A DNA stretch of 44,069 nt from a virus. Under the pieces are notes generated by a model, which searched no databases, had not been told where the DNA came from, and worked only from the letters and a program-made list of their open reading frames with translations. Shown here in pieces: positions 1-44,069 of this stretch (within the stretch, counting starts at the first letter, position 1; each line of letters begins with the position of its first letter). A program made the translations under genes and the position numbers. The stretch covers positions 1 through 44,069 of IMG/VR virus record IMGVR_UViG_3300030107_006371; one strand, written 5' to 3'.

Positions 1-26
1 TTATGCTCTCAGTTAACTCTCTCATT

Positions 27-190
27 TGGGTATTTACTCCATTTCGACGGCTATGTTTATTATTCTTGCTAGGGTGTCCTATGCCGTCACTATAGGATAT
101 TCTAGCATTCTTGGGTATTTTAGGGTGTTTATAGGGTGTAGTTAAAAACTACTCCCTAACTACTCCCTAGCTACTCCACTTAGGGTATTT
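27..190. repeat. AGGGT-type repeats and 11-bp tandem repeat
   Basis: The left end holds many copies of the short word (T/C)TAGGGTRT or TTGGGTATTT, for example near 27, 71, 111, 121, 132 and 181. A tandem repeat TACTCCCTAAC / TACTCCCTAGC / TACTCCACT occupies 150-180 with an exact 11-bp period. A small hairpin TCCTAT/ATAGGA lies at 77-97. No gene fits here. The periodic, orientation-mixed repeats suggest protein-binding DNA (origin, packaging or promoter control), which is inference. Confidence 0.6.
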
Positions 191-200
191 TCCTCTTAAC

Positions 201-261
201 TTATGGCTATGCCATAGCTTGGCTATAGCTGTGCTATAGCTTTGCTATAGTCTTGCCATAG
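201..261. repeat. GCTATAGC iteron-like array, left copy
   Basis: Degenerate units GCTATAGCTGT (222-232), GCTATAGCTTT (233-243), GCTATAGTCTT (244-254) and GCCATAG (255-261) follow a GGCTATGCCATAG palindrome, spaced exactly 11 bp. Related words recur at 1095-1185 and the core AGCTATAGC occurs inside the initiator-gene iterons. Spacing of one helical turn fits cooperative protein binding on one DNA face; the binding protein is not known. Confidence 0.6.
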
Positions 262-319
262 AACCCTAACTAGGACTCGAACCTAGCTATCCCAAAGGGA
301 TAGACTCCTGTCTAGGGTT
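262..319 (-). ncRNA. tRNA-like cloverleaf with minimal D-arm
   Basis: Read on the minus strand this 58-base element folds as a tRNA-like shape. A 7-bp acceptor-type stem (AACCCTA with TAGGGTT) encloses a tiny GAC-AGGA-GTC arm. Next comes an anticodon-type hairpin CTATC-CCTTTGG-GATAG (would read UUU), then a perfect T-arm CTAGG-TTCGAGT-CCTAG whose loop matches the tRNA consensus TTCGANT. It lacks a normal D-arm, variable loop, U33 and an encoded CCA, and the anticodon stem can zip further, so an ordinary decoding tRNA is unlikely. It may be a decayed tRNA, a tRNA mimic or processing signal between leftward genes, or an old attachment-site remnant. No integrase gene is seen. Confidence 0.5.
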
Positions 320-350
320 TGTTTTCCTTGTGTATCTCGTCGGTTACAGT

Positions 351-692
351 CTACGCGTTGAGGTGATTCCAACGCGTGATTCCGTCGGAAGACTCGTCGA
401 TAGTGAAGCCGTTAGACAGCGCGTTATTCATCGCGTGGTCTTGTGGGTTCGGTAGGTCTGACTCTTCGCGTCTCTGAAGTTCAGCTTCAAAGTCGTAAAC
501 TGCGCTTAATTTCGCACGGTTTTGCGCGTTCCTGACAAAGCTAGCTAGTTCATCTTGGCGAAAGTGTTCCTCATACGCGAGAAGAGCTTGCTCTTCTTCA
601 TGTGTAGGAATATCTACGCGTTCGGTGCTAGTTTGGGTGTTTACATCGTTTCGGTTAACAACTTCGTTGTTAGGTGTATAATAGTTAATCAT
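351..692 (-). CDS. Acidic helical protein of unknown function
   Basis: A 113-residue protein with no family I recognise. It is polar, with a long Glu/Arg-rich helical centre (about residues 30-80) and a Trp near the C-terminus. The ATG has a good AAGGAG site eight bases upstream, and the leader carries a 7-bp hairpin, so expression leftward is credible. It is the only gene in the left 1.3 kb. Its DNA is clearly richer in G+C (many ACGCGT and TCG words) than the rest of the genome, which suggests recent acquisition. If the molecule is circular it would be the first gene of the leftward transcript. Confidence 0.7.
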   Translation of the reverse strand: MINYYTPNNEVVNRNDVNTQTSTERVDIPTHEEEQALLAYEEHFRQDELASFVRNAQNRAKLSAVYDFEAELQRREESDLPNPQDHAMNNALSNGFTIDESSDGITRWNHLNA

Positions 693-710
693 AGCGATTA
701 TTCTCCTTAT

Positions 711-729
711 GCGAAGGGTGTTCCTTCGC
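711..729 (-). promoter_or_regulatory. Leader hairpin before the 351-692 gene
   Basis: GCGAAGG and CCTTCGC pair as a 7-bp stem with a 5-base loop, immediately upstream of the SD of the leftward gene. Seen directly; it could be an operator palindrome or an mRNA leader stem-loop. Confidence 0.5.
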
Positions 730-1038
730 GCTTATTATTAGTTACTCACAAATCCATCGAATACTGCTCGATGGCTACCCTCAAATTTAGGCATGAAATG
801 ATAGTAAAACCTAGCATATTTTCCTTTATCGTCGGTAAAGTGGGTACAATTAGTAGGTAAATGGTGCATAATGGATAAGCTAGCAGGGATAGAAAATAAT
901 GTTTGGGTACGCGTAGAGGGATGTCAACACGAATCGCATGCTCAACGAAAATCTCCTACGCGAAACGCATGAAGAGGGGGGTGTCCATACGTAAGGTAGC
1001 TCCCATCCATTTTTTGCACAATTTTTGAGTGGGTAAAG

Positions 1039-1086
1039 TAGAGAGAGGTACTTCATTATTTCACTTTCTCTCTATAAACATATAAT
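1039..1086 (+). promoter_or_regulatory. Inverted repeat with possible promoter
   Basis: TAGAGAGA (1039-1046) pairs with TCTCTCTA (1067-1074) around a 20-base loop. A consensus -10 hexamer TATAAT lies at 1081-1086 with a weak TTTCAC -35 at 1059-1064 (16-bp spacer), so the repeat overlaps the -35 to -10 interval. That arrangement would suit an operator-controlled promoter. The -35 match is poor, so the promoter call is tentative. Confidence 0.35.
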
Positions 1087-1094
1087 ACTAGTAT

Positions 1095-1185
1095 GGCTAG
1101 GCTATATTTTATCTATGGCTAAACTATGGCATAGCTATAGCTAGGCTATATTCTTGCCATAGGTTTGCTAATGGCACTTTATAGC
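1095..1185. repeat. GCTATA repeat array, right copy
   Basis: Scattered GGCTATA, CTATGGCTA, CTATGGCATAGCTATAGC, GGCTATA, GCCATAGG and TTATAGC words repeat the motif of the 201-261 array in both orientations, but less regularly spaced. The two arrays flank the G+C-rich island and its gene. Confidence 0.5.
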
Positions 1186-1260
1186 ATTTCTTAGAAATAG
1201 AATTAGTATTAGAATTATATATATAAATAAAACTAAAAAAGAAAAACATTAAATTAAATA

Positions 1261-1304
1261 AACCTTAGGTTGGTTAACCTTAGGTTGCGAACTCAACCTT
1301 TTTT
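1261..1304 (+). terminator. Twin palindromes ending in a terminator-like hairpin
   Basis: AACCTTAGGTT occurs twice (1261-1271 and 1276-1286), each a small palindrome. The second overlaps a hairpin AGGTTG-CGAACT-CAACCT (1282-1299), which is followed by a run of T to 1304, the form of a factor-independent terminator. It lies just before the rightward promoter, so it could insulate that promoter from read-through or act as operator DNA. Confidence 0.5.
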
Positions 1305-1308
1305 CCTT

Positions 1309-1336
1309 TTGATTAACATCTAATTATGGCTATATT
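1309..1336 (+). promoter_or_regulatory. Sigma70-type promoter of the rightward operon
   Basis: TTGATT, a 16-bp spacer and TATATT give a reasonable sigma70-like promoter. The expected start near 1343 leaves a short leader before the SD CAGGAG and the ATG at 1384. Its place immediately after the terminator-like hairpin supports it as a main rightward promoter. Confidence 0.5.
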
Positions 1337-1383
1337 TATTGCGGGGCTTAAAATTATTTTTTTAACAAATTCAGGAGTTATAA

Positions 1384-1581
1384 ATGCCATTTGAACAAAA
1401 AGACGATACATTTTCAGTGTTTAACAACGAAAAAACTAAAGAAACACAACCAGACTTCACAGGTCAGGGTAAAGTTGGTGGTCGCGACATTAAAGTAGCT
1501 GGGTGGAAAAAGGTTGGACAGTCTGGAGTTGAGTATATTTCATTTAAAGTAGAAGACAAAGAAGAAAAAACCCCATTTTAA
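1384..1581 (+). CDS. Small DUF736-like protein
   Basis: A 65-residue protein with the order QPDFTGQGKVGGRDIKVAGW then EYISFKVED, which looks like the small DUF736-type phage proteins that begin with a polar tail and hold a short beta-rich unit containing two conserved aromatic turns. The family has no settled function. It has a strong SD (AGGAG) and is the first gene behind the promoter. The C-terminus EEKTPF is acidic and ends in Pro-Phe, the same terminal dipeptide used by SSB tails; whether that is functional is unknown. Confidence 0.6.
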   Translation: MPFEQKDDTFSVFNNEKTKETQPDFTGQGKVGGRDIKVAGWKKVGQSGVEYISFKVEDKEEKTPF

Positions 1582-1583
1582 TA

Positions 1584-2393
1584 ATGAAAATTGAATGTAG
1601 AGGTAAGAGGTTTGACGTTTATACAGAGGAAGAAGCTTTAGAACTTGGGATTAAGCCCATTAAGAACTGGCGAGATGCTGAAGTTGGAGAATGGATACAA
1701 ACCCAAGATAAAAAAATTATCCAAGTTACTGGTCGCAGGACAGCGAATCATTCAAATATTAAAAAATCATATATATTTATCCGTACTGGTTACGGAGAAT
1801 GCGGTGTGCATAAAAAACATGTTTACGCTCAAAAGCAACCAGATTATTATAGTGATAAATATTATTTTGGAAAAGATTTAGTAAAAAATGTTAGACCAAC
1901 AGCGAAACAAAGAACATTTGTAGATGCTTTGTTTTTAAATGGTGAGTCTGACAAACTTGGAATGTGGAAAGCTGAGTCTATTATTCTTGCCTACCAATCA
2001 ATTTATAAAGACAATAACCCAGAGCAAGCGCTTAGGCGCGGTATGGGAATACTTAAAAGAAAGCATATTAGGGAGTATATCGCTATGAATATGAGGGAAA
2101 AATTAAGCGCAATGGGTTTAGATGATGATTATGTTGCAAATAAATATAGAGATATGATAGAAAATGTAGAAATCCCAGCTGCAACAAAATTAAATGCTTT
2201 AAATAGAGTAAGCGATATGCTTGGTCACTTAACAAAAGAAAAGAAAGAAGAACAAGTAGAAGGTGTATTTGCTTTATCTGATGGCGACATAAAAAAATTG
2301 GCATCTGTAAGAAAAACAATTGCAGAGACAACATATGGCTCAGAAATTGTCAAAAGTGAAAAGCAAAAAAAATCATCAGCCGTACAAGGGTAA
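1584..2393 (+). CDS. Terminase small subunit
   Basis: A 269-residue DNA-recognition subunit of the packaging motor. The N-terminal hundred residues are a separate beta-rich domain. The second half has a helical arrangement typical of small terminases: TAKQRTFVDAL, an AY segment and alternating RRG/ILKRKHI helices, then a KLNALNRVSDMLGHLTKEKK helix that resembles oligomerisation segments. It starts two bases after the upstream stop without an obvious SD, so it is probably translationally coupled. The small adaptor gene and the large terminase follow with overlaps, as expected for this pair. The N-terminal extension is unusual for the family. Confidence 0.75.
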   Translation: MKIECRGKRFDVYTEEEALELGIKPIKNWRDAEVGEWIQTQDKKIIQVTGRRTANHSNIKKSYIFIRTGYGECGVHKKHVYAQKQPDYYSDKYYFGKDLVKNVRPTAKQRTFVDALFLNGESDKLGMWKAESIILAYQSIYKDNNPEQALRRGMGILKRKHIREYIAMNMREKLSAMGLDDDYVANKYRDMIENVEIPAATKLNALNRVSDMLGHLTKEKKEEQVEGVFALSDGDIKKLASVRKTIAETTYGSEIVKSEKQKKSSAVQG

Positions 2394-2559
2394 GGATATT
2401 GATGCTACTCAGCCGGGAATAGTTCATATAGACGATGAACCTTACTTTGTTGATGGTATTGTTGCTAAATTTATACTAGAACTATTAGATGAAGTAGATT
2501 TATACAAAGAGCAAATAAAAGAGTTAGAAAAATATACAGGTAAATATGGCAAAAGCTGA
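2335..2559 (+). CDS. Small coiled protein between terminase genes
   Basis: A 74-residue protein overlapping both terminase genes. A basic N-terminus (KVKSKKNHQ) leads to a short beta element and a charged C-terminal helix (LLDEVDLYKEQIKELEKY) likely to be coiled coil. I chose the ATG at 2335; a TTG five codons earlier is possible. Function unknown; position suggests a helper of packaging or a terminase-associated protein. Confidence 0.55.
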   Translation: MAQKLSKVKSKKNHQPYKGKDIDATQPGIVHIDDEPYFVDGIVAKFILELLDEVDLYKEQIKELEKYTGKYGKS

Positions 2560-4186
2560 TAATAAACAAAAAATGCTAGAAGCTATGTATCTTGATATTT
2601 TTACATTTGCCGATGTATTATTTGGAGACCCCGAAAACTCAATGCACTATCATTGCAGGTCAAAATCTCCAGATTTTCATAGAAAAATAGCAAAAACATT
2701 GATAGATATGGATAGTGGCGATAAACTTGCAGTAGTTGCCCCTAGAGACCATGCAAAATCTACTTTTATAAATTTAATATACCCACTACATCGAATTTTA
2801 TTTGGAGAAGAACGTTTTTTATTGCTTATTTCAGAGTCCGAAATGCAATCTAAGTATAACTTGGAGGCAATTGGTAACGAAATAGAGTTTAATCCTAAAA
2901 TTAAATATTTCTTTGGAGATAGAAAAGGGTCTGTGTGGGGAAAAGAAGAAAAAGAAGTGATTGGCGGGTTTGATGAGTACGGAAAACCAAATGTTATGTG
3001 CAAATGCCTTATAAGAGGTACTGGTCAAAAAGTTCGTGGTTTAAAATATGGAGCATATCGTCCAACTTTAACAATAATTGACGATGGAGAAGGCGAATCA
3101 AACAGCACTACCCCTACAGCAAGGGATAAATTTAGAAGGTGGTTAAACGCTGCGGTAATTCCCGGTTCTGGAGACGCAAAGCTTGTATTTATCGGTACAA
3201 TCGTAGATACAGACGCATATCTCAACAGAATTGCTGGTCCTTTAGCTTACGATAAGGAAGGAAATTATAAAGTCAAGGGTTGGAAGTCTTTGTTTTTTCA
3301 GGCAGTTCCGCAAGATTTACCAAAAGGTAAATTTGGTACGTCTGGAAATGAGTTTTTAGATAAAAATGGAAACGTAAAGGTTCTCTGGGAGGATAGGAGA
3401 CCTTATTCTTGGCTCATGGGTGAAAGAGAAAGGCTGAAATCTGAAGGAGATATAGCGTACTTTTACCAAGAGTATCAAAATATACCAGTTGATGATAGTT
3501 TTAGAATATTTAAGCAAAGAGATATGAGATATTGGGAAGGCAGGTATATGTATGAAGACGAGCAAAGCTTTGTTATGCGAACAGATGAAGGGAGACGAGT
3601 AAAATTACCTGTAAATATATTTATTGGCGTTGACCCAGCCTCTAGTGAAAATGTGAAAGCAGATTATACTGTAATTATGGTAATAGCAGTAGACAAAGAA
3701 TATAATATTTATGTTCTTGATTACTTTAGAGGTCAAGTGGCTCCTATGGATGGAGCTGATAAATTATTTGAGTTAGCTGATATGTACCACCCTAGAGATA
3801 TTAAAATTGAAGAAACAGGTCATGTTATGCTAGCAGACTATGTTCGCAGACACTCAAAAGAAACAGGTAGGTTTTATAATATTAATACAAGAAAGGCAAT
3901 TAAGGCTAAATATTATAGAATTAAACAAATGCAACCACATTTTGCATCTCATTCTGTTTTTTTAAAAGAATCCCATGAAGAATTAGAAACAGAACTTTTA
4001 AATTTTAAAGAACATGGAACATTTAAAAAAGATACTTTAGACTCTTTAAGGTGGGCAATCGACGATATATGGGCGCCTGATGTAGAGCAAAATGAAAAAG
4101 GAGAATGGCTACCTCCACCACCAATTACGGAAGTAGACTGGGAAACAGGGCAAATGTTCAGCGCTGCTGACTTTGTTGAAGCTTAG
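2546..4186 (+). CDS. Terminase large subunit (ATPase-nuclease)
   Basis: A 546-residue packaging motor that drives DNA into the prohead and cuts the concatemer. Visible ATPase parts are a Walker A-like APRDHAKST (65-73), a Walker B TIIDDGE (176-182) and a coupling motif FIGT (215-218). The C-terminal RNase H-like nuclease shows GVDPASS with Asp363, the IKIEE acid pair near 422-423 and a final acidic helix DTLDSLRWAIDD (496-507). The PRDHAKS form of Walker A is shared by many podovirus terminases. All catalytic parts are present. It overlaps the previous gene by 14 bases and shares TAGTG with the next. Confidence 0.95.
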   Translation: MAKADNKQKMLEAMYLDIFTFADVLFGDPENSMHYHCRSKSPDFHRKIAKTLIDMDSGDKLAVVAPRDHAKSTFINLIYPLHRILFGEERFLLLISESEMQSKYNLEAIGNEIEFNPKIKYFFGDRKGSVWGKEEKEVIGGFDEYGKPNVMCKCLIRGTGQKVRGLKYGAYRPTLTIIDDGEGESNSTTPTARDKFRRWLNAAVIPGSGDAKLVFIGTIVDTDAYLNRIAGPLAYDKEGNYKVKGWKSLFFQAVPQDLPKGKFGTSGNEFLDKNGNVKVLWEDRRPYSWLMGERERLKSEGDIAYFYQEYQNIPVDDSFRIFKQRDMRYWEGRYMYEDEQSFVMRTDEGRRVKLPVNIFIGVDPASSENVKADYTVIMVIAVDKEYNIYVLDYFRGQVAPMDGADKLFELADMYHPRDIKIEETGHVMLADYVRRHSKETGRFYNINTRKAIKAKYYRIKQMQPHFASHSVFLKESHEELETELLNFKEHGTFKKDTLDSLRWAIDDIWAPDVEQNEKGEWLPPPPITEVDWETGQMFSAADFVEA

Positions 4187-4566
4187 TGGGCAATTTTGAT
4201 ATTGACCTTGATTTCGGAAAAGTCTACGAAGAAAAGGTAAGGAAATTATTTGAGGGCGAAGGCTCAATAGAAGTTAAGACCGAAAGAGATATTTGGGCTG
4301 ATACTGGAAACGTTGCTATAGAAATACGCTCTAGGGGAAAACCATCTGGAATATCTATTACCGATGCAAAGTGGTGGATTCAGGTATTTACTATAGATGG
4401 AGATGTTAAATTTATGTTAATGTTTCGAGTTGATAAACTTAGAAAAGCAGTTAAGTACATGTATTTAAACGACTTAGCAAACATTGTAAAAGGCGGAGAT
4501 AATAATACCTCAGAGCTTATATTAGTTCCTATATCAACTTTAATTTTATTAAATAAAAAATTTTGA
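4186..4566 (+). CDS. Putative PD-(D/E)XK nuclease-like protein
   Basis: A 126-residue protein starting at a GTG that overlaps the terminase stop. The N-terminal half reads EEKVRKLFEGEG, then EVKTERD, WADTGN and IEIRSRGKPSGI. This E ... D ... E-x-R order fits the small PD-(D/E)XK nuclease fold that many podoviruses carry next to the terminase. The Lys of the usual ExK is Arg here, so activity is uncertain. Its neighbourhood suggests a role in genome processing or recombination. The fold call rests on motif order only. Confidence 0.5.
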   Translation: MGNFDIDLDFGKVYEEKVRKLFEGEGSIEVKTERDIWADTGNVAIEIRSRGKPSGISITDAKWWIQVFTIDGDVKFMLMFRVDKLRKAVKYMYLNDLANIVKGGDNNTSELILVPISTLILLNKKF

Positions 4567-4604
4567 AAATATATACATAATTTTGTAACATTATTGCATA
4601 ACAT

Positions 4605-6611
4605 ATGTTAAACTTACAAAAGCTTGATACTAAAAAAATTTCAGCGGAAGAAGTAAGGTCAGAATATTTACTTTATGAAAGTTCTTCTAGTGAATACCGC
4701 TACCAGATGGCAGAGGACCATGAATTTTATCTTGGTTCTCAGTTAACGAAGAACCAAAAAAATTACTTGCTCAGCGTGGGACAACCCCCCGAAGCGAATA
4801 ACAAAATACGCCCCGCCGTAGAGCAGGTACTAGCGAATATCGCCGCATCTGCTCCTGAATGGGATGTCCACTCTGTTGGAAAAACCGATAACGATGCGGC
4901 GTTCGTGTTTGACCAGTTATTAGATAAAATCTGGTATGATTCCGACGCTGATGTTGCTTTTAGGCAAACCTGTAAAGATTTTATTGTAAAAGGTTTGGCT
5001 TATATGTATATATACCCAGATTGGCAAGGTGATGGAGGTTTGGGGACAATAAAAGTAAAAAGAATGCCCCCAGAGTCTATTTTTGTAGACCCGAATAGCG
5101 CTATGCCAGATTTTAGCGATGCAAGTTCAATAATTTATTCTGATTTACACACGAAAGAACATTTAAAAGTAATTTTCCCTAAGTACGCTAAAGAAATAGA
5201 AAAAGCAGAAGAAAACCACCAAAGGAATGAAAAACAATCTGGAAATTATTCAAGAGACCATATTGAAACTAGGGGAGAGCATGACCTAGACCATCAATCA
5301 AGAGTAAGGAAGTATTGTTACTTTAAAAAAGTAAATATTCCATACGCTTTAATATTGGATACAAATACAGGTAAAAATCAACTTTACGATAAAAAACAAT
5401 ATAAAGAATTAATATCAGATAATAAATATGAAGAATTTTTAAAAGAAGGAATTATCACTGAGCAATTAGCATACCAGACAAGAATAAGAGAAGTTTTTGT
5501 CGTTGGAGACACAGTTCTATATGATGAGATACTGCCAATATCAGAATATCCAATAGCAGTAGCTTGCAATGAGCATGCTGGTAATCCCTTCCCAAGTGGC
5601 GATGTAAGGCACGCCAAAACACCACAACGCATGCTCAATAGAACTGAAGCTTTAATTATATCCCATACAAATGCAACTACAAACTTTAAACTTCTTTATG
5701 AAGATGGAGCTATTGATGCAAGTGAAATTCAAAAATGGCATATACCAAATGCTATTATTAGGGCAAATCCCGGCGCTTTAGCTACTGGTAAAATTAAAGA
5801 ATTTGCTCCGCCAGCTGTATCGTCTCAGTTATATACTGAAAAATCTAGATACGAAGTAGATATAGAAACAGTTTTTGGTGCTTATAAATTTCTTCAGGGA
5901 AATTCTCAAGGTGCGCCCGGAACTGTTGGTGAAGCTCAAATAATGGACGAATCTTCATCTAGAAAGCAAAATTGGAAAATATTACCAATATATGACATGC
6001 TAACAAGAACAGCTAAGGTTGTCACTCAATGGATGCCAAAAGTTTACGACCAACAAAGAACTTTAAGAATAGTTAGCCCCGCTGGAGATGAAAGTGAACT
6101 AACATTAAATATACCAGTGATTGATGATAAGACGGGAGCTGTTAAAAAATTATATGATATGCAAACATCACAATTTGACGTTAGAGTTGTTGTTGGTTCA
6201 ACTAGGTCTACTTCTCCAATGGCTGATTTGCAAAAAGATTTACAATTATTAAGTGCTGGCATTTATGATAAAACCCAAGTTATTATGAATATGAAAGGAG
6301 ACATAGATAAAGCGTCTCTAATGCAAAGAATGGGTGAAATACAAAATTTACAAGCGCAATTACAACAAGCGCAAGAAGAACTCAAGAGAATGCGAGGAGA
6401 CTTGCAAACTCGAGAAAGAGAAGTGTTCCATGCTAACATGAGGGCTGAAATAAGTGAAGCTACCAAACCAGTTTCTGAGGCGGTAAGCAGTGTTAAGTCC
6501 AATGCTAAGCTAGAACAAGCACGACAAAGAGATAAAACCCGCATGGTCGGTGAGGAATTATCTGTCGTAAAACAAGCGATTAACTCAGAATCCAAAGCTC
6601 CGCAAGCATAG
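4605..6611 (+). CDS. Portal protein, P22-type
   Basis: A 668-residue protein resembling the P22-like portal family: an N-terminal helical start, NNKIRPAVEQVLANIA, and a MPPESIFVDPNS wing-type segment. The C-terminal part is a Gln/Glu-rich coiled coil (about 560-620). Twelve copies would form the ring at the capsid vertex through which DNA passes and to which the tail binds. Length is near the 700-residue norm. No SD is visible before the ATG, which is preceded by an AT-rich 38-base gap; the start may use another mechanism. Confidence 0.85.
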   Translation: MLNLQKLDTKKISAEEVRSEYLLYESSSSEYRYQMAEDHEFYLGSQLTKNQKNYLLSVGQPPEANNKIRPAVEQVLANIAASAPEWDVHSVGKTDNDAAFVFDQLLDKIWYDSDADVAFRQTCKDFIVKGLAYMYIYPDWQGDGGLGTIKVKRMPPESIFVDPNSAMPDFSDASSIIYSDLHTKEHLKVIFPKYAKEIEKAEENHQRNEKQSGNYSRDHIETRGEHDLDHQSRVRKYCYFKKVNIPYALILDTNTGKNQLYDKKQYKELISDNKYEEFLKEGIITEQLAYQTRIREVFVVGDTVLYDEILPISEYPIAVACNEHAGNPFPSGDVRHAKTPQRMLNRTEALIISHTNATTNFKLLYEDGAIDASEIQKWHIPNAIIRANPGALATGKIKEFAPPAVSSQLYTEKSRYEVDIETVFGAYKFLQGNSQGAPGTVGEAQIMDESSSRKQNWKILPIYDMLTRTAKVVTQWMPKVYDQQRTLRIVSPAGDESELTLNIPVIDDKTGAVKKLYDMQTSQFDVRVVVGSTRSTSPMADLQKDLQLLSAGIYDKTQVIMNMKGDIDKASLMQRMGEIQNLQAQLQQAQEELKRMRGDLQTREREVFHANMRAEISEATKPVSEAVSSVKSNAKLEQARQRDKTRMVGEELSVVKQAINSESKAPQA

Positions 6612-6635
6612 CGGATAACTTTAAAGGAGCATCGT

Positions 6636-7553
6636 ATGACAAATGAAGACCAGAAAAATCAGAATGAAGAAATGAATGAAGATAACCTTATGGCTGAACT
6701 CGATGAGTTCAACTCAGGCTCTTCGCAAGAAGCTGAAGAACAGCCAGTTGAAGAACAACAAGCTGATTCGCAAAAAGCTGAAAAAGTTCAGGAATCTCAA
6801 TCTGATGAGAAAAGTGATAAAGTACAACCAGAAAATAATGAATCTGAGATTGAGCAATGGTTAATTGAGAACAAGTTCAAAAATGACGAAGAAGGAAAAC
6901 AAAAGCTAGCAGAAGCATATAAGCAACTCCAATCAAAAACTGATAAGGAAAGAAATGAATGGAGTGGTGAAAAAGATAAATACGCAAAACTGGCACAATT
7001 AGATGATTTTCTTTCCACTAATCCAGATGTGGTTCAAAAACTGACTGAGTCAGTACAAGAAAAACAAAAGGATGTAAACGCTCCGCCTGTTAAGCCAGAC
7101 GATTATGATGTTCTTGATGAAAGCATTGAAAACTCTAGCTCCGCTAAATGGAGAGCAGAACAAGACCAATGGCTTATACGTCAAGGTGCTACTCAAGCCA
7201 TGATGGAGGTTGAAAAGTTAAAATCTGAGCTTTCAGAGTCTCAGGCTTTTGACGCAGAAACCGCAGAGTTGCAGAAAATGGGGTTAAGCGATACAGAAGT
7301 TGTTGAATATCGACAATTTATGGCTGACCCAAATAATGTTTCTCAGGAGAACTTAGTTCAAATTTGGAAAACTTTATCAAACAAAGGGAATAGTCCCCAG
7401 CAAAAATCAACTGGGCAAGCTCCTAAGGTAAAGAATAAGCAGAATAGCGCAGCCGCTGTAAGCGGTAACGCTCCTCAAGCTATTGAACCAGAAGAGAAAG
7501 CAGTAGATGATTTTTGGAAAGGGATTATGGAATTTAATAATACAAATACATAG
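6636..7553 (+). CDS. Scaffolding protein
   Basis: A 305-residue, highly acidic, Gln/Glu/Lys-rich and probably largely helical protein lying exactly between portal and capsid genes, the normal place for the scaffold that templates prohead assembly and then leaves. The first hundred residues are low-complexity and acidic; the centre has charged helices, and the C-terminus has a more ordered short segment (DDFWKGIMEF) that may bind the coat. The SD AAGGAG is strong. Assignment rests on position and composition, not on a conserved motif. Confidence 0.8.
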   Translation: MTNEDQKNQNEEMNEDNLMAELDEFNSGSSQEAEEQPVEEQQADSQKAEKVQESQSDEKSDKVQPENNESEIEQWLIENKFKNDEEGKQKLAEAYKQLQSKTDKERNEWSGEKDKYAKLAQLDDFLSTNPDVVQKLTESVQEKQKDVNAPPVKPDDYDVLDESIENSSSAKWRAEQDQWLIRQGATQAMMEVEKLKSELSESQAFDAETAELQKMGLSDTEVVEYRQFMADPNNVSQENLVQIWKTLSNKGNSPQQKSTGQAPKVKNKQNSAAAVSGNAPQAIEPEEKAVDDFWKGIMEFNNTNT

Positions 7554-7611
7554 TGTTATAATCCCATAGAAAGGATTGTAGCGCTATCGTAACATAAATA
7601 GGAGGTATAAT

Positions 7612-9063
7612 ATGCCTACAAGTTATGGTACTGGTACAGCTCTTCAGTTCTCGGACTCAACACAAAGACAGGTCCTTGAACTAGGAGAAAAAATCCATTA
7701 CTACAATCCTAATGCTACTCCCATTTTCTCTATGTTCGGAATGAAGTCAGTAGTGACTCCAGTCCCTATCTTTGAGTGGATGGAAGACGAGTACATGATT
7801 AAAAAGAGTGAGAAGTTTACAACAACTGCCGCTCAACTCTCAGACACAACACTTGCAGCTGATAATGGCGATAATTCAATCTTAATTTGCGAAAGGCAAG
7901 CCCAAATGGAAATGTTTGAAGTTGGCGGTATATATGCCGCTTCTCATTCAGGAAGTTCATTTAGTGACACTGATATAACGCATTTAATATGTATTGCTCT
8001 TGGCAAAGATGTGAATCACGCATCAGCAACAGACCTAATGGTTCAATTCATTGGGGCGCATGCACATACCAGCCTTGATGCTTACAATACTGAAAATGAA
8101 ACAGATGGTACAGACTTGATTGTCGCAAATAGTTCTGGTGTAATGACATTAGAATATGTTGCCAATGCAGGTCGTTTTTATGATAATGGTACAGCAACAG
8201 ATTATTACGGCTATCAAAACCATGCAGGAACTAATGGTTTCGGTCAAGCTAATTTCGCTGACGCTGATTACTTTATGCGTGAAAATGGCATTTCAGGTAT
8301 TGCTGAAGGTTCTGCTGTTGGTGTAGAAACTCGTAAAAAAGTTCGTAGGTTGAAAAACTGTACGCAAATTTTTCGCGAGCCATACACAGTAACTGGAACT
8401 GCAAAAGCTGCAAAGCATTACGGCGGTTCAGAGTTAGCAAGGTTGCAAGCTAGAAAACTAGCAAAAATCAAAGGTGATGTTGAATGGGCTATTTTAACAA
8501 ATGGCGCAATCTCTCTTGATGCAACCGCTGAAAACCCAAAACGTACTTTTCAAGGCTTTGATGTTAGTAGCACCGCTGGTGCAGTTTCATCCTTGAATGG
8601 TGCTAGCAATACCAATATGCAATGGGATTATAGCGCAGGTCTTTCTAATTTAGATGGTGTCTCAGAATATCTATTCCATGATATGGTTTCAGGTTCAATG
8701 AGAAAAACCGTATTTTGTTCTAATAAGTGGCTTGTGCAACTTGTTGCCGCTACTAGAACTGCTGATACTGGTTTTTATGATACTGGAGAAAAAACATCAA
8801 CTGGTCTAAGAGTTCGCTCTTATATGGGTCCAGTTGGTCAGTTAGACTTTATCCCTCATCCATATCTAAATGGTTCTTTAGAAGATTACGCTGTTGCGGT
8901 TGACCCTGCGAATTTTGCAATTCGTCCGTTGGCTGGTCGTGATATGCAACTTCGCAAAGACATTGTTAAGGATGGTCGTGACGGTCAAACTGATGAATGG
9001 CTAATGGAAGTTGGTGTTGAAATTCGTAACGAACAAACACACGCTATCTTAAAGCTAGTCTAA
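7612..9063 (+). CDS. Major capsid protein, HK97-fold type
   Basis: A 483-residue coat protein. The N-terminus (TSYGTGTALQFSD), the VTPVPIFEWMEDEY strand, the RRLKNCTQIFREPYTVT segment and the long helix ELARLQARKLAKIKGDVEW match a coat family common in environmental podoviruses (SU10/DUF5309-like). An insertion around residues 100-230 is rich in Gly, Asn and Asp and may form a surface domain. A very strong SD (AGGAGGT) fits high expression. A GNRA-loop hairpin follows the stop. No protease or fusion is visible nearby. Confidence 0.9.
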   Translation: MPTSYGTGTALQFSDSTQRQVLELGEKIHYYNPNATPIFSMFGMKSVVTPVPIFEWMEDEYMIKKSEKFTTTAAQLSDTTLAADNGDNSILICERQAQMEMFEVGGIYAASHSGSSFSDTDITHLICIALGKDVNHASATDLMVQFIGAHAHTSLDAYNTENETDGTDLIVANSSGVMTLEYVANAGRFYDNGTATDYYGYQNHAGTNGFGQANFADADYFMRENGISGIAEGSAVGVETRKKVRRLKNCTQIFREPYTVTGTAKAAKHYGGSELARLQARKLAKIKGDVEWAILTNGAISLDATAENPKRTFQGFDVSSTAGAVSSLNGASNTNMQWDYSAGLSNLDGVSEYLFHDMVSGSMRKTVFCSNKWLVQLVAATRTADTGFYDTGEKTSTGLRVRSYMGPVGQLDFIPHPYLNGSLEDYAVAVDPANFAIRPLAGRDMQLRKDIVKDGRDGQTDEWLMEVGVEIRNEQTHAILKLV

Positions 9064-9076
9064 AACCTAATAATCG

Positions 9077-9102
9077 CTTGGGGGCGGGCAACCGCCCTCA
9101 AG
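9077..9102 (+). promoter_or_regulatory. Strong GNRA hairpin after the capsid gene
   Basis: An 11-bp stem CTTGGGGGCGG/CCGCCCTCAAG (one G-U pair) is capped by the stable tetraloop GCAA, 14 bases after the capsid stop. No T-run follows, so it is not a standard terminator. It could protect the capsid mRNA from 3' decay or reduce read-through. It is the most G+C-rich stem seen in the genome. Confidence 0.75.
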
Positions 9103-9114
9103 TTAGGAAAAAAT

Positions 9115-9249
9115 ATGAAAGAAACAACATACGGAACGGGAGCAACAAAATTCAGTGATGGTTCGTCAAGAATGACAACTACGCTAGGAAAGAAAAAATC
9201 TCGTGTTCGTAAAAAACGCAAAAAAAGAAAGAGGTTTAGTTATGCCTGA
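9115..9249 (+). CDS. Tiny basic protein mimicking the capsid N-terminus
   Basis: A 44-residue protein, shorter than usual annotation limits. Its first 19 residues, MKETTYGTGATKFSDGSSR, resemble the capsid start TSYGTGTALQFSDSTQR, and the rest is a dense Lys/Arg tail (KKKSRVRKKRKKRKR). An SD (AGGAAA) and an overlap with the next ORF support translation. The shared segment suggests binding at the same virion site as the coat N-arm, while the basic tail could touch packaged DNA; both are inference. Confidence 0.65.
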   Translation: MKETTYGTGATKFSDGSSRMTTTLGKKKSRVRKKRKKRKRFSYA

Positions 9250-9343
9250 TGTTGGTGGAGTAAAATTTTCTTATACGCCTGAAGGTGTAAAAAAGGCAAG
9301 TAGAGCTAGAAAAAAATATAACAAAAATAAGAAAAAACAATGA
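9242..9343 (+). CDS. Second tiny basic protein
   Basis: A 33-residue protein with a short beta-like start (GGVKFSYTPEGVKKA) and a very basic tail (RARKKYNKNKKKQ). It overlaps the previous small ORF by eight bases and shares ATGA with the next gene. The word VKFS loosely repeats TKFS of its neighbour. Its place between capsid and connector suggests a virion or DNA-binding role. Short, so the call depends on context. Confidence 0.55.
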   Translation: MPDVGGVKFSYTPEGVKKASRARKKYNKNKKKQ

Positions 9344-10257
9344 GATACCAAGAAGCGTATGAATTAATTGATACTGGAGTTATTGCTGGTGGCGTTGAAA
9401 TTCCTGTATCGCATAATTTAATGGAAATATACTTTGACCAAGCTGTAAACGATATTGCAATGAGGTCAGTTCGTAAAAAAGATTTTCAATCGTTTACCTC
9501 AAGTGGCAAAGAATATATTTTTACAAAAGGTAATTACTCTGGACAAGTTTATAAAGTTGAACTAGACCAAGCAGATGTACCCTTTGTTGATGAATCGGCA
9601 ATTATATCTAATGTAGAAGATGATGATGTTTCTAAAATCGGATATTATATAAAAACTGATACATCTACAGGTTCTATTACAGGGGTAACGGGAGCGTCTC
9701 CAAGCGTAGTAACGTCAGCCTCTCACGGATTAGAAACTGGAGACTATGTTGTTTTTAGCGAAATTAAAGGACATTATGTAACTGCAAGCAAAGTATCTCA
9801 TTTAAACAACAAAAGACTTGCAATCACTAAAGTAGATGCTAATAGTTTTTCTGTAGCAGTAGATTCTTCTGGAAGTACAACTGCGTATTCCAGTGGTGGA
9901 TTTTGGCAGGAAGACACACATAAGCTTTATTTAACAAAAAATCCTGATTCTGGAGATACATTAAAAGTTTATTACTATGCAAAACCAGAACCAAAATCTA
10001 GTATAGCTAGCAGAGTAGATTTGCCTGAGCAATTAATTCCGGCAGCAATTCATAACACATTAGGACATTTTTTAAATCTTGGAGGAAATCTTCAAGTTGG
10101 TAGCGGGCATATGGGATTAGCAAAAAAACTAGAGCAAGAATATATTGATACATCACGCGCAAAAGAACCAATGCCTCATTTAATACCAAACCCAATGCAG
10201 GTTTTTGTTACTACAAGAAATGGTTCAATTGAAAACCTAACTGGAGCTGATGATTAA
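9340..10257 (+). CDS. Head-tail adaptor-like structural protein with beta insertion
   Basis: A 305-residue protein in the place of the adaptor that docks on the portal. The N-terminal and C-terminal parts (VSHNLMEIYFDQAVND ... LPEQLIPAAIHNTLGHFL) are helical and look like one domain interrupted by an insertion at about 105-190. The insertion reads HGLETGDYVVFSEI, LNNKRLAITKVDANSFSVAV and AYSSGG. That pattern is the small beta-barrel repeat (FCCH-like, found in ubiquitin-activating enzymes and often in phage tail proteins). Function of the insertion may be virion decoration or receptor contact. Confidence 0.65.
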   Translation: MRYQEAYELIDTGVIAGGVEIPVSHNLMEIYFDQAVNDIAMRSVRKKDFQSFTSSGKEYIFTKGNYSGQVYKVELDQADVPFVDESAIISNVEDDDVSKIGYYIKTDTSTGSITGVTGASPSVVTSASHGLETGDYVVFSEIKGHYVTASKVSHLNNKRLAITKVDANSFSVAVDSSGSTTAYSSGGFWQEDTHKLYLTKNPDSGDTLKVYYYAKPEPKSSIASRVDLPEQLIPAAIHNTLGHFLNLGGNLQVGSGHMGLAKKLEQEYIDTSRAKEPMPHLIPNPMQVFVTTRNGSIENLTGADD

Positions 10258-10910
10258 TGGCTGATTTTCAAACAAGAATTGAAGATATAATTGGAGCCGT
10301 TGCAAGTGTAGGTTCTGATGATGCCGCAGCAAATCAACAAGCTATACAGGATGCACTCCAAGATACGGCAAAAGATATAATTAATAAAGCAAGACCAGAT
10401 ATATTTATTCAATTTGCAACAAAATCCTCAAATGTTACATCTAATCCTATCGCTACTAATTTAGAAAACTCAAGAATAGCTTTAGTAGAAAGAAGGGAAG
10501 ACGATGATACTTCAAGTTTATATTTGTCTTGTGTTTTTATTGATGCTTCTTTACAAGGAAAAATACAAAACCCACATAGTATTTATTATGCTACAGACGA
10601 AGCTCCTAGGTGGACATTTAACGATAACGATGTTTATGTATATCCAGAGCCATCTGCTAGTAATCCAACAAGATATTATGTAATGGATAATCCAACAATT
10701 GAACATGACGCTAGCTCTGTTACTAAATTTCCAGATGAGCTAGAACACGCGCTAGTTTTAGGTGCAGCTGCAAAATTAAAACTAAGAGCAATTACGTTTT
10801 ATAACGAAGATGAAGACCCTGAGCTTGTTAGCCTTCATCGCGCTCAACATCAAGAAATTCTAGCAGAATATAATAGTGCGCTAGCTCCATTTATAGCTCG
10901 TAGCGAATAA
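10257..10910 (+). CDS. Connector or tail completion protein
   Basis: A 217-residue protein beginning at a TAATG overlap. It starts with an acidic helix (RIEDIIGAVASVG), carries a central beta-rich part with DNDVYVYPEPS, and ends with a helical FPDELEHALVLGAAAKLKLRA segment. This helix-beta-helix layout is shared by small connector proteins found between adaptor and tail hub in many podoviruses. I do not recognise a named family; position is the main evidence. Confidence 0.55.
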   Translation: MADFQTRIEDIIGAVASVGSDDAAANQQAIQDALQDTAKDIINKARPDIFIQFATKSSNVTSNPIATNLENSRIALVERREDDDTSSLYLSCVFIDASLQGKIQNPHSIYYATDEAPRWTFNDNDVYVYPEPSASNPTRYYVMDNPTIEHDASSVTKFPDELEHALVLGAAAKLKLRAITFYNEDEDPELVSLHRAQHQEILAEYNSALAPFIARSE

Positions 10911-13900
10911 TGGCAAAACAAACCTATGTAATTAGAGAATTTCACGGGGGAGTAAATTCAAACGCTGACCCAAGAGACGTAACTCAAGAAGAGTCTCCTG
11001 ATATTAAAGCTGGAATTACAAATTTAGGAAAACTTACAACTCAAGGTGAATTTGATACTGGAACAACTACGGGTGCAAACATTACAAGTGAAACAGTGAG
11101 GAGAGAAGGTTTGTTTGTTATGGGAAGCGATAGAAAAGTTTCTGATAATTCAGTTAACGATGAATCATTAATTTTTCTTCACGATGTTAACAACGAAAAT
11201 ATTGATGTTTTAGATAGCGGAGGTTGGAGTACATCTGAAATAGTTTTAGCAAATAGTAGCGCTAGACCAGTTTTTTTTGCCGCTGATGGAGTTTTAAGAA
11301 TCGGAGATGCAAATGATTATAATTTAACAGATTGGTATGGATATATAGGAAGAACTTTGTTTTCATCTCTTGATGCTGCTACCGTTTTAAATAACTGGTA
11401 TAATGAAAATGCAAAATGCGCTAATCCAGTTTCTGGTCAATGTTTAATTAGTACGCCTTTTAAAGCGGATGACACTACTGGCGTAAACTCTAATAAACTA
11501 GAATATATAGGGGCAGTTGGCAGTTCTTTGATGAATACTAATTCTCTTAATTTAAGAGTCGGTGTAAACATTGAAGATTCTATTAAAGGTACAGGAGACG
11601 GATTAAACGCAAGCGACTGTACAGCAGATTATCCGACCAGTACAGATTTTAGTCCTAATTTAGATGATTATAAAAACTATTCTGGGGGTACAGATGGAAC
11701 TTATACAGCCGCAGAAGATGTCTATCCATTTTTATTTGACAATAATATTTTAGTTGGAAAGAAAAAAGCTCAAGCAACTTCTTTAGGTAATTACTCGGCA
11801 ATAGAAACAAATGTTAGCGATAATCCGTCTTTAGAATATGCTATAAATGAAAAGAAATCATTAATTGTACCTGTTTATTTTTGGGAGTTAGAATACGATA
11901 GAGTTGTAAAAGTAATTATTCAAATAGGCGCACTAACAATACAAGAGCAAGAAAAAAAGGTTTATGTTTTTGAGTTTGGAGTAGACCAGTTAAAAATAGG
12001 TTGGAATGTTTTAGTCTGCGAAGCTGGTATGCACACCAGTGTTATTGGAGAGCCACCACCTTATGGCGAACCTTTTACATATTTTTCATGTAAAGTTGAA
12101 AATGACAATCAAGAATCAAGCGGTGTTGTAACCGTAGATAACTCTTTTCCTAAGTGGTATTTAAGTGGACCAGCTCTTATTAAAAGAATTGGGGCAACTG
12201 GATACGGACCCGGAACTTATAGTTTTTATTATACTTTTCTTTATGATGAAGAAGAACAAGAAAGTAAATTATTTAAATTTAGTCATGTTGACCCTTCAAC
12301 CGAACCAAAAGAACTTAATCAAGTTACTATTGCAGGTGGTTCTGTATTGTTTAATTATGATATGTATATAAAACCTACTTCAGATTTAAACCCAAGAATA
12401 GTTGGGGCTAAGTTGTATTATAAGAAAAAAGAAGACGACAGTCATTATTTAATAGGACAAACTGACTTTATAGATAAAGGTTTTAAGTTTTTTCCAGAAG
12501 CAGAAACTTATGAATATTCTTTTGCAAACGTTATTGATAATACGTCTAATTTAGATGACGCTGTTGTAATAAAGGGAGTTACACCAGAAGCGTCAAACTT
12601 AATTGACACTTATAAAAGTTTAAACGGGTTTTATTCAAAAATAGATTCTTTAAGCGCCCGATGGAAAACGGCAACTATTCAAGGTCGTAGAGCGTATGTG
12701 GGCAACGTTCAGCAAGGTGGTGAAAATTATCCAGATAGAATGTTAAAAAGCATGGTAAATAAATTTGATATTTTTCCAAATAAAGATTCCGTTATAGATG
12801 TGGCTATTCGAGATGGAGAAAATATTATAAAACTTGAGTCTTATGCTGATAGAATTTTGCAGTTTAAAGAAAAAACATTATATATAATTAACGTAGCCCA
12901 AGGTTCAGAATTCTTAGAAGATATTCATCCGTTTAAGGGTATTGCAAATGAATATCATAGCACAAAAACAGATAGAGGGATTGCATTTTTTAATGAGTTT
13001 GGAGCCTACATATATGACGGAAGGGCAATAGTAAACTTATTGGAAAAAGAAGGAAGAACCGTAATTAGCGAAGATACTTGGAAATCTTTTGTGACAACAA
13101 GCGCTATAGAAAAAACAACTATTGGGTACGCCCCTAAAAAACATCAAATATTATTTCATAATTATAGTGGCGTTGTGTATATATACAATATGAAGTTAGG
13201 CGCATGGACATTTACGGACAATACTGTGGATGATATTAGGAATTACGATGCAAGAAAAATAACAAAAATGGCGTTAGATGAAAATAATAATGCTTTTTTT
13301 ATGGCAGCAGAAACCGGAACTGGAAACCTCTATGCTACATCTTTTAAATATGACCATACTCCTTCAAATACTAATCATTTTACATATATAACAAAAGATA
13401 TTGATTTTGGAGACCCTTCAATTAGAAAAAAAATTTATAAGGTATATATAACCTATAGGTCTGGAGACCCCTCTATGGGTACAGGAAACCTTCCAAATAT
13501 AAAATGCCTTTATGATGTAAATGGCGGAACTGAATACAATAAAACATTTAAAGCTGGTACAAATTATAGTGAGTATTTTACAGGTCAAACTGGTGCTTAT
13601 TTTTCTCTTGACCCAGCAACATCTTGGACAACAGCTGAATTAAAACCAGCAACAAGCTCTCAAGCAAACAATATATATTCATTTTCTCTTAAAATAGTTA
13701 ATAATTCAAATATTCGTTCTAATACGGCTCAAGCAACAGGCGGGAGTCCAACTAATCAAATTACGTTAGACTCTAGTGCATCAGCCATTGACGATTATTA
13801 TAACAACATGAAATTAACTATATGGAAAAGCCCTGATAGCGATTTTAATAATACTGTAAAAGTTACCGATTATATTGGCTCTTCAAAAATAGCAACTGTT

Positions 13901-14017
13901 TCTCCTAGTTTTTCAACAGCTCCAGATACAAATTCAAAATTTGTAGTTGGTCTTATACCGTCCGATTTTGAAATAAACGATATAACTATAGTCTATAGGG
14001 CAAAAAGCGTTAAATAA
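10910..14017 (+). CDS. Large tail hub / stabilisation-type protein
   Basis: A 1035-residue protein whose start (IREFHGGVNSNADPRDVT) and central block (RRAYVGNVQ, LESYADRILQFKEKTLYIINV, TDRGIAFFNEFGAYIYDG) look like the beta-propeller tail proteins of P22 gp10 or T7 gp12 type that seal the connector and form the tail nozzle. The C-terminal 100 residues (SSASAIDDYYNNMKLTIW ... VTDYIGSSKIATVSPSFST) form a small beta domain that recurs in many phage tail proteins. It overlaps both neighbours by one base. The family call is by pattern, not by search. Confidence 0.65.
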   Translation: MAKQTYVIREFHGGVNSNADPRDVTQEESPDIKAGITNLGKLTTQGEFDTGTTTGANITSETVRREGLFVMGSDRKVSDNSVNDESLIFLHDVNNENIDVLDSGGWSTSEIVLANSSARPVFFAADGVLRIGDANDYNLTDWYGYIGRTLFSSLDAATVLNNWYNENAKCANPVSGQCLISTPFKADDTTGVNSNKLEYIGAVGSSLMNTNSLNLRVGVNIEDSIKGTGDGLNASDCTADYPTSTDFSPNLDDYKNYSGGTDGTYTAAEDVYPFLFDNNILVGKKKAQATSLGNYSAIETNVSDNPSLEYAINEKKSLIVPVYFWELEYDRVVKVIIQIGALTIQEQEKKVYVFEFGVDQLKIGWNVLVCEAGMHTSVIGEPPPYGEPFTYFSCKVENDNQESSGVVTVDNSFPKWYLSGPALIKRIGATGYGPGTYSFYYTFLYDEEEQESKLFKFSHVDPSTEPKELNQVTIAGGSVLFNYDMYIKPTSDLNPRIVGAKLYYKKKEDDSHYLIGQTDFIDKGFKFFPEAETYEYSFANVIDNTSNLDDAVVIKGVTPEASNLIDTYKSLNGFYSKIDSLSARWKTATIQGRRAYVGNVQQGGENYPDRMLKSMVNKFDIFPNKDSVIDVAIRDGENIIKLESYADRILQFKEKTLYIINVAQGSEFLEDIHPFKGIANEYHSTKTDRGIAFFNEFGAYIYDGRAIVNLLEKEGRTVISEDTWKSFVTTSAIEKTTIGYAPKKHQILFHNYSGVVYIYNMKLGAWTFTDNTVDDIRNYDARKITKMALDENNNAFFMAAETGTGNLYATSFKYDHTPSNTNHFTYITKDIDFGDPSIRKKIYKVYITYRSGDPSMGTGNLPNIKCLYDVNGGTEYNKTFKAGTNYSEYFTGQTGAYFSLDPATSWTTAELKPATSSQANNIYSFSLKIVNNSNIRSNTAQATGGSPTNQITLDSSASAIDDYYNNMKLTIWKSPDSDFNNTVKVTDYIGSSKIATVSPSFSTAPDTNSKFVVGLIPSDFEINDITIVYRAKSVK

Positions 14018-15771
14018 TGGCATATAACAGGCAAGAAAGGGTATTAAGTGGCAAAAAACAATCTGCTTCAATTATTAGGAAAGGTAAACCCGAGCCAAGT
14101 GAAGGATTTCATGGAGACTTGGCATTTGTAGAACTAGACGGAATCGGTGTTGTTCAGTATGTTAAAATTGAAAACGCATGGAGAAGGGTTGTAAATCATA
14201 ATATAACAACCCAAGCTCAATTAGTGTCAAGTCCAATCCCTACAACAGAACAAGACTCAGAAAATACGGATATGTTTATTAAAAAAGATGGTACTAGAGA
14301 ATTTACTGGAAATCAATCTCACGGCGGAAATGATATAACAAATGTAAACAATTTAGATGTAAATGGCTTAACAACGCTTGATTCTACAGAAATTGTTACC
14401 GACGATGGTCATTTTGAAGTATCGGGAACAGGTAATATTACACTATCTACGCAAAACGCAAGGGAAAATGCGAATATTTTTATAAATAGCAATAATGGAA
14501 AAGTTAGCACTATGGCTTATCTAGTTTCACCTAGACCGTCTCTAGAAACTAGCCTTGAAATTTACAGTAGTAGAGGTAGTTTGTATTTATTTGGTGGAGA
14601 CGTATCTATATCTATGACTCCTTGGGCAGAGGAAGAGCAAGGATGGGGAAGTGAAGAAGTTTTAGCAAATTATAGTATTTCTCTTGGAACTAACAACATA
14701 GGTGAAAATGGACGTTTTATATTAACTTCAAATGTGAATGGTATGGATGCCGATGGAATTGTTTTAAGCTCAAAAACAAGCGATATTGCTGGAAGCGTAA
14801 ATAGAATTTTAATTGATTCGTCTGGAGCAAATCTTGAAGAAGAAGATAAAGAAGGATTAATGGCTATACCTGAAAGGCTTGGTATAGAAGTAAAATCTGA
14901 TTTTGGAATGACTATGTTATCATATAGAAATTTTAACATAAATGGTGTTGCTTTACCTATAAATATTTTTTCTCAAGGAAGAATAAATATTTCTTCTATA
15001 TCTGCACTTAGAAACAATATACAGCCTACATTTAGCCCTCCAAGAACAAAAATACATGGACTGTTTGAAATTAGCCAACTATATAGACCTCTTTTAAATA
15101 GGTCTATTATAACCGACATTGGATGGCTTACAAATTACACTACGGCAATTGATGAAGCTGAAGCAGATGTAGATTTGCCTGACCCTAGCACTATGGAAGA
15201 ATGGAGTATGTATCCTGTTTGGGACGGATTAGATACAAATAGATTAATGAGAGCGCATACTAATAGAGCTTGCGCTGTAAATAATTATGGCAATTCTTCT
15301 GCTCCTGTTGTTGATAACGGTAAACTTTATATTGTTTACAATAAATCAAACAGTCCAATAGACGCACCTACTGGAAATAGCGATGGAAACGGAAACCCTG
15401 AAATTGAGCCTGTATATTTATCTAGGGGAGCAGGAACAGACTGGGAAGAACCCGGAACTGTTTGGCTGGTTACTGTTTATTTTCGCAATGGCTCTACTTA
15501 TACTGGATTTAATGTTGGTTATGTTGTTTTTTCAGATGTTGGTGGAGTTGCATTAGACCCAGAAGATATGGGATATACAACTCAGTACATTTCAGATGGT
15601 ACGTTAAGTAGCGCAGGAACTAAGGGGATGATAAAATACGATTATAGCGCAGGAAACCAAGAAACTACTGGGATTTACTGGGAAAATGACACAGGCTCAA
15701 CAGTCGATGTTTGGGCTAGTGCGCTTAAAATTCAAAGCGGAACAGATTTTTATGATACTTTTGGAAATTAA
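14017..15771 (+). CDS. Tail fibre or tail appendage protein
   Basis: A 584-residue protein with a short N-terminal attachment-like domain (LAFVELDGIGVVQYVKIENAWRRVV). A repetitive beta-rich shaft follows: DLDVNGLTTLDSTEIVTDD, NITLSTQNAREN. The centre has beta-helix-like strands and the C-terminus a globular beta domain (WLVTVYFRNGSTYTGFNVGY, YIS.DGTLSS). Trimeric fibre architecture is likely. It follows the tail hub by overlap, consistent with a fibre that joins the tail rather than the S74 fibre downstream. Confidence 0.6.
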   Translation: MAYNRQERVLSGKKQSASIIRKGKPEPSEGFHGDLAFVELDGIGVVQYVKIENAWRRVVNHNITTQAQLVSSPIPTTEQDSENTDMFIKKDGTREFTGNQSHGGNDITNVNNLDVNGLTTLDSTEIVTDDGHFEVSGTGNITLSTQNARENANIFINSNNGKVSTMAYLVSPRPSLETSLEIYSSRGSLYLFGGDVSISMTPWAEEEQGWGSEEVLANYSISLGTNNIGENGRFILTSNVNGMDADGIVLSSKTSDIAGSVNRILIDSSGANLEEEDKEGLMAIPERLGIEVKSDFGMTMLSYRNFNINGVALPINIFSQGRINISSISALRNNIQPTFSPPRTKIHGLFEISQLYRPLLNRSIITDIGWLTNYTTAIDEAEADVDLPDPSTMEEWSMYPVWDGLDTNRLMRAHTNRACAVNNYGNSSAPVVDNGKLYIVYNKSNSPIDAPTGNSDGNGNPEIEPVYLSRGAGTDWEEPGTVWLVTVYFRNGSTYTGFNVGYVVFSDVGGVALDPEDMGYTTQYISDGTLSSAGTKGMIKYDYSAGNQETTGIYWENDTGSTVDVWASALKIQSGTDFYDTFGN

Positions 15772-15784
15772 TTAGGACAATATT

Positions 15785-16822
15785 ATGGCAACAAATCAAG
15801 AAATATTAGAATCATATCGACAAGGTATTGGAGCTGGCGAAGGTCAGGTTAATACTCAAATGCTTATACAAGCCTTAAGAGACAGACAGAGAAGAGCGGA
15901 AGCCTCAGACGCAGCTGCTGCAAAAAGTTTGCAATCTTTTGGAAAAGCAGGATTAAATGTTATTAAAGCTAGAAGAGATTTTCTTTTAGCAAAAAGAGGA
16001 AATCCTGATTTAAAATTTACTGAATTTATGGCTGACCCTAAAACTTCAGCCAAATACATGGAGCAAGGGACAGCAAATATTGTAAGTGGAGAATCTCCTA
16101 AAATTGGATTAAAAGAAACTTTAAATCCATTTAGTAAGGATTATGCTAGAAATTTAAATGTAGAAAAAAGTAACGAAATGTTACAGAGTTTAAGAAGAGG
16201 CGTAAACCAAGCAATCCCATCGGCTGAAGCTAGCATGTTACCTGACCAAAAGCTTGGCGATATGCCAAAATTTGACGATTATTCAAACTTAGCAACCCCA
16301 CCACCTGCTCCAGTTCCACCACCAATGGGAGATATTACTGGAGAGGGACTGCAAAAAACATTATCTGCTGGTCAGCCTAATTTATTTGGTACAGCTACAG
16401 GCGCTGGGGTTAACATACCTTTGCCACAGTCACAATACATACCTTCAGACCAAATTGCAAATTTTACAAAAACAAATCCGCAAATGATTAATATGGGAGC
16501 TGGTGCGATTGGAAAAGCTCCAAGTCAAGCTCCTATGCTTTTAAGGCAATCTCCAGCAGATATGGGTTTGCAAAATATTAAATCAGTACCTGTACCAGAC
16601 CCTACAGCTGGAGCTAGCGCAGTAGGAGAAAAAGCAGGAGCCTTTGGAAATGTTTTAGGAACTGCTAACTTAGGAAAAAATCTTTTTAATGTTTTTAAAG
16701 CAAAAACTGATGAAGACAGGAAAAAATCTATGACAGGAGCAGGTATATCTGCAATTGGTTTAATAAATCCAGCGCTTGGAGCTGGATTAAGTTTAATAAA
16801 CATGCTTAGAAACAGGAGATAG
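15785..16822 (+). CDS. Internal virion (ejection-type) protein A
   Basis: A 345-residue protein. The first 80 residues are Gln/Arg/Ala-rich helices (QALRDRQRRAEASDAAAAK), the centre is Pro-rich (PPPAPVPPPMGD) and flexible, and the C-terminus is a Gly/Ala/Leu hydrophobic segment (GAGISAIGLINPALGAGLSL) followed by MLRNRR. Such a terminal glycine-rich amphipathic segment is typical of proteins that enter the host envelope during DNA delivery. It begins a set of four genes of this kind. Confidence 0.5.
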   Translation: MATNQEILESYRQGIGAGEGQVNTQMLIQALRDRQRRAEASDAAAAKSLQSFGKAGLNVIKARRDFLLAKRGNPDLKFTEFMADPKTSAKYMEQGTANIVSGESPKIGLKETLNPFSKDYARNLNVEKSNEMLQSLRRGVNQAIPSAEASMLPDQKLGDMPKFDDYSNLATPPPAPVPPPMGDITGEGLQKTLSAGQPNLFGTATGAGVNIPLPQSQYIPSDQIANFTKTNPQMINMGAGAIGKAPSQAPMLLRQSPADMGLQNIKSVPVPDPTAGASAVGEKAGAFGNVLGTANLGKNLFNVFKAKTDEDRKKSMTGAGISAIGLINPALGAGLSLINMLRNRR

Positions 16823-16824
16823 TT

Positions 16825-17418
16825 ATGGGATTTTTTCCGGGAAAATGGCATCCAGCGTCAGGAGACTTTGGTATATTTAAAACAGGTGGAAGAACAGCGG
16901 CTGACAAAGCTAGGGCAAGAATAAGTTCTCAAATGAGTGAAATTGGGTCAAGAAAAAAAGGAATTCAAGATTATTTTTCTGGATTAAAAGGTTTTAACGA
17001 ACGAGAGGGAGAGCTTGCTAAACTAGGTCGAGACATTCAAAGAAGAGACGAAGTTGGTCAAGTTGAATCTAGTCGAGAGCAATACCTTTCTAGTCTAGAA
17101 AACTTTTTATCTAGCTCATACAATATTGGCTCAGAAGCTGACGCTAGAGTAAGCAGGGCTAATTTAGCAAACTTATCTAATCCCCAAGAAGAATTTGCCC
17201 TTAGGCAAAGAAGGTCTAAAATGGAAAACCAACGAGATGCTCAAAGACTTCAAGACCAAGCTATGACTAGGGGTATGATGTCAAGCGATGTTGCTTATAG
17301 ACAACAGCAAATAGGAGCAGAAAGGTCAGATTTACAATTAGGAATGGAAGAAACAAAAGCGCAACAAGCATTAAGAGACCAATTGTTTCAGTTAAGCGAA
17401 GCGCTTGCTCAATATTAA
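16825..17418 (+). CDS. Internal virion (ejection-type) protein B
   Basis: A 197-residue, Arg/Gln/Glu-rich, almost wholly helical protein. Charged segments such as KARARISSQMSEIGSRKKG and LRQRRSKMENQRDAQRL predict coiled coil; the start MGFFPGKWHP is short and hydrophobic. Similar small helical proteins lie beside the giant ejection protein in T7-like phages. Strong SD (AGGAGA), three bases after the previous stop. Confidence 0.5.
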   Translation: MGFFPGKWHPASGDFGIFKTGGRTAADKARARISSQMSEIGSRKKGIQDYFSGLKGFNEREGELAKLGRDIQRRDEVGQVESSREQYLSSLENFLSSSYNIGSEADARVSRANLANLSNPQEEFALRQRRSKMENQRDAQRLQDQAMTRGMMSSDVAYRQQQIGAERSDLQLGMEETKAQQALRDQLFQLSEALAQY

Positions 17419-17430
17419 TAGGAAAATATT

Positions 17431-18075
17431 ATGGCATATAGAGAAAAAGTATTTAACGCTAATGTACTTACAGACTTATTAAGTACATATTTAACCCATA
17501 GAGCTGGTGAGCGTGAAAAGTATTATGAAGCTGAGCAACAGGCAAATAAGCCTCAATATAGAACCGTAGACGGGAATTTGGTAGAAATTAGCAGAGATGG
17601 TCAAGTAAAAACTTTAATGTCAAAACAGCAACAAGAAAAAGCACCTAAGTTTGAAGATTTTACTAAAGACGGCACTACATACAAAGGTCAGTTTATGGGT
17701 AAAGATTATACCCAAACCCCAGAAGATATAGAAGTTGGTATGCCAAAGTCTTATCAATACACAGGCTTTAGTAAAGCTCAGTTCAAGCCAGAAGACCCTA
17801 AAGCGATAGAAAAAAAGATAGAAGATAAAAATATTGCAGCTATGGTTTCAGAAGTTGCTAGACTTAGGAGACTAAGAGATAAGGACTATGATTTTGCAAC
17901 TCAATATATGATAGACCAAGGTAGGCAAGCACCTGTTTTTACCAAAGAAAATGAAAAACAGCTTGAGTTTTATACGACCGAGTTATCTAAGCGAGGTTTT
18001 GATATATATGGAAAAGAAAAAAAGTCAGATAGCTCTGTTGCTCCTAAAGCCAAAAAAGGAAGTTTCTGGGAATAG
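17431..18075 (+). CDS. Putative internal virion protein C
   Basis: A 214-residue polar protein with a helical N-terminus (LTDLLSTYLTHRAGEREKYYEAEQQ). The middle is flexible and Lys/Gln-rich, and a helical block (MVSEVARLRRLRDKDYDFATQYMIDQGR) precedes a basic C-terminus ending GSFWE. No family recognised. Two bases separate it from the giant gene, so the two are probably made together and act in the same structure. Confidence 0.45.
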   Translation: MAYREKVFNANVLTDLLSTYLTHRAGEREKYYEAEQQANKPQYRTVDGNLVEISRDGQVKTLMSKQQQEKAPKFEDFTKDGTTYKGQFMGKDYTQTPEDIEVGMPKSYQYTGFSKAQFKPEDPKAIEKKIEDKNIAAMVSEVARLRRLRDKDYDFATQYMIDQGRQAPVFTKENEKQLEFYTTELSKRGFDIYGKEKKSDSSVAPKAKKGSFWE

Positions 18076-18077
18076 TT

Positions 18078-21000
18078 ATGTCTCAAAACGCTCAAAAACT
18101 ATTTAACTACTTACAGGAAAACGACCCTAACCCAGAAGTCTTTGGGGACTTTAATGTTTTTGCCGAACAGCTAAGAGACCCAGAAAAAGCAGAAAAACTT
18201 AGAAACTACTTGGGGAACGAAGAGGTTTTTGGCGACTCTGCTACGTTTTATAATAAGGTAAACGCAGAAAACGTCACGCAAGAGCAACAGCTTAGTAGCG
18301 ATTCTAATATTTCAATTACAACAACTGATAGCTCTGACCAAATATTACAAAACGAATTAAATAATCCAGATTCGTCTTCTGCTGCATTAAGCCAAATTAC
18401 AAATTCTGATTACGAAACAAGTCAAAAGGTAGATAGCTCCGACTATGGATATTTTCAAATAAACGATAAAGTTTGGAATAATACATCAATGTCTATGTTT
18501 GGCAAACCTGTTGGAGATTTAAATAATGCTGAAAACATTGCGCTAGCATCACATATTGAGAAAAAAAGCCCTCGTTCTTGGAATAATTGGGTAGCATTTA
18601 ATAAAGGGAAACACAAAGATTTTGATGAAATAACTGATGAACAAATTGTAAATACTTATGGAGTTCCAGTTGATGTATTAGATTCTATTAATCAATCATT
18701 TGATGACCCTCAAACAGCTAAAAAAGTTATGCTAGCAGAGTCTGGGGGAGATTCGACAGCTATCAATATTAATTATACACCCCAAGAAGAAGGAAATGAA
18801 ACTGTATCTCCAGAAGTCTTACAGCAAAGCCAGCAATTAATACAACAGTTTCAACCTCAATTTGAGACAGCAGAGCCAAGTTCTACTGATGTTGTTACAG
18901 AAATGGAAAAACAAGATTATCCTACTTTTGGTCTAAGTGGAACTCAAATTGCTCCTGCTATACAACAATTCGCAGAAAAAGGTTTAACAAAAATTACTGC
19001 TCTCGATAGCCCTATGTGGGATACAAGAGAATTTAAAAACTTAAAACCTGCAGTTCAGTTAGGGGTTAATGCAATTAGTAGAATTCCAGAATTATTCGGA
19101 TTAGCTATTGACATTCCAACTTCTTTAATTGCCACTCCAGAAGAAGCGGTAATTGGCTTGTTAAAATTTATCCCTGAAGAATTTAATAATTTAGTATTAG
19201 CTACAGGAACACTAGATGTTTTAAATCCTTTTATGTCTTTAGCTGGTTATGATTTATCAAGAGATGAATTAAACAAGATGAGAACCGATGCTCAAAAACA
19301 TATATTTGATACTGGAGGTGTTTACACATATTTTGCTGCAAGTGGGCTTACGCACTTAGGAAAAAAGAACTCAAGTATAATTCAAAAAAATAAAGAGTTT
19401 AGAGATGTTGTAGAGTTAGCAAATGATAGACCAGCTATGGGAAAAGTAACCCCAGAAATGCAAACAGCGGTTAAAGCTTTAAAGAAAAATGTAAAGCTAA
19501 AAGAAAAAGCAGAAGTTGTAAAAAACAATCAATTGCTTACTGATTATTTAGAAAAATGGGAAATTGAGAAAAAAGTTGAAAAAGCAAATGTTATTTCAGA
19601 GCAATTAGAGTTAAAGCTAGAAACAAAAACAACTCCTAAAAAAACTAAAAAGAAAGTTGAAACTAAAAAAGAGACTACTAAGCAAGTTGAATTAGGTGAA
19701 TATGTACAAAAAGAAGGTCTTGAACCCTTAGAACTTGGCACATCTGGTAAAGTAACTTCTATTTCTAGGTTTTATGATAGACAAAATAAAATTCACATAA
19801 TACAAAAACTTGATAAAAAAGGAAACCAAATAGGAGAGGCTCAATACGCCCCCAATGCAAAACAGGCACAATCAGCTGTTATAGAATTAAAAAAGAAATT
19901 TAATATAACAAAAACAAAAAGAGGTAAGTCTAAACAAGAAACAAAATCTACAGAAATAAATCTTGAAAGAGATATACCTAGTCCAACAATAGAAATAAAT
20001 AAAATTAAAAAAGAAACTCAAAAAGTTCAAAAAAAAGTAGATTCGATTACTAAAGAAATAAAAAAACAAAAACAAGCAAAACCAAGTTCTGCGGAAGTTG
20101 TTCAAGAAATAAAAATAGAAAAATCTTCAGACTTAGGTAAAGCGAAAAACCTTGAGTCTATTAAAGGAGAACCTGCTAAAAGATATAATTCAAAAGAAAA
20201 AGTAGATGCTTATATAGAACAAAAACTAAGTGAATATGTAGGTCAAAATGTTGTTGCTAATTATGGAAAATTAAAAAATGGTAATTATATAGTTAAAATT
20301 TTTAAGAAAACAAAAGAACAACCGCTACCTACAACTGCCACTAAGCGGGCTGGTCCAAAAATAAAAAAAGAAACTAGCGCAGAAATTGTTGGTAAAATGA
20401 GAGACCCAAGAAGTTTAAAACGTAGAATTCAAAATGAAAATATATTAGTTGAAAAATACGAATCTCAAATATCTGAATTAGGTAGAAGTACAGAAATAAA
20501 TTTAAAAGAATTAAATAAATTAAAAAAACAAAGCCTTGAGACTGGAATAAAATCGCCTAGAGAGCAATTATTAGCGAATTCTATCGATGCAGCAAATAAA
20601 TTAATTGAAAAAACTCAATATGAAGTTCAAAAATTAAAAACTACTCAGGAATTAATGAAAGACATAGTTCGCAATGTTTCTAGAAGAACTGCAAAAGGCT
20701 CTGTGGGTAGAAATGCAGGTAGAACGCGAAAAGAAAAAATTGAAATAGAAAAAATGAACAGGGAGCTTGCAAGAGACATAAATCTTTTATGGGAAAAAGG
20801 AAATACAGGAGCAAAGAAAACTAAAAAAGCTTTAATGGGCTATTTAAAAGAAAATAACGCTCCAAAAGTATTGGTAAATCATGTTAAAGATAATTTTAAA
20901 GAGCTATACGATTACACTGCAATAGAAAACATGAAAGTTCTTGCAAATGAAATAAATGCTGAGCTACCTCAAAGCCAAGGAGAGGTTAGAGGAACAAGGA

Positions 21001-23462
21001 CAGCTACAAGAACTAGGGATGAATATTTTGACAATTTAAGAGTTGACATTATAAGCGGTAAAGAGCCTAATAATGTAAAATTATCCCAAGTCGATTTGAT
21101 GGAAAGTTTAACTAATAATATTGGTGGAGAGAAATCAGCAAAAGCAAAAGGAACTAGAACCCTTGCAGACATTGAAAGAGGCACTAGAGAAAAAAACAAT
21201 ATGGCAAAAGTATTCCATGAGCTTGAGACTGGAAAACTTTCGGTAGAGGCGTTGCCAGAACTTCAAGCGGGTCACATACATACTACCGCTACTCTTTTAG
21301 AAGAATTTGCTAAAAATAGAAATCCAGCTACTAGGGAATTATTAATAAAATCACTTTTAACAACTAAATCATACATATCAGAACCTGCAAGAGCGCAAAG
21401 AAACTTAAGAGATTTGCAAGCAGAGGGAATACGAAACTGGAAAGAATATGAACAGTTTTTTAATAATGATGCTACGTTAATTGAATTAATGAGAGATGTA
21501 TATGAAGGTAAAGAAGTAAAAAGAAGTAAATTGTTTAAGCTAGCAGAATGGGGAAGAAACATGAAGCTAGCAACAGGTTCTTCTTTAGTAAGAAGTTTTG
21601 CGGGAAACACAATGTCTAGCGTAGATGCCTATGCTAGAATGCCTTTTGAATTTGGCGCTGATTATTTAATTAGAAAAACAAGTGGCGCTTTATATGAGTT
21701 AACTAATGGCTATTATGGAAATTTAAGCCCTAATCAAATGAGTAGATTAGAAATTGGCGCACAGTTTGCTGGTTACCGTGCGGGATTTAGGAAAACAGGT
21801 AACTTATTGTATGATATGCTAATGGAAAATGACCGCGCATTACGAGAAAGCCCGTTTTTCCAAAGAGAAGGGTTTACCTATAAAGATATAAAAGGCAAAA
21901 AAGGTGTAATTATTAGAACACCTCAAAGAGCGCAAGGTATGATTGATATTATGTATCGTGTTCCTATGACAAATGCCTATATGCACCGTTACGCTGTTCG
22001 ACAGGCAATTAAAGATGGTTATAAAACAAAAACAGAAATCTTACAAAGGGCAAATGAAATTATAGAAACACAATCTTTAGATGCTAAGTTTATGGAGCAA
22101 GCTAGAAAAGATGGAGAATATGTAACATTTCAGCGAGAACTAAAAGGTATTGGTGCTTGGGCAAATAAATTAAGAACTGGAAATACTAGAGGAGCTGCGG
22201 TAACTCAAATGCTAGTTCCATTTTTTAACACTGCTGGCAATTTATTTAAATATACGCTAGAACACACTCCCCTTAATGTATTTATGAAAGATTTTAGGCA
22301 AGGTTTAGTTGAAGCTTTTAGCAGAGAGGGTGCAGGAAGTAGAAAGCTAGCAACTGAAGTTGGAAAAATATCTACTGGTCTTGGTACTATGTATTTATTA
22401 AACGAATTTTTAGTTGAAAACGCTATGGGTAACCTTACGGGTGATTGGTCAGACATGTCCGCAGAGGAAAGAAATATGAGGACTGTAGATGGTCAGCAAG
22501 AATATGCTTTAAAATTAGCAGATGGGAGCTGGGTTAGTTATCGTGGATTTGAACCTATGTCAAGTTATTTAACGTTAATTGAGGCGTTACAAAGAACCGA
22601 AAAAGACGCGTATGCTAGTGATGAAAATATAGAAAAATATGGAAATATGGTAAAAGATGTAACTTTTGAATTAGGTAAATCATTTGCAGAAAATCCATTT
22701 CTTGCAGGAACTGGAGATTTATTTAAAGCAATGCACGGTAGAAAAGATTGGTTAGATTTTTCGTTTAACTTTGTAGCTGGAATGACAGTCCCGGGTACAT
22801 ATAGACAATGGCTTAGTGTTGTTGACCCTGTTAGAACAAAAAGATTTAAGCTAGCAGATTACGACGAAAATACAAATTATATAGAAATATTAGAAAGCCA
22901 AGCAGAAAGCGTGTTACCTTGGTTTATAGAGGGTAGCAACTTGCCAGCGCTAGACCCATTTGGTAACGAAATACCTAAACCAGACCCCACTGGTGGTTTG
23001 CTAGCATGGAGGGAAACACAACCCAAAAATGACCAAGTATATAAAGAAATACAAGAAATTTATTTTGACCAAGGAAAAGGATTTAAGCCTGCTAGCGCAT
23101 TTTTTACTTCCTCTGATTTAGCAAAGATAAAGCTAACCCCAAAAGAACACTATGCGTTAATTCAAGCATCTGGGCAAGAATTGTATAATTTTTTATCAAA
23201 AATAGTACAAACGGAAGAATATCAAAAAATTCCTCCAGCAATACGTCGAAAAAAAATCAATGAAATAAAAGAAAAATATATTAGCACATATAGAAAACTT
23301 TTTTTTACAAAAGACTTAGCCGTTCCAAGTGCAATTATGAAAACTAAAGAAATAAGTGGTGAATTTCAAACGCCAGAAGATAGGGAAAATTATTTAAGAA
23401 AAATGCGAGCTGGAACACCAGAAAGAACAGTAGAAGAAATATTTGGCGAATATTTGCAATAA
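18078..23462 (+). CDS. Giant polyvalent ejection protein with lysozyme-like motifs
   Basis: A 1794-residue protein, the largest of the genome. The first 60 residues contain two similar units (NPNPEVFGDFNVFAEQL ... EVFGDSATFYNKV). Residues about 121-180 read DYGYFQINDKVWN ... W..WVAFNKG, the second half of a lysozyme/SLT domain. The first-half motif LAESGGDSTAIN with Glu221 comes after it, so the order looks permuted. Residues 330-1150 are largely Lys/Glu coiled coil. The last 600 (SLVRSFAGNTMSS, VPFFNTAGNLFKYTLEH, FVAGMTVPGTYRQW) look like the C-terminal region of phage polyvalent/T7 gp16-type proteins. Probably injected with DNA, opening the cell wall. Confidence 0.7.
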   Translation: MSQNAQKLFNYLQENDPNPEVFGDFNVFAEQLRDPEKAEKLRNYLGNEEVFGDSATFYNKVNAENVTQEQQLSSDSNISITTTDSSDQILQNELNNPDSSSAALSQITNSDYETSQKVDSSDYGYFQINDKVWNNTSMSMFGKPVGDLNNAENIALASHIEKKSPRSWNNWVAFNKGKHKDFDEITDEQIVNTYGVPVDVLDSINQSFDDPQTAKKVMLAESGGDSTAININYTPQEEGNETVSPEVLQQSQQLIQQFQPQFETAEPSSTDVVTEMEKQDYPTFGLSGTQIAPAIQQFAEKGLTKITALDSPMWDTREFKNLKPAVQLGVNAISRIPELFGLAIDIPTSLIATPEEAVIGLLKFIPEEFNNLVLATGTLDVLNPFMSLAGYDLSRDELNKMRTDAQKHIFDTGGVYTYFAASGLTHLGKKNSSIIQKNKEFRDVVELANDRPAMGKVTPEMQTAVKALKKNVKLKEKAEVVKNNQLLTDYLEKWEIEKKVEKANVISEQLELKLETKTTPKKTKKKVETKKETTKQVELGEYVQKEGLEPLELGTSGKVTSISRFYDRQNKIHIIQKLDKKGNQIGEAQYAPNAKQAQSAVIELKKKFNITKTKRGKSKQETKSTEINLERDIPSPTIEINKIKKETQKVQKKVDSITKEIKKQKQAKPSSAEVVQEIKIEKSSDLGKAKNLESIKGEPAKRYNSKEKVDAYIEQKLSEYVGQNVVANYGKLKNGNYIVKIFKKTKEQPLPTTATKRAGPKIKKETSAEIVGKMRDPRSLKRRIQNENILVEKYESQISELGRSTEINLKELNKLKKQSLETGIKSPREQLLANSIDAANKLIEKTQYEVQKLKTTQELMKDIVRNVSRRTAKGSVGRNAGRTRKEKIEIEKMNRELARDINLLWEKGNTGAKKTKKALMGYLKENNAPKVLVNHVKDNFKELYDYTAIENMKVLANEINAELPQSQGEVRGTRTATRTRDEYFDNLRVDIISGKEPNNVKLSQVDLMESLTNNIGGEKSAKAKGTRTLADIERGTREKNNMAKVFHELETGKLSVEALPELQAGHIHTTATLLEEFAKNRNPATRELLIKSLLTTKSYISEPARAQRNLRDLQAEGIRNWKEYEQFFNNDATLIELMRDVYEGKEVKRSKLFKLAEWGRNMKLATGSSLVRSFAGNTMSSVDAYARMPFEFGADYLIRKTSGALYELTNGYYGNLSPNQMSRLEIGAQFAGYRAGFRKTGNLLYDMLMENDRALRESPFFQREGFTYKDIKGKKGVIIRTPQRAQGMIDIMYRVPMTNAYMHRYAVRQAIKDGYKTKTEILQRANEIIETQSLDAKFMEQARKDGEYVTFQRELKGIGAWANKLRTGNTRGAAVTQMLVPFFNTAGNLFKYTLEHTPLNVFMKDFRQGLVEAFSREGAGSRKLATEVGKISTGLGTMYLLNEFLVENAMGNLTGDWSDMSAEERNMRTVDGQQEYALKLADGSWVSYRGFEPMSSYLTLIEALQRTEKDAYASDENIEKYGNMVKDVTFELGKSFAENPFLAGTGDLFKAMHGRKDWLDFSFNFVAGMTVPGTYRQWLSVVDPVRTKRFKLADYDENTNYIEILESQAESVLPWFIEGSNLPALDPFGNEIPKPDPTGGLLAWRETQPKNDQVYKEIQEIYFDQGKGFKPASAFFTSSDLAKIKLTPKEHYALIQASGQELYNFLSKIVQTEEYQKIPPAIRRKKINEIKEKYISTYRKLFFTKDLAVPSAIMKTKEISGEFQTPEDRENYLRKMRAGTPERTVEEIFGEYLQ

Positions 23463-23585
23463 TTTTTTATTTTACTATATTATTTTTATACCTGCCTTTT
23501 GTAAATTCTCCTATATTTAATAATTGATGCGTCCATGTCAGCCATTCTCGGGCGGTAAGGCGCACAAAAAAACAAGGAGAATATT
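23463..23585 (+). other. AT-rich gap before the tail fibre block
   Basis: 123 non-coding bases separate the ejection and fibre blocks, a rare gap here. The first 70 are very AT-rich with possible -10 words but no convincing -35. The next part is G+C-richer (TGCGTCC ... GGGCGGTAAGGCGCAC) and can form a weak stem before the SD AAGGAG. A promoter here is plausible but not demonstrable. Confidence 0.35.
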
Positions 23586-23951
23586 ATGGCTAATTATTTG
23601 CCATCAAAAGCCCATCAGAAAACGGTTGTAGAATCCCTAAATGCCGATGTATCAGGTGTTTGGAGCGTTTCTAGCGCGCTAACTATATCAAGCGCAGCGC
23701 ATGCTTATAAAACATTAGATGCTAGCACAAATTCGATATTAATTTATTCTGATTCAGATGTCTATGTAAGATTTGACCAACTTACAAGCGATACAATTTC
23801 TACAGGTAATGATGTAATTTTACCAGCTCAAACTTTAATGAGCATTCGAGTGCCTAATGGACTAAAATCTATTGCAACAACCGCAATAACAGTTCACTTT
23901 AAACAAGTAACATCTGTTGGTACTAAAACTTTAAGATTAGTCGAGGTATAA
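23586..23951 (+). CDS. Small beta-rich virion protein
   Basis: A 121-residue protein of mainly beta strands (ALTISSAAHAYKTLDA, ILIYSDSDVYVRFDQL, VILPAQTLMSIRVPNG, ITVHFKQV). The layout, with an exposed loop rich in Ser/Thr, resembles small virion decoration or fibre-base domains. A later protein at 27419 has a similar ILP-type strand and aromatic turn (IEIPAGMSWYARLP) and may be a distant relative. Strong SD. It lies directly before the fibre gene, so a fibre-attachment role is possible. Confidence 0.45.
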   Translation: MANYLPSKAHQKTVVESLNADVSGVWSVSSALTISSAAHAYKTLDASTNSILIYSDSDVYVRFDQLTSDTISTGNDVILPAQTLMSIRVPNGLKSIATTAITVHFKQVTSVGTKTLRLVEV

Positions 23952-23952
23952 T

Positions 23953-26676
23953 ATGTTTCGCTCAATAATAAATAATACATCTAAAAATGTAAGTGCAGGC
24001 GGTACATTATCTGGCGATGTAGTCATCGACGGTGACTTAACTGTAAATGGTGATAGTGCCGCTAATATAAGTGAAACGATTACTGGAGATATGACAATAA
24101 CGTCATCTTCATCGAATCATCCAATATTTACACTTGAAAATAGCAATAATGACGATAGCCCAGCTTTTATAACTTTTAAAAAAAGCAATAGCGGTTCAGC
24201 CAACGATGGAGATGAGGTTGGTCAATTCCAATATCAAGCATACAATGATGCTGGCACTCCAGAATTAACAACTTATGCTGACCACTATGTATCAACTGAC
24301 GATGTAAGTGATGGTTCAGAAGATGGTTCTATGACTTTTAGGACCATGAAAGCTGGAACTTTAACATCTACTCTTGTTTTGCAATCTGGAAATATAGGAA
24401 TTGGAACTGCTTCTCCAGAAAGAACAGTCCACATAATGACATCTGATGCAAGTCTTGCTTCTTCTGATGCAAATGTTGGTTTATTAATTGAAGAAAATGA
24501 CCATACATATATAGAATTATTAACACCAGCCGATAAAAATTCTGGAATTATTTTTTCAGATGGTTCAACTGCTGGGTTAATAAATTATGACCATGGTTCA
24601 AATGCTATGACTTTTGGTACAAATGATGGTGCGACAGATGTTACAATTAATAGTTCTGGGAATGTAGGAATTGGTGGCTCTCCAGTAGCGACTTGGTCAC
24701 CGAATCAAACGATAACAACTGCGAGTGGTTCTCAATCTTCAGCGTTAGTTTTAGCTAACACAAACACAGGTTTAGCAAACAATTACACAGTTGGTGTAAT
24801 TGAAGCACAAGCTGGTGCTGGAAATAGGATTGCCGCCATTCGATTTAGAACTCAAGGTACTGATGAAAATTCTGGAGACATAACTCTTGAAACTGGAAGT
24901 GCTGGTACTGCGGCTGAGAGAGTTCGTATCACATCAGCAGGAAACGTAGGAATTGGAACTTCTTCTCCAGATTTTAATTTATCAATCGAAAGTACTGGTG
25001 ATACTATTACAAACATAGATAGTTATTCAGATACAACTTCTAATGTTCCAGTTCTTAAATTTAGAAAATCTCACAATGACACATTAGGAACAATTACTCA
25101 AACAACAGATGGGCATTATTTAGGTTTTATTGGTTTTGAAGGAGTAAATAGTAGTTCTGCATTTGCAAGAGGAGCGGGTATATTTGCCACTCAAAATGGT
25201 TCAAGTGGTTCTAGTATTGTCCCAGCAAAACTTCATTTTCAAGCTAATAGTAATTCAGCCGCATTAACTGCTATGATATTAGATGAAAACTCTCGCATTT
25301 CATTAAGTAATAATGATGATGGAACTGGTAATACAGTTTTTGGATATGCTGCTGGTGCCGCAATAGCGAATGGTGGTAATTATAATGTTGCTGTGGGTCA
25401 TGGTGCGGCTGTTGCTCTTACTACGGGTGTAAATAATGTAGCTATTGGCAAGGATGCATTGGTACAAGGCACTACAGAAACTGATGATAATGTTGCAATA
25501 GGTTATAATGCTATGAGCGGAGCTATTGGTACAGAACAAGTAAACGACTGTGTTGCTATTGGTAGTAATGCTTTAGCTGGTGCTTTAGATAGTACGAATG
25601 GAGTTGATGAATCTTCTGGCACAGTAGCAATAGGAGCAAATTCTTTAACTGCACTTACATCTGGAGCTAGTAACCTCGCTATAGGATATGACGCTGGAAA
25701 AACAATAACAACAACAAGTGGAAATACTATTGTAGGTTCTGGTGCAGTTACTGTTGGTACTATTGGTGCAAATAATACAGTAGTAGGACACGATGCTCTA
25801 AATGCTAATGTAGATGGAGCGGCTAGTTGTGTTGTTGTAGGAAAATCTGCTTTAGCTGCAGCTCATACTCAAACTGGAACTGTAGCTATTGGGGCATCTG
25901 CTCTTGGGGCTTGTACATCTGGAGCTGGAAATACAGCTATTGGGTATCAAGCTTTAGATGCTGAAGATGAGGGTAATAGGTCAACTGCTGTAGGTTATCA
26001 AGCATTATCTGCTCAAAACAATGATACTGGTTCTAATACTGCGGTGGGTTGGTCTGCTGGAGATTTAATTGTAGCTGGATATGCTAACACTTTAATCGGT
26101 GCTGAATCTGGAACAACTGGTACAAATGACTTAACGAGTGGTATTCAAAATACACTTATAGGTCAAGCAACAGCAGTAAGTGCTGACTCAACACCTACAA
26201 ATCAAACTGTAATAGGTAGAGGAACAACAGGTACTGGTAACAATGAGATAGCATTAGGAAATACATCTGTAAGTGCAATTAAGGCTCAAGTAACAAGCAT
26301 TACTGCTTATTCATCTGATGAGCGAACTAAAAAAGATGTCAAAGATTATAATATAAATGGATTGGATTTTATAAAAGAGTTACAATTAAAAACATATATC
26401 TATAAAAATCCTGCTGATTATCCAGATGAAATAAAACATCCTATGTATAATAATCCAGATTTAAAACCAGATGACCCAACAGAAACACAAGTTGGTTTTA
26501 TTGCACAAGAAGTTGAGGAAGCATTAAAAAAACATAATATATCTAATGTTGAGACTTATGCTCCAACTCAAGAATCTGGAATTAAAACTTTAACTTATGG
26601 AAATCTTATTTTTCCTTTAATTAAAGCAGTTCAAGAATTATCTGCAAAAGTAACAGAATTAGAAAACAAACTTTAA
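23953..26676 (+). CDS. Tail fibre with YadA-like repeats and S74 chaperone
   Basis: A 907-residue fibre. The N-terminal part has NVGIGTASPERTV/GNVGIGTSSPDF repeats. From about 440 to 760 follow many AIGYNA/AIGANSL/AIGASAL units like the head repeats of trimeric adhesins. The C-terminal 121 residues are an intramolecular chaperone of the endosialidase/peptidase S74 kind. Its catalytic region SSDERTKK starts at 787 (Ser788 and Lys793 in the S-D-x-R-x-K pattern), then VGFIAQEVEEAL and a coiled-coil end. The family trimerises the fibre and cuts itself off. This is probably the host-recognition fibre. Confidence 0.9.
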   Translation: MFRSIINNTSKNVSAGGTLSGDVVIDGDLTVNGDSAANISETITGDMTITSSSSNHPIFTLENSNNDDSPAFITFKKSNSGSANDGDEVGQFQYQAYNDAGTPELTTYADHYVSTDDVSDGSEDGSMTFRTMKAGTLTSTLVLQSGNIGIGTASPERTVHIMTSDASLASSDANVGLLIEENDHTYIELLTPADKNSGIIFSDGSTAGLINYDHGSNAMTFGTNDGATDVTINSSGNVGIGGSPVATWSPNQTITTASGSQSSALVLANTNTGLANNYTVGVIEAQAGAGNRIAAIRFRTQGTDENSGDITLETGSAGTAAERVRITSAGNVGIGTSSPDFNLSIESTGDTITNIDSYSDTTSNVPVLKFRKSHNDTLGTITQTTDGHYLGFIGFEGVNSSSAFARGAGIFATQNGSSGSSIVPAKLHFQANSNSAALTAMILDENSRISLSNNDDGTGNTVFGYAAGAAIANGGNYNVAVGHGAAVALTTGVNNVAIGKDALVQGTTETDDNVAIGYNAMSGAIGTEQVNDCVAIGSNALAGALDSTNGVDESSGTVAIGANSLTALTSGASNLAIGYDAGKTITTTSGNTIVGSGAVTVGTIGANNTVVGHDALNANVDGAASCVVVGKSALAAAHTQTGTVAIGASALGACTSGAGNTAIGYQALDAEDEGNRSTAVGYQALSAQNNDTGSNTAVGWSAGDLIVAGYANTLIGAESGTTGTNDLTSGIQNTLIGQATAVSADSTPTNQTVIGRGTTGTGNNEIALGNTSVSAIKAQVTSITAYSSDERTKKDVKDYNINGLDFIKELQLKTYIYKNPADYPDEIKHPMYNNPDLKPDDPTETQVGFIAQEVEEALKKHNISNVETYAPTQESGIKTLTYGNLIFPLIKAVQELSAKVTELENKL

Positions 26677-26698
26677 TTAACTAAACAAGGAGTAAATA

Positions 26699-26974
26699 AT
26701 GGCTAAAAAACAAAAAGAAAAGCCAGTTTTGAATCTCGATGGAGAAGAATACGTTATCGAGGATATGACTGATTCACAAAGAGAACTTGCAGGTCAGGTT
26801 GGATTAGACCAAGACCATGTAAGAGACATAAAAAATAAGCTAAACACAAATGCTTTTATGAGACAACAATTAGTTGAATGTGAAAAGGTATTTGTAGAAA
26901 AGTTTCAAAAAGGTTTAACAGAACTTAAAAAAGCTTTAGAAGCTAAAGTTGTTGAGGCTGAAGTAGAAGCATGA
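26699..26974 (+). CDS. Small DUF6447-like protein after the fibre
   Basis: A 91-residue protein. The start NLDGEEYVIEDMTDSQRELAG is a short pattern common to small proteins found after tail fibres in environmental phages (DUF6447-like); the rest is a Lys/Glu helix (VEKFQKGLTELKKALEAK). Function not established; it may help fibre assembly. Strong SD, ATGA overlap with the next gene. Confidence 0.5.
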   Translation: MAKKQKEKPVLNLDGEEYVIEDMTDSQRELAGQVGLDQDHVRDIKNKLNTNAFMRQQLVECEKVFVEKFQKGLTELKKALEAKVVEAEVEA

Positions 26975-27414
26975 TTGTAAGAAGGTGTAGTCAGGGTCAT
27001 CGAATTAGGCTTCATAAAAACACATCTCCGGGTTCTACTCGCGTAAAAACTTATCCAGATGGAACTAAAGAGACTCTGACTTACCCTTCGTCGTACACAT
27101 ATTTTGTAGACATTGACGGCTCGATAGCTAAAAAAAGTAATAGCTTTAAAGTTGTTGAAGAATTTTATGTATCAGAGTGTTCTAAAAAACACGATAATGG
27201 GCATGGTAGATTAATAATAGGAAAACATCATATAATTAATGGTGTTGCTACTTCTCAAGAGGATTACCCTACTGACGCAAATACTAAAGCAGAAATAAAA
27301 GATTTTTACGATAAAAGAAATATAGCATATGCTAGCTCTGAAAGTAAATCTAAGCTTTTATCTAGGATAATTATAAAAAACGAAGGTCATTCAATACATT
27401 TAAATAAAGGATAA
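26971..27414 (+). CDS. Unknown protein with two CxxxH motifs
   Basis: A 147-residue basic protein that I do not recognise. It has CSQGH near residue 7 and CSKKH near 70, both Cys-x3-His, so the pairs could jointly bind a metal. Between them is a beta-like part (SYTYFVDIDGSI, FKVVEEFYVSEC). The C-terminal third is helical, with DANTKAEIKDFYDKR. Located in the fibre block; role unknown. Confidence 0.45.
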   Translation: MIVRRCSQGHRIRLHKNTSPGSTRVKTYPDGTKETLTYPSSYTYFVDIDGSIAKKSNSFKVVEEFYVSECSKKHDNGHGRLIIGKHHIINGVATSQEDYPTDANTKAEIKDFYDKRNIAYASSESKSKLLSRIIIKNEGHSIHLNKG

Positions 27415-27418
27415 AATT

Positions 27419-27916
27419 ATGGCAGATTCAGGCTCAATAGTTCTAACGGCAAGTATTCTCCCTGAAGAATATAGAAAAACATTTACAAATGAAATATTTT
27501 CATATACACCAGCTGATGCAACTGAAGGTTGGTATATTCAAATTACAAACGTAACTACAACAAGCGGGGATTTGTTAGGAGACGAAACTATTTCAAAGAA
27601 AGCAGGTCTTGCAGTTGGTGGAAGTAAAGCAGAAGCCGCAGCAACTGATTTATGTAAGTTTCTTTTTATTAAAAATACCGGAACTACTAATGGCACTAAC
27701 TCAACTACTGATAGTGTATATATTTGCTTAGATGCTGGTACCGCAGCGCATAACTTAGCAGACAGCATAGAAATTCCAGCTGGAATGTCTTGGTATGCGA
27801 GGCTTCCTAGCACTCAAAAACAAAATATTCACGCTATTGCAGGGCAAGCAAACGCAGCTGGGACAGGAGGCGGAAACGTTCAGTGTATAGTTGGTGCTAT
27901 AATTGACGACGTATAA
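27419..27916 (+). CDS. Beta-rich virion protein
   Basis: A 165-residue protein beginning ADSGSIVLTASILPEEYRK, with Thr/Asn-rich beta strands and an IEIPAGMSWYARLP element followed by a Gly-rich QANAAGTGGGN loop and a terminal strand. Small secreted-looking composition without a signal peptide suggests a virion surface protein. Possible distant likeness to the 23586 protein. Ends in a TAATG overlap with the next ORF. Confidence 0.45.
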   Translation: MADSGSIVLTASILPEEYRKTFTNEIFSYTPADATEGWYIQITNVTTTSGDLLGDETISKKAGLAVGGSKAEAAATDLCKFLFIKNTGTTNGTNSTTDSVYICLDAGTAAHNLADSIEIPAGMSWYARLPSTQKQNIHAIAGQANAAGTGGGNVQCIVGAIIDDV

Positions 27917-28095
27917 TGAAAAAAAAAATTAAAAAATTAATTAAAAAATACCCAAATGACTCAGAACTTGGGTCTAAAGTTAGAGAGATGTTTATATATG
28001 CAGAAAAAAAAGTTATTAGCAAAAGTTACAATATTCCTATTTCCTATATTTATGTTGACAAATTGCAATCCCGGGTGGAGTATAGCAGGGTATGA
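27916..28095 (+). CDS. Lys-rich small protein overlapping a lipoprotein gene
   Basis: A 59-residue ORF starting at the TAATG of the previous gene: an oligo-Lys start (MKKKIKKLIKKYPNDSELG), a helix (KVREMFIYAEKKVISKSY) and a short tail. The KKYPND-type start resembles short proteins found in marine phages. Its last 98 bases lie in another frame of the lipoprotein gene, so both may be real overlapping genes or the tail may be read-through. Confidence 0.5.
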   Translation: MKKKIKKLIKKYPNDSELGSKVREMFIYAEKKVISKSYNIPISYIYVDKLQSRVEYSRV

Positions 28096-28243
28096 AATAA
28101 ACCCCTCTGACACAACGAGAAACGCTGTTCATATAGAAATAATAGCACATGACTCAACTCAGCATTGGTATGCTGATAAAGTTAGTCATGGGGATAATTG
28201 GTGCTTTTTACATGGACAATGGGAAAACATAAAGGTTCAATGA
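27998..28243 (+). CDS. Lipoprotein, possible outer spanin or exclusion protein
   Basis: An 81-residue protein. The start MQKKKLLAKVTIFLFPIFMLTNC is a classic lipoprotein signal: basic end, hydrophobic core, lipobox LTNC with Cys as the lipid site (residue 23). The mature part contains INPS, HIEII and a WCFLHGQWE end. It is first in a row of small membrane proteins and the lysozyme-like gene. Outer spanins are small lipoproteins placed in such clusters, so this is one reading. An exclusion or surface lipoprotein is the other. I chose the ATG at 27998, because the signal peptide then starts properly. Confidence 0.65.
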   Translation: MQKKKLLAKVTIFLFPIFMLTNCNPGWSIAGYEINPSDTTRNAVHIEIIAHDSTQHWYADKVSHGDNWCFLHGQWENIKVQ

Positions 28244-28560
28244 ATGAAAAACCAAAAACTGCTAGGTCTTATAGGACTAATGTTATTGACGACAACCTCG
28301 TGTTATCATTTAACTTTAAATTTTTGGTTAACATTTTGCTTATTGGTGGTTCAATCCTATATGGTTGGTTCAGTTTGCAAGATAGAATTAAAAATCTTGA
28401 AGAAGAGGTGTTGGAGGCTCATAATGAAATTCGCAATCTCTTGGCTAAACATCAGCTGGAAGAATCTGCACAACTAGAAGAACTTGAAAATAAATTAAAG
28501 TTCTATGAAAAGGAACTCAATATTAACCCACTTTCGTGGAGAAAAAGGAAAAAGAAATAA
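28240..28560 (+). CDS. Single-pass membrane protein with coiled coil (1)
   Basis: A 106-residue protein starting at the ATGA overlap with the lipoprotein. About 30 polar residues, then a membrane segment (FKFLVNILLIGGSILYGWFSL), then a long Glu/Leu coiled coil. It could be an inner spanin partner of the lipoprotein: one membrane pass plus a coiled periplasmic domain. Its membrane-to-coil join resembles the 28864 protein, so they may be paralogues. Confidence 0.55.
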   Translation: MNEKPKTARSYRTNVIDDNLVLSFNFKFLVNILLIGGSILYGWFSLQDRIKNLEEEVLEAHNEIRNLLAKHQLEESAQLEELENKLKFYEKELNINPLSWRKRKKK

Positions 28561-28877
28561 TGGATTTCATGGCAGTTTACGGAGAAGCTGGGATGATAGG
28601 CGTAGTTGGTGCAATGTTTGTGTACTTGGTTATATCTTTATCAAATAAGTCGGCACAGCAACAAGAAACTCTTGAGAGCCTAAAAGTAGAAAATAAAGGA
28701 CAATCTGAAACGCTAGAGAACATGGAGGGAATGATAATAAAACTTATTTCTAGGTGGAATGCTAGCGATGATAAGTTAGATAGAAAATTTGACGCAATAA
28801 CAAAAGAAATAAACGACTTGGATAATCAAGTGTCACGAATTGAAGGGTCTTTAAGCAGGATTAATGGAAAACACTAA
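28560..28877 (+). CDS. Single-pass membrane protein with coiled coil (2)
   Basis: A 105-residue protein beginning at a TAATG overlap. A short N-terminus (DFMAVYGEAGM) leads into a membrane segment (IGVVGAMFVYLVISL) and then a coiled coil (DDKLDRKFDAITKEINDLD ... VSRIEGSL). The same topology as its neighbours; holin-like, spanin-like or a structural membrane factor are all possible. Confidence 0.5.
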   Translation: MDFMAVYGEAGMIGVVGAMFVYLVISLSNKSAQQQETLESLKVENKGQSETLENMEGMIIKLISRWNASDDKLDRKFDAITKEINDLDNQVSRIEGSLSRINGKH

Positions 28878-29142
28878 ACCAATATCAGACTCAAGTAGTT
28901 TAAGCATATCGCTGCCAATGCTTTTTCAAGCTATCGGGCTAATAGGCGCTATGGTATGGGGATATGGTGAGTTAAATTCTAGAATATCTTTTTTAGAATA
29001 TCAAGTAAGTATTAATGAAGAACATATTAGTAGAATAGAAGAAGATGCTAGAGAAAATCAAAATGCAGAAATCCCAGCAGATATTAAACAAAATCAAAGA
29101 ATTGAATACTTAGAGAAGGAACTAGATAGGTTGAGAAAATGA
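28864..29142 (+). CDS. Single-pass membrane protein with coiled coil (3)
   Basis: A 92-residue protein: a Ser-rich start, a membrane segment (PMLFQAIGLIGAMVWGYGEL) and a coiled coil (SRISFLEYQVSINEEHISR). The join FxxLIGxxxWGY...L..RI..LE parallels that of the 28240 protein, suggesting duplication. It overlaps the previous gene by 14 bases. Confidence 0.5.
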   Translation: MENTKPISDSSSLSISLPMLFQAIGLIGAMVWGYGELNSRISFLEYQVSINEEHISRIEEDARENQNAEIPADIKQNQRIEYLEKELDRLRK

Positions 29143-29155
29143 AGCATAGATTAAT

Positions 29156-29302
29156 ATGGATAGTTTAAAGGTAACAACAATAAGTACCGGTTTGGGTATG
29201 GTATATTGGACGGATTTATTATCGGGCGTACTTATGTGTATTATGTTTGCAGTGCAAATTTATTATTTATATTTAAAAACAAAAAAGATAAAGGAAAAAT
29301 AA
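29156..29302 (+). CDS. Small holin-like membrane protein
   Basis: A 48-residue protein below the usual length cut-off. A polar start (MDSLKVTTISTGLGM) is followed by a hydrophobic stretch containing two near-adjacent segments (VYWTDLLSGVLMCIMFAVQ, then IYYLYL) and a Lys-rich end. Size, one or two membrane spans and position just before the lysozyme gene fit a holin that forms lethal lesions for release; not proven. Confidence 0.5.
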   Translation: MDSLKVTTISTGLGMVYWTDLLSGVLMCIMFAVQIYYLYLKTKKIKEK

Positions 29303-29303
29303 C

Positions 29304-29480
29304 ATGTTAATGAAAATGATAGCTGATGAAGTCTTAGGAGATTCAACAAAAGATGAAATTATTGATGAATTAAATAAAGCAATTGACATACCAATTATTA
29401 GTGAGAAAACAGAAAAAGCTATACTTGAGGCGCTTTGGAAAATAATTAGAGGCGTCTTGCTGAAAAAATTAGGTATTTAA
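29304..29480 (+). CDS. Small helical protein before the endolysin
   Basis: A 58-residue protein made of two helices. The first contains MADEVLGDSTKDEIIDEL-like alternating charges, and the second runs LEALWKIIRGVLLKKLGI, which is amphipathic with a basic hydrophobic end. It has no clear SD beyond upstream coupling. It sits between the holin-like and lysozyme-like genes and may assist lysis. Confidence 0.45.
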   Translation: MLMKMIADEVLGDSTKDEIIDELNKAIDIPIISEKTEKAILEALWKIIRGVLLKKLGI

Positions 29481-29481
29481 A

Positions 29482-29970
29482 TTGCTTAATTCCATTCAAG
29501 TATTGAGCGTTATAAAAGACACTTTAAAGCAAATGGGTTCTAAATATGCTAGCGACGATGCTATGATGATGGTATATAGAACTGGATTAGTTGAATCTAA
29601 ATATAAATACTTAATGCAAAAAGGAGGAAGTAACGTAGCTAGAGGCTTTTTCCAATGCGAACCTTGGGTAGTTGTTTCTTTGTGTACTGATTATTTACAA
29701 TACAGAAAAGAATTGTTAAAAAAAATAGCTGAAATATGTCACCTTGATTGGAGTTATTTTACAAATCCTGATGAAAAAAAATGGAAAGATGTCTTAACTA
29801 CTAACATTAAAGCTCAAATAGTTGTTTGCCGACTTCATTATTGGAGAGTTCCCAAGCCAATGGCAAAGTCTTTAGACGACCAAGCTGTAATGTGGAAAGC
29901 TTTTTATAACACACATAAAGGAGCAGGGACGGTAGACCATTTCAAGGAAATAGTTGTTAAATATGGATAA
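29482..29970 (+). CDS. Lysozyme/transglycosylase-like endolysin
   Basis: A 162-residue protein with a TTG start. It reads YRTGLVESKYKYL (Glu37 the likely catalytic acid), then VARGFFQCEPW, matching the E...G.FQ.EP layout of lysozyme-superfamily enzymes. The C-terminus NTHKGAGTVDHFKEIVVKYG resembles the helix end of podovirus endolysins. It would cut peptidoglycan glycan strands for release; a strong signal peptide is absent, so holin-dependent export is likely. Fold call is by motif. Confidence 0.7.
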   Translation: MLNSIQVLSVIKDTLKQMGSKYASDDAMMMVYRTGLVESKYKYLMQKGGSNVARGFFQCEPWVVVSLCTDYLQYRKELLKKIAEICHLDWSYFTNPDEKKWKDVLTTNIKAQIVVCRLHYWRVPKPMAKSLDDQAVMWKAFYNTHKGAGTVDHFKEIVVKYG

Positions 29971-29978
29971 TTTTATTA

Positions 29979-29984
29979 TATAAT
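29979..29984 (+). promoter_or_regulatory. -10 box placed for a leaderless transcript
   Basis: A perfect TATAAT lies six bases before the ATG of the phosphoesterase gene, with no SD in between. Transcription from this box would begin at or beside the ATG, so the mRNA would be leaderless. The -35 is weak (TTAAAT with 16-bp spacing, or TTGTTA with 19). Confidence 0.45.
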
Positions 29985-29990
29985 ATAAAA

Positions 29991-31430
29991 ATGAGAACTC
30001 AATCTGTTTTTTGGTCTGAAGAAAAACTAAGTAGGGTGTCCGAGTTGATTGCGAAAGGTCATTCTTACGCTCAAGTAGCCGACGTAATGTCTAGAGAATT
30101 TCCAAACGATGTTTTTACTGCGGAAAAAATAAGACACCTAAAAAGAAAAGGGAAACTATCTATTCCTGCTAGTAGAAATTTAGCTACTGGATATAAACAA
30201 TCGCACTCATATCATCCTGATGGATTTGATATGGAAGATAATTTAGGTAAAAAAATTGGTGAAAACGTAGAGGTTTTAGGTAATTACGCTGTTTTAGATT
30301 ATAGAGGTGAAGAAAATCCTAAAACATTAGACGAACTTTTAAAATCTTGCGATGTAGATACTGATATTTGGAAAGTTGATAGATATGTAGTTAATAAGTG
30401 GGAAACCGCTATGAAAACTAATGATGCTATTGTACACAGACCTTTATTTCAGGTGAAAGCGTGGTTAGTTAGAATTAAACCAGTAGAGGTAGAGTTTCCG
30501 CATGTTGTTCCGATTGCCCCTATAAACTTTAAAAAACCAAAAGAAAAACCAAAAAAACTTAATAAATTTAAGAAAGCGTTAATAATTCCAGATGCTCAAT
30601 TTGGTTTTAGAAAAGATATAAATACTGGAGTTTTAGACCCGTTCCATGACAGGGAAGCTCTTGACTGCGTTCTTCAGGTTGCTGAGCTAGAAAAGCCAGA
30701 CACTATAATATATCTTGGGGATATGCTAGACCTTCCAGAATGGTCTGATAAGTTTTTAGTTTCCCCAGAATTCTTTTTTACGACACAACCAGCAATTAAT
30801 GAACTTCATTGGTGGACCAAAGAATTTAGACAACATTGCGACAAGATGATATATATTGAAGGCAATCACGAGCTAAGAATGAGTAAAGCTATTGCTAGAA
30901 ATATAATCGCTGCGTACAATTTAAAACCTGCCAATGAACCGAAAAAAATTCAAATGACAATATCCACTTTGCTAGCTTTGGATGATTTAGATGTGGAATA
31001 TTGCGGTCCTTATCCAGCAGGAGAATATTGGTTAAATGACAATTTAAGAGTATCTCATGGGACTATTGCTAGAAAAGGAAACGCAGACACGGTTAAGGCT
31101 ATCCTAGCTCAAGCTAGAAATTCTGAAATTGTAGGACATATCCACAGACACGAAATGGCTCAAAAAACAGTACACCCTCGAAAGGGTATTAGAACATATG
31201 TAGCATATTCGCCCGGTACGATAGCTCGCATAGAACCTAATATAGTTCCAGCCTTCAGCGCTAGAAACGATTGGCAACAAGGATTCGCAATTGTCAATTA
31301 TCAGGATAAAAATGGACTATTTCAAATTATTCCTCACAGCATTCATAACGGGGTAACTTTATATAGCGGTGAGATATTAAAAGCTCGAAAACCCATCATT
31401 TCTAAGTTAAAAAAGAAATTAAACATTTGA
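29991..31430 (+). CDS. Metallophosphoesterase with N-terminal HTH-like domain
   Basis: A 479-residue protein. Residues 1-60 resemble a DNA-binding GcrA/HTH-like segment (WSEEKLSRVSELIAKGHSY ... IRHLKRKG). After a Lys-rich linker the calcineurin-like fold shows all expected metal motifs: DAQ 201-203 (DxQ in place of DxH), GDMLD 243-247, GNHE 291-294, SHG 355-357, GHIHR 382-386. Such phage phosphatases act on nucleic acid ends or nucleotides; the substrate is unknown. The ATG has no SD, but a TATAAT box lies six bases upstream, so a leaderless mRNA is possible. Confidence 0.8.
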   Translation: MRTQSVFWSEEKLSRVSELIAKGHSYAQVADVMSREFPNDVFTAEKIRHLKRKGKLSIPASRNLATGYKQSHSYHPDGFDMEDNLGKKIGENVEVLGNYAVLDYRGEENPKTLDELLKSCDVDTDIWKVDRYVVNKWETAMKTNDAIVHRPLFQVKAWLVRIKPVEVEFPHVVPIAPINFKKPKEKPKKLNKFKKALIIPDAQFGFRKDINTGVLDPFHDREALDCVLQVAELEKPDTIIYLGDMLDLPEWSDKFLVSPEFFFTTQPAINELHWWTKEFRQHCDKMIYIEGNHELRMSKAIARNIIAAYNLKPANEPKKIQMTISTLLALDDLDVEYCGPYPAGEYWLNDNLRVSHGTIARKGNADTVKAILAQARNSEIVGHIHRHEMAQKTVHPRKGIRTYVAYSPGTIARIEPNIVPAFSARNDWQQGFAIVNYQDKNGLFQIIPHSIHNGVTLYSGEILKARKPIISKLKKKLNI

Positions 31431-31455
31431 TTTAATTACTAAAATCCCCTAACTT
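31427..31455 (+). promoter_or_regulatory. Possible promoter before the DNA-metabolism genes
   Basis: TTGATT, a 17-bp spacer and TAACTT straddle the stop of the phosphoesterase gene. The -10 is weak. A second rightward transcript start here would fit the change from late to DNA-metabolism genes. Confidence 0.35.
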
Positions 31456-31507
31456 CCGATAAAGGTCTACAAAAGAACTTAAATTTTTAACGTATTGGAG
31501 GTTATAA

Positions 31508-31693
31508 TTGCAAGATTTTTTAACTGTCTCTCAAGTAGCTGACGAATTAAAAGTATCCAAAAAAACAGTTTGGAAATATATTCACACAGGTAAACTGCGA
31601 GCAAGTAAACCCGGAAAAAACTTTATTATTATGAAGGTTGAGCTTTTGAATTTTGTACAGCAATCCGAGTTTAAACCATTAACTAACCTTTAA
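31508..31693 (+). CDS. MerR/excisionase-type HTH DNA-binding protein
   Basis: A 61-residue protein with a TTG start and strong SD (GGAGG). LTVSQVADELKVSKKTVWKYIHTGKLRASK is the classic winged HTH_17 pattern, with the recognition helix KKTVWKYIHTGKL and the wing basic residues RASKPG. As first gene of its block it probably regulates or aids DNA handling. No integrase is seen, so an excisionase function is unlikely. Confidence 0.75.
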   Translation: MQDFLTVSQVADELKVSKKTVWKYIHTGKLRASKPGKNFIIMKVELLNFVQQSEFKPLTNL

Positions 31694-31734
31694 TTATTAG
31701 TTCTGTAACGTTAGTGAAAGAACTAATAATTAAA
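31689..31734 (+). promoter_or_regulatory. Conserved-loop hairpin A
   Basis: A 16-bp perfect stem TTTAATTATTAGTTCT/AGAACTAATAATTAAA with the 14-base loop GTAACGTTAGTGAA. It begins at the end of the HTH gene and ends next to the SD of the next gene. Same loop family as five leftward hairpins (see those entries), and the only rightward member. Confidence 0.8.
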
Positions 31735-31742
31735 AGGAAGTA

Positions 31743-31949
31743 ATGAAGAAATTAGAATCGGTAGCAAAAAAAGAATGTGCAAATTACTATAATGGTAAGT
31801 GCCTTGGGATTATGTTTAGAAGAATAAATGGTAAGCTAAAAATAGTTGCAGATAGCAGATTTATTGGAAAAGATTGCATAGCAAGTACAAACAAATGCAC
31901 ATATTTTAACCAAATAGTTATAAATGGTATAGTAAATGCGACAAAATAA
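31743..31949 (+). CDS. Small Cys-containing protein
   Basis: A 68-residue protein with four Cys (KECANYYNGKC near 12 and 20, DCI, NKCTYF) that could bind a metal. Small proteins with a CANY.NGKC start are common in phages; function unknown. Its SD AGGAAG lies directly against the base of hairpin A. Confidence 0.5.
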   Translation: MKKLESVAKKECANYYNGKCLGIMFRRINGKLKIVADSRFIGKDCIASTNKCTYFNQIVINGIVNATK

Positions 31950-32145
31950 CTCAAAAGATTCAAGTGCGGTAATTAAGCTTACAAAATCTGAAATAACACA
32001 TACTATAATGGCGTTAGTTATGGCTAAGCAAGCGTCTGCTAATTTAGGAAATGAATATTATGAAAAAATGTTTGATAGTCTTTGGAAGGATTTTGAGAGG
32101 ATTAAGAAAGAAATACTTGAAGGAGAGCAAAATTTTGAAAAATAA
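31936..32145 (+). CDS. Small helical protein
   Basis: A 69-residue protein, helical and charged, with SEITHTIMALVMAKQASANLG and a C-terminal coil FERIKKEILEGEQ. It overlaps the Cys protein by 14 bases and the zinc-ribbon ORF by 11. SD weak. Unknown function. Confidence 0.45.
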   Translation: MRQNNSKDSSAVIKLTKSEITHTIMALVMAKQASANLGNEYYEKMFDSLWKDFERIKKEILEGEQNFEK

Positions 32146-32296
32146 AAAAATAAAATGCAAAAAACATATTCCGTTTTATCAGCCGTATGAATTTGAAACA
32201 AATGTACCTGAAATGTTTTTTTGTGAAAAGTGTAATAAAGAACTACCAACCCCCGAACCCGATTGGGATGCGATAGGTAAGGAGGTTAATTTATGA
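32135..32296 (+). CDS. Zinc-ribbon-like small protein
   Basis: A 53-residue protein; the TTG at 32135 is chosen because AGGAGAG lies eight bases upstream. It shows CKKH and CEKC pairs, a Cys2-His-Cys ribbon pattern, and an acidic PTPEPDWD end. Unknown function; shares a few bases with the next gene. Confidence 0.5.
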   Translation: MKNKKIKCKKHIPFYQPYEFETNVPEMFFCEKCNKELPTPEPDWDAIGKEVNL

Positions 32297-32781
32297 GCGA
32301 AAAAAACAAAGTAATAATTGAAGAGCTAGACGGAGAAAGAGAGGACAACTTATCTGAAATCCATGCAGACCAAGTTTTATGGAAAATATCACAATTAGAG
32401 AACGAAATTGATGATATTATATATAAAAAACAAGAGTCCTCTGAGTTTTACGACAGGAAAATTGATTCAATTCAAAAACAAATATCATACAGAATAAATT
32501 TGCTAGAAACGTATATGGTAAGCTCAATGGCTAGTGGAAAGAAGACAGTTAATACCCCCAATGGTTCTTTAAGAATGACTACTAGGACTTTTAGGACTTT
32601 TGGAGAAGACGATGAGTTGGTAAAGTTTTCTTATAAAAATAATATCCCAACTAGAGTTACCGAAAAACCTGACAAAAAAGCTATTTTAAATTATATTGTA
32701 AATAATGGTGATATACCAAGTGGGTACTCAGAAAAAATAGAAACTAAATTTTCTTATAAAACCAACAAGCAAAACAAATAG
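32293..32781 (+). CDS. Gam/Gp157-like coiled protein
   Basis: A 162-residue protein. The first 85 residues form a coiled coil (LWKISQLENEID, RKIDSIQKQISYRINLLET), followed by a compact part (GSLRMTTRTFRTFGEDDELV, KPDKKAILNYI, DIPSGYSE). This arrangement resembles phage Gp157/Gam-like proteins that protect DNA ends or modulate host nucleases. It precedes the annealase and nuclease genes, as such proteins usually do. Strong SD (AAGGAGG). Confidence 0.6.
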   Translation: MSEKNKVIIEELDGEREDNLSEIHADQVLWKISQLENEIDDIIYKKQESSEFYDRKIDSIQKQISYRINLLETYMVSSMASGKKTVNTPNGSLRMTTRTFRTFGEDDELVKFSYKNNIPTRVTEKPDKKAILNYIVNNGDIPSGYSEKIETKFSYKTNKQNK

Positions 32782-32789
32782 GAGACAAT

Positions 32790-33491
32790 ATGCCAGTTAA
32801 TATACATGGAAAAGAATATCGAACAGTAGCGGAGCGAGTAGAGCTTTTCCATCAAAACAATAAGGATGTAGAAAAAAGTATTATTACTGAAATTTTACAT
32901 AACGATGAAAACACCGTTATGATGAAAACGACAGTAACTGTAAATGGTTCTACATATACAGGACATGCACTTGAGGTTTATAATAGTTCAATGATAAATA
33001 AAACCTCTGCTCTTGAAAACTGTGAGACATCTGCAATAGGTAGGGCTTTAGCTAGCGCAGGTTTAGGGGGAACTGAATTTGCATCAGCCGATGAAGTCAC
33101 TAACGCTATTAGTCAGCAAAATAACGTCAAAAAACCAACGCCTAACAATAAAAAATCAAACGATAGTAATGGAGAAATAGATTGGGAAATAGGAAGAGAA
33201 AATCCAATACAATTTGGAAAATATAAAGGAACGCCTTGGAAGGAAATACCTTTAGATTATTTAGAATGGATAGCGGAAAACTCTGACAATGAAAGTTGGA
33301 AATTTATGGCTAATGCTGAAATCGTTACTCGTATAGCACAAAATTCTAGCGATAAACCAAAACAAGCTCCTGTTGATGAATCTGAAGAGTTTAATGAGGC
33401 TCAAACACAGGAAGGAGAAGAGATTTTAAATGAGCTTGATAGTGAGTTTTCAAGGAAAATTGAAGAGGTTAGTAATGATTTGCCATTCTAA
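32790..33491 (+). CDS. Single-strand annealing-type protein with ExoX-like domain and SSB tail
   Basis: A 233-residue protein. Residues 8-105 (EYRTVAERVELFHQ, VTVNGSTYTGHALE, SALENCETSAIGRALASAG) match the ERF/Rad52-like phage annealase pattern. Residues 140-165 (QFGKYKGTPWKEIPLDYLEW) match the ExoX-like C-terminal domain. The end is acidic and finishes SNDLPF, like SSB C-terminal tips (DDxPF) that recruit DNA repair partners. It may pair single strands during recombination-dependent replication. Confidence 0.7.
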   Translation: MPVNIHGKEYRTVAERVELFHQNNKDVEKSIITEILHNDENTVMMKTTVTVNGSTYTGHALEVYNSSMINKTSALENCETSAIGRALASAGLGGTEFASADEVTNAISQQNNVKKPTPNNKKSNDSNGEIDWEIGRENPIQFGKYKGTPWKEIPLDYLEWIAENSDNESWKFMANAEIVTRIAQNSSDKPKQAPVDESEEFNEAQTQEGEEILNELDSEFSRKIEEVSNDLPF

Positions 33492-33747
33492 AAAACCAAC
33501 ACAAAAAGAAATTATACTTGATTTTTTGAAAAAAGAAAAAAGTATAACATCATGGCAAGCAATACAAGACTTTCATATTACGAGAGTTGCTGATGTTATT
33601 TTAAGATTGAGAGCAGACGGTCATAATATTGAGACAAAAAAAATAACCCATAAAAACTCTATTACAGGAAAAGTTATGCAATATGCTAAGTATGTTTATC
33701 ACAACCCTACAATTGTTGGAGATAATTATAGTCTTGCTTTGTCATAA
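33475..33747 (+). CDS. HTH-domain phage protein
   Basis: A 90-residue protein beginning at ATG 33475, inside the last codons of the annealase gene, with GAGG upstream. A helix-turn-helix pattern (IILDFLKKEKSITSWQAIQDFHITRVADVILRLRADG) is followed by a short beta wing (YAKYVYHN). Common in phage recombination blocks; probably binds DNA. Confidence 0.6.
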   Translation: MICHSKKPTQKEIILDFLKKEKSITSWQAIQDFHITRVADVILRLRADGHNIETKKITHKNSITGKVMQYAKYVYHNPTIVGDNYSLALS

Positions 33748-33755
33748 AAAAATAA

Positions 33756-33813
33756 TAAACAAGGGGAGTTCTAGGACTCTCTTTTCCTCTCTCTTTCTAG
33801 CTCCCTTTGTTTA
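33756..33813 (+). promoter_or_regulatory. Long-arm stem closing on the nuclease start codon
   Basis: TAAACAAGGGGAG (33756-33768) pairs with CTCCCTTTGTTTA (33801-33813) in 13 bp with one G-U. The last pair includes the A of the ATG. An inner CTAG/CTAG stem (33771-33774 with 33797-33800) extends it. The loop is a 22-base pyrimidine-rich tract. The only SD-like sequence GGGGAG is locked in the 5' arm. Confidence 0.6.
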
Positions 33814-34142
33814 TGCCTAGTAGAAGTAAACAAAAAGGAAACCGATTTGAGAGAGAGGTCGTTAATATGGCTAAGGATTTTGGATTAAAATCTGAGAGAG
33901 CTTACGGTAGCGACGGTAGAGCTTTAGGTGAAAATAAAGAAGTTGATGTTGTTGTGGGTGAAAATAAAAATAAATGGAGAATACAGTGTAAGGTTAGAAA
34001 AAATATAGCGAGTTGGGTAAAACCTGATATTGAATTAGTTGATGCTCAAGTTGTAAAAGAAGATAGGGGTACAATATACGCTATAATACCATATGAAAAA
34101 TTTTTAAAAATTATATCTAGTGAGAAAAAAAATGGAAAATAG
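33813..34142 (+). CDS. PD-(D/E)XK Holliday junction resolvase-like nuclease
   Basis: A 109-residue protein from the ATG at 33813 (a TTG two codons earlier is an alternative). Motifs GNRFEREVV with Glu14, the NKEVDVVV Asp45 and IQCKVRK (QxK, residues 58-60) form the resolvase signature. It would cut branched DNA in recombination or packaging. The start lacks a linear SD and sits at the end of a 13-bp stem. Confidence 0.75.
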   Translation: MPSRSKQKGNRFEREVVNMAKDFGLKSERAYGSDGRALGENKEVDVVVGENKNKWRIQCKVRKNIASWVKPDIELVDAQVVKEDRGTIYAIIPYEKFLKIISSEKKNGK

Positions 34143-34320
34143 TTATAAAATTGGAGATAGAGTAACAGCTAAAACAGTTAACTCTGATGGAGATACTGTT
34201 TTTATTAGTGGAAACATTAGAGCTATTACTGATAAACAAGTGTTTATTGAAAATAGATTTCCAAAAATAGAACATTTTTCTGTAAAAGTTGAAGATATAA
34301 TCGTTAAGCAAAACAAATAG
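34132..34320 (+). CDS. Small beta-rich protein
   Basis: A 62-residue protein; I chose ATG 34132, overlapping the nuclease gene. KIGDRVTAKTVNSDGDTVFISGNIRAI is a small SH3-like or KOW-like beta pattern. Unknown function. Confidence 0.5.
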   Translation: MENSYKIGDRVTAKTVNSDGDTVFISGNIRAITDKQVFIENRFPKIEHFSVKVEDIIVKQNK

Positions 34321-34328
34321 GAGAAAAT

Positions 34329-35315
34329 ATGCCAAGAAAAACAGGAAAATCGCCATCATTTCATATGTATGCAGGTGATTTTTTATCAGATATGAATGTA
34401 AAACTAATGAATATGACCCAAAGAGGGATTTACATAACCCTACTACTACATGAGTGGATTGAAGGCTCTATACCGTCAAATATGAAACATTTAAAGAAGC
34501 TCTGTGAGGACTGCAAGGATTTTGAAAAGCATTGGAAAATGGTAAGTCCTTGTTTTTATGAAGAAAATGGGAAAATGTATAATCCAAGACTTGAAGAAGA
34601 AAGAGCAAATATGTTAGCAGATAGAGAGAGAAAAAGTAAAAATGGTAAGAAAGGTGCTATGAAAAGATGGCACAGCAATAGCACAGCTATAGCACAGCCA
34701 TCTAATTCTAATAAAGAAATAGAAATAGAAAAGGAAATAGAAATAAATAAAAATAAAAAAACTATTTCAAGAATAACTTTAAATAAAGAATTTGAAAATG
34801 AATTTTGGACTTTATATCCTAGGAGAGATAATAAAAAAAGAGCTAATGATAAATATGTACAGCTACGAAAAGCAGGCGCTACAAAAGACGATATTTTAAA
34901 CGGATTAAAGGGATACATTAAACAATGGAAAATATCAGGAACTGAACCTGAATATATTCCTATGGCTAGCACATGGCTACACCAAGAAAGGTTTAAAGAC
35001 GAATTAATTACGAACACAGAAAGTATTAAAATGCTTAAACATAAAAAAGAATATAAATGGATGTGTAAGGAATGTGGCAGTGAAAAAACCACACAAGAAG
35101 ACCTAGCTGGTAAATTTTCAATATGTGAATGTGGCGATGGTTATTGGGAATCTAGGAATAGCGTACTTCAACAGCTAGCAATTGAAAAAGACGCTAAATC
35201 CAGACAGGTTTTAAGAGAATCTGGAAATGATGCTAGAACAAACGATAATAGTAGTAGTAAAAAAGATATTAATAGCTTAGTTTCTAATTTAACTAAATCA
35301 TTTGGGGTGCGGTAA
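34329..35315 (+). CDS. DUF1376/DnaD-type replication initiator
   Basis: A 328-residue protein. Residues 10-115 (FHMYAGDFLSDMN, MNMTQRGIYITLLL, NGKMYNPRLEEERANMLADR, GKKGAMKRW) match DUF1376, found in phage initiators. A Lys/Asn linker (116-150) holds DNA iterons. Residues 155-225 (FWTLYPRRDNKKRANDKYV ... YIPMASTWLHQERF) match the helicase-loader-type C-terminal domain, and a zinc ribbon (CKECG, CECGD) follows. It probably binds the origin and loads host helicase. Strong SD. Confidence 0.75.
   Translation: MPRKTGKSPSFHMYAGDFLSDMNVKLMNMTQRGIYITLLLHEWIEGSIPSNMKHLKKLCEDCKDFEKHWKMVSPCFYEENGKMYNPRLEEERANMLADRERKSKNGKKGAMKRWHSNSTAIAQPSNSNKEIEIEKEIEINKNKKTISRITLNKEFENEFWTLYPRRDNKKRANDKYVQLRKAGATKDDILNGLKGYIKQWKISGTEPEYIPMASTWLHQERFKDELITNTESIKMLKHKKEYKWMCKECGSEKTTQEDLAGKFSICECGDGYWESRNSVLQQLAIEKDAKSRQVLRESGNDARTNDNSSSKKDINSLVSNLTKSFGVR
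34670..34702 (+). repeat. Three 11-bp iterons inside the initiator gene
   Basis: GCACAGCAATA, GCACAGCTATA and GCACAGCCATC are tandem with exact 11-bp period in the linker of the initiator gene. The reading frame is out of register with the repeat (HSNS, STAIA, AQPS), so DNA, not protein, is being conserved. An A-rich run (34703-34770) follows on the right, as expected of an unwinding element. The design is that of the lambda origin. Confidence 0.65.
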
Positions 35316-35383
35316 TACATAATAAGATGTATATGGTTGGCGCTAGAAAATCTTAAAGAAAGGATGACAAGACGCACCCCAAA
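35301..35383 (+). promoter_or_regulatory. Long-range stem across the initiator/Cys-protein junction
   Basis: TTTGGGGTGCG at the end of the initiator gene is exactly complementary (11 bp) to CGCACCCCAAA early in the next gene. Inside are ATACAT/ATGTAT (35315-35332) and a weak ATCTT/AAGGAT stem holding the AAGG before the ATG at 35364. Both outer arms are coding. Confidence 0.5.
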
Positions 35384-35591
35384 AAAATATCAAAGAAGTG
35401 ATTTTTTTGATGGCAAAAAAGCAGATGATAATATTAAATACTGTAAAAAATGTAATAGATGTTGGGAGATTACAAGACAAAATAATAAAAAAAATATGTT
35501 GCTACATTATGATAATTTTCCAACATACAAAAGACAAAGAGAAATATGTTCTTTTTGTATAAAAAAAACTAAAGGCGCACATGTCTCATAG
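35364..35591 (+). CDS. Cys-rich zinc-binding protein
   Basis: A 75-residue protein with CKKCNRC and CSFC pairs, a zinc-ribbon pattern, and many basic residues. The ATG at 35364 sits directly against AAAGG with too little SD spacing; a TTG nine codons earlier is the alternative, and neither start is certain. Its end overlaps the left arm of a structured leader. Confidence 0.45.
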   Translation: MTRRTPKKYQRSDFFDGKKADDNIKYCKKCNRCWEITRQNNKKNMLLHYDNFPTYKRQREICSFCIKKTKGAHVS

Positions 35592-35654
35592 GTTACTCAC
35601 AACTACAACAAACCTACTTATTGCTCCGCATAGCAATCTCCTCATGTGCGCCTT
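35572..35654 (+). ncRNA. Three-way junction leader RNA candidate
   Basis: Outer stem AAGGCGCACATG/CATGTGCGCCTT, 12 bp perfect (35572-35583 with 35643-35654). It encloses two hairpins: TAGGTT/AACCTA (35589-35616) and ATTGCT/AGCAAT (35620-35637). It lies before the SD of the membrane gene at 35679. A riboswitch- or ncRNA-like fold, class unknown. Confidence 0.55.
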
Positions 35655-35678
35655 ATCTTTGAAACAAGAGGAGTTATT

Positions 35679-35831
35679 ATGGTAATGTTAGATATAGCCG
35701 AATGGATAGTTAATTTATTTTTACTTGGCGTGTCATTTATTTTGTGGTGTATAGGGTTTTTTATGGTTTTAATGTTATTAGAATTATATCAAAAATATAT
35801 TAAAGAAATATTCAGGAGGAGTGATGCCTAG
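35679..35831 (+). CDS. Small membrane protein behind the structured leader
   Basis: A 50-residue protein: a short start, then a hydrophobic stretch (IVNLFLLGVSFILWCIGFF and MVLMLLELY) and a basic tail KEIFRRSD. Probably one or two membrane spans. The SD AGAGGAG is good. Unknown function. Confidence 0.5.
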   Translation: MVMLDIAEWIVNLFLLGVSFILWCIGFFMVLMLLELYQKYIKEIFRRSDA

Positions 35832-35934
35832 AAAAAAGAAAAATATTCCCAATAATTTTAAAGGAAAAGAAGATATATTCTTTAAAAAGATAAGAGATGG
35901 ATTAAAAAAATTCCTTGAATCGCCATTTAAATGA
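35824..35934 (+). CDS. Tiny basic protein
   Basis: A 36-residue protein, Lys-rich (MPRKKKNIPNNFKG, KKIRDGLKKF), with a GGAGTG SD and ATGA overlap with the next gene. Unknown function; too short for a firm call. Confidence 0.45.
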   Translation: MPRKKKNIPNNFKGKEDIFFKKIRDGLKKFLESPFK

Positions 35935-36110
35935 ATAAAGAAATAATTAAATTAATAGAGGATAGATTGGAAAAGGGAAAACGAGAATATGAAGACGAGT
36001 TAAATCCTTTTGACGGTAGAGATTGGATTGATGAAACTTTAGAAGAAGTAGCTGATGCTTTAGTGTATATAACAGCTAAATTGATACAAATAAAAAAGGA
36101 GAGAAAATGA
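35931..36110 (+). CDS. MazG-like all-alpha NTP-pyrophosphatase fragment
   Basis: A 59-residue protein: EDRLEKGKREYEDELN, DWIDETLEEVADALVYITAKL. The E..E..D spacing of the last helix fits the metal-binding helix of MazG-type nucleotide pyrophosphohydrolases, but only a mini domain is present. Members with about this length occur in phages and may clean nucleotide pools. Confidence 0.5.
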   Translation: MNKEIIKLIEDRLEKGKREYEDELNPFDGRDWIDETLEEVADALVYITAKLIQIKKERK

Positions 36111-36376
36111 ATAATTTTTGGTTACAATCTCTACAGGAAACCGCATTTGATGTGTTTATGGTTACTATTGTTCTTTTTGCGATAATAATATATCATTATT
36201 TAAAAAGATGGTATGATGCAATAAAATACAAAAAAACAAAAGAAAAACTTAACGAGATTTATTATAAAGTTTGTGACATCCAAGAACGAGTAAAACTATT
36301 AGAAGCTAGAACGCCCGCAGCGACGCCCGCAGCGAAGACTGAAGCGAAGACTGAAGCTGAGCTAGAAAAGGATTAA
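36107..36376 (+). CDS. Membrane-anchored coiled protein with repeated Ala/Thr tail
   Basis: An 89-residue protein: a membrane segment (FDVFMVTIVLFAIIIYHYL), a coiled coil (KYKKTKEKLNEIYYKV, DIQERVKLLEAR) and a low-complexity TPAATPAAKTEAKTEAE tail. The tail is coded by four in-frame 12-bp repeats (36311-36358). Unknown function. Confidence 0.55.
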   Translation: MNNFWLQSLQETAFDVFMVTIVLFAIIIYHYLKRWYDAIKYKKTKEKLNEIYYKVCDIQERVKLLEARTPAATPAAKTEAKTEAELEKD

Positions 36377-36378
36377 AC

Positions 36379-36738
36379 ATGCTTAAAAAAGATTACCAAG
36401 AACAAAGAGACCATTTAGGCGCACACCTTAAAAACAGCGCTAGCAAAGTATATCAGGTTACAGATGGAATATTACAAATTTGTCAATATGCTAGAAAAGG
36501 TAAGTTGGGTAAAGGAACTGCCTTTAAAGAAATAGAAAAGCTTGCGCTAGAACTTAGACACTGGAACGATGTTCCTGCTAATGTGAGTTACAAGTTTTCC
36601 CCTTTGGGTGTGATGGATAAAGAAGAGGAGTGGAAAAAAGAAAAAATAGAATCTAATAAATTTATGTTATCAAAAGATGACGCGGATAATAAAATTTACC
36701 CAACAACAAAAGATATAAAAACCGCGCTAGCTACATAA
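36379..36738 (+). CDS. Last rightward small helical protein
   Basis: A 119-residue protein with charged helices (DYQEQRDHLGAHLKNSASK, FKEIEKLALELRHWN). Unknown function; SD is weak. Faces the leftward block across a 30-base convergent gap without a clear terminator. Confidence 0.5.
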   Translation: MLKKDYQEQRDHLGAHLKNSASKVYQVTDGILQICQYARKGKLGKGTAFKEIEKLALELRHWNDVPANVSYKFSPLGVMDKEEEWKKEKIESNKFMLSKDDADNKIYPTTKDIKTALAT

Positions 36739-36768
36739 ATAAAAGGCGTGGTTGTACCTATTCCGACA

Positions 36769-37029
36769 TTACCTCAATCTAGCTTTGTCTTTACATACTG
36801 CTACATCCCCACAAATAACGTCATCCCAATTACGAATATCTCGACCTTGCCATAGTTGTGTGGCGTAAACATTAATATTTTTATTTTTTAATTTACCCTC
36901 TTCATCCATAACTATGTCTGCATCTCCATTTTTAGATGTAACAATCTCTATGTAACCACCTACTATTTCTTGTAATTCTTCTAGCGTGGGTTCTTTTTCT
37001 GTTATTTCTACTATTTTGCATGTTCTCAT
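36769..37029 (-). CDS. DUF3846-like protein
   Basis: An 86-residue protein with a helical start, IVGGYIEIV, DIVMDEEGKLKNKNIN and CGDVAVC. The layout fits DUF3846, which is carried by many phages and mobile elements without known function. Strong SD. The last gene of the leftward block. Confidence 0.6.
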   Translation of the reverse strand: MRTCKIVEITEKEPTLEELQEIVGGYIEIVTSKNGDADIVMDEEGKLKNKNINVYATQLWQGRDIRNWDDVICGDVAVCKDKARLR

Positions 37030-37043
37030 TTTTTCTCCTTTGT

Positions 37044-37190
37044 TTATGTTAATTCTACTTTGATTTCTAAATATTTTTCGTCGTCCATTACAAAACCAAT
37101 CGCGTTTTCTTTTAGTTTTTTCTTAGCTTTTTTAATTGAATCCGCCTTTACAAACCCACTTGCGGTTATTGTCCAATGATATTCTTTCAT
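37044..37190 (-). CDS. Small phage protein, 48 residues
   Basis: Short ORF with a good upstream purine tract (GGGGGAAAAC): MKEYHWTITASGFVKADS, then a basic helix KKAKKKLKE and an acidic end. Fits the dense leftward string. Function unknown. Confidence 0.5.
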   Translation of the reverse strand: MKEYHWTITASGFVKADSIKKAKKKLKENAIGFVMDDEKYLEIKVELT

Positions 37191-37193
37191 TTG

Positions 37194-37493
37194 TTAGTTT
37201 TCCCCCTTTAATCTTCCCTCGCCGTCTCCAACAAAGTTTTGTTCTTTTAATAGTCTTATAGCGTTCAAGCAAGCGTTTCTATATCCTATGTCAAAAGCTA
37301 TAACTTCGCCATCGCTATTTGTATCCCAACCATCTATATCAAAATCCCCATCTTCATCTCCATAGTCTTTAGTTAGTTCTTCTTCTATGTCTGTAGCTAA
37401 TTCGCCAAGTTTATTGACTACTAGCTGTTTTTCAGCTAGCATATTGTCTATTATTTCCTCTAAGTATTCTGCATTTTCTCTAAATATGCTCAT
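37194..37493 (-). CDS. Acidic small protein
   Basis: A 99-residue protein with an Asp/Glu-rich middle (TKDYGDEDGDFDIDGWDTN) between two helices, the last KECLN-type. The acidic centre might mimic DNA or bind metal ions. Strong SD. Unknown. Confidence 0.5.
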   Translation of the reverse strand: MSIFRENAEYLEEIIDNMLAEKQLVVNKLGELATDIEEELTKDYGDEDGDFDIDGWDTNSDGEVIAFDIGYRNACLNAIRLLKEQNFVGDGEGRLKGEN

Positions 37494-37651
37494 TTTTGCT
37501 CCTTTTTTTCTTTTTTAAACACCGCTATGTTTAAATCTTTATATTTTTCATAGTATTCACTTTCATTATCAACATTGTAAAATTCCCAATTTGTATGACC
37601 AAAGGTGTCACGACACCAATCGTCTATATATTCTGTTATACATTTTGCCAT
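37490..37651 (-). CDS. Small protein, 53 residues
   Basis: ATG at 37651, stop overlapping the next ATG. It contains CITEYIDDWCRDTFGHTNW, aromatic-rich, then a charged Lys end. SD AAGGAG. Two Cys only. Unknown. Confidence 0.5.
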   Translation of the reverse strand: MAKCITEYIDDWCRDTFGHTNWEFYNVDNESEYYEKYKDLNIAVFKKEKKEQK

Positions 37652-37834
37652 TTATTTCTCCTTTGTGTAAAAAGTTTTAGGATTTAAGTTGTTTTTTATT
37701 ATTTCTACGATAGTTACATCGTTTAAGCTGAAACAATACTTACAAGCTAACACACCACCTTGAAGACCGACGCTATCAATAAAACGATAATCTTTTATTT
37801 TTATTTTATGCTTATTACATATATGACACTTCAT
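37652..37834 (-). CDS. Zinc-ribbon small protein
   Basis: A 60-residue protein with CHIC near the N-terminus and CKYC at about 30: a four-Cys zinc-ribbon. SD AAGGAG. Probably a small nucleic acid- or protein-binding zinc module. Confidence 0.55.
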   Translation of the reverse strand: MKCHICNKHKIKIKDYRFIDSVGLQGGVLACKYCFSLNDVTIVEIIKNNLNPKTFYTKEK

Positions 37835-37843
37835 TTTTACTCC

Positions 37844-38104
37844 TTAATTATCAAGAAATTCCTCAATGTAGCACTCTATTGTATCCCAAGAAACTCCCAT
37901 GCTAGCATCGTGTCGCCTTTCAACGTTTTCAAGTATCTCCATACAATCTTCGTCGGTGAGTTTTGCAGTGTGTTCGTATTTTTTAATAAACCAATCGAGC
38001 GTTTTTAACTCATGTAATGCATGCTTAACATCGTCAATGTGCCATATAAGTGCGATTGAGTTTTTATTATTAAAACCATCTCGATATGTTATTACTTCGC
38101 TCAT
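37844..38104 (-). CDS. Small helical protein
   Basis: An 86-residue protein, start chosen at MSEVITYRDG because AAGGGGGAAAA precedes it. Charged helix patterns (ALHELKTLDWFIKKYEHT, ENVERRHD). Unknown. Confidence 0.5.
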   Translation of the reverse strand: MSEVITYRDGFNNKNSIALIWHIDDVKHALHELKTLDWFIKKYEHTAKLTDEDCMEILENVERRHDASMGVSWDTIECYIEEFLDN

Positions 38105-38292
38105 TTTTCCCCCTTTGTTATTTCTTCTTCCCACAAATAATCTTCTGGTGATTTTTCTGTGATATTTTTTTTAATAAAATCTAGGCATTCTTCTCTCGTT
38201 TTAAAGCGCATCCTTCTGTTATTTTCGTCTAACAAATATTCATTCCCATTTATACTTATTCCGTTTATTGGTCTTGCAATAAAATATTCCAT
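38101..38292 (-). CDS. Small protein
   Basis: A 63-residue protein: FIARPINGISINGNEYLLDEN then RFKTREECLDFIKK, beta then helix. Strong SD AAGGGGG. The pattern of a beta hairpin plus REECLDF helix recurs in small phage proteins. Unknown. Confidence 0.5.
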   Translation of the reverse strand: MEYFIARPINGISINGNEYLLDENNRRMRFKTREECLDFIKKNITEKSPEDYLWEEEITKGEK

Positions 38293-38301
38293 ATTTCCCC
38301 C

Positions 38302-38796
38302 TTACCAACTAGCGTGGTATGTAAAGTTGTTGTATAGCATTAACTCCCTGTCTAGGTCTAAATATGGCGCTAGAACACCTATTGTGTATTTTACATCTTC
38401 GTAATACCACTCATTTATATCAACATCCCCAAAGAAAAAACCACTTTGTGGTGGTAGGAGTTCAGCGCATTTATTAAGTTCGCCATTTTCATAATGTGTA
38501 GCTACTAAAACGCATAAATTGTACAATTCTTCTATATGCTCCCAACTTACTTCTAGTGGTTTGCAATCGTCTATGCCATCATTAGTACAATTTTTTATAA
38601 ACCATCCATGTATTGCATTGGCTTTTCGCCAATAGGCTACTTCTTTTACGATTTCTGTTATATCGTCATTTTTAATATTGTGTTTTTTTGCAAATTCGCC
38701 ACTTAATTGCAAAGTATGGGGTTCGTTATGCCCACCTTTTACTCGCCATTTACCGCCATAATATATATTTTGATACAAGTTCATGTCTAAACCCAT
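38302..38796 (-). CDS. Conserved phage protein with YWRKANAIHGWF motif
   Basis: A 164-residue protein starting GLDMNLY and containing AYWRKANAIHGWFIKN, DDCKPLEVSWEHIEELY and GFFFGDVD. This is a widely shared phage protein; its biochemical role is not established. It is expressed behind hairpin B and a strong SD. Confidence 0.7.
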   Translation of the reverse strand: MGLDMNLYQNIYYGGKWRVKGGHNEPHTLQLSGEFAKKHNIKNDDITEIVKEVAYWRKANAIHGWFIKNCTNDGIDDCKPLEVSWEHIEELYNLCVLVATHYENGELNKCAELLPPQSGFFFGDVDINEWYYEDVKYTIGVLAPYLDLDRELMLYNNFTYHASW

Positions 38797-38822
38797 ATTT
38801 TCGCTCCTTTTTTTATTGTTTA

Positions 38823-38862
38823 ATTAATTATTACTTTCACTAAAGTTGCAGTAATAATTAAT
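38823..38862 (-). promoter_or_regulatory. Conserved-loop hairpin B
   Basis: Sense stem ATTAATTATTACT/AGTAATAATTAAT, 13 bp, loop GCAACTTTAGTGAA. It starts in the last codons of the ParB-like gene and precedes the SD of the 38302-38796 gene. Confidence 0.8.
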
Positions 38863-39604
38863 AAAGCCTAACTCTTTTTGCATCAGAGCATTTATAGTTA
38901 TAAATGTCTTCAATTGCCCTGTTCGCATCTACAATATTCCGTATAAGCCTTAAATTTCGTATTAATTCAACAGGCTTTTGACTCAGCTTGGACATAAATC
39001 GCTTATAATCGAAATTAGATGTTTTAAAAAGCTTTAACATTGCATACACAAAGGCTCTGTTTTTCCATCCGTCGTAATATTCCCTACAAGCTCTTAGTCT
39101 CTTCGCATTGCTCCGAGCTAGCTCAAAGTCTTTAACCTCAAGCGCTCCATCATAAAACATTTGACTCATAAATTTTTGGTCACTTGTGTGGTCTGCTAAA
39201 ATTGTAAGCGTAATAGAATGACCAAACCCAAATTCTCTTCTAAAAAGCAAGTATCTTTTGTAGCTAGCACAACCCTCAGAAGCAAAGCTTTCTGCATAAT
39301 CTGTTTCACTCCATGTTTTATTGTCTTTATTAAGTCGCTTAACATCGTCTATTGTTAATCCACTTATTACGATATAATAAACAGGCAATTTTAAATTTTT
39401 AATAGCCTCAAATCTGTTTTGACCGTCAGCTATTTCGTTTTTTTCATTGATTACAATAGGTACTGCATATTGTTTTTCGGACATGCTTTTCATAAGTCTG
39501 TGTATATGAGCCTCATAAACATGCCTGTTATGTTTCATTGGTTTAAATATTGAATAATCATTCGTCATAAGAACTTCGTTAACTGCTTGGTGTGTTTTTT
39601 GCAT
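38858..39604 (-). CDS. ParB-like nuclease-domain protein
   Basis: A 248-residue protein. Residues about 20-80 show VPIVINEKNEIADGQNRFEAIKNLKLPVYYIVI, where DGQNR (60-64) is the conserved ParB/sulfiredoxin-type catalytic or nucleotide-binding motif (DGxHR family). The rest is helical with many basic residues. Phage ParB-like proteins handle DNA or regulation. Its last codons form part of hairpin B. Confidence 0.7.
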   Translation of the reverse strand: MQKTHQAVNEVLMTNDYSIFKPMKHNRHVYEAHIHRLMKSMSEKQYAVPIVINEKNEIADGQNRFEAIKNLKLPVYYIVISGLTIDDVKRLNKDNKTWSETDYAESFASEGCASYKRYLLFRREFGFGHSITLTILADHTSDQKFMSQMFYDGALEVKDFELARSNAKRLRACREYYDGWKNRAFVYAMLKLFKTSNFDYKRFMSKLSQKPVELIRNLRLIRNIVDANRAIEDIYNYKCSDAKRVRLY

Positions 39605-39640
39605 TTTATTTTTTGCCTTTTTATTTTATTGCTTAATACA

Positions 39641-39673
39641 AGTGGGGATAGACCGAAAAAAACTACCCCCACT
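39641..39673 (-). promoter_or_regulatory. Strong hairpin between PC4-like and ParB-like genes
   Basis: Stem AGTGGGGGTAG/CTATCCCCACT (11 bp with one G-U) with an U-rich loop TTTTTTTCGGT, in the gap between two leftward genes. It may limit read-through or control ParB translation. Not related to the conserved-loop family. Confidence 0.6.
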
Positions 39674-39693
39674 GCTCCCATTATCGTGCTAGC

Positions 39694-39912
39694 TTATGCT
39701 TGACCTTGATGGTCTTCAAGAGCAAGAAGACCCTGTACTATATCACCTGTTTTAGACAGGTCAAAAGCCAAGCCTTTTTTCGTAGGGATAAAATCTTCTT
39801 TGTCTTTTAGTTTCGTCCAAACTCGTATCTGTCCAAATGTTTTATCATTTACAGTATCTTTGGTGATAAGAATTTTGGTTGAATCTGTTAGTGTTATTTC
39901 GTGAAGTGTCAT
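39694..39912 (-). CDS. PC4-like single-strand DNA-binding protein candidate
   Basis: A 72-residue protein with KILITKDTVNDKTFGQIRVWT and FIPTKKGLAFDLSKTGDIV. The IRVWT strand, PTKKGL turn and following helix match the PC4/YdbC-type ssDNA-binding core, which acts as a dimer. Strong SD. Possibly coats single strands during replication. Confidence 0.55.
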   Translation of the reverse strand: MTLHEITLTDSTKILITKDTVNDKTFGQIRVWTKLKDKEDFIPTKKGLAFDLSKTGDIVQGLLALEDHQGQA

Positions 39913-39941
39913 ATAATGACTCCTTTTTTTTGGGTTATTGG

Positions 39942-40409
39942 TTATGCTTTGCCTAGTTGATTGCTAGCCATTGCCATTTTTATTAATTCTTCGTCTATGT
40001 CCTTGGGTAATTCTATTTTTTTACCAACAGAGACCGACACACTTTGTGTGTTTTTGTCTTTGTTTTTAGTTTCGACTATCAATTCCATTTCATCAGATAT
40101 GGCGTTCATATCTCTCGCTAATTTTGTTCCGTTAAAAGAATGCCTTCCATCTGTACGTTTTTCTATTGCATTTACCAAGGGCATTATTAGGTCGTTAATT
40201 GATGCAGTTAATTTTCCTGCAATTTCAATTCTTTTTTTGGTAGATATTTCGTCCAAACTGCTTTCTTTAACAACTTGCGCTACAGTTCCTAATTGTATAG
40301 TTGTACACATCAAAATAATTTCTTGAAATATGTCTTGTATTTGGTTGTTGTCATCAGTAGCTACATGGATTTTTTTTATTATTTCCTTTAATCGGTTTTT
40401 CATGTTCAC
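39942..40409 (-). CDS. Helical protein behind hairpin C
   Basis: A 155-residue protein. Largely helical: RLKEIIKKIHVATDDNNQ, QIQDIFQEIILMCTTIQ, STKKRIEIAGKLTASIND. Acidic tail after 120. No family recognised. Its leader holds hairpin C. Confidence 0.5.
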   Translation of the reverse strand: MNMKNRLKEIIKKIHVATDDNNQIQDIFQEIILMCTTIQLGTVAQVVKESSLDEISTKKRIEIAGKLTASINDLIMPLVNAIEKRTDGRHSFNGTKLARDMNAISDEMELIVETKNKDKNTQSVSVSVGKKIELPKDIDEELIKMAMASNQLGKA

Positions 40410-40429
40410 CTCGTTGGTTGTTTTATTTA

Positions 40430-40470
40430 ATTAATTATTACTTTCACTAAAAGCTCAAGTAATAATTAAT
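40430..40470 (-). promoter_or_regulatory. Conserved-loop hairpin C
   Basis: Sense stem ATTAATTATTACTT/AAGTAATAATTAAT, 14 bp, loop GAGCTTTTAGTGA (aligned loop GAGCTTTTAGTGAA). Upstream of the 39942-40409 gene. Confidence 0.8.
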
Positions 40471-40486
40471 AAATGTTCTTGGTTTT

Positions 40487-40771
40487 TCACACTTCCCAAT
40501 CGGTTATAATCGTTATAGCGTCTCTAGTGCCATACTGTTCTAGCCTATGCTGTTCTACGTTTTCTTGAAATGTTTTTTTGTTATTAAAATACTTTGTTAT
40601 TTCGTCAGCAAATTCATAATTCATATTAGGCTCATCGTTAATAGTCATTTTCTGCTTTTCGCTACAATTTCCACATATAGCTGTGCCACCTACTAGCACA
40701 CCTCCAAAAGTATCTGCTCCTTCGTTGCAAAAATCGCACACTACAAAATTTTCGGTTCTAATTACGGTCAC
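40487..40771 (-). CDS. Zinc-finger protein behind hairpin D
   Basis: A 94-residue protein, GTG start with a strong AAGGAG SD. CDFC near 12 and CGNC near 33 form a four-Cys zinc finger; the rest is acidic helix. Probably a regulator or small zinc protein. Confidence 0.55.
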   Translation of the reverse strand: MTVIRTENFVVCDFCNEGADTFGGVLVGGTAICGNCSEKQKMTINDEPNMNYEFADEITKYFNNKKTFQENVEQHRLEQYGTRDAITIITDWEV

Positions 40772-40789
40772 TTCTACTCCTTTTATTTA

Positions 40790-40830
40790 ATTAATTATTA
40801 CTTTCACTAAAGCTTCAAGTAATAATTAAT
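40790..40830 (-). promoter_or_regulatory. Conserved-loop hairpin D
   Basis: Sense stem identical to C, 14 bp, loop GAAGCTTTAGTGA (aligned GAAGCTTTAGTGAA). Upstream of the zinc-finger gene. Confidence 0.8.
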
Positions 40831-40874
40831 AAATACTTTCAAGTTCTGATAGTGATTTTTAAGATTTATCATAG

Positions 40875-41777
40875 TTACCCCCTAAACCATTTTGGTTTAT
40901 TTGCTAGTTTTTGAAGTGTTTGCGCTAGTCCGTCAATAGCCTGTTCGGTTGTCCTGCAAAATCTCTGCTCTACGGTATGTATTAGATTAAGTTCTTTTTT
41001 GTAAGCGTCTGTAGTTTCGCACTGCCTACCTAAGCCAGTGTAAAATCCGTATTCTTTATCCATTAATCCGAAACAATAATCCCTAAATAATCCCGAAAGA
41101 CCTGCACTCATAAGTCTATGTATATCTAATGGTTCGTTAGGCATTTTAATTGGTATTGACATACCAAAGTATTTCCAAGATTTGTTACCGCTATATCTCA
41201 CAAAATTATAAGCTAGCACCTCGACAGCAAAGCCCATTTTAGTTAGGACGTCGCTAATTAAAGCTAGCGTAGCCCCAAGCCTTGCAAAGTCTTTTTCTTT
41301 ATGTTTCCATGATATTGCCATATTCATTCCTATACGAACATTAGAACGCTGTGATTTTCTCTCGGTAGTAGACCAATATTGGTCTTGCCCACCCATTAAT
41401 CTAGCCATGCTTAAATCGTCCCCATCGTCTCTCACTACTCGTCTACGTTTGCATGACAACCCTTTGCCTGTAAATTTGGAGATTCTGCCATCCATATCCA
41501 TTTCAGAGCGAAGTTTTTGATAAAGTCGAATAACTTTATTAGATGTTTGCCCAATCGTAAGCGCTCTATGTAGGTTTTCTCGCCCTACGACCTCACTGCC
41601 ATAAGTCCACTTTTCACGACTAGAACCCTCTTCGCCTATTTTTTTCCAAAATATTTTATTTTGGTAAATGCACTTAAGCATAGTCCTCATATTAGGCATG
41701 TGGATAATAGCGTGTTTTCCTTCAAATTCATCTTTAACAATTTTCGGTTCTAGTATTTTGCTATAAAGTTCGTCCAT
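40875..41777 (-). CDS. Degenerate VWA/CobT-like partner of the AAA+ ATPase
   Basis: A 300-residue protein. After a Lys-rich N-terminus, NVRIGMNMAISWKHKEKDFARLGATLALISDVLTKMGFAVEVLAY follows the VWA core order seen in CobT-type phage proteins (residues about 147-190), but no DxSxS metal site is visible. The gene begins at the TAATG of the ATPase, so they are made together. MoxR/VWA pairs remodel protein complexes. The target is unknown. Confidence 0.55.
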   Translation of the reverse strand: MDELYSKILEPKIVKDEFEGKHAIIHMPNMRTMLKCIYQNKIFWKKIGEEGSSREKWTYGSEVVGRENLHRALTIGQTSNKVIRLYQKLRSEMDMDGRISKFTGKGLSCKRRRVVRDDGDDLSMARLMGGQDQYWSTTERKSQRSNVRIGMNMAISWKHKEKDFARLGATLALISDVLTKMGFAVEVLAYNFVRYSGNKSWKYFGMSIPIKMPNEPLDIHRLMSAGLSGLFRDYCFGLMDKEYGFYTGLGRQCETTDAYKKELNLIHTVEQRFCRTTEQAIDGLAQTLQKLANKPKWFRG

Positions 41778-42973
41778 TATTTATACTCCTTTTTTAGTTC
41801 TTTGATGTTAACCTTATCAAGTTCCTCTTTTGTCCATCCTGTAGTTATAATGTCGAGTAACTTGCTGTTATTTTTTCCTGCTAGCATCCATTTTTGTCCG
41901 TCAATAAAAAGCCTAGTGCTAATAGTTCGTCTCACATGATTTTCATTACATCTTTTGCGAAGACTCCAAAGACATTCAGCCATATTTGTGAAATTTCCTG
42001 CTAGCGCTCTCTCTATGTTTTTATCATAGTTGACATAAACTTTAACAGCTTGCAATCTATCTAGCGTAGCTAAGTCAAGCTGTCCTCTCCCTGCAAAGTC
42101 GAAGTCATTGCCATCGCCCCATGTATTACTTGCTACTGCCACATGAAAGTCGTTATGTTTTCTAGCAAATGGGTTCTCTTTATCGTTTGGTGTCGCTAAA
42201 ACGCCTTGATTATCTAGCACGCTATTAAATACTAGACCAGCATTTGCATCAAATCCGTCAAATTCGTCCAAACATAGAAATCTACCATCTCGGAATGCTC
42301 TTGATACTGAGCCATCAATGAATGTGCCATCAAATGTCATTCTCCCTGTCATATGAGATTCTGTAACTCCTGCGCTACCTTTAAGATATTCGTAGTTTTT
42401 ATCGTCGGTAGAAAACCCCAATGCTTTAGCACATTGTTCAATCAAATGGGACTTACCAGTCCCACTCGGACCACATAACCAAACTCTTTTAAAGAGTTTT
42501 AAGCATTCTAGCACAAATGGAAACTGCTTATGTTTAAGACCTGATACATCTTCCACTTCTACATCGTCGATATAGACTTTTATAGGTCGCTGTAAAGAAC
42601 TGATTTTTTTATCTACCTTGTCGGCTAGCTTATCAGTTTCGCTACCAAAAGCTTTTATTAAATCGCCCTCTACTTTTGATACTCTATCGTATATCCCATC
42701 TCCTAGCTTTTCTGCTACCTTATCGGCTAGCATATCTTCTAGCGAACCACTTTGTGGTTGTGGTGTAGCTGTCTGTGGCTGTGGTGTAGGCTGTGGTGTA
42801 GGTTTTTGTTCGGTTTTTGGTTTACTGCCATCTGTGATGAATTTAATTAATTCATCTTTGGACGTTGTTTGTATCCAAGATGTTTTTAGACCACCCTGTT
42901 TGCATTTAGCTATCGCTAATTTTTTGACCCTACTGTGAGCCATTGCTCTAAGTTCACTTTGTGAATAGTTCAT
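41777..42973 (-). CDS. MoxR/CobS-type AAA+ ATPase
   Basis: A 398-residue ATPase. N-terminus (1-50) is a small helical DNA-binding-like module, followed by a Pro/Gln/Thr-rich linker (56-75) and a helical part. The AAA+ core has Walker A GPSGTGKS (168-175), Walker B FLCLDEFD (232-239), sensor-1 ASNT (281-284) and an LDR arginine near 307. It follows hairpin E and a 4-bp leader stem GCCG/CGGC. A VWA-like partner follows. Probably an assembly or host-takeover chaperone; MoxR pairs have been seen in some phages. Confidence 0.75.
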   Translation of the reverse strand: MNYSQSELRAMAHSRVKKLAIAKCKQGGLKTSWIQTTSKDELIKFITDGSKPKTEQKPTPQPTPQPQTATPQPQSGSLEDMLADKVAEKLGDGIYDRVSKVEGDLIKAFGSETDKLADKVDKKISSLQRPIKVYIDDVEVEDVSGLKHKQFPFVLECLKLFKRVWLCGPSGTGKSHLIEQCAKALGFSTDDKNYEYLKGSAGVTESHMTGRMTFDGTFIDGSVSRAFRDGRFLCLDEFDGFDANAGLVFNSVLDNQGVLATPNDKENPFARKHNDFHVAVASNTWGDGNDFDFAGRGQLDLATLDRLQAVKVYVNYDKNIERALAGNFTNMAECLWSLRKRCNENHVRRTISTRLFIDGQKWMLAGKNNSKLLDIITTGWTKEELDKVNIKELKKEYK

Positions 42974-43013
42974 GTTTATTCCTTTGCCGATTTCGGCTGT
43001 TGGTTAATTGTTT

Positions 43014-43059
43014 TATTATTTCTAGCATTTTCACTTACAGCTCAATGCTAGAAATAATA
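43014..43059 (-). promoter_or_regulatory. Conserved-loop hairpin E
   Basis: Sense stem TATTATTTCTAGCATT/AATGCTAGAAATAATA, 16 bp, loop GAGCTGTAAGTGAA. Between the small membrane protein and the ATPase gene, with a second hairpin (42986-42997) nearer the SD. Confidence 0.8.
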
Positions 43060-43173
43060 TTAAAGGGCGACTCTCAGCATTTGCAGAGCAAGTCCTAAAA
43101 TCACCCATAGCACGAGAATAAATCCGAATAAATCGGATTCTAGAAAATTGACTACGCGTTCTATTAGTTTCAT
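43060..43173 (-). CDS. Tiny membrane protein of 37 residues
   Basis: ATG at 43173 overlaps the upstream stop and AAGGAAC precedes it. After a polar helix (MKLIERVVNFLESD) comes a single hydrophobic segment (FGFILVLWVILGLALQM). Its DNA contains an AATCCGA/TCGGATT palindrome (43121-43139). Its stop abuts hairpin E. Too short for ordinary gene finders. Confidence 0.6.
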   Translation of the reverse strand: MKLIERVVNFLESDLFGFILVLWVILGLALQMLRVAL

Positions 43174-43460
43174 GCTTGTTCCTTTTTTGCTAAATATTCT
43201 TTATATCTCTTAATAGTCTCGGTTCTAAAATCTCCGCTACCCCAACCTCCAAATTCATGGTCTAGGTCTAATATATCTCCTGATATATAATGACTATCTT
43301 CTTTGCCATATACAATGGCAAATGATTGGTGTTTACTACCATCTTTCCAAGTCTCTTCAAATATGCCTAAGTCATATTTGCGACCATTTTCACTAATAAA
43401 TCCTCCTAGTGAAATACAATAACTCCATATACTATGATTTTTGCCATGATAAAACTCCAT
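43170..43460 (-). CDS. Small beta-rich protein
   Basis: A 96-residue protein with aromatic strands (FYHGKNHSIWSYCISLGGF, YDLGIFEETW, SFAIVYGKED) and a charged helix end. A good SD (AGGAGA). Unknown. Confidence 0.5.
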   Translation of the reverse strand: MEFYHGKNHSIWSYCISLGGFISENGRKYDLGIFEETWKDGSKHQSFAIVYGKEDSHYISGDILDLDHEFGGWGSGDFRTETIKRYKEYLAKKEQA

Positions 43461-43461
43461 G

Positions 43462-43779
43462 CTATTCTCCTATTTTATTTAAGTCGTTAATAAATTCATT
43501 TGTTATTGATTCTAGCTTGTCCTTCGCGAACAATCCAACTATCACTTTTTGTGCATATCCATAAGAGCAATTAAACTCTAAGGCTAAAAGCCTTGTGTAG
43601 TTATGAATCACAAAGGCTCTTTGTTTTCTATTGTTCGCGTTCCTCATTTCTAGACAATCTCGGTAGTCTTTTATGCTATAATTTCCATATATGAAATTAT
43701 TCCATAGCTGATAACCCCAATCACTCATTTCATTTGGTATGAAAATTAGCGCATCTTTCATTTGTTGTTTTATGTTCAT
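43462..43779 (-). CDS. Small helical protein
   Basis: A 105-residue protein with DWGYQLWNNFIYGNYSIKDYRD and FVIHNYTRLLALEFNC, mostly helical. Good SD. Unknown. Confidence 0.5.
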   Translation of the reverse strand: MNIKQQMKDALIFIPNEMSDWGYQLWNNFIYGNYSIKDYRDCLEMRNANNRKQRAFVIHNYTRLLALEFNCSYGYAQKVIVGLFAKDKLESITNEFINDLNKIGE

Positions 43780-43970
43780 TTTTTATCCTTTGGTGTAAAT
43801 AGGTAGTTATTTACCATTTCTTCGATATTAAAATCGAGAGACAGGTGTTTAAGGGTATGTTTATTAAACATTCCCTTTCCTAGCATGGCTCTCTTGCGGT
43901 CTTTGATTTGTTTTTTTATTTCTTCGGCTAAAAAGCAAGCCTTTCTTACGTTCTTTGACATAGTTCTCAT
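43776..43970 (-). CDS. First gene of the leftward string
   Basis: A 64-residue Lys/Arg-rich helical protein (SKNVRKACFLAEEIKKQIKDRKRAML). SD AAAAGGAG, and hairpin F lies just before it. Unknown, possibly nucleic acid-binding. Confidence 0.5.
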   Translation of the reverse strand: MRTMSKNVRKACFLAEEIKKQIKDRKRAMLGKGMFNKHTLKHLSLDFNIEEMVNNYLFTPKDKK

Positions 43971-43984
43971 TTATGGTCTCCTTT

Positions 43985-44030
43985 TAAGGTTACTAGCTTT
44001 ATCACTTATGTTCTAAAGCTAGAACCCTTA
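43985..44030 (-). promoter_or_regulatory. Conserved-loop hairpin F
   Basis: Sense TAAGGGTTCTAGCTTT with AAAGCTAGTAACCTTA, about 15 pairs with two single-base bulges, loop AGAACATAAGTGAT. Upstream of the first leftward gene. Confidence 0.75.
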
Positions 44031-44069
44031 GTTGTTTCAAATAGTTACTACATTCCTTTCGCCGATAGA

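Follow-up and report, generated by a model that had tools for sequence, protein, structure and literature searches.

A candidate replication-origin module in the linker DNA of a DUF1376-type phage initiator gene and a second, intergenic copy

In phage lambda and the Stx phages, the replication origin lies in the O gene, where initiator-binding iterons and an adjoining AT-rich tract are located in the middle of the gene (PMC7466680). In SPP1, oriL is located inside gene 38 and is accompanied by oriR, so that there are in-gene and intergenic copies, both of which are bound by the initiator; a fork-stalling block has been proposed for oriR. Origins within genes are, as such, already known. The locus described here is carried by a 44,069-bp IMG/VR viral contig, IMGVR_UViG_3300030107_006371, which was analyzed over its full length (here called the window) and whose genes, including those for a terminase, a portal protein, and a major head protein, indicate a tailed phage. 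It resembles lambda in having phased repeats within the initiator gene and, beside them, an AT-rich stretch that is a putative unwinding element. It differs from lambda in that the initiator belongs to another family, the repeat is an 8-bp palindrome in 11-bp phase, the AT-rich part consists of 6- or 7-bp repeats, and a second, intergenic copy of the module is present. The iterons of lambda are longer than 8 bp. The second copy makes SPP1 a closer model than lambda; the likeness to SPP1 considered here is one of layout, a similar module lying outside the initiator gene, and initiator binding in the present phage is putative.

We consider it likely, with a probability of roughly 0.75, that the in-gene module, as read from its sequence, is an origin-type initiator site in the linker DNA of a DUF1376-type gene. 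In the mechanism that we propose, the linker DNA would be a replication-origin module of the lambda/SPP1 kind. The initiator would bind, probably by its N-terminal domain, to palindromic 8-bp sites spaced every 11 bp, and since this spacing is about one helical turn, the sites would lie on one face of the DNA. The adjoining 6-bp AT-rich repeats would then melt and allow loading of the replicative helicase. The second copy of the module, in a divergent intergenic region at 1.09 to 1.24 kb, would correspond to the oriL/oriR arrangement of SPP1, and one or both copies may fire.

The initiator gene and its in-gene array

The gene at positions 34329 to 35315 (plus strand) encodes a 328-aa protein that was assigned as a DUF1376-type replication initiator from Pfam and PHROG matches and an AlphaFold2 model. 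The match to Pfam DUF1376 (PF07120) had an E value of 1.7e-6 and a score of 28.7 bits, which is below the curated cutoff of 30.1, and the PHROG matches were to primosomal/replication initiation proteins (E values, 1.3e-22 and 4.9e-20). In Foldseek searches of BFVD, the top viral structure matches were DUF1376 proteins (E value, 3.4e-9), with replisome organizers and the DnaD protein of Bacillus phage PM1 ranked below them (E value, about 3e-3); sequence and fold searches of the PDB gave no significant match. The AlphaFold2 model (mean pLDDT, 67) predicted a folded N-terminal domain, a disordered linker (pLDDT, <50 at residues 123 to 144), and a helical C-terminal domain, and the protein contains a putative C4 zinc site. 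No phage helicase or loader was recognized among the window genes searched.

The repeat unit is the 8-bp palindrome GCTATAGC followed by three free bases, giving an 11-bp period. The in-gene array (34667 to 34701, plus strand) reads ATGGC-N3-GCAATAGC-N3-GCTATAGC-N3-GCCAT, with ACA in every spacer, and is kept in relatives. An earlier note on this DNA had described three exact-period 11-bp repeats in the flexible linker; the exact spacing was borne out and the array was found in and just before the predicted disordered residues, but it consists of four phased partial dyads rather than three plain direct repeats. The array is out of frame with the open reading frame, and the peptide encoded there, RWHSNSTAIAQPS, is unrepeated, as had been claimed. 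The claim does not extend to the A-rich run that had been noted on one side of the repeats. This run, found at 34715 to 34759 (plus strand), is the putative unwinding element; it consists of 6-bp AT-rich repeats, (GAAATA)n, and because it is itself a 6-bp repeat, the encoded EIEIEKEIEINKN region repeats as EIEIEKEIEI. The lag-11 score of the linker was reached in only about 0.1% of synonymous-codon recodings, and peptide-driven repeats were rejected on the basis of such recoding.

Intergenic arrays and conservation in viral relatives

The whole window was scanned with a score for three 11-bp-phased GCTATAGC units (maximum, 24), with 200 dinucleotide shuffles as the control. Exactly three clusters were found, at 200 to 262, 1090 to 1163, and 34664 to 34704, with best scores of 23, 20, and 19, respectively; the next-best place in the window scored 15, and the highest score among the shuffles was 18. 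The earlier note had picked out one of the three arrays and missed both intergenic ones. Array A (200 to 262, minus strand) contains five to six phased dyads (CTATAGCANAG), and no 6-bp repeats were seen beside it. Array B (1090 to 1163) lies in a divergently transcribed region, comprises dyads of the in-gene type in 11-bp phase, has equivalents in relatives, and is adjoined by 6-bp AT-rich repeats, (TTAGAA)n, at 1191 to 1240 (plus strand), which resemble those in the gene; together, they form an intergenic copy of the in-gene module (1090 to 1240). An open reading frame of 113 aa lies between the two arrays (351 to 692, minus strand) and shows 83 to 88% identity in near relatives. Two of the relatives, G001 and G003, have the in-gene site as well as both intergenic arrays, which are separated by about 0.9 kb and enclose this open reading frame.

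Searches with the initiator yielded relatives with 42 to 66% identity in the best segment. A search of viral contigs for the pattern GCTATAGC-N3-GCTATAGC gave 37 matches, which included more contigs of the same group but also many unrelated ones, and the strict three-unit pattern had no match in viral contigs because one base varies. An alignment of 12 in-gene sites showed constant dyads and a constant 11-bp phase, with variation in the 3-bp spacers and in the encoded amino acids; conserved repeats with altered linker residues are what the earlier note had proposed to look for in relatives. Six wobble positions inside the dyads agreed in 71 of 72 cells across the 12 initiator genes, spacer wobble positions varied, and the codon preceding a conserved proline always ended in G even though it encoded Q, T, P, E, or K.

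In all 12 genomes, the local match that scored best against the in-gene segment was the intergenic module (with a tie in G009), some contigs having been searched in part. Synonymous recoding lowered the match between the two copies, and the observed score was reached by 0 to 7% of recodings. The match was modest in the window, G003, G009, and G017; in the window, it scored 26, versus 24 at the next-best place, was reached by 4 of 60 recodings, and was driven by the A-rich part. In G019, GCTATAGC-N3-GCCAT followed by GAAGTA-type repeats was found both in the gene and in the intergenic region. G008 (L026/L075) was the most distant relative examined. Its intergenic dyad is GTTATAAC; the matching units in its linker, GTTAAAGC and GCTATAAC, are degenerate but spaced by 11 bp, and they lie in a different reading frame and encode an unrelated peptide. 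Taken singly, L026 and also L022 gave no excess at lag 11.

Several other elements were observed near the intergenic arrays. At 113 to 185, beside array A, there is a second 11-bp-phased repeat family, of the TAGGG[TA]GTAGTT type, in both orientations, which is similar in G001 and G003. Adjacent to array A at 258 to 322 (minus strand), a foldable cloverleaf-like sequence with a T-arm-like hairpin, CTAGGTTCGAGTCCTAG, is nearly identical in near relatives; the element had no covariation support, no tRNA match, and no Rfam match, and it could be a degenerate tRNA or an attachment site. In the window as a whole, ARAGORN found no tRNA and an Rfam scan gave no match. Downstream of array B, at 1261 to 1300, are repeated AACCTTAGGTT palindromes, which are also repeated in relatives and are possible operators.

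Recurrence of the module in the DUF1376 family

Linkers of PF07120 genes from proteobacterial genomes were surveyed against a synonymous-codon null (71 linkers, comprising a first set of 44 and a second set of 27). An excess at lag 11 (P ≤ 0.05) was found in 17 of the 44 linkers of the first set (Fisher, 2.6e-14) and in 13 of the 27 linkers of the second (Fisher, 1.8e-10). Taken together, 30 of 71 DUF1376 linkers showed the excess, compared with 2 of 125 neighboring open reading frames (exact P, 1.3e-13); these P values overstate the number of independent events, because genes of the same lineage are not independent, but the trend is shared by several unrelated repeat types. Both sets also showed enrichment at lag 7, a signal that, on inspection, often reflects downstream 7-bp repeats such as TAACCAATAACCAAG. 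Of the 30 genes with the lag-11 excess, 26 had stronger 6- or 7-bp repeats downstream of the array than upstream and 3 showed the reverse, in a comparison in which the downstream stretch was the longer (130 nt, versus at most 100 nt upstream). The repeat sequence varied by lineage, with CAACGNCCGTT, ATGCGNNCGCA, and GCTATAG types, and the same layout of array plus repeats was found in Pseudomonas fluorescens phage PfAn1 and Brevibacterium phage Rousseau.

Since the module recurs across the initiator family in many bacteria, DUF1376 genes probably contain their own replication starts. On balance, we favor the view that DUF1376 initiators are generally self-contained replicons, in which the linker-coding DNA would be the origin, with palindromes that diverge between lineages, a kept 11-bp phase, and then 6- or 7-bp AT-rich repeats, and in which the low-complexity linker peptides would be by-products of the overlapping DNA element. 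In the lineage of the present phage, the AT-rich repeats can be read as TAG/AAG/AAA-type triplets beside putative protein boxes, as in the DnaA-trio of bacterial chromosome origins. However, the polarity varies between lineages and in most of the surveyed DUF1376 genes the 6- or 7-bp repeats are of other types, so the DnaA-trio is only a resemblance; as a general explanation it was dropped, most survey repeats not being trios.

In the open-access literature searched, no report of an origin associated with DUF1376 was found, nor any description of 11-bp palindrome phasing with 6- or 7-bp repeats or of the two-copy arrangement of this group; subscription papers were mostly outside the search. 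An origin function would give a testable role to a domain of unknown function that is common to many phages and prophages, would allow the origin of DUF1376-bearing elements to be predicted from the initiator gene alone, and would explain the odd dipeptide-repeat linkers of DUF1376 proteins. The natural variants, with changed sites and kept phase, would be useful for recognition studies.

The putative firing copy and alternative readings

The cumulative GC skew of the window had its minimum at 293, by the intergenic arrays, and its maximum at 36685; the switch near 34.7 kb for which the earlier note had proposed a check was absent. The position of the minimum points to the intergenic region as the principal start, so that the in-gene copy may not have this role, although skew is weak evidence here because it follows gene direction. 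The odds that the in-gene module is the principal start are lower than the odds that it is an origin-type initiator site. The lambda-style origin claimed by the earlier note is thus supported in part, by the phased repeats and AT-rich run in the initiator gene, their conservation in relatives, and the family-wide layout, but not by the skew, and the initiator is no recognizable homolog of lambda O, with no Pfam phage replication protein O family among its matches.

The strongest alternative, which we think somewhat unlikely, is that the dyads bind the initiator but serve, in the gene, for control or fork stalling (through autorepression, handcuffing, or an SPP1 oriR-like block), with starts only in the intergenic region at about 1.1 kb. 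The skew minimum, the higher scores of the intergenic arrays, and the fork-stalling model for SPP1 are all compatible with this; however, gene direction also shapes the skew, the in-gene copy retains AT-rich 6-bp repeats that would be superfluous in a pure control site, and an array with downstream repeats is found inside the gene in many prophage DUF1376 genes. It is improbable that the dyads are instead operators or centromere-like sites of another protein (ribbon-helix-helix or ParR-like), present in the gene for its control. Phased palindromes with an 11-bp period on one DNA face also suit such proteins, and the arrays lie on either side of a divergent promoter region and a conserved small open reading frame, but the arrays are accompanied by AT-rich repeats, and 11-bp arrays recur in the DUF1376 linkers of distantly related phages and prophages despite sequence change, which ties them to the DUF1376 protein. 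Finally, the linker is predicted to be disordered and the 6-bp repeats encode dipeptide repeats, but it is very improbable that the repeats arose from slippage or as a side effect of a rapidly evolving linker peptide of low complexity, given that 11 is not a multiple of 3, that the second element is often 7 bp and likewise out of frame, that the synonymous null was exceeded, that wobble positions in the dyads are fixed, and that intergenic DNA carries the same module.

When the ends of the window were joined, the DNA of the relative G003 was nearly colinear across the join, and the contig may therefore be a near-complete, circularly permuted genome. Genes for a CobS-like AAA ATPase and a DUF7192 protein (40875 to 42973, minus strand) are kept in relatives near the candidate origin region; judged by its position, the DUF7192 protein would be a CobT-like partner.
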